DNA of 38,005 bases, taken from NCBI GenBank assembly GCA_039028635.1, contig JBCCHV010000064.1, positions 1-38,005 of the forward strand, in the 5' to 3' direction. Shown piece by piece: positions 1 through 38,005 of this stretch (position 1 is its first letter; each line of letters starts with the position of its first letter). The stretch comes from Acidobacteriota bacterium. GTDB lineage: Bacteria > Acidobacteriota > Thermoanaerobaculia > Multivoradales > JBCCEF01. Position numbers and translations under genes: made by a program. The notes under the pieces were generated by a model. That model ran no database searches, was not told the origin of the DNA, and saw only the letters and a program-made list of their open reading frames with translations.

Positions 1-63
1 GGTTTGACGCGCGCGGTCGACTACGTGCGCTACGCCATCCGCAAGGGCTGGATGGAAGCCTGA
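1..63 (+). pseudogene. Mirror copy of the response-regulator 3' end
   Basis: Read on the plus strand, this stretch encodes the last 20 residues and TGA stop of the LuxR-type DNA-binding domain, identical to the end of the gene at 190-843. It has no upstream portion in the window. It is the outer part of the inverted repeat and probably an assembly artefact rather than a second gene. Confidence 0.7.
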
Positions 64-73
64 GGAGAGGCTC

Positions 74-179
74 GCTAGCAGGCTGCTGAAAAAGTCGCAT
101 GGCGACTTATTCAGCGCCCCTGAAACAAACAGCAGGCGCTGAATAAGTCGCCATGCGACTTTTTCAGCAGCCTGCTAGC
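74..179. repeat. Palindromic intergenic repeat element (REP/MITE-like)
   Basis: This inner part of the inverted repeat is non-coding. Each arm starts GCTAGCAGGCTGCTGAAAAA and contains its own imperfect hairpin, GCTGAAAAAGTCGC, ATG, GCGACTTATTCAGC. The first 21 bases of the arm recur exactly at 37801-37821. It begins 10 bases after the response-regulator stop codon. No open frame or transposase is present, so it fits a small non-autonomous repeat family. Confidence 0.7.
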
Positions 180-189
180 GAGCCTCTCC

Positions 190-843
190 TCAGGCTTCCA
201 TCCAGCCCTTGCGGATGGCGTAGCGCACGTAGTCGACCGCGCGCGTCAAACCGTACTGCTGGGCGATGTTGGCGCGGTGGTTCTCGACCGTCTTCTGTCG
301 AATGCCGAGCTCGCCGGCGATCTCACGATTGGTCTTGCCCTCGGCAGCCAGCAGCAAGATCTCGCGCTGGCGCTCGGTGAGCTCCCGGCGACGGGATTCA
401 CCGCGCAGGCGGGGTCGGTCCCGCGCCGCATCGGACTTCCAAGCCCGTAGCAGAGTCGGGCTGACGTAGCGCCCACCGCGGTGGACGCTACGAATCGCGT
501 AGACGAGATCCTCGATGCTGTCTTCTTTGAGGGCATAGCCATCGGCACCCGCCGCCAAGGCTTGCTCGACAACGCGCTCCTGGTCGTGCATCGAGACCAT
601 CAGAACGCGCGGCCTGAAGCGCCCTTGGCGCAGCGCCGCGGCGACCTTCAGGCCGTCTCCCGGGCCCAAGGCCACATCGAGCAGGAGGACGTCCGGCTCG
701 AGCGCCGCCACCTGCGCCAGCACTTCCCGCTCGGCGCTGGCCTCACCGACCACCTCGAGATCCGCCTCGGCCGCGAGCACGGTGCACAAGCTCTGGCGGA
801 ACAAGGCATGATCATCCGCCAGCAGCAAACGAATGGGCTTCAT
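190..843 (-). CDS. NarL/LuxR-family response regulator
   Basis: A 217-residue two-component output protein, predicted to be phosphorylated by the kinase encoded just upstream and then to bind DNA. The receiver domain (about 1-120) has the acidic pocket D10/D11, phospho-acceptor D56, switch residue S84 and conserved K106. A LuxR-type helix-turn-helix follows at about 153-200 (ELTERQREILLLAAEG..., then TNREIAGELGIRQKTVENHR). Length and order are typical of the NarL family. Its ATG overlaps the kinase stop codon by 4 bases (ATGA), indicating translational coupling. Its 3' end is duplicated in the terminal palindrome. Target genes cannot be read from the sequence. Confidence 0.95.
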   Translation of the reverse strand: MKPIRLLLADDHALFRQSLCTVLAAEADLEVVGEASAEREVLAQVAALEPDVLLLDVALGPGDGLKVAAALRQGRFRPRVLMVSMHDQERVVEQALAAGADGYALKEDSIEDLVYAIRSVHRGGRYVSPTLLRAWKSDAARDRPRLRGESRRRELTERQREILLLAAEGKTNREIAGELGIRQKTVENHRANIAQQYGLTRAVDYVRYAIRKGWMEA

Positions 844-2825
844 GGCTGGACTCCTCGAACCCGTATCGCCGTGCCACCCCCCGGTCTCGAGAGGAGCTCG
901 AAGCGACCGCGAATCAACATCGCCCGCTCTTTCATGATCGACAGCCCCAGGCCGCCGGTCTGCCGCTGATGGGGAGTGATTCCCTGACCGTCGTCGACAA
1001 TGGCGAGATCCAGGGTTCCGGCCGGGTCGACCTGCAGCTCGACCCGGATCCGACCCGCCCCCGCATGGCGAATCGAGTTGTTCAAGGCCTCCTGGACGAT
1101 GCGAAAGACATGAACCTCGGCCGCCGCCGAGAGGGCGGGCAGCTCGCGGACCGCCGCCTCGCCCTGGTGCCTCGGCGCCGCCGATTCCGCCGCGAAGTCC
1201 GCAGCCGGCCCCGTCACCACCTCGATCTCCACCGCCTCGGCTCGTGCCACCTCCTCGCAGTGCGCGACGATCGCCGCGCGCAGGCCAAATCGCTGCAGCA
1301 ACGCCGGCCGCAGCTCGTGGACCACCGCCCGCACCTCGTCACTGGTGCCGCCGAGCTCGTCGATCACGCCGCTCACCGTCGACCAGCTCTGCTGCCGGAC
1401 CGCATGGCGCAGGGACAAACCATGGGCCGCCAAGCGCTGGACGACCCCATCGTGGAGGTCACGGGCGACCCGCGACTGCACCTGATCGGCCGAGTCGACG
1501 AGCTGCATTCCGAGGTGATCGGCCCGTGACCGGAGACTGCGATGTCGCTGGGCGAAGGCGATCAAGAGGGTCATGGCGAAGACCACCATCGACGCCCGCG
1601 TCACGGCGCGGTTCAGAATCGGCTGGTAGGACGAGTAGCCATAGAAGAGGCCACCGACGGTCAGAATGGCGAAGCCTGTCGCAACGGCGGTGATCCCGGG
1701 CGTCCCGGCCCGCCGTGAGCGCAGTGCCGCCGGCAGAAAAAGCAAGAGCGCCCCGACCACGGCGACCGCCTGGGATGCCAGGAAGATCTGGATCCCGAGC
1801 CTCTCACCGGGTGCCGCCAGGGTGGCGAGAGAGCCGACCACCAGGAGAGCATCGAGCCCCCACAGCCAGCGGTCCGCCGCCTTGCCCACCAAGCTCCACA
1901 GATAGTGGAGCACAAAGATAACGCCCGCGGTCCAGATCGGTAGGCCGACAAAGGGATAGATCTCGCTCACCGGAGTCGCGGCAAGGCCCGTTGTGGCTCC
2001 GAAGGCCTGGTCCAAAGAGCGTGCGACGAAGTAGCAGCCCAACCCTTCGAGGGCCTGCATGGCAACCATGGTGACCAGCACCCAACCGAGCAGGACATGC
2101 TCCCGATTGCGCTGTCCAAAGAACCACAGGCCAAGCCACAGCACGAGGTTCGAGGCACTGGCGGCGACCAGGCCGGCATCGATCACGACCGATTGCCGAT
2201 CGAGCTGCTCTCGACGTTCGATGACCCGCCATCGGGGAGCGACGAACGGAACATCGGCAACCATGCCGCCGGATGACGACCAAAGCTGGACTCGCACCGC
2301 CAGGACGTTGCTCTCACCGGGCGGCGCGAGAGCTCCCGGCGGCACCGGGTAACCGCGGGCCTTGTCGGGAATCGGCCAGCGATCGAAGAGCCCTTCCCAA
2401 CCGACCCGCAGGCCGTTCACAAAGGTCTGATCGACGTCTTCGAGGCGTCCCAAGAAGAGCCCGAGGGGCGCATCGCCGGCATCCGGAGGCGTTACGAAGC
2501 GGGTGCGATACCAAACATAGAAGGGCGTCCGGTCCGGCACCCCCGGGGCCCCCTGGTCGCGCAACTGACGGTAGACCTGCAGGGCCGACCCCGGAACCGA
2601 GACCTGGTGCCAACTTGGATCCAAGACCAGATCGGGATGGGACCAGCTCGGATCGTCGCCAAAGCGCAGATGCCACCGACGGAGCTCCTCCTCGGCCTGC
2701 AACGGCGCCCCAAAGGTCGGGACGGCGAGCGAGCCGGAGATCGCAACCAGGGCGAGCAGATCCAGGGCACCCTTCGACCGCAGAGCCGCCCCTCGGCGGA
2801 AGCCCGCGGCGCCGCCACGGGACAC
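840..2825 (-). CDS. 7TM sensor histidine kinase (HisKA_3 type)
   Basis: A membrane sensor kinase paired with the downstream regulator. With the GTG at 2825 as start (661 residues) it has a hydrophobic leader (about 18-40), a beta-rich extracytoplasmic domain (about 47-197) resembling a galactose-binding jelly roll, seven hydrophobic segments (about 212-424; 7TMR-DISM-like), a HisKA_3 box RVARDLHDGVVQRL with phospho-acceptor H458, and a HATPase domain with the N-box EALNNSIRHA (from 579), DDGQG (611-615) and GGLGLSIM. The frame stays open to an ATG at 2999, and another ATG lies at 2909, but codons upstream of 2825 lose the strong GC3 bias, and a start at 2999 would overlap the divergent gene at 2992. 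The start is therefore uncertain; the function is not. Confidence 0.9.
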   Translation of the reverse strand: MSRGGAAGFRRGAALRSKGALDLLALVAISGSLAVPTFGAPLQAEEELRRWHLRFGDDPSWSHPDLVLDPSWHQVSVPGSALQVYRQLRDQGAPGVPDRTPFYVWYRTRFVTPPDAGDAPLGLFLGRLEDVDQTFVNGLRVGWEGLFDRWPIPDKARGYPVPPGALAPPGESNVLAVRVQLWSSSGGMVADVPFVAPRWRVIERREQLDRQSVVIDAGLVAASASNLVLWLGLWFFGQRNREHVLLGWVLVTMVAMQALEGLGCYFVARSLDQAFGATTGLAATPVSEIYPFVGLPIWTAGVIFVLHYLWSLVGKAADRWLWGLDALLVVGSLATLAAPGERLGIQIFLASQAVAVVGALLLFLPAALRSRRAGTPGITAVATGFAILTVGGLFYGYSSYQPILNRAVTRASMVVFAMTLLIAFAQRHRSLRSRADHLGMQLVDSADQVQSRVARDLHDGVVQRLAAHGLSLRHAVRQQSWSTVSGVIDELGGTSDEVRAVVHELRPALLQRFGLRAAIVAHCEEVARAEAVEIEVVTGPAADFAAESAAPRHQGEAAVRELPALSAAAEVHVFRIVQEALNNSIRHAGAGRIRVELQVDPAGTLDLAIVDDGQGITPHQRQTGGLGLSIMKERAMLIRGRFELLSRPGGGTAIRVRGVQP

Positions 2826-2991
2826 TCCAACCAGCCATCGGACAGGGGTAAATGCCCAAGCGGGATGGGCGTAAACACCGATGGATTTTTCTCGCCCGAC
2901 TGTCAGCATTCCATCAGACTTAATCAATTCACCCTTCGGACTGGCAACCGACCGAAGGGAATCTCTGATTTTCGTCCCTGGAGGGCTGCCC
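2826..2991. promoter_or_regulatory. Divergent intergenic region, likely promoters
   Basis: This stretch lies between the divergent kinase gene and the secreted-protein gene. Part of it (about 2880-2970) is clearly more AT-rich than its surroundings. A GGAGG at 2980-2984 precedes the ATG at 2992 by seven bases. I could not fix convincing -35/-10 pairs. Confidence 0.35.
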
Positions 2992-3828
2992 ATGTCCATT
3001 CCGAGAAGCCGTTTCTCTTCACTCTTTGGTCGGTGCCAGCGGCCGGCCCACAGAAGGCCAGACCCCGATCGGCCGGCCCCCGGTCGGCCGGCCCCCGGTA
3101 GGCCGGCCCCCGGTCGCTATCTCGCCGGCGCTCCGCTGCTCCTCGCCATCGCTGCTGTCCTCGTTCTCGGAGCACCTCGCGGGGCCGCGGCGGCCGAGCC
3201 AACGATTCACCGCCTTCAACCCACCGCAGCGCTCGGCAGCACCACTTTCGATGGCGACATCTACAGCTTCGAGCATCAGCTCGGCGCCTTGATCGACGAG
3301 GTCTTTCGTTGCTTGTCTCCGCACACCAGCGGCACCGACGACAACCAAGTCCTCTTCGACGGCCTCAGTGAGTTTCTCGATCCTTATGTCAACGGCACCG
3401 CCCCCTTCGTCTTCGAGTCGGAAACCGGTCCCGGCCCAGACGGCAGCACCGTCACCACGATCACCTCCGCCGGGGACGACGATCTCTTCCCCGAGGGATT
3501 CACCGATCCCGACACCGGCACCCCGCTCGATGCCGCCTGCGTCGAGATCGGCATCAGCGACACCTTGGACTCCCAGTTCCCAGTCACCGTCACCCAAGCC
3601 ACCCTCGAGTTCTTGGACTCGGACACGTCGGTCCTCGGCCCGCTGGATATCACCGACTTCTTCGGCGACCCCTGGGATGGCCGCCTCAGCCTGGGGATTT
3701 CGACCTTCGCCGGGCGGGATATCGACACCGTGGAGCTGAAGTTGACCACCGCGCCATCGACCGGCGACATCTTCGCCGACGGCTTCGAAAGCGGCGACGC
3801 CACGTCTTGGACGTCGAGTGTGCCGTGA
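2992..3828 (+). CDS. Secreted protein with C-terminal DGFESG tag
   Basis: A 278-residue exported protein of unknown function. The ATG at 2992 is chosen for its GGAGG site. The N-terminus is unusual: an arginine- and proline-rich stretch with three RPAPG repeats (27-41) precedes the hydrophobic core (about 44-60) and a probable AAAA-E signal-peptidase site near 68. The mature part is acidic and Asp/Thr/Gly-rich, with no cofactor or catalytic motif I recognise. It ends in IFADGFESGDATSWTSSVP, closely matching the end of the M28 peptidase at 36439-37731, which suggests a shared surface-sorting or secretion signal. It appears to be a single-gene unit, with a terminator 168 bases past the stop. 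Confidence 0.8.
   Translation: MSIPRSRFSSLFGRCQRPAHRRPDPDRPAPGRPAPGRPAPGRYLAGAPLLLAIAAVLVLGAPRGAAAAEPTIHRLQPTAALGSTTFDGDIYSFEHQLGALIDEVFRCLSPHTSGTDDNQVLFDGLSEFLDPYVNGTAPFVFESETGPGPDGSTVTTITSAGDDDLFPEGFTDPDTGTPLDAACVEIGISDTLDSQFPVTVTQATLEFLDSDTSVLGPLDITDFFGDPWDGRLSLGISTFAGRDIDTVELKLTTAPSTGDIFADGFESGDATSWTSSVP
3070..3114 (+). repeat. Three tandem 15-bp repeats inside the signal-peptide region
   Basis: The unit CGGCCGGCCCCCGGT is repeated three times, the last copy starting with A in place of C. It stays in frame and encodes RPAPG three times in the n-region of the secreted protein's leader. A 15-base unit allows copy-number change without a frameshift. Confidence 0.85.
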
Positions 3829-3995
3829 TCCGTGGTCCCCAGCCCGTCGGGGTCCTGCCACGGCGAGACCGACGAAGGCAGAAATCGAGCCCTTCGCCGT
3901 TTTCTTCACAAACTCTTTCGCAACCGGCTCCGTAGGAATTGGTAGGGACAGGACGTGACACAAACAGTCTCCTTCTCCCTCATCCCTCCTTCAAG

Positions 3996-4023
3996 CCCCA
4001 CCCTTACGGTGGGGTCATTTTTT
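3996..4023 (+). terminator. Rho-independent terminator
   Basis: A 7-bp stem CCCCACC/GGTGGGG with a 5-base loop is followed by TCATTTTTT on the plus strand, ending the transcript of the secreted-protein gene. The stem overlaps the last codons and the stop of the convergent gene at 4004-4534. On the minus strand no T-run follows. Confidence 0.75.
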
Positions 4024-4534
4024 GCTCTCGGACAGCGCCGCGGCGCTGCCACGGGCGCTGCCCCTGGGAGCGGATCCGGCCGAGCAGCTTGAGGTAGGCG
4101 CGTTCTTTCTCGGGACCGAGGAGGAGGCGGCTTTCGAGGATGATTTCGGCGGTCACCGTCTCGGATGCGACGAAGCCTTCGGCCAGCTCCCGAATCAAAC
4201 CCTCGACGCGAGCCCGGTCGGGCTGCGCCGCGGTCAGCTCACGGCGCAGCTCGCGGTCGAGCTCGCGCCGCCGCAGCCGGCGTTCGAAGGACTCCTCGAA
4301 AAGCCGACGCTGCAGAGCGATGAAGCGCTCGCGATCCTCCCCAACGAGATCGAGGGCCTCGGCCAACCGATCGAGACGCCGGTGGGCCTGGCGGGCGGCG
4401 TCTTCGAACTGCGGAACGGCGCGTTCCCGCGGCGGCTTGTCGCGATTCCAGCGACCCGCCGCCAGGGTTCCGAGAATCCCCAGGTTGACGCCCAGCGAAA
4501 GGCACAGCACGAGCACCAGCCAGGATCGCTTCAC
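4004..4534 (-). CDS. Membrane-anchored Spy/CnrX-like periplasmic sensor
   Basis: A 176-residue protein with an N-terminal membrane anchor (about 4-25) and a long, highly charged helical region (about 40-165) rich in Arg, Glu and Leu. This matches the Metal_resist / Spy-CpxP-CnrX helical fold of periplasmic stress or metal sensors, though the assignment rests on architecture and context. Its GTG start at 4534 overlaps the anti-sigma stop (GTGA). The gene order sigma, anti-sigma, sensor is like the CnrYXH module, in which CnrX modulates the anti-sigma factor CnrY. No His/Met-rich metal site is evident, so the ligand is unknown. The same frame is open further upstream to 5245, but that part is a shadow of the sigma and anti-sigma genes. 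Confidence 0.7.
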   Translation of the reverse strand: MKRSWLVLVLCLSLGVNLGILGTLAAGRWNRDKPPRERAVPQFEDAARQAHRRLDRLAEALDLVGEDRERFIALQRRLFEESFERRLRRRELDRELRRELTAAQPDRARVEGLIRELAEGFVASETVTAEIILESRLLLGPEKERAYLKLLGRIRSQGQRPWQRRGAVREQKMTPP

Positions 4535-4965
4535 CCGCGGTCGCCCTCGCCGAGCTCGGCCAGGAGCTGCCAGTAGTCTTCGGCCAGTCCGCCATCGGCT
4601 TCGAGAACATAGGCCGAGTCCTCGGCAACCTCCTCCGGCAGCGCGCCGACGCCGACGCCGAGAAAGATGCCGCCGGCGAGCGCCGCGGCTCCGGCGGCCC
4701 GCACCCAGCGCGGCAACGGCTGAGGCCGATGGCGGCTCTCCCAGTGGGCCAGGACTCGCCCCTTGAAGCCCACCGGCACGGCCGCCGGGGGCGGCAGCTC
4801 GAGGCCGCTCCACAACCTCTCCAAGCGCTGCCGCTCGGCCTCCAGGGCGGGGTCGTCTTCCGCCAACCGGCGCAGCTCGCGCTCCCGCTGCGGCGACAGC
4901 TCGCCGTGAATCCAGCGCCACAGCTCTTCTCGCCGCCAGGGCTCGGTGGGTTTGTGCTCTTTCAT
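4531..4965 (-). CDS. Transmembrane anti-sigma factor
   Basis: A 144-residue protein with a cytoplasmic N-terminal region (about 1-85) that would hold the sigma factor, one transmembrane helix (about 88-109) and a short acidic periplasmic tail. The opening (WRREELWRWIHGELSPQRER, then LRRLAEDDPALEAERQRL) resembles the small helical anti-sigma domain, but without the HxxxCxxC motif of zinc-binding ZAS proteins. Its ATG overlaps the sigma stop by four bases and its own stop overlaps the downstream sensor's GTG, so the three genes are translationally coupled. Sequestering the adjacent ECF factor at the membrane is inferred from this context. Confidence 0.8.
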   Translation of the reverse strand: MKEHKPTEPWRREELWRWIHGELSPQRERELRRLAEDDPALEAERQRLERLWSGLELPPPAAVPVGFKGRVLAHWESRHRPQPLPRWVRAAGAAALAGGIFLGVGVGALPEEVAEDSAYVLEADGGLAEDYWQLLAELGEGDRG

Positions 4966-5591
4966 GATCGCGTTCCTTCCGGCTCGAGGCTCTCACCGTC
5001 GAGCACCTTTTCCAATGTTCGCATGGCGCGGAAGAGTCGGCTCTCAACCGCCCCGCGGGTGATCCCCAAAACCTCGGCGATGTCGCGGTAGGCGAGCCCT
5101 TCGAAGCGCGCCAGGATGACCACTGACCGCTGTCCCGAGGGCAGGGCGTCGATCGCCCGGCGCACCTGCCGCCAGCGCTCGCGGGTCTCGAGCTGCTCAC
5201 CGGCATCGGCCAGCGGCGAGGCCGGATCGAGGGCCGTCTCACCACGGCCGGCGGCTTCGTCCGCCGCCGGTGCCAGGCGCAGGAACTGCACCACCTTCTT
5301 GCGCCGCAACCGATTCAAGCAGTGGTTGACGGCGATGCGGTAGAGCCAGGTGAAGACCTGTCCGCGGGGCTGGAACCGACCGGCCTTGCCGTAAGCCTTG
5401 AGAAAGACCTCTTGGGTGACGTCGCGGGCTTCCTCGACATCGCCGAGCATGCGCTCACAGAGCCGCAACAGGCGCTCTTGATGGCGCTCGACAAGGCTCC
5501 CGAAGGCCTCCGCGTCGCCGGCGGCAACGCGCGACAGAATCTCGCGATCGGGATCCGAGAGCTCGGCGGGTAAGGACTCAGCGACCACCAC
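4962..5591 (-). CDS. ECF-type RNA polymerase sigma factor
   Basis: A 209-residue sigma-70 family factor of the extracytoplasmic-function group. Region 2 (about 25-100) contains EEARDVTQEVFLKAY and the promoter-melting segment FTWLYRIAVNHCLNRLRRKK. Region 4 (about 145-197) contains ALPSGQRSVVILARFEGLAY, RDIAEVLGI and the recognition helix TRGAVESRLFRAMRTL. There is no region 1.1 or 3, as expected for an ECF factor. The GTG at 5591 is the longest start; a second GTG follows immediately. The gene begins 63 bases after the receptor gene's stop on the same strand, so it may be cotranscribed with it, and it directly overlaps its probable anti-sigma gene. Confidence 0.93.
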   Translation of the reverse strand: MVVAESLPAELSDPDREILSRVAAGDAEAFGSLVERHQERLLRLCERMLGDVEEARDVTQEVFLKAYGKAGRFQPRGQVFTWLYRIAVNHCLNRLRRKKVVQFLRLAPAADEAAGRGETALDPASPLADAGEQLETRERWRQVRRAIDALPSGQRSVVILARFEGLAYRDIAEVLGITRGAVESRLFRAMRTLEKVLDGESLEPEGTRS

Positions 5592-5654
5592 GCCCTATGC
5601 AACCCGTCAGCGGGCGAAAGCTTGCGCTCGGCCGGGGCCGAGATTGGATCGCGC

Positions 5655-8102
5655 TCACAGACGAATCGCGGCGAGCTCGCTCCGCAGCTCGCGACCGGAG
5701 GCGGGACGACCGCCGGGCTCCGGGCGCAGGGCCGCCACCAGAACCTCCGCGAAGGTTCCCGGGAGCTGGCCGTCGGGCTCCGGCGGCGCCTCCTTCGGCG
5801 GCCAGTCACCGGCCGCCAGCCGGTAGACGATGGCGGCCGCCGAGTAGACGTCGCTGCGGGCGTCGATGGCTTGCCCTTCCGGCACCTCGACCGTCGATCC
5901 CGCCACCAGGGAAACTCCGAAATCGGTCACTCGCACCCTGCCATTGGGCTCGAAGAAGACATTGCTCGGAGTCAGTCGGCCATGGACCAAGGCCTCCCCA
6001 TGGGCCTCTTCGAGGGCCGCCGCGAGCAGCCGTGCGGCGCGCAGCGCCGCCGCCGGCGGCAAGGCCTCGATGCGACCCAGAACATCCGCCATCGGCACGC
6101 CATAGATCCACTCCCGGGCGAGGTAGGCGAGGCCGTCGGCAACCCCGAAGTCGTAGGTTCGCGCCACCGCTTCGCCGGTGAGCTTGCGGGCCGACTGCAG
6201 GCCGCTGTCGAGGCGCTCGAACTGGGCGACGTCGGTCAATCCCGCCGGCCGGTAGAGCTTGAGGGCGACCAGCTCACCGAGCTCGCGGTCGCGCGCCCGG
6301 TAGACCGCGCTCGCCGGTCCCGAGCCGACGGCCTGCAAGATCTCGAAGCGTTGGCCGAAGATGTCGCCGGGGCCGAGATCGGCGGCCGGCCGCTCGCCCT
6401 CACCGGCCAGCGGCGAGACCGCGGCGAGGGAAAGGGCGGCCAACGGCTGCGGCGAGAGCACGCCGCGGCGCTCGGCGGGCTGGATCCCGAGGGCTGAGAG
6501 GTGCTCCTCGAGGCGCCCCTTGACCTGACGGTCGAGAAGCACCTCGCCCCCATCGGCTTCGCGCAGCAGACTGTCGAGAAGCCGCAAGGGCACGCCGGCC
6601 AGGGCTTGACCTTCACAGCCGGCCAGCGCCCCGGGGCCGGAGGTCACCTTGCCCGCCGCCAGGGCGACGGCCGGTGGCTCCCGTTCATCGAAGGCGTTGC
6701 TCTTCGCCGTCAAGGCGGTGAGGACTTCGGTGGCGGCGGCGAAGGCCGCCTTGGCCGCATCATCGCCGCGAAACGCACCCAGGGCTCGCGCCCCGAGGTT
6801 GCCGATGAAGACGCCACCACTGCCGCGCACCGCGCCGGCAACTCGCCGCAGGTCTTGATTCAAACCGTCGAGCACCTCCTGGGCGTCGAGCCCCGGGGCA
6901 CTGCCGCGCAAATCCACCCCCAGCAAGACGACCTTCTCCGCCCGCGCCGCCGCCACCGCCTCACCGGACCCGGCCGGGCGGCTGAGGGTGGCGCCGACGG
7001 CCTCCAGGGAGCGCCGCTCCCGGAGATCGCCGAGCAGACCGTTGAGGGCAACGGACAGGGGCGCCAGGGCGCCCGCCTTGCGGCTGTCGATGCGCTGCTC
7101 ATAGTCTCCCCGGGCCGCGATCTCGAGCGATTCCGCCAGGCGCTTGGCGGGGGTCGCGCCACTGCGAGCCAGGGCCATCACGGCCGGCGCCGCGAGCAGC
7201 AGGGCGAGGAGCCCGGCGGCGCCCATGGCGGCTACCGGCAGCCACCAGCGGCCGCCCGGCGGAGGCGCCACCGGAGAGAGCACGGCCAGAGCGCCAGCGG
7301 GCTCGCCGGCGGCGTCGAGAAGGGGCGTCAAGGTGGCCTCCCAGGGGGCTCCGTCGAGGCTCCAGGAAGCCCTGGGATAGGCCTCTCCGTCGCTCAGGAC
7401 GCGCCCCAGCTCACCGCCCGGGCCGCCCAGACCGCCGACCTGTCCCTGCAGTCCGAGGGCAAAGCGCTGGCTGCTCGCCCCCACCAGCTCGGGGCCGACG
7501 GCGGAGCGGCTGTAGTAGGCGGCATGGGAGCCACCGATGCGCTGGATCTCGAGGGCGAGGAGGTCGTCGACGGCGAAGGCGGCGACGGCGAAGCCGACGA
7601 GGTCGAAGTCCGCCACCACCGGCTGGCGGGCGGCGTAGTAGAGCAATCCACCCTGCTCCCAGTAGCCGGTGACGCCGTCCTCCACCGCCGGCGCCTCGAG
7701 CAGCGAGCGAGCCGCCGCCCCGAGGGCCGTGCTCGAGCCGTCGCTGCGCGCCAGGACCTGCCCCTGGGGGTCGGTGATCAGGGCGAGATCGAATCCCAGG
7801 CGCGCCCGCAGGGTCTCGAGACCACCGGTCATGGCGTCCCCGTCGTCGACCTCCAAGGCCTGCTGCAAGGGCTGGTCCTCGGCCAGCAAACGGGCGATCA
7901 GAGACAAGCGATCGAGGCGTTCCCGCTGCAGTCGGTTGTGGGCGCTGGCGCTGCGCTGCAGGCTCTCGCCGACGACGTCACCGGTCGGTTGGGGGCGGTT
8001 GAGGAACCACAGCGCCAGAGCCCCGATCAGCACCGTCACCGCAATGATCAGCACGCAGATCGAGAACAGCCGCCTTGCCATCGAGCTACCGGAATCCGCC
8101 AC
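5655..8102 (-). CDS. Receptor with Cache-like sensor, degenerate cyclase and pseudokinase domains
   Basis: An 815-residue membrane protein. Order: TM1 (about 11-34), extracytoplasmic sensor (about 35-285, Cache-like), TM2 (about 287-311), HAMP-like linker (about 312-365), a region at about 388-570 resembling a class III nucleotide-cyclase domain (VVLLGVDLRG, then GGVFIGNLGARALGAF, then LAAGKVTSGP), and a Ser/Thr-kinase fold (about 580-815). The kinase part keeps the VALK lysine (K615) and DFG (727-729), but the HRDLKPxN loop reads HGRLTPSN (707-714), so the catalytic Asp is Arg709 and the following Lys is Thr711. The glycine loop is poor. It is therefore probably a pseudokinase. The cyclase-like region lacks the usual metal-binding second Asp. 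A GTG start has a strong GGGAGG eight bases upstream. It may signal to the sigma module downstream. Confidence 0.8.
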   Translation of the reverse strand: MADSGSSMARRLFSICVLIIAVTVLIGALALWFLNRPQPTGDVVGESLQRSASAHNRLQRERLDRLSLIARLLAEDQPLQQALEVDDGDAMTGGLETLRARLGFDLALITDPQGQVLARSDGSSTALGAAARSLLEAPAVEDGVTGYWEQGGLLYYAARQPVVADFDLVGFAVAAFAVDDLLALEIQRIGGSHAAYYSRSAVGPELVGASSQRFALGLQGQVGGLGGPGGELGRVLSDGEAYPRASWSLDGAPWEATLTPLLDAAGEPAGALAVLSPVAPPPGGRWWLPVAAMGAAGLLALLLAAPAVMALARSGATPAKRLAESLEIAARGDYEQRIDSRKAGALAPLSVALNGLLGDLRERRSLEAVGATLSRPAGSGEAVAAARAEKVVLLGVDLRGSAPGLDAQEVLDGLNQDLRRVAGAVRGSGGVFIGNLGARALGAFRGDDAAKAAFAAATEVLTALTAKSNAFDEREPPAVALAAGKVTSGPGALAGCEGQALAGVPLRLLDSLLREADGGEVLLDRQVKGRLEEHLSALGIQPAERRGVLSPQPLAALSLAAVSPLAGEGERPAADLGPGDIFGQRFEILQAVGSGPASAVYRARDRELGELVALKLYRPAGLTDVAQFERLDSGLQSARKLTGEAVARTYDFGVADGLAYLAREWIYGVPMADVLGRIEALPPAAALRAARLLAAALEEAHGEALVHGRLTPSNVFFEPNGRVRVTDFGVSLVAGSTVEVPEGQAIDARSDVYSAAAIVYRLAAGDWPPKEAPPEPDGQLPGTFAEVLVAALRPEPGGRPASGRELRSELAAIRL

Positions 8103-8265
8103 GGGTGAGCCTCCCAGCCAAATCCATCGAAAATTGAACCTTGCGCGCCCGATCGTAGCAGGGCGGCGAGAATCGGCGCAGCTCTCTCCTCATCCCCTGT
8201 TACGATCCTGCCGGCTCGTCGCAAGTGCCCTCCGAGCCCTCGACACGACGCGGAGAAACACCTCC

Positions 8266-9318
8266 ATGACCGACTCCCCCAAGGCCGCCATCGAGGCCTT
8301 CATCGCAAATCCCGCCAAGGGCGATTTCGACATCCTGGCGCAGGCTGCCTTCGCCTTCCAATACGAACGCCTGGCGCCCTATCGCCGCCTCTGCGACGAA
8401 CGGGGCGCGCGGCCCGGAGAGCTGCCGTCCTGGCGCCAGGTGCCGGCGATTCCGGCGAGCGCATTTCGCAGCCTCGAGCTCGCCACCGCCGAGCCCCAGG
8501 CGGTCTTCCGTAGCAGCGGTACGACCGGCGGTTCGGAGGGCGAGGAGCGCAGCGTCCACCACCACCCCTACCCGGACCTCTACCGGCGCGCCATCGACGC
8601 CGCCTTCCCGGCCTTCTGTCTGCCCACCCGGGAGCGGCCGGTGATGCTGTCCTTGGTCCCCGATCTCGAGGACTCGAGCCTGGCCTTCATGGCCCGCCAC
8701 GTGCTCGAGCACCACGGCACCGAGGGCAGTGTCTCCGCCTTCGGGCCGAAACGCCTCAATCTCAAGGTCGCCCGCTCCTGGCTCGGCGCCCGCCAGCGCG
8801 ACCGCCGGCCGGCCTTCCTCTTCGCCACCACCTTCGCCCTCGCCCACCTCACCGAGGCGCTCGAAAAGCAGAACCTCCGCTTCCGCCTGCCGGTCGGCAG
8901 CACTGTCCTCGAGACCGGCGGTTTCAAGGGGCGAGCGCGGGAGGTCTCGCGTCAGGAGCTCCACCAGCAGCTGGAAGCCTTCCTCGGCATTCCAAGGGGC
9001 CGCATCGTCGGTGAATACGGCATGACCGAGCTCACCAGCCAGCTCTACACCGGCACCCTTCAGGGTGGCGACCCGGACGCCTTCGGCGCCCCCCATTGGG
9101 TGCGCTGGCGGCTCCTCGATCCGATCAGCCTCGAGGAAGTCCCCGCCGGCGAAACCGGACTGATCACCCTGTTCGACCTCGCCAACCTGGGCTCGGCGGT
9201 GCACCTGATGACCGAAGACCTCGGCACCGACGACGGCGACGGCCTGCGCCTCGTCGGCCGCGCCCAGGGCGCCGAGCTGCGCGGCTGTTCCCTGACCGTC
9301 GAGGAGCTTCTCGGATGA
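8266..9318 (+). CDS. luxE-like: LuxE-like acyl-protein synthetase
   Basis: A 350-residue member of the acyl-protein synthetase family (LuxE, PF04443 by recognition). In the Lux system LuxE activates a fatty acid with ATP, takes the acyl group on a C-terminal cysteine and passes it to the LuxC reductase. Visible features are the nucleotide-loop motif FRSSGTTGGS (81-90), GEYGMTEL (249-256) and Cys341 nine residues from the C-terminus, matching the position expected of the acyl-carrying cysteine. Length is close to known LuxE (about 370-380). The ATG at 8266 has a GGAG ten bases upstream. It heads a three-gene operon; its stop overlaps the next ATG by four bases. No luciferase gene (luxA/luxB) is in the window. 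Confidence 0.85.
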   Translation: MTDSPKAAIEAFIANPAKGDFDILAQAAFAFQYERLAPYRRLCDERGARPGELPSWRQVPAIPASAFRSLELATAEPQAVFRSSGTTGGSEGEERSVHHHPYPDLYRRAIDAAFPAFCLPTRERPVMLSLVPDLEDSSLAFMARHVLEHHGTEGSVSAFGPKRLNLKVARSWLGARQRDRRPAFLFATTFALAHLTEALEKQNLRFRLPVGSTVLETGGFKGRAREVSRQELHQQLEAFLGIPRGRIVGEYGMTELTSQLYTGTLQGGDPDAFGAPHWVRWRLLDPISLEEVPAGETGLITLFDLANLGSAVHLMTEDLGTDDGDGLRLVGRAQGAELRGCSLTVEELLG

Positions 9319-9674
9319 TCGAAGCCAGCTTCGGCCACTTCGAGATTCCATCGCCCGACCCGGCCGCCACGGCACGCTTCTTTCGCGCCGCCTTCGGCTG
9401 GTCCAGCGCCGCCGTCGAACACCAGGGTGGTGAGTATCGAAAGTTACGTCCTCCCCACGGGCCCGGCGGCGGCATCACCGCCGACCACCAAGCCGTGCCG
9501 CAACCGCTGGTGGTGATCCATCTCCACCGCGGCAGCCTCGAGGAAGCGCTGGCCGCCATCGAAGAGGCGGGCGGACGAACCGAGCTGGCTCCCCAAGAGA
9601 TCGCGGATCAGGGGCGCTTCGCGCGCTTCCGCGATCCCGCCGGCCACCTCTACGGCCTCTGGCAGGGGCGGTGA
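9315..9674 (+). CDS. VOC-superfamily (glyoxalase-like) protein
   Basis: A 119-residue single-domain protein of the vicinal-oxygen-chelate fold: paired beta-alpha-beta-beta-beta units with GHFEIPSPDPAATARFFRAA at the start and a closing DPAGHLYGLWQ strand typical of the family. VOC proteins include metal-dependent isomerases, dioxygenases and binding proteins; specificity cannot be read here. It sits between the LuxE-like and LuxC-like genes, overlapping each by four bases (ATGA and GTGA), so it is very probably produced with them. A role on the acyl or aldehyde substrate is inference from position only. Confidence 0.85.
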   Translation: MIEASFGHFEIPSPDPAATARFFRAAFGWSSAAVEHQGGEYRKLRPPHGPGGGITADHQAVPQPLVVIHLHRGSLEEALAAIEEAGGRTELAPQEIADQGRFARFRDPAGHLYGLWQGR

Positions 9675-10846
9675 CGGCGCCCTCCCCGGCCGACCTCGCC
9701 AGCGAACTGGCCCGCCACGGCTCAGCCCTGCGCGGCCTCGACCGCGACCGCCTGCTGACGGCGTGGGATCAGACCGTCGAGAGCTTTCGCGATCCCGGCT
9801 CCGCCGAGCGACGCCGACTCGCCGACCCCCTCGCCAGGGCGACCGGTCTTTCTCCGCCAGGCCTCGACGCCGCCCTCGAGGCGGTTCTTGGCGGCGCCCG
9901 GAGAGAAGTCGCCGCCACCACCTTCGCCGCCGCCCAAGACTTTTCCGCACCGCTCGATCCGGCGCTGGTCATCCTCTCCGGAAACTTACCGGCCCTGGTC
10001 GTGCAGACCCTGCTGCCGGCCCTCGCCCTCGGCCGGCCGGCGCTGTTCAAGGCGCCGCGTCAGGAGCCGCACTTCACCGCCGCATTCTTGGCGAGCCTGA
10101 TTCGTCGATTGCCGGTCTTGGGCCAGGCCACGGCCAGCGCTGTTTGGCAAGGCGGCGATCCAGAGATCGAAGCACCGCTGTTCGAGCGCGTCGGTCGAAT
10201 CCTGATCTATGGCGACGAGGCAGCGACCGCCGACGTCGCGCGGCGGGCACCCGGCAAAACCCACGTCTACGGCCCCAAGACCAGTCTGGCGATCATCGAC
10301 GAAGCTTCGCCCAAGGAAGCGACCATTCGCGGCCGCGGCCGCGACATCGCCCTCTTCGACCAGCGTGGATGCCTGTCGATTTCGGCCGTCTTCTGCACCG
10401 GTGACGGCCGCGATCTGGCGCAACGGCTGGGCCGCGAGCTGGCTCGCCGAGCTCGCCAATGGCCGCCCGGCAGACCTGCCCTGGAAGCCGCCGCCACGGT
10501 CCGCCAGTGGCGTGAAACGGCGACCCTGCGAGGTCTCTTCCAGGCCGACCTCGATCCCGCCGCCGGCACCGTGATCGTCGCGCCGGAGGCGACCTTTCTT
10601 CCCAGTCCCGGCCAGCGGGCGGTGCGAGTTCATCCGCTGCAGGAGCTCGCCGACGGCCTCGAGAGCCTCCGGCCCTGGCGCGGCAAGCTGCAGGGTGCAG
10701 CCCTCGCGGGGCCGCAGGCCTGGGCCCTGCGCCACCGGCTCACGGAGCTCGGACTCAGCCGCTTCGCGGCCGTCGGCGAGCTGCAATCGCCGACGGCGAG
10801 CTGGCACAATGGCGGCCGCGATCCGCTCGCCATAATTTCAGAATGA
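9671..10846 (+). CDS. luxC-like: LuxC-like acyl-CoA/acyl-protein reductase
   Basis: A 391-residue protein of the LuxC acyl reductase family (PF05893 by recognition), related to aldehyde dehydrogenases. It would reduce an enzyme-bound acyl group to a fatty aldehyde with NADPH. The probable catalytic cysteine is C234 in FDQRGCLS, the family's active-site context; ILSGNLPALV (101-110) and the HVYGPKTSLAII region (199-210) fit the nucleotide-binding fold. It is shorter than marine LuxC (about 480). The GTG start overlaps the VOC stop. Together with the LuxE-like protein it would form a two-component fatty-acid reductase. It is the last gene of the operon; no clear terminator follows. Confidence 0.85.
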   Translation: MTAPSPADLASELARHGSALRGLDRDRLLTAWDQTVESFRDPGSAERRRLADPLARATGLSPPGLDAALEAVLGGARREVAATTFAAAQDFSAPLDPALVILSGNLPALVVQTLLPALALGRPALFKAPRQEPHFTAAFLASLIRRLPVLGQATASAVWQGGDPEIEAPLFERVGRILIYGDEAATADVARRAPGKTHVYGPKTSLAIIDEASPKEATIRGRGRDIALFDQRGCLSISAVFCTGDGRDLAQRLGRELARRARQWPPGRPALEAAATVRQWRETATLRGLFQADLDPAAGTVIVAPEATFLPSPGQRAVRVHPLQELADGLESLRPWRGKLQGAALAGPQAWALRHRLTELGLSRFAAVGELQSPTASWHNGGRDPLAIISE

Positions 10847-10908
10847 CTACAGGTCTAAAACATATCTGATTCGGGAAGTATCCCTTCGTTGTCAAAGACT
10901 TACGCCGA

Positions 10909-10937
10909 TTGACAGCCTTCGATCGGTTTGAGAGCAT
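10909..10937 (+). promoter_or_regulatory. Candidate promoter for the DUF11 surface protein
   Basis: A perfect TTGACA (10909-10914) lies 17 bases before GAGCAT (10932-10937), a weak -10 match, in an AT-rich stretch that breaks the GC-rich background. The gene starts 95 bases downstream. Confidence 0.3.
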
Positions 10938-11032
10938 CGCACTCAAACTAAGAGAGATCTTCGCGGGTTTGACGGTCGGCGCTGCGCCGCACCGGACCTT
11001 CGAGCGAAACGGAACCACGAAGGGGCCATTCC

Positions 11033-12172
11033 ATGAATCATTGGAAAGTACTGCGGACGGTAGCCATCGTCCTCGCCATCGCCTGTCTCCTCACCCTGCC
11101 AGCGACCGCCCAGACGGCTGCCGAGCGCGCCGAGCTGGCCGCCGATGCGGCCGGCAACAGCGATCAGCCCGGTAGCGGGTCGGACGACGGCGGCATCGTC
11201 TGCACCACCGGTTCGCCGACCGACTTCTACTTCAGCGACTTCGAGGCCGACGGCGGTGGCTTCGCCCTCTCGGCCGGCGCCGATTGGGAGCGCGGCGCCA
11301 TCGTCACCGGGGTGTTCGAGAACTGCGACATGCCGCCGCGACCGGAACCGGCGGCAGCACCTTCTGGCTCCAACGTCTGGGCCAACAATCTCGATGGCTG
11401 CTATGACAATGCCAACGCCGAGAGCATCCTCAGCCAGACCTTCGACTTCAGCTCCTTGAGCGCGCCGATCGAGCTCACCTGGGAGAACTGGTACGAGGTC
11501 TTCGTGAGCTTCGACATGGGCGAGGTACTGGTCAACGGCGACACCGTCTTCAGCATCGGCACCACCGCCGCCACCGGCTTCGTCACCGAAAGCGCCGACC
11601 TGTCGGCCTATGCCGGACTGGCGAGCGTCACCATCGAGTTCCGCCTCTTCGCCACCAGCGTGGTCAACCGCATGGGCATGTACATCGACGACGTCCGCAT
11701 CGCCACCTGCGGCGGCGAATCGGAGCTCGAGATCACCAAGAGCGACGACTCCGGCGGCACGGTGATGCCGGGCGGCACCCTGGTCTACACCCTCGAGGTC
11801 ACCAACAACGGCCCGGACGACGATTCCGACGTGGTGGTCACGGACATGCTGCCGGCGGAGGTGACCTACGTCTCCGACGACTGCGGCGCCCTCAACGTAC
11901 CGCCCTGGACCTGGAATGTCGGTACCGTCATGGCCGGTGGCAACGCGATCTGCAACATCACGGTGACCGTTGACGGCGAGGGACCGATCGTCAACACGGC
12001 GACGGTGACCGGCGCCAACTCGGACGACATGACCGGCAACAACGCCTCGACCATCACCACCGTGGCCCAGGCCAGCGTCCTCGAGATTCCGACCCTCGGC
12101 ACCCTCGGGCTGGTGGCCTTGATCCTGCTCCTGCTGGGGTCCGCCACGCTGCTGATGCGCCGCCGGACCTAG
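11033..12172 (+). CDS. DUF11-domain surface protein with IPTL-type C-terminal anchor
   Basis: A 379-residue exported protein. It has a signal peptide (about 1-27, cleavage after ATA-Q), a jelly-roll-like region (about 60-230), and a DUF11 repeat (about 236-350) with the hallmark TLVYTLEVTNNGPDDDSDVVVTD-type sequence seen in bacterial surface proteins. The C-terminus is a tripartite sorting signal: EIPTLGTLGL (351-360), a hydrophobic helix and the basic tail MRRRT. This matches IPTL-CTERM signals, which are linked to exosortase-type anchoring; no exosortase gene is in the window. It is a monocistronic gene, flanked by a promoter candidate and a strong terminator. Its role (adhesion or envelope) is not determinable. 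Confidence 0.88.
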   Translation: MNHWKVLRTVAIVLAIACLLTLPATAQTAAERAELAADAAGNSDQPGSGSDDGGIVCTTGSPTDFYFSDFEADGGGFALSAGADWERGAIVTGVFENCDMPPRPEPAAAPSGSNVWANNLDGCYDNANAESILSQTFDFSSLSAPIELTWENWYEVFVSFDMGEVLVNGDTVFSIGTTAATGFVTESADLSAYAGLASVTIEFRLFATSVVNRMGMYIDDVRIATCGGESELEITKSDDSGGTVMPGGTLVYTLEVTNNGPDDDSDVVVTDMLPAEVTYVSDDCGALNVPPWTWNVGTVMAGGNAICNITVTVDGEGPIVNTATVTGANSDDMTGNNASTITTVAQASVLEIPTLGTLGLVALILLLLGSATLLMRRRT

Positions 12173-12194
12173 TCGGCCCCTCGCGGCCAGATAC

Positions 12195-12226
12195 AAAAAG
12201 CGCCCGGCCAAGGCCGGGCGCTTTTT
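12195..12226. terminator. Strong bidirectional terminator
   Basis: A perfect 15-bp stem, AAAAAGCGCCCGGCC (12195-12209) with GGCCGGGCGCTTTTT (12212-12226), has a minimal AA loop. The A and T runs at the ends make it work in both directions. It separates the convergent surface-protein and thioredoxin genes. Confidence 0.95.
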
Positions 12227-12263
12227 CGTGGCGTGGAAGACGCCGCGAGAGACCTGCGTGTGA

Positions 12264-13109
12264 TCAGCCCTTGTAACGACCGCTCACGATGTCGTCGATG
12301 GTGAGCTCCGGAACCCGCCAGGCGGGGCCGCCGCGCAGCCGGCCGACCTCTTTGCCATCGACATAGACAATGCCCGTGGGCACGCTGCTGACGTCGTCCT
12401 TCTTGGCCTCGGGCTCGTCACCGAAGGGGCTGGGCAGGCCGTAGAACTCGAACTCGACCTTCGACCCCTCGAGGGCCTCGACCACCTTGAGCAGGGGGGG
12501 CACCGAGCGCGAGCAGGCCGGGCACCAGGATCCGAAGTAGACCCGCACCCGCACATCCTTGCCTTGAGCCTTGAGAGCCGCGAGGGACTCGGCGTTGGGG
12601 ACATAGCTTTCCGCGGTGCGCTGATACTGGACGCTGTAATCGAGCAATGCCGAAGCGCCCTGCAAGCCGAGCAGGTAGGGCTTGGGCTTGAAGACCGCGT
12701 CCTTGCCGCCGACGCTGAACTTGATCTCCTGGCCGGACGGCGAGAAGCGCCCTTCGGGCTTGAACTGGGCGTCGGCGAGAATGTCGACGTTGCCGCCCGG
12801 CCGCCGCGCCAGCTTCATCACGCTCACCGACTGCACCATGCCCGAGCGCGGCACCAGCAAGGTGGGCTCCGGAAGAGCGGACGACATGATCAGGAAGGCG
12901 GCGGCGCGCCGCGACTGGAAGACCTCCGCCTTGTCGTCGACCTTGCCACCGATCTCGATCACGAAGTCGCTGGTGGGAACGAAATCCCGAAACACGGAAT
13001 CGGCCGGAAGCTGCTGAGCCCCGGCGGAGAGGCAGAGGCAAAGCGCCAGAATGGCCGCTCCGGAAACTAATAGGCGGCGCGCAAAAACATCGGGATTACG
13101 GTGCATCAT
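12264..13109 (-). CDS. Exported thioredoxin-fold protein with WCPAC site
   Basis: A 281-residue exported oxidoreductase. A signal peptide (about 1-31, core LLVSGAAILALCLCLSA) leads into a region without a recognised family (about 40-165), then a thioredoxin fold (about 185-281) with active site WCPACS (C196, C199) and cis-Pro motif SVPTG. CPAC active sites occur in periplasmic disulfide exchange proteins. The start is set at the first of two ATG codons (13109), with a GAGG nine bases upstream; an ATG at 13139 is possible. It overlaps the end of the MauE-like gene by 14 bases, so the two are probably one redox unit. Confidence 0.85.
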   Translation of the reverse strand: MMHRNPDVFARRLLVSGAAILALCLCLSAGAQQLPADSVFRDFVPTSDFVIEIGGKVDDKAEVFQSRRAAAFLIMSSALPEPTLLVPRSGMVQSVSVMKLARRPGGNVDILADAQFKPEGRFSPSGQEIKFSVGGKDAVFKPKPYLLGLQGASALLDYSVQYQRTAESYVPNAESLAALKAQGKDVRVRVYFGSWCPACSRSVPPLLKVVEALEGSKVEFEFYGLPSPFGDEPEAKKDDVSSVPTGIVYVDGKEVGRLRGGPAWRVPELTIDDIVSGRYKG

Positions 13110-14157
13110 GTCCTTGAACCTCGTCATTGGTGGTTTCATCCGAATCAGCGGACGGGTCTCCTAGAGAAGCTACAGCAAGACCGTTGCCAGCCGTCGCCGC
13201 CGTCATCACGACGGCCGGGGGCAGCCCGCTGACGGTGCTCTCGACCCGACCATCGACGACCTCGAAGGAGCGCGGCAGGGTTCGGAAGAGGGGCTTGAGG
13301 AGGGCCTCCGGCGCCTCCCGCACCTCGAACACCGGCCCGAGCTGCCAGTAGAACTGCTGCAGCTCTTCGGCCAGCGCCCCACTCACCATCCAGAGCGGTG
13401 GTGCGGCGCCGTCGAGGGCCGCCAGGGCGTGCTCGTTGAGGCTCTCGATGGAGTCGGCGACGGCCGTCGTGTCGGGATTCGCCAGCATCACCCAGTGATG
13501 GCCTTCGAGGAGCTCCGGCACGACGTCCTGGAGACAGACCGTTTCGGCGCCGCGACCGGCGCAGAGATCGGCCACTTCGACGCCGGGCTTCAAGCGCGTC
13601 GCCAGGTTGTCGAGGGGCAGCTCCGGCGCCTTCCAGGCGAACAGGATGGAAGCCACCGCCACCAAGCCCGCCACCACGGCGCGCAGCGGAGCGATACCGC
13701 CGCCCCGACCGCGGCCGAGAAACATCAGCAGGGCTGGAATCCCGAGCAGCAGGAGATCTTGCCAAAAGGCTTCCCCGGGGGTGCGCTCGACCAGGTTGCC
13801 GAAGCAGCCGCAGGCTTCGCTCGGATCGCGCAAGCCGCGCGCCGTCAACCAGTAGTTGCGGCCGGTCAAGAAGATGAAGAACAACACCAGGGCCACCGTC
13901 GGCAACAGGACCCAGAGGCGGCGCACACCGAGCACCAGGGCGGTGCCGAGGCCGGCTTCGAGGGCCAGAGCGATGAGCGCCACGGTCAGCGCCGGGAAGA
14001 GGAAATCGAGCCCCTCGAGACGAATCTGGTCGGCGAAGGCGCTGGGGTCGAGCCCCTTGCCCCAAACCGCCACCAGGAAGACCACTCCGAGAACAGCACC
14101 CGCCAGGGTGCCGACGACGGAGCGCCAGCGAGACGTCGGCTGGTGACTAGCCGGCAT
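13096..14157 (-). CDS. MauE/DoxX-like membrane protein with thioredoxin-like tail
   Basis: A 353-residue protein. The first half has hydrophobic segments at about 14-32, 53-78, 83-98, 131-147 and 160-176 and the cysteine motif ACGCFG (115-120), typical of the MauE family that supports disulfide formation in methylamine dehydrogenase and related systems. The second half (about 190-330) is soluble with two cysteines (C199, C208) and strand patterns like a thioredoxin or peroxiredoxin fold, but no CxxC. It is followed, with overlap, by the secreted WCPAC thioredoxin. The pair probably relays electrons or disulfides across the membrane; the partner is unknown and no mau structural genes are present. 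Confidence 0.8.
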   Translation of the reverse strand: MPASHQPTSRWRSVVGTLAGAVLGVVFLVAVWGKGLDPSAFADQIRLEGLDFLFPALTVALIALALEAGLGTALVLGVRRLWVLLPTVALVLFFIFLTGRNYWLTARGLRDPSEACGCFGNLVERTPGEAFWQDLLLLGIPALLMFLGRGRGGGIAPLRAVVAGLVAVASILFAWKAPELPLDNLATRLKPGVEVADLCAGRGAETVCLQDVVPELLEGHHWVMLANPDTTAVADSIESLNEHALAALDGAAPPLWMVSGALAEELQQFYWQLGPVFEVREAPEALLKPLFRTLPRSFEVVDGRVESTVSGLPPAVVMTAATAGNGLAVASLGDPSADSDETTNDEVQGHDAP

Positions 14158-14284
14158 GGCTCACCGCCTGGCTCCCGAGCAGGACGGGAAGCGCCTGCCG
14201 GGCCACGGGAAGCGTGAAGCCGCAGAGCCCAGCGGCCGAAAGAGCGGCGTCACCGCCGGCTGAGGAGAGAATCAAGCGGGCCAT
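14147..14284 (-). CDS. Candidate small hydrophobic protein upstream of MauE-like gene
   Basis: A possible 45-residue frame, ATG at 14284, Ala/Leu-rich with one cysteine. Its end overlaps the start of the MauE-like gene by 11 bases, which would allow coupling. The ribosome site is weak and no family is recognised, so it may be only the leader region of the operon. Confidence 0.2.
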   Translation of the reverse strand: MARLILSSAGGDAALSAAGLCGFTLPVARQALPVLLGSQAVSHAG

Positions 14285-14398
14285 GGAAGGCGAAATCCTA
14301 GCAGGTCGTCGCGCCCCTCGGCGCCGGCCTTGGAACATTCGACGGGCGTCCCTCGTAGGGTTGCTGAAGATGGAACGACTGCGGAGAAAAGATAGATC

Positions 14399-14602
14399 AT
14401 GAAAGGCTTCCTGCTCTGGCTCATTCTGTTTGTCGTGTGCTGGCCGCTGGCTCTGTTGGCGCTCGTCGCCTATCCCTTCGTCTGGCTGATCCTGCTGCCC
14501 TTCCGGCTCGTGGGCATCGCCGTCGGCGGAGTGTTCGATCTGCTCAAGGCGATTCTGTTCCTGCCCTCTCGCCTCCTCGGCATGAAGCCGGCGCGAGCCT
14601 AG
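14399..14602 (+). CDS. Small two-helix membrane protein
   Basis: A 67-residue protein, almost entirely hydrophobic: one helix at about 4-27 (WLILFVVCWPLALLALVAYP) and a second hydrophobic stretch at about 28-58, ending with the basic tail MKPARA. GGAG lies 14 bases before the ATG. Codon use has the GC-rich third position of its neighbours. No family is recognised. It is transcribed away from the MauE-like gene and may share a promoter region with it (14285-14398). Confidence 0.6.
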   Translation: MKGFLLWLILFVVCWPLALLALVAYPFVWLILLPFRLVGIAVGGVFDLLKAILFLPSRLLGMKPARA

Positions 14603-14689
14603 CCTCGCCGCCGCCCGGACGCTTCGGCGACCTTTTCTAGCAAGCCGCGTGCCGAGGACTCGCCAATCCACCGTGGCGTGCGAGCGAGT

Positions 14690-15403
14690 ATGGAAGGCGT
14701 GCGAATCTACCTCTTCGCCCTCCTCGCCTGCGCCTGCCTGATTCTGGGATGCTTTCCTCGCCAGGCCGGACCGCGCCTCGCCCACTTCGCCACCACCGCA
14801 CCAGCCGTCGGAGAGCCGGCGCCGGCGTTCTCCCTGCCGTCCCTCGACGGCGGCGAGCTCGCCCTCGAAGAGTTGCTCGACGATCGGCCCGTCGTGATCC
14901 AGCTCGGCAGCCACTCGTGCCCCGTTTACCGCTTCCGGCGCCATTGGCTCCGCGGCCTTCTCGAAGACTACGGCGAGCGAGTCCGCTTTCTCGTGATCTA
15001 TTCCATCGAGGCCCATCCGGAAGGTTCCAAGAGCCCCCATGCGGAGGGTGAATGGAACCCCTGGATCAACAAGATCGCCGGCATTCGCATCGCCCAGCCG
15101 GAGACCTTCGAGGAGCGCTTCGAGCGCGCCCGGCAGTCGCGCATCGACCTCGGCCTCACGGACTTCGAAAGCTCTCTGTCCTTCGTCGTCGACCGCCTGG
15201 ATGACGCGATCTGGCAGACCTACGGTGCCGCCTCGGCACCAGCCTTCGTTCTCGATCGTGACGGCACGGTGGTTTCCCGCCAGGTGTGGGTCGATCCGAA
15301 GGAAATCCGCCGGGTCCTCGATCGCCTTCTCGCCGCAGACCCCGAGCCGGCGGCAGCTCGCGAAAGGGCCGCGGCCCAGTCCGACGAAAGAGCCCCTCAG
15401 TAA
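14690..15403 (+). CDS. Deiodinase/redoxin-family lipoprotein
   Basis: A 237-residue lipoprotein: the signal ends in the lipobox LILGC with lipidated C21. The rest has a thioredoxin-like fold close to the T4-deiodinase family (PF00837 by recognition), with GSHSCPVYRFRR (C77 at the position of the deiodinase selenocysteine region), FLVIYSIEAHP (100-110) and a C-terminal LDRDGTVVSRQ strand. Bacterial members are mostly uncharacterised thiol oxidoreductases; iodothyronine is not implied. An upstream GTG at 14678 would add four residues; the ATG at 14690 is preferred. It ends convergently with the DinB-like gene, overlapping by seven bases. Confidence 0.8.
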   Translation: MEGVRIYLFALLACACLILGCFPRQAGPRLAHFATTAPAVGEPAPAFSLPSLDGGELALEELLDDRPVVIQLGSHSCPVYRFRRHWLRGLLEDYGERVRFLVIYSIEAHPEGSKSPHAEGEWNPWINKIAGIRIAQPETFEERFERARQSRIDLGLTDFESSLSFVVDRLDDAIWQTYGAASAPAFVLDRDGTVVSRQVWVDPKEIRRVLDRLLAADPEPAAARERAAAQSDERAPQ

Positions 15404-15975
15404 GCGGTTCGCGGCAGCGGAAAGCCGGGCTGCTCCGACAGCCGCATCGCCTGACGGTAGTGCCGGCGATCGTGCGTCACCAGAATGGTGAAGGCTTCGC
15501 CGAGGGAGAACCGCAGCAGCCGGGTCAGGGGAGACGGCAGCTTGGGACGGTTGGGATCGAGCTCGTCCGCCGTCTGCATCAGCTCGACGACGCGCCGCTG
15601 CCGATCGAGGTAGCGTTCGAGCACGGCGTCGGCAGATTGATCCGAGACTTCCGGCTGGAAGACCTTGAAGGTCTTGATCGGCCGACTGCCGAACTCGAGG
15701 GCGCGGACGAAGCGGTTGCCGATCCACGAAGGCTGGAAGGAAGCCGACGCCGGCCGCTGCCGGTCGACCACCCTCTCGAGCCGCGGCAGGTAGAGGTCGG
15801 CGGTCACCGCCAGGTGATCGACGCACTCGGCGGCGGACCAAACCTTCGGTGCCGGCTTCCAGCGCAAGGCCTCCTCGGGCCATTTCTCGAACAGCTTTTC
15901 GAAGTCCGAGCGAACGGCGTTCGCTTCCTTGACGAGGCGCCGGAGGTGAGGTTGCCGGAGATTGGAATCGGCCAT
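15397..15975 (-). CDS. DinB-superfamily protein
   Basis: A 192-residue four-helix-bundle protein of the DinB/YfiT type. The three metal-ligand histidines of the fold are visible: H54 in CVDHLAV and H168/H172 in THDRRHYRQ. Members include thiol-dependent transferases (bacillithiol, mycothiol and similar) and many of unknown function. It has its own ATG and about 70 bases to the next gene on the same strand. Its stop codon overlaps the stop of the convergent lipoprotein gene. Confidence 0.85.
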   Translation of the reverse strand: MADSNLRQPHLRRLVKEANAVRSDFEKLFEKWPEEALRWKPAPKVWSAAECVDHLAVTADLYLPRLERVVDRQRPASASFQPSWIGNRFVRALEFGSRPIKTFKVFQPEVSDQSADAVLERYLDRQRRVVELMQTADELDPNRPKLPSPLTRLLRFSLGEAFTILVTHDRRHYRQAMRLSEQPGFPLPRTAY

Positions 15976-16043
15976 CGACGAGAGCTCCCGAGGTGAGTGA
16001 ACCCCCTCTCTAACAGCTCTCCCCGATGGCCGTCAATCGCTCG

Positions 16044-16808
16044 TCAGTCGATCTCCGGCACGCGTCCGAAACCGAGCAGTTTGTCGATCCGGCCGAGAAC
16101 GTAGTCGAAGACGTTGACCGGCGCCGGAAGGCCCCCTCGATTGCCCTCGACGGTGTACAGAATGCCGTTCGAAACATGGTGAACCAGGCCGATATGCCCC
16201 TTCCAGCTGGTCGGCTGATCGCGCCACCAGACGATGATGTCACCGGGCTCCGGAAGCTGCTCTTCGACATCGTAGAGCCAGCCCTTGTCACGGAACTGCG
16301 ACCGGATGTTGCGCGCCCCCAGGCTGTAGCGGAAGGGCACCCCGGCGGGGTGCTGATCGAAGCACCAGCTGACGAAGCCGGCGCACCAGTTGGCCGGTGT
16401 CGGCACGATGTCGCGGAGGTATTTCTCGACCCAGGGGCCGGAGTTGTTGCCACCCTCCTCACGCGCTCCGGCGCGCATCTCGCCGAGGGCCGCCGCCAGG
16501 GCGGCGCGTCCCCGCGTGCTGCCGCCGGCCACCGGCAGCTCGGCGAGGTCGCCCACCGACGGCGGCTGCAGCAGGTGTTCGTTGTCTTCGTGCTCGAGGG
16601 CCCACCAGGTGAGCGGACCGACGATGCCGTCGACCACCAGCGGGCGGCCGCGCTCGTCGACGTGGCGGGACTGGAAGTCCTTGACCGCCATGCGCACCAG
16701 GCGGTCGAAGAGGTCGGTGGCGACATCCAGAAAGCCGCGCGCCACCAGCAGCGAGGTCAAGCGCCGTACGGCGGCCCCGGAGCTGCCCATCTTGAGTACA
16801 GGATTCAT
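16044..16808 (-). CDS. Peptidoglycan-binding / CHAP-type amidase
   Basis: A 254-residue protein with an N-terminal peptidoglycan-binding_1 domain (about 5-75: GSSGAAVRRLTSLLVARGFL, then DGIVGPLTWWALE) and a CHAP-like cysteine peptidase domain (about 115-225). Catalytic Cys142 is in NWCAGFVSWCF and His205 in KGHIGLVHHV, with PGDIIVWWR and TVEGNRGG around them. It would cut peptide links in peptidoglycan. No signal peptide is visible, so it might act in the cytoplasm, need lysis or another export route, or be a phage- or toxin-like hydrolase. A 16-base box 25 bases upstream is shared with the uvrA region. Confidence 0.88.
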   Translation of the reverse strand: MNPVLKMGSSGAAVRRLTSLLVARGFLDVATDLFDRLVRMAVKDFQSRHVDERGRPLVVDGIVGPLTWWALEHEDNEHLLQPPSVGDLAELPVAGGSTRGRAALAAALGEMRAGAREEGGNNSGPWVEKYLRDIVPTPANWCAGFVSWCFDQHPAGVPFRYSLGARNIRSQFRDKGWLYDVEEQLPEPGDIIVWWRDQPTSWKGHIGLVHHVSNGILYTVEGNRGGLPAPVNVFDYVLGRIDKLLGFGRVPEID

Positions 16809-16833
16809 CGTCTCTTCCTTGCGCCTCGCAAAC

Positions 16834-16849
16834 CCGATAAAACGTCACT
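16834..16849 (-). promoter_or_regulatory. Shared upstream box, copy 1
   Basis: On the minus strand this reads AGTGACGTTTTATCGG, 25 bases before the CHAP gene's ATG. A copy with one change lies upstream of the UvrA-family gene at 19951-19966. It could be a regulator site or a promoter element. Confidence 0.45.
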
Positions 16850-17001
16850 TCGGGCCTGCGGTCCAGGTCGGCGCCGGAGCGAACCACCAGGGGTCGACCC
16901 GACGCCGAGCTTCGTGACCTCCTCAGGTGGAGGTTGCTCTCAATCTTTAGGGGACGGACCGGGACCGGTCGTTACGGCAGCTGTCGACTCGCCACCGGCC
17001 C

Positions 17002-19941
17002 TCACCGACGCCGGCGCCAGCGCAGGAATCGCCGCAGCTCGTCGGCGGTCGGGCTGTCGACACGATCGAGGAAGGACTCCGGAGGCCCCGAGTAGAGCAG
17101 CTCGCCGCCGTGGACGCCGCCTCCCGGACCGAGCTCGATGAGCCAGTCGGCGCGCGCGATCAGGTCCGGGCTGTGCTCGACCACCAGCACGCCGTCGCCT
17201 TGCTTCACCAGCCGCCGCAGGGTCTGGTAGAGGAGATCGATGTCGGCCATGTGGAGGCCGGTGGTGGGCTCGTCGAAGAGAAACAACCGCCGTGGGCTGC
17301 GCCCCTTGGCACCGCGGCCGGCGCGGGCCCGCGGTGCCTCCAGGAAGCTGGCCAGCTTGAGGCGCTGAGCTTCGCCGCCGGAGAGGGTCGCCGTCGACTG
17401 GCCAAGACGCAGGTAGCCCAAACCGACGGCGACCAGCGACGACAGCCGCCTCACCAACGCCTTGCGGTCGTCGAACAGGGCCAGCGCCTCGGTGACGGTC
17501 AGCTCGAGGATCTGCGCGATGTCGAGGCCGCGGAAGCGCACTTCGAGGATGCGCGGCTGGAAGCGTCGACCCTCGCAGCTCTCACAGGCCATCGCCACCG
17601 GCGCCATGAACTGCATGTCGATCTCGGTCATGCCGGTGCCGAGACATTCGGCGCAGCGCCCCTTGTCGGTGTTGAAGGAGAAGTGACCGGCGGTGATCCC
17701 GGCCGGCGCTTCGCTCGCCATCACCTTGCGGATCTCGTCGTAGGCCTTGGTGTAGGTCACCGGATTGGAACGGGAAGAGCGGCCGAGGGGACGCTGATCG
17801 ACCAGCACGATGTCGCTCAGCACCTGCAAGCCCTCGAGGCCGTCGCACTCCCCGGGCTCGACGTCGACGACGCCTCGGGAGCGCTGATACGTGCCGTAGA
17901 GAACGTTCTCGACCAGGGTCGATTTGCCCGAGCCGGAGACCCCGGTCACCGCCACCAGGGCACCGAGGGGCAAATCGACGTCGAAACCGCGCAGGTTGTT
18001 TTCGCGGGCGCCGCGAATGCGCAGCCGGCGAACGCCCTTGTAATCCTGGCTCTCGCGGCGAAAGCGCTCACGGTGGCGACGCGCCTCGTTGGCCGGCCGC
18101 CGCGCCAGGTAGCGCCCGGTGAGCGAATCGGCACAGCCAAGGATGGCCGCCGGCGGGCCTTGGAAAAGCAGCTCTCCGCCACCTTCTCCGGCCTCCGGGC
18201 CGAGATCGATCAGGTGATCGGCGCCCTCGATCAGGGTGCGATCGTGCTCCACCACCAGGACCGTATTGCCGCGGCCGGCGAGATCGCGCAGCAGACCGAG
18301 GAGGCGCTCACTGTCGCGCGGATGGAGACCGATGGTCGGCTCGTCGAGGGCGTAGAGGGTGCTGGTCAAGCCCGAGCCGAGGGCCGCCGCCAGGTGAATG
18401 CGCTGCGTCTCGCCACCGGAGAGGGTGCGGGCCTGGCGATCGAGGGTGAGGTACTCGAGCCCCACCCGCGAGAGCACCTCGACCCGTTCGCTGAGCTCGG
18501 CGAGGAGATGGCCGCCGCGGGCTCGCTCGGCCGCGCTCCAGCCACGCTCGTCCAACCAGCGGCGCAGGTTTTCGATGCTCAAGGCAGTGAGATCCGGCAG
18601 CCGAGAGCCGGCGAGGCGCACCACCAGAGCCTCCGGCTTGAGCCGCGTGCCGGCGCAGTCGGGGCACAGGTCGTAGGCGCGGTAGCGCGCCAGAAGCACC
18701 CGTACGTGAACCCGGTAGGTGCGACGCTCGAGCCAGCGAAAGAAGGCGTCGAGGTTGGTGAACGGACCGCGCCCGCTCCACACCCACTGGCGCTGCTCGT
18801 CGCTGAGATCCTGCCAGGCCTTGGTCAGCGGGATTCGGCGCTGACGGGCCGCGGCCAAGAGCTCGTCATAGAGGTCTTCGTAGGCCGGTGAGTTCCACGG
18901 CGCAATCGGCCGCTGGCGCAACGACAGGCGGGGATTGGGAATCACCCGCTCGGGGTCGATGCCGATCACCCGACCGAAGCCCTGGCAGCCCGGGCAGGCG
19001 CCGAGGGGCGAGTTGAAGGAGAACAGCGGCGGCGTCGGGCGACGGAAAGACTCGCCGCAGGTGGTGCACAGCAGGCCGCGGCCATAGTGGCGCCGCTGAC
19101 CGTCCTCACCGACCACCTGCAGGCGACCGCCGCCGAGTCGCAAGGCCTCCTCGAGGCTCTCCGTCAGGCGCGCGCGCGAGCGCGCCTCGGCACGGTAGCG
19201 CCCCAGAGCCAAGGCCAGCGGCTGCCAGGCGCGCAGCCAGCGCGCCGTCGGCGTCATCCGCTCGACGGCCCCTTGGTGGTCGTCGTAGCGGCGGGCGAAG
19301 CCCTGCCGAATCAGCTCCCGCAGCGCTTCGGTGGCCTGCTTCTTGGGACGCGCGACGGTCGCCAGGACCACGAAACGCTGCCCGACGACGCCGGCGATCA
19401 GCTCGTCGGCGATCTCGTCGACGGTGTAGGCGCGCGCCGCGCCGTGGCCCTGCGGACACTGCACCTCCCCGAGGTGGGTGAAGAGCAGGCGCAGGACGTC
19501 GTGGGTCTCGGTGATGGTGCCCACCGTCGAGCGCGCGTTGCGCACCGAGTTCTTGGCCTCCAGGGCGACCGCCGGCAGGATGTTGTCGACGACCTCGACG
19601 GGGGGCCGCTCCATGCGGTCGAGGAACTGCCGGGCGTAGGTCGACATCGACTCGACGAAGCGCCGCTGGCCCTCCGCATAGACGGTGTCGAAGGCGAGGG
19701 ACGACTTGCCCGCTCCGGAGGGGCCGGTGACCACCGTCACTCGGCCATGGGGAATCGAGCAGTCGACCCCGCGCAGGTTGTGGGTGCGGGCGCCGCGAAC
19801 TTCGATGGCGACCACCGGCTCCGTCGACGGCGGCTTGGGTCGCGCTTTCTTGGGGGAGGCTTTGGGCAAGGCGGCGGGTCCGCGGAAGAAGCGGAGTCTA
19901 TCGCGGACCCACCCGCCGATCGACGAGCAGAGGCTCACCAA
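17002..19941 (-). CDS. uvrA: UvrA-family excinuclease ABC subunit A
   Basis: A 979-residue tandem ABC ATPase that scans DNA for damage and loads UvrB in nucleotide excision repair. Both ATPase halves are complete: Walker A GPSGAGKSS and GVSGSGKST, signatures LSGGETQRIHLA and LSGGEAQRLKLA, Walker B LDEPTIGLH and FDEPTTGLH. Zinc modules show CTTC with CPGC in the first half and CAEC with CESC in the second. The UvrB-contact region after CPQGHG is present. A 43-residue basic, proline-rich extension precedes the usual VEVRGARTHNL-like start; the first codon is TTG (19941), followed by GTG (19938), with later options TTG 19869 and GTG 19815. It may be the housekeeping UvrA or a paralogue; the window does not decide. 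Confidence 0.93.
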   Translation of the reverse strand: MVSLCSSIGGWVRDRLRFFRGPAALPKASPKKARPKPPSTEPVVAIEVRGARTHNLRGVDCSIPHGRVTVVTGPSGAGKSSLAFDTVYAEGQRRFVESMSTYARQFLDRMERPPVEVVDNILPAVALEAKNSVRNARSTVGTITETHDVLRLLFTHLGEVQCPQGHGAARAYTVDEIADELIAGVVGQRFVVLATVARPKKQATEALRELIRQGFARRYDDHQGAVERMTPTARWLRAWQPLALALGRYRAEARSRARLTESLEEALRLGGGRLQVVGEDGQRRHYGRGLLCTTCGESFRRPTPPLFSFNSPLGACPGCQGFGRVIGIDPERVIPNPRLSLRQRPIAPWNSPAYEDLYDELLAAARQRRIPLTKAWQDLSDEQRQWVWSGRGPFTNLDAFFRWLERRTYRVHVRVLLARYRAYDLCPDCAGTRLKPEALVVRLAGSRLPDLTALSIENLRRWLDERGWSAAERARGGHLLAELSERVEVLSRVGLEYLTLDRQARTLSGGETQRIHLAAALGSGLTSTLYALDEPTIGLHPRDSERLLGLLRDLAGRGNTVLVVEHDRTLIEGADHLIDLGPEAGEGGGELLFQGPPAAILGCADSLTGRYLARRPANEARRHRERFRRESQDYKGVRRLRIRGARENNLRGFDVDLPLGALVAVTGVSGSGKSTLVENVLYGTYQRSRGVVDVEPGECDGLEGLQVLSDIVLVDQRPLGRSSRSNPVTYTKAYDEIRKVMASEAPAGITAGHFSFNTDKGRCAECLGTGMTEIDMQFMAPVAMACESCEGRRFQPRILEVRFRGLDIAQILELTVTEALALFDDRKALVRRLSSLVAVGLGYLRLGQSTATLSGGEAQRLKLASFLEAPRARAGRGAKGRSPRRLFLFDEPTTGLHMADIDLLYQTLRRLVKQGDGVLVVEHSPDLIARADWLIELGPGGGVHGGELLYSGPPESFLDRVDSPTADELRRFLRWRRRR

Positions 19942-19950
19942 TTCAAAACG

Positions 19951-19966
19951 CCGCTAAAACGTCACT
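19951..19966 (-). promoter_or_regulatory. Shared upstream box, copy 2
   Basis: On the minus strand this reads AGTGACGTTTTAGCGG, one base different from the copy at 16834-16849. It lies only 9 bases before the TTG start of the UvrA-family gene, which is close; if it is a promoter element the true start is further downstream. Confidence 0.45.
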
Positions 19967-20019
19967 GCAACCTCCGCAGCGACCCGCACGGAACCCGACG
20001 CCAAAAGGCGAGGCGCCGA

Positions 20020-20054
20020 GGACGGGGCCGCCCTGGACGGGGCCGCCCTGGACG
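20020..20054. repeat. 15-bp tandem repeat, 2.3 copies
   Basis: GGACGGGGCCGCCCT occurs twice in a row and then GGACG. It lies in the non-coding region between the UvrA-family gene and the cysteine-rich protein gene. Confidence 0.8.
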
Positions 20055-20120
20055 AGGGTGAGGCCTGGCCGGCCGCACCGCACGACCTGTGCGTGCTGGC
20101 GGGCCGCGCAGGCCCGAGGG

Positions 20121-20141
20121 GGGCGCCTTGAACCCCCCTGA
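20121..20141. repeat. Dispersed intergenic repeat, copy 1
   Basis: GGGCGCCTTGAACCCCCCTG plus A. The same 21 bases with one change (AACC to AGCC) lie at 37912-37932. Both are non-coding. Confidence 0.6.
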
Positions 20142-20148
20142 AAATCGG

Positions 20149-20913
20149 CTAGCGGTCGGCGGTGTGGCCGCCGTCGATCACCACCTGCACCGTCAGCCGT
20201 TCCCATTCGTCGTCGCTGCCGAAGAAGGGAATCGACTCCACCACCCCACGGGCTTCGAGGGTGGCCTCCGCGCCGGCCGAGCGAAAGGCCTTGGCCAGGC
20301 TGTCGAGACCCTCCGAAACCAGCCGGCCGTCACGACTCTCCAGGTAGCCGGACCACAGCGTGTTGTCCGGCGTCGGCTGGACTTCCTCCTCCGGCAGCTT
20401 GTCGTCGTCGAGGAAGAGGTAGACATCGATCCGGCTGTAGGACGAGTCGACCGTCGACTTCATCATCACCTCGTCGAAGTGAATCGCCACCTGGCGGCGA
20501 TCGGGATCGAACTCCACCCGGCTCGACATCTGGTGATCGCCGGCGGCGTCGAGCGGCGCTTCCGTGACGTCGAAGTGCTCCACCGGATCACCATAGATGC
20601 CCTGGCCGGTGCGCCAGCCACCCTTGCTGCAGCCGGAAGAGCTGTTCTGGGCCCAGGCCCGGGCCTGTCCCCACAGGCAATGCTTCGGGCCACAGCTGGC
20701 GTAGGCGGTGCCGCAGCTCGCGCTGCGCTTGTAGCAGAGCGGCAGCGAGAAGCCGATGCAGCCGACGGTGGCGCCGGCGACATACTCCTTGCGCCACCAG
20801 CGACAGCGATTGCGCGTCTGGCACCACGAGTGGGCGAAGAGGTCGGCGACCGGCAACAACCACATCAGGGTGGAGAGTCCGAAGATCAATGCACTTTTCC
20901 TGGCAGAAGACAT
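20149..20913 (-). CDS. Exported cysteine-rich protein of unknown function
   Basis: A 254-residue protein. The ATG at 20913 is chosen for its GGAGG five bases upstream. A signal peptide (about 1-28, core ALIFGLSTLMWLLPVADLF) precedes a compact region with eight cysteines between residues 31 and 95 (31, 37, 52, 60, 67, 74, 79, 95), compatible with four disulfides, and several Trp and Gly. From about 110 on, the protein is acidic with predicted beta structure and no cysteine. I recognise no family. It is divergent from the amidohydrolase gene, separated by a 251-base region with no clear signals. Confidence 0.75.
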   Translation of the reverse strand: MSSARKSALIFGLSTLMWLLPVADLFAHSWCQTRNRCRWWRKEYVAGATVGCIGFSLPLCYKRSASCGTAYASCGPKHCLWGQARAWAQNSSSGCSKGGWRTGQGIYGDPVEHFDVTEAPLDAAGDHQMSSRVEFDPDRRQVAIHFDEVMMKSTVDSSYSRIDVYLFLDDDKLPEEEVQPTPDNTLWSGYLESRDGRLVSEGLDSLAKAFRSAGAEATLEARGVVESIPFFGSDDEWERLTVQVVIDGGHTADR

Positions 20914-21164
20914 GGCATCCTCCATGGCGACCAAGAGGCCGCGAAAGCTGGGTGGGGTATTCCACTACCTGGGATGGCGTAGATTGGACCCCGGCTCCCT
21001 CATCGGCCCGACGCCGATCGCCTCGCCCCCGGGCCGGTCCGAGGCAACCAAACGTCGGAACTGACGCATTAAGCCGTGGCGAGCTTCGGCTGGCCCCTTG
21101 ATCTTTGTCGCCTGTGAGCGATTTCCTTGCCTTCGGGCCTTGCAACCACCAGCGGAAACCAAGC

Positions 21165-23030
21165 ATGCCGAAAATCAGCCTCTTCCTGAGCATCCTTCTT
21201 CTGCTCGGCGCCTGCGCCCCGACGCAGCCCGCCATCGACCTCGCCGTGACCGACGTCGACGTCTTCGACTCGGTTTCGAAACAAGTTCTGCGTGATCGCA
21301 CCCTGTTGATCGACGACGGCGTGATCCTGGAGATCGTCGAGGGCGGTGATCCTCCGGTCGCCGACGAGGTCATCGATGGCCGCGGACGGCTCGTGGTGCC
21401 GGGCTTCGTCGACACCCACGCCCACCTGCTGCTGATCGAGGGCGATGGCGGCTTCGGGCCGCCGCAGCTCGCGCCGGCGGTGCGCGAGTACATCGCGCGC
21501 CAGTTCCTCCCCTTCGGCACCACCACCGTCGCCGACATGGGGCAGCCCGAGGGCTGGCTCCCGGAGATGGTCCGGTGGGCCGCCGATGCCGGCCCCGACG
21601 CCCCGAACCTGGTGGTCGTCGGCGGCTCGATCAACTCCGGTGAGCGCCAAGGGCCGATGCATCACAAGTACCTCGCAAGCCCGCAGGCGGCGCGCGACAA
21701 AGTGCGCGAATATCACCGCCTCGGCGTCGAGCGGCTCAAGCTCTACCGCATGCTCGAGGAACCGGAGCTGACAGCGGTGATCGACGAGAGTCGCGCTCTC
21801 GGGATGGAGCTCTACGCCCACGTCGACAACAACGTCGTCACCATTGCGCAGGCGATGGATCTGGGCGTGCGTCACTTCGAGCACTTCTTCACGCTGATCG
21901 CCAGCACCCTCGATCTCGAAGCGACGGCGGCGGATTTTCGGCAGCGGTTCGACCTGCAACCGATTCGCAGCCTCGACGAGTACACCGCCCAGCTGTCCTT
22001 CTATTTCGCGTACATCGAGCAGTCTCCGGAGCACCGCGCCAAGCTCCTCGCTTTGCTCGACCGAATGGCGGAGCAGGGAGCCTCGATCAGCACCACCTTG
22101 GCGATCATGGCGGCGGCAGCCGGCCAGACGGACGCGTACTTCGCCTTCGAGCCCCAACCGGGAGTCCAGAGCGCCCAGCTCGCCTACGACGACGACCAGC
22201 GGCAGCGGCTGGCAGCGGCCTTCGAGGCCACCATGGCCTGGGTCCGCCGAGCCCACGAGAAAGGCATTCCACTGCGCATCGGCAGCGACAGCCGCAACGG
22301 TGGCGAAGCCCTCCTCGCCGAGCTCGTACTGTTGACCAAAGCCGGCATTCCGGTAGCCGACGTGCTGCAGATCGCGACCCTCCAGGGCGCCCGCGCCCTC
22401 GGCCTCGACCAACGGCTCGGAGTGATCGCTCCCGGGCGCGCCGCCGACCTCGTGCTGTTCGCCCAGAGTCCCTTCGACGAGCCGCAGAACTTCTTCTCCG
22501 AGAAGGTCGTCATCAAGGACGGTCGGATCTACGAGGCCAAGCGCTCGACGGCCAACGAGCTGGCGACGGTGGCGGCGCGCGAGGGCGCGAGCGGCGCCGA
22601 GACCTGGTTGACCGCCCACGAGGGTCGCGAGGGTTGGGGACCGCTGCAGCGGCAGGAGCTCACGGATCAGCTCTACCTGGCCCTTGCCGACCGCCGGTTC
22701 GCGACCGCCGAAGTGCTGGCGAGCCTCATGGAACAGCGCTTCCCGGCATCCGATGAGATCCACCACCGAGCCCACGAGAGCCGCCTCAACAATCTCGGCT
22801 ACCGGTTCCTCGGCGGCGGCGAGACCGCCCCGGCAATTCGCGTCTTCGAGATCAACCGCGACCTCTTCCCGGACTCCTGGAACGTCTACGACAGCCTGGG
22901 TGAAGCACAGCTCCTGGCCGGCGACCGCGAGGGAGCGCGAACCAACTATCGGAAGTCCTTGGATCTCAATCCCGACAACGACAACGGGAGCCAGGTCCTC
23001 GCCGAGCTCGCGGGCCCTGGCGACGGATAG
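21165..23030 (+). CDS. Amidohydrolase-family lipoprotein with C-terminal TPR-like region
   Basis: A 621-residue lipoprotein (lipobox LLLGAC, C17) of the metal-dependent amidohydrolase superfamily. Metal ligands visible: DTHAH (H85, H87), a likely carbamylated lysine in LKLYR (K192), YAHVD (H219), RHFEH (H237 or H240) and GSDSRNG near 384. These resemble imidazolonepropionase/prolidase-like members. After about residue 450 a tail rich in short helices follows, ending in TPR-like SWNVYDSLGEAQLLAGDREG and ANYRKSLDLNPDN-type sequence; this addition is not standard. The ATG at 21165 starts the signal peptide; a GTG/ATG further up at 21105 lacks one. Substrate is unknown; probably periplasmic. Confidence 0.85.
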   Translation: MPKISLFLSILLLLGACAPTQPAIDLAVTDVDVFDSVSKQVLRDRTLLIDDGVILEIVEGGDPPVADEVIDGRGRLVVPGFVDTHAHLLLIEGDGGFGPPQLAPAVREYIARQFLPFGTTTVADMGQPEGWLPEMVRWAADAGPDAPNLVVVGGSINSGERQGPMHHKYLASPQAARDKVREYHRLGVERLKLYRMLEEPELTAVIDESRALGMELYAHVDNNVVTIAQAMDLGVRHFEHFFTLIASTLDLEATAADFRQRFDLQPIRSLDEYTAQLSFYFAYIEQSPEHRAKLLALLDRMAEQGASISTTLAIMAAAAGQTDAYFAFEPQPGVQSAQLAYDDDQRQRLAAAFEATMAWVRRAHEKGIPLRIGSDSRNGGEALLAELVLLTKAGIPVADVLQIATLQGARALGLDQRLGVIAPGRAADLVLFAQSPFDEPQNFFSEKVVIKDGRIYEAKRSTANELATVAAREGASGAETWLTAHEGREGWGPLQRQELTDQLYLALADRRFATAEVLASLMEQRFPASDEIHHRAHESRLNNLGYRFLGGGETAPAIRVFEINRDLFPDSWNVYDSLGEAQLLAGDREGARTNYRKSLDLNPDNDNGSQVLAELAGPGDG

Positions 23031-23065
23031 CAGAGGTCGCGGCCCACGGTAGGATCGCGGCCATC

Positions 23066-23977
23066 GTGCCAACTGCCGACGACAACCTGGTCGAGTGCCC
23101 GCGATGCGGCCATCCGGGCCCCGCGCAGGCCGTTGAGTGCGCCGGCTGCGGCGTGATCTTCGCCAAGCTGCTGGCGGCGCCCTCGCGGCCCCATCCCGCC
23201 TCGTCGGCGACTCCCGTCGTCGCCACCGTGCGCGAGCCCTGGGGAATCGATGCCGCCGGTCGCCGCGCCCTCGTCATCGGCACCCTGGCGGCCGTCGTCG
23301 CCTTGCTGATCCCGCTCACCGATCTGCTCTTCGGCTACCTGCTGGTGCTGATTCACGAGCTCGGCCACAGCGCCACCGGCTGGCTCTTCGCCTACCCTTC
23401 GATTCCGGCCTTCGACTTCGTCTACGGCGGCGGGGTGTCGCTTCACGGCGAACGTTCGACGGCTCTGCTCGTCACGCTCCTCGCCACCTGGACAGCCCTC
23501 CTGGTCTGGAGCCGCCATCATCCCCGGCGCCTGGCGGTGCTGGCGGCCTTGGCGGGGCTTTGGCTGCTCGCCGTCGTCACCCCCCTGCACGAGATCCTGA
23601 TGGTCGCCATGGGCCACGGCATGGAGCTCCTGCTGGCCGCCGTCTTCCTCGGCCGTGCGGCGAGCGGCCGAGGATGCCGTCTCGCCGAGGTGGAGCGCCC
23701 CCTATATGCTTTTTGCGGCGCCTTCGTGCTCACCCGCGCCGGTCGCTTCGCCTGGAGCCTGGCCACCGATGCCGCCGCTCGGCAGGCCTACGCCGACGCC
23801 AAGGGCGGCGGTCACTGGATGGATTTCAGCCGTCTCTCGCGCGACTATCTGGGCCTCGAGCTCGCCACCATCGCCGGCCTGTTCCTGCTCGCTTGCCTGC
23901 TCACGCCGCTGCTCGCCTGGTGGTTCGAACGCCGCCGCGACCGCCTGATCCTGTGGCTCGAAGGCCGCGAATCCTGA
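23066..23977 (+). CDS. Zinc-ribbon membrane protein with HExxH motif (M50-like)
   Basis: A 303-residue protein starting at a GTG 35 bases after the amidohydrolase stop, so probably in its operon. Residues 11-28 form a zinc ribbon (CPRC, then CAGC). Several membrane helices follow (about 67-95, 131-147, 155-175, 180-195, 255-280). IHELGH (96-101) sits in a membrane segment, as in M50 site-2 proteases, and a second HE lies in TPLHEIL. The typical M50 NPDG/LDG motif is not seen, so protease activity is unproven. The last 276 bases are overlapped antisense by the radical SAM frame. Confidence 0.75.
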   Translation: MPTADDNLVECPRCGHPGPAQAVECAGCGVIFAKLLAAPSRPHPASSATPVVATVREPWGIDAAGRRALVIGTLAAVVALLIPLTDLLFGYLLVLIHELGHSATGWLFAYPSIPAFDFVYGGGVSLHGERSTALLVTLLATWTALLVWSRHHPRRLAVLAALAGLWLLAVVTPLHEILMVAMGHGMELLLAAVFLGRAASGRGCRLAEVERPLYAFCGAFVLTRAGRFAWSLATDAAARQAYADAKGGGHWMDFSRLSRDYLGLELATIAGLFLLACLLTPLLAWWFERRRDRLILWLEGRES

Positions 23978-25315
23978 GCTGGTGCCGAGATCGTAGAGCT
24001 GTTGCCGCAGGCCGCGGGCGTTGACCTCGCACATCGACACCATGCGGTCGCCGACGGGCACCCGGAAAACACACGCCGCCAGGCGCTCCCGACCGGTCTC
24101 GGTGTCGAGCTCGGCGGCACTCATGAAGGAGTGGGAGGCGACCGCGAAACTGTCGATGCGCACCGCCCCCAGAGCGAGATCCCGCATCAGCCGCGCCGGT
24201 CCGGTGCCGAGCTGATGGAGACGACCGACCAGCCAGCGGCGGAAGGGTCCGAGAAACCAACCGGGCGCCTGACGAAACAGGCCGAGGGCGCGGCCGAGAC
24301 GATCCAGCGGACGATCGTCGCGAAACACCACGCCACCGAAGCCGCGGCCGAGGAACTGCTGCACGATGGCCTCGTCGGCGGGATCGCCGGGCCGCAGCAT
24401 GGAGAACAGGCGTGGCCCCTCGCCACGACGTTGATAGGCCACCATCGGCTCGGTGCGGGTGCAATCGAGATGGCCGAAGCGCACTGCCCCGCGCTGCGCG
24501 GTTGAAAAACCGTGCGGCTCGAGAACCGCGCCGATGCGGCTCCACAGCTCGTCGTGGGTGATGCCTTCGAGGTGACTCAAGGTGCGTCCGACCTGCGCCA
24601 AGGGCTGAAAGGACAAAATGCCGAAGGCATCGCGATTGGCCAAGCACCAGGCCACCACGTCGCCGACGCCGTCGAGGTTGTCGCGACTGACGGTGACGGT
24701 GGTGGCGGCACGCAGGCGCACCCCGGTGCGGCGGCGCACCTGGCGGATCATGGCGGCGAACTCGTCGCGCAGCGGATGGAGGGCCGCCTCGTCGCCGACG
24801 GCGAAGTCGCCGATCGGGAACCCACGCCGCCCCTTCTGGCTGCTGTCGACGTGGATCGAAACCTCCGTCAAGCCTCCCTCGGAGACCAGCCTCGGCAGCA
24901 GCTCAGGCCGGCGCCGGAAGCTGTCGCCATGGGTCATCAGCATCGGGATCATGCCGAGCTCGCGAGCCCTTCGCAGCAAGGCGACGAGGCGCTTCGGCGC
25001 CATCAGCGTCACCTCGCCGTCGGTGATCTGGAGGTTGCCCTTGGGCCCGAGGTGGCGGCGCAAATGCGCCAGTTGGCGATCGATCTCAGCTTCGTCGAAG
25101 GGCTTGGCGGCGTTGGCTCGAGACCCCAGATAGCAGCCCTTGCAGTCGAAATCGCAACGCGGGAAGGCTCCGATGAGGGCACCGCATCCGGTGCACTGCT
25201 GGCCGAAGCCCTGGGCGACGCTGCGCAGCTCCGGCGCAAGCTCCCGCCAGCGCTCCTCGAGGAGTTGCTTCTTTTCCGCCGGAATCGGCTCGAGGAAGTT
25301 ACGCCAGAGACCCAT
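23702..25315 (-). CDS. Radical SAM protein with antisense-overlapping tail
   Basis: A 537-residue frame. The radical SAM cluster motif is CDFDCKGC (C54, C58, C61), preceded by a CTGC pair (C41, C44) that may bind metal. A TIM-barrel-like region follows (LQITDGEVTL, then TEVSIHVDSSQKGRRG, then LRAATTVTVSRDNLDGV), with extra C-terminal cysteines ending in DRMVSMCEVNARGLRQQLYD. That sentence looks like the natural end of the protein (about residue 445). The remaining 92 residues overlap the opposite-strand gene and are low-complexity (Glu, Ala, Gly), so they may reflect a lost stop codon or an assembly error. It is divergent from the DUF547 gene. The substrate is unknown. Confidence 0.8.
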   Translation of the reverse strand: MGLWRNFLEPIPAEKKQLLEERWRELAPELRSVAQGFGQQCTGCGALIGAFPRCDFDCKGCYLGSRANAAKPFDEAEIDRQLAHLRRHLGPKGNLQITDGEVTLMAPKRLVALLRRARELGMIPMLMTHGDSFRRRPELLPRLVSEGGLTEVSIHVDSSQKGRRGFPIGDFAVGDEAALHPLRDEFAAMIRQVRRRTGVRLRAATTVTVSRDNLDGVGDVVAWCLANRDAFGILSFQPLAQVGRTLSHLEGITHDELWSRIGAVLEPHGFSTAQRGAVRFGHLDCTRTEPMVAYQRRGEGPRLFSMLRPGDPADEAIVQQFLGRGFGGVVFRDDRPLDRLGRALGLFRQAPGWFLGPFRRWLVGRLHQLGTGPARLMRDLALGAVRIDSFAVASHSFMSAAELDTETGRERLAACVFRVPVGDRMVSMCEVNARGLRQQLYDLGTSSGFAAFEPQDQAVAAAFEPPGEQRREQASEQEQAGDGGELEAQIVARETAEIHPVTAALGVGVGLPSGGIGGQAPGEATGAGEHEGAAKSI

Positions 25316-25413
25316 CGCGGCTCGCTCCGGAGTAATCCAGCGAGGATCGGAACGCGTATTGCATGACGAGATAGATGATTCGGTCGGGTTTTCCGGCCTG
25401 GAGGGTCAAAAAG

Positions 25414-26193
25414 ATGAAAGCTCCCCTTTTGTTGATCGCTGTTCTGATGGTGGGCACAACCGCGGCCCCGCGCGCCCTCGCCGACGAATTCTCCCATGAC
25501 CTGTGGGCCCGGGTGCTGGCGCAATATGTCGACGACCGGGGTTTCGTGGACTACGCCGGCCTGGCCAAGAACCGCCGCGACCTCGATCGCTACATCATGC
25601 AGGTCGAAAGCTACAGCCCGGCGTCCCACCCGCAGATGTTTACGAGCCGAGACCACCAACTGGCTTACTACCTCAACGCCTACAACGCGCAGGTCTTCCA
25701 GGGGGTGCTCGCCAACGGCACCAGCAAAAGCGTTTGGGGGTTCCTCGGCACCGGCTACGGTTTCTTCGTCGGCATGGACATCGTGATCGGGGGCAAGGAG
25801 ACCAACCTCAAGAAGCTCGAGGACGTCACTATCCGTGAAGGCTTCGCCGATCCGCGCATCCACGCCGCCCTCAACTGCGCCTCCGCCGGCTGCCCGCGGC
25901 TACCTCAGGAGCCCTTCCTGGGGGACACCCTGGACGCCCAGCTCGACGCCGCCATGACCGAGTTCGCGACCTCCGAGAATCACGTCCGCCTCGACGCCGG
26001 CAACAACAAGGTCGCGATCTCGAAGATCTTCAACTGGTTTGAGGACGACTTCCTCGACGAGGAAAAGTCGCGTGGCGTCGCCAAGCCGAATATCGTTGGC
26101 TATCTCAACCGCTACCGTGGCGACGCCGGCCCGATCCCGGCCGGCGCCAGCGTCAGCTACCTGCCCTACGACAAGGGCCTCAACTCTCAGTAG
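25414..26193 (+). CDS. Exported DUF547 protein
   Basis: A 259-residue protein with a signal peptide (about 1-23, ending RALA-D). It belongs to the DUF547 family by its hallmark segments: LAYYLNAYNAQVFQGVL, then DPRIHAALNCASAGCPRLP with two conserved cysteines, then SKIFNWFEDDF. The family is widespread in bacteria and has no settled function; its fold includes a thiol-peptidase-like core in some reports. The ATG at 25414 has GGAGGG nine bases upstream. It shares a short divergent region (98 bases) with the radical SAM gene and ends convergently, overlapping the HAD gene by seven bases. Confidence 0.85.
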   Translation: MKAPLLLIAVLMVGTTAAPRALADEFSHDLWARVLAQYVDDRGFVDYAGLAKNRRDLDRYIMQVESYSPASHPQMFTSRDHQLAYYLNAYNAQVFQGVLANGTSKSVWGFLGTGYGFFVGMDIVIGGKETNLKKLEDVTIREGFADPRIHAALNCASAGCPRLPQEPFLGDTLDAQLDAAMTEFATSENHVRLDAGNNKVAISKIFNWFEDDFLDEEKSRGVAKPNIVGYLNRYRGDAGPIPAGASVSYLPYDKGLNSQ

Positions 26194-26921
26194 GAGATTC
26201 GCGGAGCTGGTCGGGCGATGACTCGATGCATCGCCCGCAGCATCTCCTCTGGGCGCCGATAGTCAGCAAAGGCCGCCGTGGCTCCCGCCGCGAGCAGCCG
26301 GCGGGCACGCTGGCCGGAGGCGATCGCGATCACCGGCAGCTCGAGCTCGCCAGCCGTCGACACATCCCAGGGGCCATCTCCGAACAGCACCGTCGCGGGA
26401 GGGTGACCGCAACGCCGGCGCGCCGCTTCGACGATCTCCCGGCGGGCGACGCCATCGTCCGCCGAAGCCAGCGGCAGCTCGAGATCGGCGAGCCCGGCGC
26501 GCTCGAGCTTGAGCCGCGCCGAGCGCCCCCAGCCACCGGTCGCGATCGCCAAAGCCCAGCCTTCTCGACGCAGCCGGAGCAGAAAATCGCGAGCGCCGCG
26601 AATCGCTCGGAAGCACTCCGCCGGGGCCGCTGCGAGCAACTCCACGAAGCGATCCCGATGGCGCTCCACGCCCTCGCCGTCGTCGGCCCCCGCGGGCAGG
26701 CGGGCCAGGGCGGTGTCGAGGATCGCCGCGTCGGTGGTGTGGGGATAGCGCCCCCAATCCTCGTCGAGGGGCTGCCCGAAGAGCTGTTGAAAGGCCGCCG
26801 CGAAGCAGGAGCCATCGACCTCGTTGGTATCCGTCAAGGTGCCGTCGAGGTCGAAGACCGCCAGCCGGGGGGACGCGGTCAAGGCGACGACGTCAAGGAG
26901 CCGTCGCCACCGGTCGCCCAT
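26187..26921 (-). CDS. HAD-superfamily hydrolase
   Basis: A 244-residue phosphatase-like protein. Motif I is VFDLDGTLTDT (D24 nucleophile, D26 acid/base), followed by a helical cap (about 40-100), motif II IATGG, a lysine in RLKLERAG and motif IV LFGDGPWDV. The order is that of phosphoglycolate-phosphatase or beta-phosphoglucomutase-like members; the substrate is not readable. The ATG at 26921 is preferred; an in-frame start at 26948 is possible. Its start overlaps the 3' end of the M16 peptidase gene by 29 bases on the same strand, so the two are probably cotranscribed. Confidence 0.85.
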   Translation of the reverse strand: MGDRWRRLLDVVALTASPRLAVFDLDGTLTDTNEVDGSCFAAAFQQLFGQPLDEDWGRYPHTTDAAILDTALARLPAGADDGEGVERHRDRFVELLAAAPAECFRAIRGARDFLLRLRREGWALAIATGGWGRSARLKLERAGLADLELPLASADDGVARREIVEAARRRCGHPPATVLFGDGPWDVSTAGELELPVIAIASGQRARRLLAAGATAAFADYRRPEEMLRAMHRVIARPAPRISY

Positions 26922-29640
26922 CGACGTCGATGAGCTCGATCTCGGCAATGCCGAGATCCCGCAAGGGCTGCTCGATGGCCGAGCGATCGCCCACCACCAC
27001 CCACACCATGCGATGTGGCTGGATCACCTGGCGAGCCACCCGCTGGACGCCCTCCAGCTCCGCCGACCGCACCGCCTCCGGGTAGCGTTGCCAGTAGTCC
27101 GGCGCCAGCCCGAAGCGCACCATCTCCTGGAGCGCCTGGGAAACCTCGCCGGAGGTCTCCCAGGTGCCCGGCAGCTGCAAGGTGCGGTTGGTCTGCACGC
27201 GCGACATCTCGTCCGCCGACACCGGCCGTTCGCCCACCAGGTCGGCGAGCTCGGCGCGGGCTTCCTGCAGCGACTCGGCGGTCTTGTCCGACTGCACCGG
27301 CGCCGCCGCGATGAAGGGCCGCTGGCCGCGGGCATCGAGGAAGAAGGAGAAGGCGCCGTAGGACCAGTTCTTGTCCTCGCGCAGGTTGAGGTTGAGGCGA
27401 GAGCTGAAATCGCCGCCCAAGACGCTGTTGACGATCTCGATCGCGACCTCGTCGGGGTTGGCCTTCGGCGGCCCCACCTGACCGCCGAGAATCACCGACT
27501 GGATGGCGCCGGGACGGTCGATCAGGTAGATCGCCTCGCGCGGCGGCCGCTCGACCCGGGCGATCTCCTTGCTCGGCGCCTCGCCGGCGGGCCAGCGGCC
27601 GAAGGCTTTGTCGAGGAGCGGGCGGAGAGCCTCGAGGCGAGTGTCCCCCACCACCACCAGAGTGGCGCTGCCGGGCTTGAACCAGGTGCGGTGGAACTGC
27701 ACCAGGTCCTGCCGCTCAACCGCCTCCGTGGAAGCCACCGTGCCGGTGCCCGAAAGGGGCTTGCCGTAGGCGTGCTGCTCACCGTAGAGAAGCCGCGGAA
27801 ACACCCTCAGGGCCATCGAGAAGGGCTGTGTCTTCTCGCGCTCGATGGTGGCCTTTTGGAGCTCCTTCAGGCGGTTGAGCTCGTCCTCCGGAAAGGTCGG
27901 ATCGAGCACCACCGAGGCGAAAAGCTCGAGGGAGGGCGCCAGGTTCGAGGCCAGCGCCGACATCTGGACATAGCCGGTGTCGAGATCGGAGAAAGTCGCC
28001 AGGGTGGCGCCGAGCTCGGCGACGCGGTCGCTGATGGCGATCGAATCGAGCTCGCCGGCGCCCTCGTCGAGCATGCTCATGGCCAAGCGGGAGGTCCCCG
28101 CCGCCGCCGCTTCATCGGCCGCCGCTCCGGCATCGAGCATCAAGGTCAGATTGACCACCGGCACCGCGCTGCGCTGCGCGAAGACCACCTCGAGGCCGTT
28201 CTTCAGGGTCATCCGCTCGATCTCCGGAAAGCTCGGCTCGGAGGCCGCCCCGGGCGTCGGCAGGGCGCTGCGATCGACCCCCTGCTCCGCCGCCTTGCCT
28301 TCCCGGAAGGGGTTGACCAGGAGGTTGTAGTCGCCGTCGTCGAGCCAGCGCCGGAAGGCACCGTGGAGGTCCTCCGGCCCAGCCTCGGCGACCCGCTCGA
28401 GGGTCTCGCGGTAGCAGGCCGCATCGCCGCGGTAGACCTGGCACTGGGCCAGGATGTCGGACTTGCCGCCAAAGCCACCGATGCGCTCGGCCCCGCGCAC
28501 GAAGCGCGCCAGCCAGCGAACGCGAGCCCGCTCGACCTCCGCCTCCGTCGGTCCATCCACCAGCAAGCGCTCGAGCTCCTCGTCGAGGGCCTGCTCGACG
28601 GCCGCCGGATCCTTCCCCGGAGCCACCGTCACCTCGATCGTGAACAGGCCGGCGATCTCGCGCAGGTCGACGTAGGCCTGGACCTCCGTCGCCGAACGGT
28701 CGTCATAGATCAAACGCTTGTAGAGGCGCGACGACTTGCCCTGCGACATCAGCTCGCTCACCAGGTCGAGGTAGTCGCCGTCGGCGCTCCCCCAGCCGGG
28801 AATGTTCCACACCCGGTAGAGACGCGACTGGGCGACGCGATCCTGTGCCTCCTGGCGCTTGCTGCCGGTTCGCCGGGCGATCCACTCCTCCTGGCGAGCC
28901 AGGGGCGGCCCCGGCGGGATGTCGCCGAAGAAGGCCTCGGCCTTTTGACGGGCGGTGGCGACGTCGATGTCGCCGGCCAGCACCAGCACCGCGTTGGAGG
29001 CACCATAGCGCTGCCGGAACCAGTCCTTGACATCGTCGAGGGAGGCCGCCTCGAGGTCCTCCATCGAGCCGATGATGGTCCAGGAGTAGGGGTGGCCGGG
29101 CGGAAAGCAGGCCTTGGTGATGAGCTCGTAGGACAGGCCATAAGGCTGATTCTCGAACTGCCGCTTCTCGTTCTGCACCACGCCGCGCTGCTCGTCGAGA
29201 ACATCTTGGGAAATCGCCCCGAGGAGATGCCCCATGCGATCCGACTCGAGCCACATCACGACGTCGAGGGCCGAGGTCGGCACGTTCTGGAAGTAGTTGG
29301 TGCGATCCTCGTTGGTGGTGCCGTTGACGTCCGTTGCGCCGACGCTCTCGAGGGCCGTCAGGTACTCCCCGCGGTAGTTCTCGGAGCCATTGAACATCAG
29401 ATGCTCGAAGAGATGGGCGAAGCCGCTGCGACCGGGCGGCTCGTCCTTCGAACCGACGTGGTACCAGAGATTGACCGCCACCATCGGCACCTTGCGGTCC
29501 TCGTGCACCAGCACCGTCAGCCCGTTGTCGAGCACGAAGCTCTGGTAGGGAATGTCGATGGTGGGCACCTCGCCGAAGGCCGGCATGGCCAGGGCGAAGA
29601 CGACCAACGAGAGGATCAGCTGCGGGAAGGGAAATCGCAT
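26893..29640 (-). CDS. M16-family zinc metallopeptidase, exported
   Basis: A 915-residue exported pitrilysin-type peptidase. Signal peptide about 1-23 (cleavage AFG-E). The N-terminal half has the inverted zinc motif HLFEH (H76, E79, H80) and a likely third ligand in VVQNEKRQ (E158). The second half (from about 470, EIERMTLKNGLEVVFAQRSA) repeats the fold without HxxEH, as usual for the inactive partner half of a fused M16 protein. Length matches two fused halves. The ATG at 29640 is followed directly by the signal sequence. It would degrade peptides in the periplasm or outside the cell. Confidence 0.93.
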   Translation of the reverse strand: MRFPFPQLILSLVVFALAMPAFGEVPTIDIPYQSFVLDNGLTVLVHEDRKVPMVAVNLWYHVGSKDEPPGRSGFAHLFEHLMFNGSENYRGEYLTALESVGATDVNGTTNEDRTNYFQNVPTSALDVVMWLESDRMGHLLGAISQDVLDEQRGVVQNEKRQFENQPYGLSYELITKACFPPGHPYSWTIIGSMEDLEAASLDDVKDWFRQRYGASNAVLVLAGDIDVATARQKAEAFFGDIPPGPPLARQEEWIARRTGSKRQEAQDRVAQSRLYRVWNIPGWGSADGDYLDLVSELMSQGKSSRLYKRLIYDDRSATEVQAYVDLREIAGLFTIEVTVAPGKDPAAVEQALDEELERLLVDGPTEAEVERARVRWLARFVRGAERIGGFGGKSDILAQCQVYRGDAACYRETLERVAEAGPEDLHGAFRRWLDDGDYNLLVNPFREGKAAEQGVDRSALPTPGAASEPSFPEIERMTLKNGLEVVFAQRSAVPVVNLTLMLDAGAAADEAAAAGTSRLAMSMLDEGAGELDSIAISDRVAELGATLATFSDLDTGYVQMSALASNLAPSLELFASVVLDPTFPEDELNRLKELQKATIEREKTQPFSMALRVFPRLLYGEQHAYGKPLSGTGTVASTEAVERQDLVQFHRTWFKPGSATLVVVGDTRLEALRPLLDKAFGRWPAGEAPSKEIARVERPPREAIYLIDRPGAIQSVILGGQVGPPKANPDEVAIEIVNSVLGGDFSSRLNLNLREDKNWSYGAFSFFLDARGQRPFIAAAPVQSDKTAESLQEARAELADLVGERPVSADEMSRVQTNRTLQLPGTWETSGEVSQALQEMVRFGLAPDYWQRYPEAVRSAELEGVQRVARQVIQPHRMVWVVVGDRSAIEQPLRDLGIAEIELIDVDGRPVATAP

Positions 29641-29714
29641 CGCGGAGGCTCCTTGGATCGAAGGGCTCGGCCGAGCCCGGGATGAGGCAGACAGCTAACG
29701 CTTGAGGTACGAAT

Positions 29715-29739
29715 GGCGGCCGCAGGGGTTGCGGCCGCC
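29715..29739. other. GC-rich hairpin downstream of DUF533 gene
   Basis: A perfect 10-bp stem GGCGGCCGCA/TGCGGCCGCC with a 5-base loop lies 26 bases past the DUF533 stop. No T-run follows on either strand, so it may be a weak terminator or RNA-end stabiliser. Confidence 0.4.
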
Positions 29740-29765
29740 TGGCGGCCCATGCCGTTCGCCGCCGA

Positions 29766-30482
29766 CTAGCCGCTGAACAGCTCGTCCTGAAGCTGGCTCT
29801 GGCGAGCCGGGTCGAGACCGAGGGCATCGCCGAGGGAGCGCAGCCAGCGCTGCTCGAACTCGGGCACCGCCTGGTCCGCCCGCAGCACCAGCACAGCGAC
29901 CTCGAAGAGCATCTCGCGATCGCCATCGGTCGCCACCATCGCCGCCAGCTCCGCCGGCGAGGCCGGCACCACCAGATCGCGGTGCACCTGAGCGGTCTGC
30001 TCCGCAGTCAACACGCCGGCCGCCAGCCGCTGCTCGATAACCGTCTTCTCCTCCGGCGCCAGGTGGCCGTCGGCAAGGGCGGCAGCGACCATCGTCCGCA
30101 CCGTCGCATAGGCCATCTCCAGCGGCAGATCGAGGGGCGCTTCGGCCGGCGCCGAAGTCGCCGGTCCCGAAGGAGGCGGCGGTGGTGGCGGCACAGCCGC
30201 TGGCGACTGGGCAGGGGCCGGCGCCGAAGTCGGCGGTGCCGGAGGAGGCGGCACCGTTGGCGGAAGACTGGACGGCGGCGGTGGCGGAGGCACTCCGGGA
30301 GCCCCGGTCGATGGCCCAGCGCCCGCCGAGGGATCCATCTTCTGCTGCAGCAAGGCGCCGGCCACCGCGGCGCCGCCCATCATCAGAATGCGCTTGCCAC
30401 CGATCTTGCGCAGCAGCCGCTTGCTGTTGAAGCCCGTCGACTCGCGGATCATTCCGGCCAGCATGTCTTCGACGAATCGCAT
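29766..30482 (-). CDS. DUF533 (TerB-like) protein with proline-rich linker
   Basis: A 238-residue protein. The N-terminal part (1-48) has a basic stretch and a short hydrophobic segment (about 30-46, ILMMGGAAVAGALL). A linker of about 65 residues follows that is almost all Pro, Ala and Ser, with runs of six or seven prolines. The C-terminal helical domain (about 118-238) has acidic ALADGHLAPEEKTVIEQRL, typical of the YebE/DUF533 and TerB-like family. Function of the family is not settled. The gene lies 34 bases downstream of the pseudokinase gene on the same strand, so probably in one transcript. Confidence 0.8.
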   Translation of the reverse strand: MRFVEDMLAGMIRESTGFNSKRLLRKIGGKRILMMGGAAVAGALLQQKMDPSAGAGPSTGAPGVPPPPPPSSLPPTVPPPPAPPTSAPAPAQSPAAVPPPPPPPSGPATSAPAEAPLDLPLEMAYATVRTMVAAALADGHLAPEEKTVIEQRLAAGVLTAEQTAQVHRDLVVPASPAELAAMVATDGDREMLFEVAVLVLRADQAVPEFEQRWLRSLGDALGLDPARQSQLQDELFSG

Positions 30483-30516
30483 CTTCTTTTTCTCCCCCTC
30501 GACCCGCCCGCCGTGA

Positions 30517-33093
30517 TCAGGAGTTCGGCCGCAGCCGGTGGAACCAACGTTTGCGCTTCAGCTCGAAGGGCTCGGCGGCACTGCCCAAGGTCCCTTCGTT
30601 GCCGGACACGTCGCGCGCCGTGGCGTAGTACTCGACCGTCTGGTTGGCGTGGAAATCCGGCGTCACCTCGACGGTGTACTCGTCGCCGTCCCTGCGGAAC
30701 GGCAAGGTTTGAAAGGCCCCTTCGCCAACCCGCGCGAACACCGTCACGTCTTCGACCCGGAAGTCATCGCGCACCGCGATGATCAAGAAGGCCGACTCGT
30801 CCTTGGCGAACTCGGGACCAGAGCCGGATCTGAGCTCGAGGCTCGGAGACTGGGCGTCGAGCTCCGCCAGGCTGTTGCGCAAGCGGCGACGCAGCTCGGT
30901 CAAGCGCCCGCGCAAGGGACGCGGCGCCTGCACTCCTGAGAGCAGCGCCAGGCCCTCGTCGGGGCGCCCTTCGTCGGCTGCCAAGGCTGCCGTGTCGAGC
31001 AGCGACTCGAGGTCGCGCTCGGCCCGCTGGCGGTTCCGGATCAGCTCGAGACGCTGGCGCAGACCTTCGCGGTCGGACCACATACCGCGCAGCAGCTCGA
31101 GGCGGGCGATGGCCTGCTCGTAGCGCCCCTGGTCGAAATACACGTCGGCCTCGTCTTCGATCGCCGCCGCGGCGCTCTCGCGCAGACTCTCGGTGCCGGC
31201 ATAGGCGGGAAAGATGCCGCGCAGGGTGTCGGTGGTGCGCAGCACCTCCTCCGAGTCGCCATCGCGCGACGCCCGCTGTGCCCGCGTGTAGGTGGCCGAG
31301 ATTCGGCGGGCCCGCTCGAGGGCCTCCCCGGCTCCCGGGTAACGCTCTAGAAAGTCGCGCTCGGTGGGCTCGACGGCGGCCACCGCATTGCGCAAGCGGG
31401 TCAAGCTTCCCTGGCGGAAGGCATCTTCGAGGTCCGTCGCGTAGCGCTGCTGATCGAGGCGCACCAAGACCTCGCCGAGGAAGTTGTGGAGCTCGCAATC
31501 GGCCGCCGGGAGAGCCGCCAGATCGTCTTCCGAGAATGCGCCGAGAAGCTCGCGGGCAGCGCCATCCTCACCCTCCGAAAGCAGGCGCCGAACCTCCAGG
31601 AGGCGTTCGTCCTGGGGCTCGACGGGCGCCGCCTCGACCGGCTCCGGCAACACCTGTGGCGGCGGTGGCGGCGGCGCCTCCTCGACCACCACCGGCGGCG
31701 CCGGCCGGCTGACGAAGGCGATCACGACCCACAGCGCTCCGGCCGCCAGGGTGACCGCCAGCAGCGCCGCCAGAGCCAGCCAGAGCCCCTTGCGGCTGGC
31801 CTTCGTCGGCGGCGGGGACTCCTCCTCGGTCGCCGGCGGCGGACTCGGCACGGGCTGTGTCGTCAACTCCACCGGCGGCAGCGGATCGGGCAGGGGCGGC
31901 AGCTCGCGCTCCTCCGCCGGCTCCTCTCCGGGCACGAACGACACCGGCGCCAGCATCTCGTCGAGGGTGTCGACATCGCCGAGATCGACCAGCACCTGGG
32001 AAGGCCCCTCGCTGGGACGTTCGCGGTCGTCGGCGAGGCCCGGACGGGTGTCTTCACCGACCGCGGCGCGGGTCGCCTCGGCGCCATCGAGGCCCGGCCG
32101 GGTCGGCTCCACCGTATCGACACCGGGACGGGTGGAGCTCTCCTCCTCGTCCACCGCCGCCGTGTCGTCGGGGTCGCGATGGGGCGTCCAGATCTGGTCG
32201 TCGTCGGGCAGCACCACCTTGGTGATCTCGGCCACCGCATGGGTTCCCGCCGCCGTTTCCTCGCCGGTCGGCGTGTGCTGCAGAAACTCGTCTTGGGGTT
32301 CCGTCGAAAAGGTCAGGCGGGCCGCCGGGCCGGCACCGTCGCCGGCTCCTGCACCGCGGCCCCAAAGGCAGCGGAAAAGGGTGTCGCTGATCTCCGGGTA
32401 GCTGATCGGCGGGGTTTCCGGACCGGCCTGTAGGCAGCGCTCGAGGAGCTGTCGCAGGGCCTCCGCATCCTCGAGCTCGAAGCTCACCGCCAGCGGTAGC
32501 TCCACCCGCGGCGTGGCGGAGCCGTTTTGCCGAATGGTGGCCCCGAAGAGACGTCCGGCGACCCCGCCAAGGGCCCGCACGTCTTCTTGCCTCAGGCTCT
32601 CGAAGTCACTCTCCTCGGCAACGGAGCGCCAGACTCCGGTCGCCAGGGCGGTCATCTTGGAGCGGGCGCCGGCGAGATCCGGGACCACCTTCAGGGTGTC
32701 GTCGGAAAGCGCCGTGTGGGCCAAGCGATGCTCGCCGAGGAGGTCGAGACCGCCGATCACCTGCAAGAGCAACGAAGTGATCTGCGCCGGTGCTTCGCCG
32801 TCGAGGGTCTCGAAGGCGCGTCCGCCGAGCCATTCACGAGCCAAGAAAAGCCGGCCGTCGCGGGCGACGCCGCCGCCGAGAATCGCCGGCAGACAGGAAT
32901 GCCGCAGGGTCACCAGCTCCTCGACCTTGGCGACGAAGCGCTCGGCGCGCTCATCGTCGGTCGCCGGCAGCATCTCGAGGACCACCACCTCTTCGGTGCC
33001 TCGATCGACCGCCTCGACCAGGGTCAGCTCACCGAGCTTCCCCAGGGTCTGACGCTGTGAGTATTTTTCCGAGATCTCCACGAGGGGCTGCAT
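30517..33093 (-). CDS. Membrane pseudokinase with TRPG repeats and helical repeat region
   Basis: An 858-residue protein. The N-terminal region (about 8-245) follows the Ser/Thr-kinase fold but has lost the essentials: the glycine loop is degenerate, the VAIK lysine is Glu40 (VVVLEM), HRDLKPxN reads HTALSDDT (126-133), and no DFG is present. A long acidic linker (about 250-435) carries four evenly spaced Thr-Arg motifs, T321, T331, T341 and T349, three of them TRPG. One transmembrane helix (437-460) separates it from a proline-rich stretch and a helical, TPR-like region (about 490-740), then a beta-rich domain (about 755-858). It is probably a scaffold or sensor. The DUF533 gene follows. Confidence 0.75.
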   Translation of the reverse strand: MQPLVEISEKYSQRQTLGKLGELTLVEAVDRGTEEVVVLEMLPATDDERAERFVAKVEELVTLRHSCLPAILGGGVARDGRLFLAREWLGGRAFETLDGEAPAQITSLLLQVIGGLDLLGEHRLAHTALSDDTLKVVPDLAGARSKMTALATGVWRSVAEESDFESLRQEDVRALGGVAGRLFGATIRQNGSATPRVELPLAVSFELEDAEALRQLLERCLQAGPETPPISYPEISDTLFRCLWGRGAGAGDGAGPAARLTFSTEPQDEFLQHTPTGEETAAGTHAVAEITKVVLPDDDQIWTPHRDPDDTAAVDEEESSTRPGVDTVEPTRPGLDGAEATRAAVGEDTRPGLADDRERPSEGPSQVLVDLGDVDTLDEMLAPVSFVPGEEPAEERELPPLPDPLPPVELTTQPVPSPPPATEEESPPPTKASRKGLWLALAALLAVTLAAGALWVVIAFVSRPAPPVVVEEAPPPPPPQVLPEPVEAAPVEPQDERLLEVRRLLSEGEDGAARELLGAFSEDDLAALPAADCELHNFLGEVLVRLDQQRYATDLEDAFRQGSLTRLRNAVAAVEPTERDFLERYPGAGEALERARRISATYTRAQRASRDGDSEEVLRTTDTLRGIFPAYAGTESLRESAAAAIEDEADVYFDQGRYEQAIARLELLRGMWSDREGLRQRLELIRNRQRAERDLESLLDTAALAADEGRPDEGLALLSGVQAPRPLRGRLTELRRRLRNSLAELDAQSPSLELRSGSGPEFAKDESAFLIIAVRDDFRVEDVTVFARVGEGAFQTLPFRRDGDEYTVEVTPDFHANQTVEYYATARDVSGNEGTLGSAAEPFELKRKRWFHRLRPNS

Positions 33094-33116
33094 CCGAACG
33101 ATCTCTCCCGACGCGA

Positions 33117-33148
33117 TAACAAAAGGGCGCTCATTATACCGAGCGCCC
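33117..33148 (-). terminator. Terminator of the beta-barrel gene
   Basis: On the minus strand a perfect 8-bp stem GGGCGCTC/GAGCGCCC has loop GGTATAAT and is followed by TTTTGTT. It lies 47 bases past the barrel gene's stop. The loop contains TATAAT (33133-33138), placed 40 bases before the next gene's ATG, so the hairpin may also carry that gene's -10 element. Confidence 0.8.
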
Positions 33149-33194
33149 GGGAGAGAGTTTCAGCGGCAGTGCCTCGAAAGAACAGCGTTCGATC

Positions 33195-33899
33195 TCAAAA
33201 GCTCCAGGCGAAGCCGCCGTAGAGGTTGCGCCCCGAGAGGTCGAGGCTGCCGAGGCCGTCGAAGTCGTCTCCCAGCTCTTCGTCGACATCCTGCCATCGG
33301 CCCTCGGCGAAGACCGACATCTGGGCACTGATGGGCACCTCGACACCGGCCAGGAAATACCAGCCGAGGGTGGTGTCGCTGGCCTGGAAGGTGTCGGTGA
33401 AGACCTCCGGCTCGACCAGGTTGAAGTCGATGAAGTCACCGGACTCCTCGAGGGTCCAGTCGTACACCCCGCCTCCGACGCCGACATAGGGAATCACCGG
33501 CGAAGAGCGGGACGTCAGATCGACCACGTAGGCGGCGGTGACGGAGGCCACATCGAGGGTGGTGGTGTGGACGATCGGATCACCGAAGAAATCGACGAAG
33601 TCCGCGTAGGCCAGGTCTTCCTCGCCGCTGTAGACGTCGACCGAGAGCTGCAGGGCACTGCGCGGCCCGAGATGCCAACGGAAGTCGGCCCCGATCACGA
33701 CGTCCTCGAAGTCATCCGCTGACGAAGCGAAGAAGGACTCGTTGTCCTGCCAATAGGCCGACTCGCCGTCGGGGGTGAACAGTCCTGCCCGGACGCGGAA
33801 CGAGTTGTCGTCGGAAGCGTGCCGCCCCTGGGCGGCGAGCGGTAGAGCGATAGCCAAGGCGGCCACTACCAACAGCGACCGATGGATAAAGTGACTCAT
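33195..33899 (-). CDS. Outer-membrane beta-barrel-like protein
   Basis: A 234-residue exported protein. Signal peptide about 1-23 (LPLAAQ-G). The mature part shows alternating hydrophobic strands with acidic loops and ends GRNLYGGFAWSF, with the terminal Phe expected of the outer-membrane assembly signal. FRVRAGLFTPDGESAYWQD, VIGADFRWHLGPRSALQLSV and VIPYVGVGGGVYDW fit the small (8-stranded) porin-like barrels. Function is unknown. AAAGGGGA lies eight bases upstream of the ATG. It is transcribed alone, ending at the terminator at 33117-33148. Confidence 0.8.
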   Translation of the reverse strand: MSHFIHRSLLVVAALAIALPLAAQGRHASDDNSFRVRAGLFTPDGESAYWQDNESFFASSADDFEDVVIGADFRWHLGPRSALQLSVDVYSGEEDLAYADFVDFFGDPIVHTTTLDVASVTAAYVVDLTSRSSPVIPYVGVGGGVYDWTLEESGDFIDFNLVEPEVFTDTFQASDTTLGWYFLAGVEVPISAQMSVFAEGRWQDVDEELGDDFDGLGSLDLSGRNLYGGFAWSF

Positions 33900-34149
33900 G
33901 TGAGATTCCCCTTTGAAGATAACGGCTGCGAAGTGATCGCGTTCTTCCGCGGCTCCACCGAGGGGCCGAGCGGGCCCGGTCCGTCGGCGAAGCTACGCCG
34001 ACGTAACAAAGCAACAGCGGTGCCAGGCCGGTGGTCCGCGAAAAACCCCGGAATCTCTCGGGTTATTCGGCGGTCACCGCTGCCACTGCCCGCCGCAGAG
34101 GACGGCGCCCCTACAACCAGAGGACAGCGATTTTTGAAATGATCGGCGG

Positions 34150-35811
34150 GTGTCGCGACCGCATCCTCCCCTCGCTCGACTCTTCGCCGCGCTGCTCGTC
34201 CTCTCCGCCTGCGTCTCCACGCCGCCCGCACCGGTCGCGCCGGATCCGCCGCCGATCGCCCTGCTGGCCCTCCATGACGTGCCTCGCATCGCCGGCGTCG
34301 ATGCCGGCCAACGGGGCGGCCTGGCGCGCCTGCGCACCTTGCGCGCCGAGCTCGAGCAAGAGCATCCTGGCCTGCTGATGCTGCATGCCGGAAACTTCCT
34401 CGGCCCGTCCTTGGCCAGCCGGCTGTTCGCCGGTGAGCAGATGGTGGACGTGCTCAACCTCCTCGATGGCGACGGCGAGGCCTTCGACCGGCGCCTGTTC
34501 GTCACCTTCGGTCCTCGCGAGCTCGAGCTGAGGGACGCCGCCGAGCTCGACCGCCGCCTCGAGCAGTCCGACTTCCGCTGGCTGGCGACCAATCTCTGGA
34601 TCGACGAGCACGCCGGCATTCCGCTCTTGGCCTCGGATCGCCGGATCGGCACCGCTCTGGTCGAAACCGGTCCCTGGAAAGTGGGTTTGTTCAGTCTCAC
34701 CACGGAGCGGACTCGACCGCCCTGGGTGCTCGACTTCTACGACCGCTACGACACCGCCGCCAGCGCCTGCCAGACCCTGCGCCGGGCCGGAGCCGATGTG
34801 GTGATCGCCCTCACCCACCTCGACGTCACCGACGACGAAGTCCTTCTCACCCACCTCGGCGACGCCGGACCGGACCTGATGATCGGCGGCCATGATCACC
34901 GACAAACCGCCGTCGAAGTAGGCGGCCGCTGGATTGTGAAGGCCAGTGCCGACGCCCGCAGCGTCGCCTTCGTGACCGTCGAGCCTCGCCCGGACGGCGC
35001 GCCGCTGGTGGAGCATCGCTTCCTCGATCTGGGCCCGGAGGAACCGCTGCCCGATCCGCAGGTGGCGGCGCTGGTCGAAGATTGGCAGCGGCGGGTCGAC
35101 CGCCGCTACTGCGAACAGCGCCTGGGTCGCGCCGAGGGATGCCTCGCCCAGGTGGTCGGCCAGACCGCCACCGAGCTCGTCGCCGAGCGGAGGACCATCC
35201 GCAGCGCCGAGACCAATCTCGGCAACTGGATCACCGATCAGATGATCGACTACTTCCAGTCGGCGGTACCGGCAGGCGCGCCGCTGGTGGCCTTTGTCAA
35301 CGCCGGCAGCCTGCGCCTGCATCAGGACGTCCCGGCCGGACCGATCGATCGGCGCCAGGTCGAAGAGCTCTTCGCCCACCCGGCCCCGCTCCGCCTGCTG
35401 CGAATCGATGGCGCCACCCTGCGGCAGGTGGTCGAGCGCTCCGTCGAGAGTGGGTCTGGCAATCGCGGGTGGCTACAGATCGGCGGTTTCGCCTTCCGTC
35501 ACGATCCGCAGGCGGAGACGGCCAACGATCTCACCCTGCTGGCCCCGGACGGACCGCGTCCGCTCACCGACGCCGACGTCGTCTACGCCGCGACGGTCGA
35601 CTTCTTGATCAATCCGGAGCTCGGCGACCAGGACGGTTTTCGCATGCTCCGCCGCGCCGACCTCGTCTCCTCCGGCGTCGACCTGCGCGACTTGGTGCTC
35701 TACGGCCTCGCCAAAGCCGGTGAGGCGGGGATTTCCCCGACCCGCGAAGGCCGCATCTGCTCGCCACGGCGACCGAGCCCCTGTTTGGCCGTGTCCGGCG
35801 ACGGATCTTAG
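34150..35811 (+). CDS. 5'-nucleotidase-like lipoprotein with degenerate active site
   Basis: A 553-residue lipoprotein (lipobox VLSAC, C21) with the two-domain layout of UshA-type nucleotidases. The metallophosphoesterase part has lost key ligands: the usual ND.H position reads LHDVPRI (41-47), GD...G reads HAGNFLG (79-85) and GNHE reads GPRE (121-124), while ALTHL (H223) and GGHDH (246-250) remain. The C-terminal domain (about 310-520) keeps the substrate-binding FVNAGSLRL motif. It may be inactive as a hydrolase or have changed chemistry. The start is GTG. A short cysteine-containing tail follows the domain. Transcribed divergently from the barrel gene across a 250-base region with no clear signal. 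Confidence 0.8.
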   Translation: MSRPHPPLARLFAALLVLSACVSTPPAPVAPDPPPIALLALHDVPRIAGVDAGQRGGLARLRTLRAELEQEHPGLLMLHAGNFLGPSLASRLFAGEQMVDVLNLLDGDGEAFDRRLFVTFGPRELELRDAAELDRRLEQSDFRWLATNLWIDEHAGIPLLASDRRIGTALVETGPWKVGLFSLTTERTRPPWVLDFYDRYDTAASACQTLRRAGADVVIALTHLDVTDDEVLLTHLGDAGPDLMIGGHDHRQTAVEVGGRWIVKASADARSVAFVTVEPRPDGAPLVEHRFLDLGPEEPLPDPQVAALVEDWQRRVDRRYCEQRLGRAEGCLAQVVGQTATELVAERRTIRSAETNLGNWITDQMIDYFQSAVPAGAPLVAFVNAGSLRLHQDVPAGPIDRRQVEELFAHPAPLRLLRIDGATLRQVVERSVESGSGNRGWLQIGGFAFRHDPQAETANDLTLLAPDGPRPLTDADVVYAATVDFLINPELGDQDGFRMLRRADLVSSGVDLRDLVLYGLAKAGEAGISPTREGRICSPRRPSPCLAVSGDGS

Positions 35812-35875
35812 CCGCGGCCCTCGGCCGGAGCCTTGCCAAACCGAGCGACTTGCCCTCTCGCCGACATCGGCTTCA

Positions 35876-35908
35876 ATATTTCATGATATTAATACTATCT
35901 GAAAATAT
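35876..35908 (+). promoter_or_regulatory. Palindromic operator candidate upstream of HxlR gene
   Basis: ATATTTCATGATA and TATCTGAAAATAT form an imperfect inverted repeat (10 of 13 pairs, 7-base centre) that is strikingly AT-rich. It ends 10 bases before the HxlR start codon. HxlR regulators bind such dyads, so autoregulation is plausible. Confidence 0.5.
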
Positions 35909-35918
35909 AGGAGTACCG

Positions 35919-36299
35919 ATGCCAGAGCACCCTCAGCCAACCCGTGAAGCCCTCGAGCTCCTCGCCCGACCCTGGAAGCCCAACATTCTGTGGTACTTGC
36001 GCTTCGAGTCCCTGACCTTCAGCCGGCTCCGGCGCAAGCTGGGGGGCGTGTCGCGGGAGGTCCTGGTCCAGCACCTCCGCGCCCTCGAACGGGACGGACT
36101 GGTGCAGCGACACCCCCAGGAGGAGCGCCTCGAGTTCTCGCTGACGCCGCTGGCCTCGACCCTCGAGCCGACCCTCGACCGCCTGTACGAGTGGTGGCAC
36201 CGCCACATGACGGACGTCCGCCGGGCCCAGGAGAGCTACGACCAGCGGATCGCCCCCTCCCCACCGCCGCCGGCGGCAGGGTACGAGTCACGGCCCTAG
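35919..36299 (+). CDS. HxlR-family transcriptional regulator
   Basis: A 126-residue winged-helix regulator. It starts with REALELLARPWKPNILWYLR, the HxlR opening (typically ..GGKWKxLIL..), followed by FSRLRRKLGGVSREVLVQHL with the recognition helix, LRALERDGLVQRHPQ and wing, then the dimer helix LDRLYEWWHRHM. The N-terminal cysteine of redox-sensing HxlR/YodB-type members is absent, so oxidation sensing is unlikely. AGGAG lies seven bases before the ATG at 35919; the frame is open upstream but less likely. A palindromic operator precedes it. The target may be itself or the divergent and neighbouring genes. Confidence 0.88.
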   Translation: MPEHPQPTREALELLARPWKPNILWYLRFESLTFSRLRRKLGGVSREVLVQHLRALERDGLVQRHPQEERLEFSLTPLASTLEPTLDRLYEWWHRHMTDVRRAQESYDQRIAPSPPPPAAGYESRP

Positions 36300-36321
36300 G
36301 AGGTCTGTTCCAGCCCCCCTC

Positions 36322-36348
36322 GAGGCGAGAAATGTGATTTTTCGCCTC
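36322..36348. terminator. Hairpin between convergent genes
   Basis: An 11-bp stem, GAGGCGAGAAA with TTTTTCGCCTC, contains one G-T pair and a 5-base loop (TGTGA). It lies 23 bases past the HxlR stop. The U-rich part is inside the stem, so termination strength is uncertain. Confidence 0.45.
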
Positions 36349-36438
36349 TCACCCCTGGCAGGGCGCCCCCAATGACGGACTCCGCCGGCGAGTCCTCGTG
36401 CTCGCGGGAGGCAGCCGAAGAGGATTCTCAGCAGCCTC

Positions 36439-37731
36439 CTAGGGAACGCTCTCGGACCAGGCGCTCAGGTTGCCGGCCTCGAAGCCGTCCGTGAAGATCT
36501 CGGCACCGGCATCGATCCCGAGCTCGACCATGAAGGCCATCCCGAGGCGGGCGAACTTGATCGCGTGGGCCGCCGAGTTGCCGAGGTTGGCGAGCGTATC
36601 GCCGGTGGTGTGTAGGCGCGGATTGGTGTCCTGAAAACGCGCCTCCGCCGACATCACCGCCGGGAATCCCGCCGCATGCCAGGCGGCGTGGTCCGAGCAG
36701 CCGTAGCCACAGGCCGTCGAAGTCCGCACCAGGGTCGGCTGGTAGGTGTCGATGAGCTGACCGACGAAGGCGGTCAGAGTCGGATCGGTGAAGTCCGAGA
36801 GCAGCGCGATGTCCTCGGCCGAGCCCTGGAAGGCGGTCATGTCGAGCTGGAGCGCGCCGACGACTTCGGTGCCGGCCGCTTCGTAGGAGTTGGCAATCTC
36901 CTGAGAGCCCCGTAATCCGACCTCTTCGGCGGCATAGCCAAAGAACTTGATCGTCCGCTGGGGCCGGAAGTCATTGGCGAGGGCGACCCGGATGACCTCA
37001 CTCAGGGAGGCGATGCCGGAGGCGTTGTCATCGGCTCCCGGAGCCGCGAAACCGGGCCCCTGACCACCGCTCCACACCACCGAATCGAGGTGTCCTCCGA
37101 GCACCACCACCTCGTCGGCCTTCGAGCCGCCGGGAATGGTCAGCTCGACGGAAGGCTGGCGCCAGTCGCTGTGGCTCACCAAGCGCGCCTCGACGTCCGG
37201 TCGGCTGTTGGCATATCCGGCCCACAGATTGCGAATCCAGACCGACGCATTCTCACCCGACTCCTGGCTGTAGAAGCGATTGGCGAAGTCCTGGGAAAGG
37301 GAGCGAATGGTATCGACGATGCGGCTCTCCTCGAGCTCGCTCTGAAGCTTGTTGACCAGGCCTTGCTGATCGAGCTGGTAGTCGAAGGGTTGACCGAGGC
37401 GCCCGCGATCGGCGCGGCCGAGGGCCTGCACCGCGGCAGCGTAGGAGTCGTGGGCCATGAAGCCGCCGCAACGATGAAATTTCTCATGCATCGCCTCGGC
37501 GATGAGCGGAATCTCCGACGACACCAGCCGAGTGACCACCACCCCGTCCTGCTCGGCGAAGCGCTGCGCCGACAGCGCCGGCTGCAGGCTGGCCTCGGCG
37601 CGCAGCGCATCGAAGGCATCGCGCCCCATGGTGACCCACAGATCGGGCTCGGCCTCGGCGGCCAGGGTCGGCAAGGGCAGCAGGAGCAGAGTCCCGGCAA
37701 AGAGAGCGGTGAGGAATCGAGTTCGGAGCAT
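36439..37731 (-). CDS. M28 leucyl-aminopeptidase-like exported peptidase with DGFEAG tag
   Basis: A 430-residue exported peptidase. The ATG at 37731 has GGAG six bases upstream. Signal peptide about 1-25. The M28 catalytic domain (about 175-405) shows the two-zinc site: H214 and D216 (GGHLDS), D234 (GADDNASG), E269/E270 (AAEEVG), D297 (LDMTAF) and H374 (LHTTGDT). The C341/C345 pair (ACGYGCSDH) matches the disulfide near the Aeromonas aminopeptidase active site. A propeptide-like region precedes it. The last 19 residues, IFTDGFEAGNLSAWSESVP, match the tag of the protein at 2992-3828. It probably releases amino acids from peptides outside the cell. Confidence 0.92.
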   Translation of the reverse strand: MLRTRFLTALFAGTLLLLPLPTLAAEAEPDLWVTMGRDAFDALRAEASLQPALSAQRFAEQDGVVVTRLVSSEIPLIAEAMHEKFHRCGGFMAHDSYAAAVQALGRADRGRLGQPFDYQLDQQGLVNKLQSELEESRIVDTIRSLSQDFANRFYSQESGENASVWIRNLWAGYANSRPDVEARLVSHSDWRQPSVELTIPGGSKADEVVVLGGHLDSVVWSGGQGPGFAAPGADDNASGIASLSEVIRVALANDFRPQRTIKFFGYAAEEVGLRGSQEIANSYEAAGTEVVGALQLDMTAFQGSAEDIALLSDFTDPTLTAFVGQLIDTYQPTLVRTSTACGYGCSDHAAWHAAGFPAVMSAEARFQDTNPRLHTTGDTLANLGNSAAHAIKFARLGMAFMVELGIDAGAEIFTDGFEAGNLSAWSESVP

Positions 37732-37798
37732 GACGATCTCCAACAGAGGACTGCAACGAGGTGGCCCCTCTGCGGCGATTATGTCAAAGGCCCGCCGA

Positions 37799-37873
37799 TC
37801 GCTAGCAGGCTGCTGAAAAAGTTCGCTTCGCTTCCTTTTCCAGCGCTGCTAGCAGGTCGTTGAAAAACTCCTC
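37799..37873. repeat. Intergenic repeat, related to the left-end element
   Basis: Bases 37801-37821 are identical to 74-94. Two partial copies stand in tandem, AGCAGGCTGCTGAAAAAG and AGCAGGTCGTTGAAAAACTC. The first has 8-bp inverted ends GCTAGCAG (37801-37808) and CTGCTAGC (37846-37853). It lies upstream of the M28 gene. Confidence 0.7.
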
Positions 37874-37911
37874 GGGGACCTGCACGAGACCCCGAGCCTC
37901 AAGGGCGAGGC

Positions 37912-37932
37912 GGGCGCCTTGAGCCCCCCTGA
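37912..37932. repeat. Dispersed intergenic repeat, copy 2
   Basis: GGGCGCCTTGAGCCCCCCTG plus A matches the copy at 20121-20141 except for one base. It follows the TGAAAAA-type repeat within 40 bases. The rest of the window end (37933-38005) shows no gene. Confidence 0.6.
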
Positions 37933-38005
37933 GACCGGTCGGAAGAGCACACGGCTGAACTCCAGGCCCAAGGACACCGCGGGTAAGCAGGCAAAAGCTA
38001 CAAAA

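Follow-up and report, generated by a model that had tools for sequence, protein, structure and literature searches.

A proposed LuxE–LuxC–aminotransferase route to the queuosine precursor preQ1 in an order of Acidobacteriota

LuxE and LuxC, enzymes best known from glowing bacteria, most likely belong here to an unrecognised route of three enzymes that leads to a queuosine precursor. Comparative genomics gives us good confidence that LuxE, LuxC and a class-III aminotransferase (AT) lead from 7-carboxy-7-deazaguanine (CDG) to preQ1, bypassing QueC and QueF. preQ1 (7-aminomethyl-7-deazaguanine) is the queuosine precursor that is inserted into tRNA. We infer the substrate, the intermediates and every catalytic step as follows. 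CDG, the starting compound, would be made by QueD and QueE; LuxE would adenylate its carboxylate at the cost of ATP and load it on Cys341, acting as an acyl-cysteine carrier; LuxC (Cys234, NADPH) would reduce the enzyme thioester to 7-formyl-7-deazaguanine; and the PLP-dependent AT would turn this aldehyde into the primary amine preQ1. The trio would thereby replace both QueC, which turns the carboxylate into a nitrile, and QueF, which turns that nitrile into an amine. What was observed is that these genes co-occur and are linked, that motifs are conserved, and that QueF and LuxC exclude each other within the order.

The luxE–VOC–luxC gene set

The window is the whole 38,005-nucleotide stretch of DNA analysed, and contains these features:

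8266–9318, + strand: luxE-like gene, 350 aa (Pfam LuxE, PF04443, 48.5 bits; cut-off 24.9)
8512–8529, + strand: SSGTTG of LuxE, residues 83–88 (S83, S84, G85 and T86 do not vary among 14 aligned members of the order)
9013–9030, + strand: EYGMTE motif of LuxE, residues 250–255 (from motif counts across the LuxE rows of the order)
9286–9288, + strand: codon of LuxE Cys341, the proposed acyl-thioester cysteine (alignment and conservation)
9315–9674, + strand: VOC-fold gene, 119 aa (Pfam Glyoxalase, PF00903, 34.3 bits; cut-off 20.6)
9671–10846, + strand: luxC-like gene, 391 aa (Pfam LuxC, PF05893, 119.6 bits; cut-off 21)
10370–10372, + strand: codon of LuxC Cys234, the proposed catalytic cysteine (alignment to 7xc6 chain A and conservation)

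The genes overlap by four bases on both sides of the VOC gene (ATGA at 9315–9318 with luxE, GTGA at 9671–9674 with luxC). An earlier note on this DNA had described the set in this way, and its coordinates, strand and overlaps are all correct. Its remark that luxAB is absent also agrees with our Pfam scan, which gave no luciferase-family match in 29 of the 30 called window genes. LuxE and LuxC pass the PF04443 and PF05893 cut-offs with their acyl and catalytic cysteines in place, and do not reach the NCBIfam light-organ equivalog models for LuxE (NF052244, 49.6 of 550 bits) and LuxC (NF052251, 48.5 of 750 bits). With neither luxA nor luxB among the window genes scanned and the light-organ models not reached, the set does not qualify as a bioluminescence (lux) operon.

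LuxE has cysteines at 43, 118 and 341, and LuxC at 234 and 242. In alignment with 7xc6, C341 falls on the GCSL tail of chain E, and the stretch of chain A aligned around C234 has a cysteine at the equivalent place. Across the order alignments, 41 of 46 LuxE rows have Cys at the first position (exceptions are G407, G408, G409 and G437, which are without LuxC, and the frame-broken G429), and 51 of 52 LuxC rows have it at the second, the exception (G419) being cut by a contig end. Retention of both residues, claimed in the earlier note, is thus confirmed. SSGTTG, which we take to be the phosphate-binding loop known for the superfamily, was counted with a loose SSGT pattern (a rougher P-loop pattern missed 13 of 43 intact rows) and is present in 41 of 43 non-degenerate LuxE rows, the two misses being cut rows, and in one of eight degenerate rows. 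Corresponding counts are 43/43 and 0/8 for EYGM[TS]E, and 42/43 (the miss is again G429) and 0/8 for RGCSL. All eight genomes that have a luxE-like gene but neither LuxC nor AT have lost the LuxE motifs. Of the 41 order loci having both genes, 39 carry luxC in tandem after luxE on the same strand. From these intact motifs and the tandem, LuxE and LuxC look catalytically intact and seem to belong together; to this extent the earlier lux interpretation stands, whereas the role it gave the VOC protein does not.

That role was to accept the aldehyde or to choose the substrate. An AF2 model of the VOC protein (mean pLDDT 93.5) is closest to 2r6u, Rv0577 and AbxF. Glyoxalase I-type VOC metalloenzymes have conserved His/Glu/Gln metal ligands; among 13 aligned VOC members there is no conserved metal-ligand set, position 8 varying (H, R, F, Y, Q) and the last strand reading GLW without the ligand Glu. 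The gene is present in 11 of 54 LuxC+ and 4 of 18 LuxC− order genomes, is antisense in five of the seven loci where it lies between luxE and luxC, and is retained beside a degenerate LuxE in genomes that have lost LuxC and AT. As it does not track LuxC, is often antisense and lacks conserved metal ligands, we rejected aldehyde acceptance as the main reading.

Some working part in the luxE–luxC system, such as holding or editing a reactive aldehyde, would fit the overlaps in the window and the fact that the VOC gene is never more than 6 kb from luxE or luxC in the order genomes having it (15 of 15). In G425 luxC, and in L230 queD, is followed by a VOC protein of another subfamily, which also leans this way. 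However, the wider gene neighbourhood keeps its order too, so that nearness is weak evidence, and no protein matches the VOC profile in any of 41 loci outside the order. Together with the distribution above, this makes a working part unlikely in our judgement, and the gene appears to be a local neighbour rather than a demonstrated part of the pathway. The collinear three-gene order, treated as a unit in the earlier note, occurs in the window genome and G238 (same genus) only; it is the luxE–luxC pair that is conserved. Lack of conservation in relatives was what the note named as refuting its reading, and by this standard the trio falls while the luxE–luxC pair stands.

Queuosine genes and the aminotransferase in the order

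We sampled 72 genomes of the order, covering 28 genera. The window genome (G000) carries an overlapping queD–queE pair and queA (G000:C36), with bit scores of 96.8 for QueD (cut-off 89.25), 465.5 for QueA (cut-off 324) and 292.8 for QueE, slightly below the QueE_gams cut-off of 300. It therefore has CDG-forming QueD and QueE and preQ1-using QueA, and searches of this genome returned no match to QueC or QueF, the canonical steps in between. Order-wide, QueA is found in 67 of 72 genomes and LuxC in 53, plus one divergent copy (G436, scored from a neighbourhood BLAST hit, with no match at 1e-10 in the genome-wide search), giving 54 LuxC+ genomes.

QueF is confined to seven genomes of three families (f3, f4 and f88), none of which has LuxC or a member of the AT clade: LuxC and QueF occur together in none of the 72 genomes, LuxC alone in 54, QueF alone in seven and neither in 11. 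Four of the seven keep a luxE, whose catalytic motifs are lost. QueE (genomes with QueC excluded) is present in 49 of 54 LuxC+ genomes (missing from G399, G419, G424, G427 and G440) versus 4 of 18 LuxC− genomes, and those four (G401, G420, G430 and G438) all carry AT; these counts omit G397, G398 and G428 (weak QueE, QueC present) and G408 (phage-like). Fisher tests on the co-occurrences ignore phylogeny. A second QueE type, at 61–69 bits only, is found in G420, G421, G423, G425, G441, G442 and G443, and the two scanned (158.7 and 149.7 bits) do not reach the NCBIfam cut-off of 240.

Two LuxC+ genomes, G429 and G431, also match the QueC family; by eye, from neighbouring ORFs, we read these matches as other systems and set them aside, and our tables score both genomes as QueC-negative. 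G408 is scored QueC-positive; a phage-like stretch holds its QueC, QueD and QueE along with one of two QueF matches. LuxC+ genomes thus mostly retain queE and queA without queF and without a convincing queC, which leaves a gap between CDG and preQ1 that we propose the trio fills. No preQ1 riboswitch was detected at the Rfam gathering threshold in 44 sources (the window, 33 of the 44 loci L197–L240 and 10 order loci).

Salvage of preQ1 or preQ0, common in general, would be another way to live with this gap, in which case QueD–QueE would have a different purpose and the Lux pair no connection; a preQ0/preQ1 transporter of an Acidobacteriota bacterium is described (PMC11130926). Yet the likely salvagers of the order, whether with QueF but no QueE or QueC found (G407, G409 and G410) or with QueA but no QueE, QueC or QueF found (G414, G415, G416 and G418), have neither LuxC nor the AT clade, and we regard salvage by the LuxC+ genomes as highly improbable.

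The AT (PF00202) lies in trans to luxE–luxC in the window genome (G000:C23:13271–14530), and adjoins luxE–luxC in several other phyla. By genus, LuxC and AT agree throughout: 20 genera have the two and eight have neither (28 genera, 72 genomes). By genome, both occur in 50, LuxC without AT in four (G214, G403, G404 and G440), AT without LuxC in five (G401, G420, G422, G430 and G438) and neither in 13. Many assemblies of these discordant genomes and of the LuxC+ genomes without QueE are fragmented, but G214 comprises 7 contigs at 96% completeness and G399, one of those without QueE, comprises 70 contigs.

AT calls (55 of 72 genomes) follow our own classification, at least 400 bits in the AT search; G152 (378 bits) was accepted from its position after recR and clade placement, and G437 (368) and G417 (381) were classed as paralogues by tree and neighbours. 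The tree draws on 45 AT loci, a count that includes two in which no AT was called (G386 and G334) and which are absent from the tree; one row longer than 800 aa was omitted and one longer than 700 aa was trimmed to its last 450. Order ATs and 16 of 19 luxE-adjacent ATs from elsewhere form a single clade (support 100/100), within which sits a short G368 row that a script had labelled a paralogue. The other three fall in another class-III group, which suggests separate recruitment. For six operon ATs of other phyla, the NCBIfam matches listed (25 of 69 for each) belong to the GabT, putrescine aminotransferase, ArgD, LysJ and PigE kinds and fall below cut-off.

Linkage outside the order and the choice of substrate

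Outside the order, luxC is adjacent to luxE on the same strand in 23 of 41 loci with a called luxE (18 without), and 19 of the 41 have AT no more than two genes from luxE (22 without). queE is present in five of 42 loci, in four of them directly upstream of AT–luxE–luxC with at most one small gene between; queD is present in three of 42, and one locus has a QueF-like protein between AT and luxE. In Verrucomicrobia, queE stands just upstream of AT–luxE–luxC or queD follows luxC. Within the order, G425 has queE beside luxE. The 1.5 kb flanks of 16 short phylum loci (L002–L017, three of them order members) contain neither AT nor QueE.

Taken with the order data, it is fairly likely that a widespread, unrecognised queuosine branch exists in which LuxE–LuxC and a class-III AT replace QueC and QueF via 7-formyl-7-deazaguanine. 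It would span much of the Acidobacteriota order, with AT–luxE–luxC sets (some also holding queE or queD) in Verrucomicrobia, Planctomycetota, Omnitrophota, Eremiobacterota, Lindowbacteria, a Legionella MAG and others, and a second AT type in KSB1, HR30 and Binatia.

The trio might instead make an amine from another carboxylic acid, its tie to queuosine being indirect, through shared lineage losses. The genome counts are phylogenetically dependent, CDG as substrate is our inference, and 33 of the 42 outside loci have no queD, queE or QueF-like gene within the stretch examined, all of which would suit such an acid. Set against this are QueF without the trio in three separate families, the several lineages in which queE or queD is linked to the trio, and the CDG-to-preQ1 gap with which LuxC+ genomes would otherwise be left; we consider a different acid unlikely, if somewhat credible.

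Family membership and the conserved cysteines would also fit a reading in which, in the absence of luciferase, LuxE and LuxC produce a fatty aldehyde or alcohol and the VOC protein accepts the aldehyde or sets specificity. Luciferase-free pairs are known, one example being the Aeromonas flagellin glycosylation islands, which also carry fatty-acid genes (PMC7874193). This would leave unexplained the mutual exclusion with QueF, the joint loss with AT and QueE, and the linkage to queE and queD, and VOC presence is untied to LuxC. An AF2 model of LuxE (mean pLDDT 86.9) has PaaK-type acid-adenylating enzymes as its closest folds, and PaaK-type small-acid ligases precede the first long-chain ligase, at rank 28, a ranking that weighs weakly against a fatty acid. 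We find a fatty product very unlikely; the genomic links point to 7-deazaguanine chemistry over a fatty substrate for LuxE–LuxC.

Comparison with known systems

In luminous bacteria, LuxE adenylates an acid and holds it as a cysteine thioester, which is then reduced on LuxC. The two-step chemistry that we propose resembles that of the LuxC–LuxE fatty acid reductase (PDB 7xc6), with which the cysteine regions align; it differs in the absence of luciferase from the window genes scanned, in low light-organ scores and in ties to AT and que genes. LuxE and/or LuxC homologues without luciferase are described in Aeromonas flagellin glycosylation islands (PMC7874193) and as Riemerella AS87_03730 and V. 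cholerae RfbN (PMC4772473); in the accessible parts of these sources they have glycan or fatty-acid settings or no assigned role, and no queuosine link is described. If correct, our proposal would explain many LuxE/LuxC genes of non-luminous bacteria. The AT shares PF00202 with GabT, putrescine aminotransferase, ArgD, LysJ and PigE, and differs from them in the separate clade that the order ATs make up with 16 of 19 luxE-linked ATs, and in its proposed substrate.

Open-licence PMC literature yielded no report linking queuosine with LuxE or LuxC and, among the matches listed, no preQ1 route of the LuxE–LuxC–AT type. Queuosine-pathway profiles are scored from QueD, QueE, QueC, QueF, Tgt, QueA and QueG/H (PMC11130926). 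Were the route real, trio-bearing organisms would be wrongly scored as non-makers of preQ1, and 7-formyl-7-deazaguanine would be predicted as a metabolite. We know of no other preQ1 route that avoids QueC and QueF; this one would be the first.

The canonical QueC reaction also starts with adenylation of the CDG carboxylate. The proposed trio would have the start (CDG) and end (preQ1) of the QueC–QueF route in common, but would proceed through an aldehyde and transamination, without the nitrile preQ0 and without a QueC or QueF fold; in the 72 order genomes, QueF and LuxC are mutually exclusive.

The luxE, VOC and luxC genes and their order

The earlier note proposed a luxE–VOC–luxC operon for fatty aldehyde, and its gene positions, strand and four-base overlaps (ATGA for luxE/VOC, GTGA for VOC/luxC) are borne out, as is family membership, by Pfam-level matches for all three.

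Genes of the operon
8266–9318, + strand: luxE
9315–9674, + strand: VOC
9671–10846, + strand: luxC

The cysteines named for LuxE and LuxC align with the LuxC–LuxE entry 7xc6, and both proteins score far under the NCBI models of their light-organ namesakes. The LuxE model (mean pLDDT 86.9) is closest to PaaK1/2, BT_0428 and 2-hydroxyisobutyryl-CoA ligase; the predicted fold fits acid adenylation and does not itself give the identity of the acid. The window corresponds to contig C64 in a genome of 6.28 Mb and 117 contigs. Divergent from luxE, a Cache-type sensor with a fused protein kinase domain is encoded at 5655–8102 (− strand); together with an ECF sigma factor it belongs to a conserved group. 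Directly 3′ of luxC is a DUF11 protein (11033–12172, + strand) with, by eye, an IPTL-type C-terminal tail; among the clustered loci, a homologue adjoins luxC in one other case, G238, a genome of this genus. A protein at 14690–15403 (+ strand) matches the iodothyronine deiodinase family (PF00837, 47.9 bits).

LuxC is present in 53 of the 72 order genomes, plus one divergent copy, and LuxE in 61. Where a single fetched locus held both, luxE precedes luxC in tandem on one strand in 39/41, with fewer than 200 bases between them in 24 of the 39; luxE is far from luxC in some genomes (G368, G399). The surroundings (UvrA, a MauE-type protein, a thioredoxin-like protein, the kinase and ECF sigma factor) are themselves kept across families, so nearness alone is a weak argument. 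A ferredoxin-like gene (by cysteine pattern) adjoins luxE in eight genomes from families f88, f89 and f90 (L096, L098, L099, L100, L103, L104, L107 and L128).

Of the three-gene order, the luxE–luxC pair is conserved and the central VOC is not: it lies there in sense only in the window genome and its one congener, and in five further genomes it is antisense. Its subfamily occurs in 15/72 order genomes, each time no more than 6 kb from luxE or luxC (15/15), and no VOC-profile match was found in the 41 outside-order loci with a called luxE. The VOC model (mean pLDDT 93.5) is closest to 2r6u, Rv0577 and AbxF. We read the protein as a neighbour of luxE–luxC; the suggested working partnership, as aldehyde acceptor or substrate selector, is doubtful given its presence in 11/54 LuxC+ versus 4/18 LuxC− genomes and the lack of a common metal-ligand set among 13 aligned members. 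VOC proteins of other subfamilies, perhaps by chance, follow luxC in G425 (L380:9619–10044) and queD in a Verrucomicrobia-type MAG (L230:8820–9275).

An aminotransferase and que genes beside luxE–luxC

Scanning GTDB genome contigs with a LuxE alignment, we took the best 80 of at least 448 loci; from the 44 loci L197–L240, two order members and one without a called luxE were set aside, leaving 41 outside loci. There, luxC adjoins luxE on the same strand in 23 and a class-III aminotransferase (AT) lies within two genes of luxE in 19, with some of the joins overlapping (for example L201: AT 4689–5927, luxE 5920–7050, luxC 7047–8348). The window genome carries its AT-clade member in trans (452.7 bits versus 309.7 for its next class-III enzyme), preceded by genes that are dnaX-, ybaB- and recR-like by sequence. 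In the tree, the 27 order AT rows that it covers and 16 of the 19 luxE-linked ATs form one clade (support 100/100), distinct from the rest of its class-III sequences. The three luxE-linked ATs outside the clade (KSB1, HR30, Binatia) fall in a different class-III group; recruitment of an aminotransferase to luxE–luxC therefore seems to have happened more than once.

Four Verrucomicrobia loci place queE just upstream, as queE–AT–small gene–luxE–luxC (L197, L199) or queE–small gene–AT–luxE–luxC (L201, L211), and a KSB1 locus has queE downstream. Three further Verrucomicrobia loci hold queD, directly after luxC in L208 and L230 and two genes on, on the other strand, in L229. In a Lindowbacteria locus, AT and luxE flank a gene for a QueF-like protein (L202:5574–5900) that passes the Pfam cut-off (30 of 27.3) and falls far short of the QueF-II one (27.6 of 86.9). 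It was these neighbours that raised the idea that conversion of a carboxylate to an aldehyde and then an amine is that of 7-carboxy-7-deazaguanine (CDG) to preQ1. Within the order, queE adjoins luxE in G425, and the gap between them contains an Acido-Lenti-1 RNA (RF01687; L380:6841–6886, − strand). In G396, also of the order, luxE is preceded at a distance of about 4 kb by a PTPS/QueD-like gene (L109:1877–2245), which scores 83 of 89.25, just below the QueD cut-off.

Queuosine genes across the order

The window genome has an overlapping queD–queE pair and queA. Across the 72 order genomes, QueA occurs in 67, QueE in 58 (at 1e-8), QueC in six (G397, G398, G428, G408, G429, G431) and QueF in seven (G397, G398, G407–G410, G428), all seven lacking LuxC and the AT clade; QueF without the LuxE–LuxC–AT trio spans three families. 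The QueC of G408 lies within a phage-like stretch and those of G429 and G431, judged by eye, in other contexts. In that stretch (L370, G408:C139:34000–45000), the combination of QueC, QueD, QueE and QueF-like genes points to modification of DNA with 7-deazaguanines; the QueC-family genes in the other settings (L334 in G429, L335 in G431) possibly serve DNA modification or defence. Both G429 and G431 have LuxC, and their QueC-family matches lower our confidence in the pathway proposal slightly.

Counting genomes as both/first only/second only/neither and ignoring phylogeny, Fisher tests gave P = 2.1e-7 for LuxC and AT (50/4/5/13; 20/0/0/8 by genus), 2.2e-5 for LuxC and QueF (0/54/7/11; 0/20/4/4 by genus) and 8.4e-8 for LuxC and QueE outside genomes with QueC (49/5/4/14). 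Restricting the count to the 53 genomes with completeness of 90% or more and contamination of 5% or less gave 41/2/3/7 for LuxC and AT and 0/43/4/6 for LuxC and QueF. The 13 genomes lacking both LuxC and AT fall into sets by que-gene content that fit the pathway proposal.

Genomes without LuxC and AT
G397, G398, G428: QueE, QueC and QueF all matched
G407–G410: QueF, with no QueC or QueE outside the phage-like stretch; preQ0 salvage likely
G414, G415, G416, G418: QueA, with no QueE, QueC or QueF; preQ1 salvage likely
G437, G417: no QueA; G437 has a Tgt-like gene near a degenerate luxE, and G417 is 74% complete

The EYGMTE and acyl-cysteine motifs are gone from all eight luxE-like ORFs of such genomes; the other LuxE rows keep EYGM[TS]E in 43/43 and RGCSL in 42/43. 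These ORFs (about 285–323 aa), from two families, are still open at the old place (G407, G408, G409, G410, G414, G415, G416, G437; L159, L160, L128, L145–L148, L127), and their retention after loss of LuxC and AT may reflect a second, non-catalytic role.

Exceptions are LuxC without AT (G214, G403, G404, G440), AT without LuxC (G401, G420, G422, G430, G438) and LuxC without QueE (G399, G419, G424, G427, G440). G401 and G420 are explained by contig ends, and several more may be due to fragmented assemblies. G214 (7 contigs, 96% complete) has no such explanation; its luxE reads in two frames.

A proposed bypass of QueC and QueF

What stands of the earlier note is the observation of genes, overlaps and cysteines; a fatty substrate is probably wrong. 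We found no paper in the open-licence literature treating queuosine together with LuxE or LuxC. The best reading, and one we consider quite probable, is that LuxE–LuxC–AT bypasses QueC and QueF: the three enzymes would take the CDG carboxylate through an aldehyde to the amine, preQ1. In the standard route QueD and QueE make CDG, which QueC and QueF take via preQ0 to the preQ1 used by QueA.
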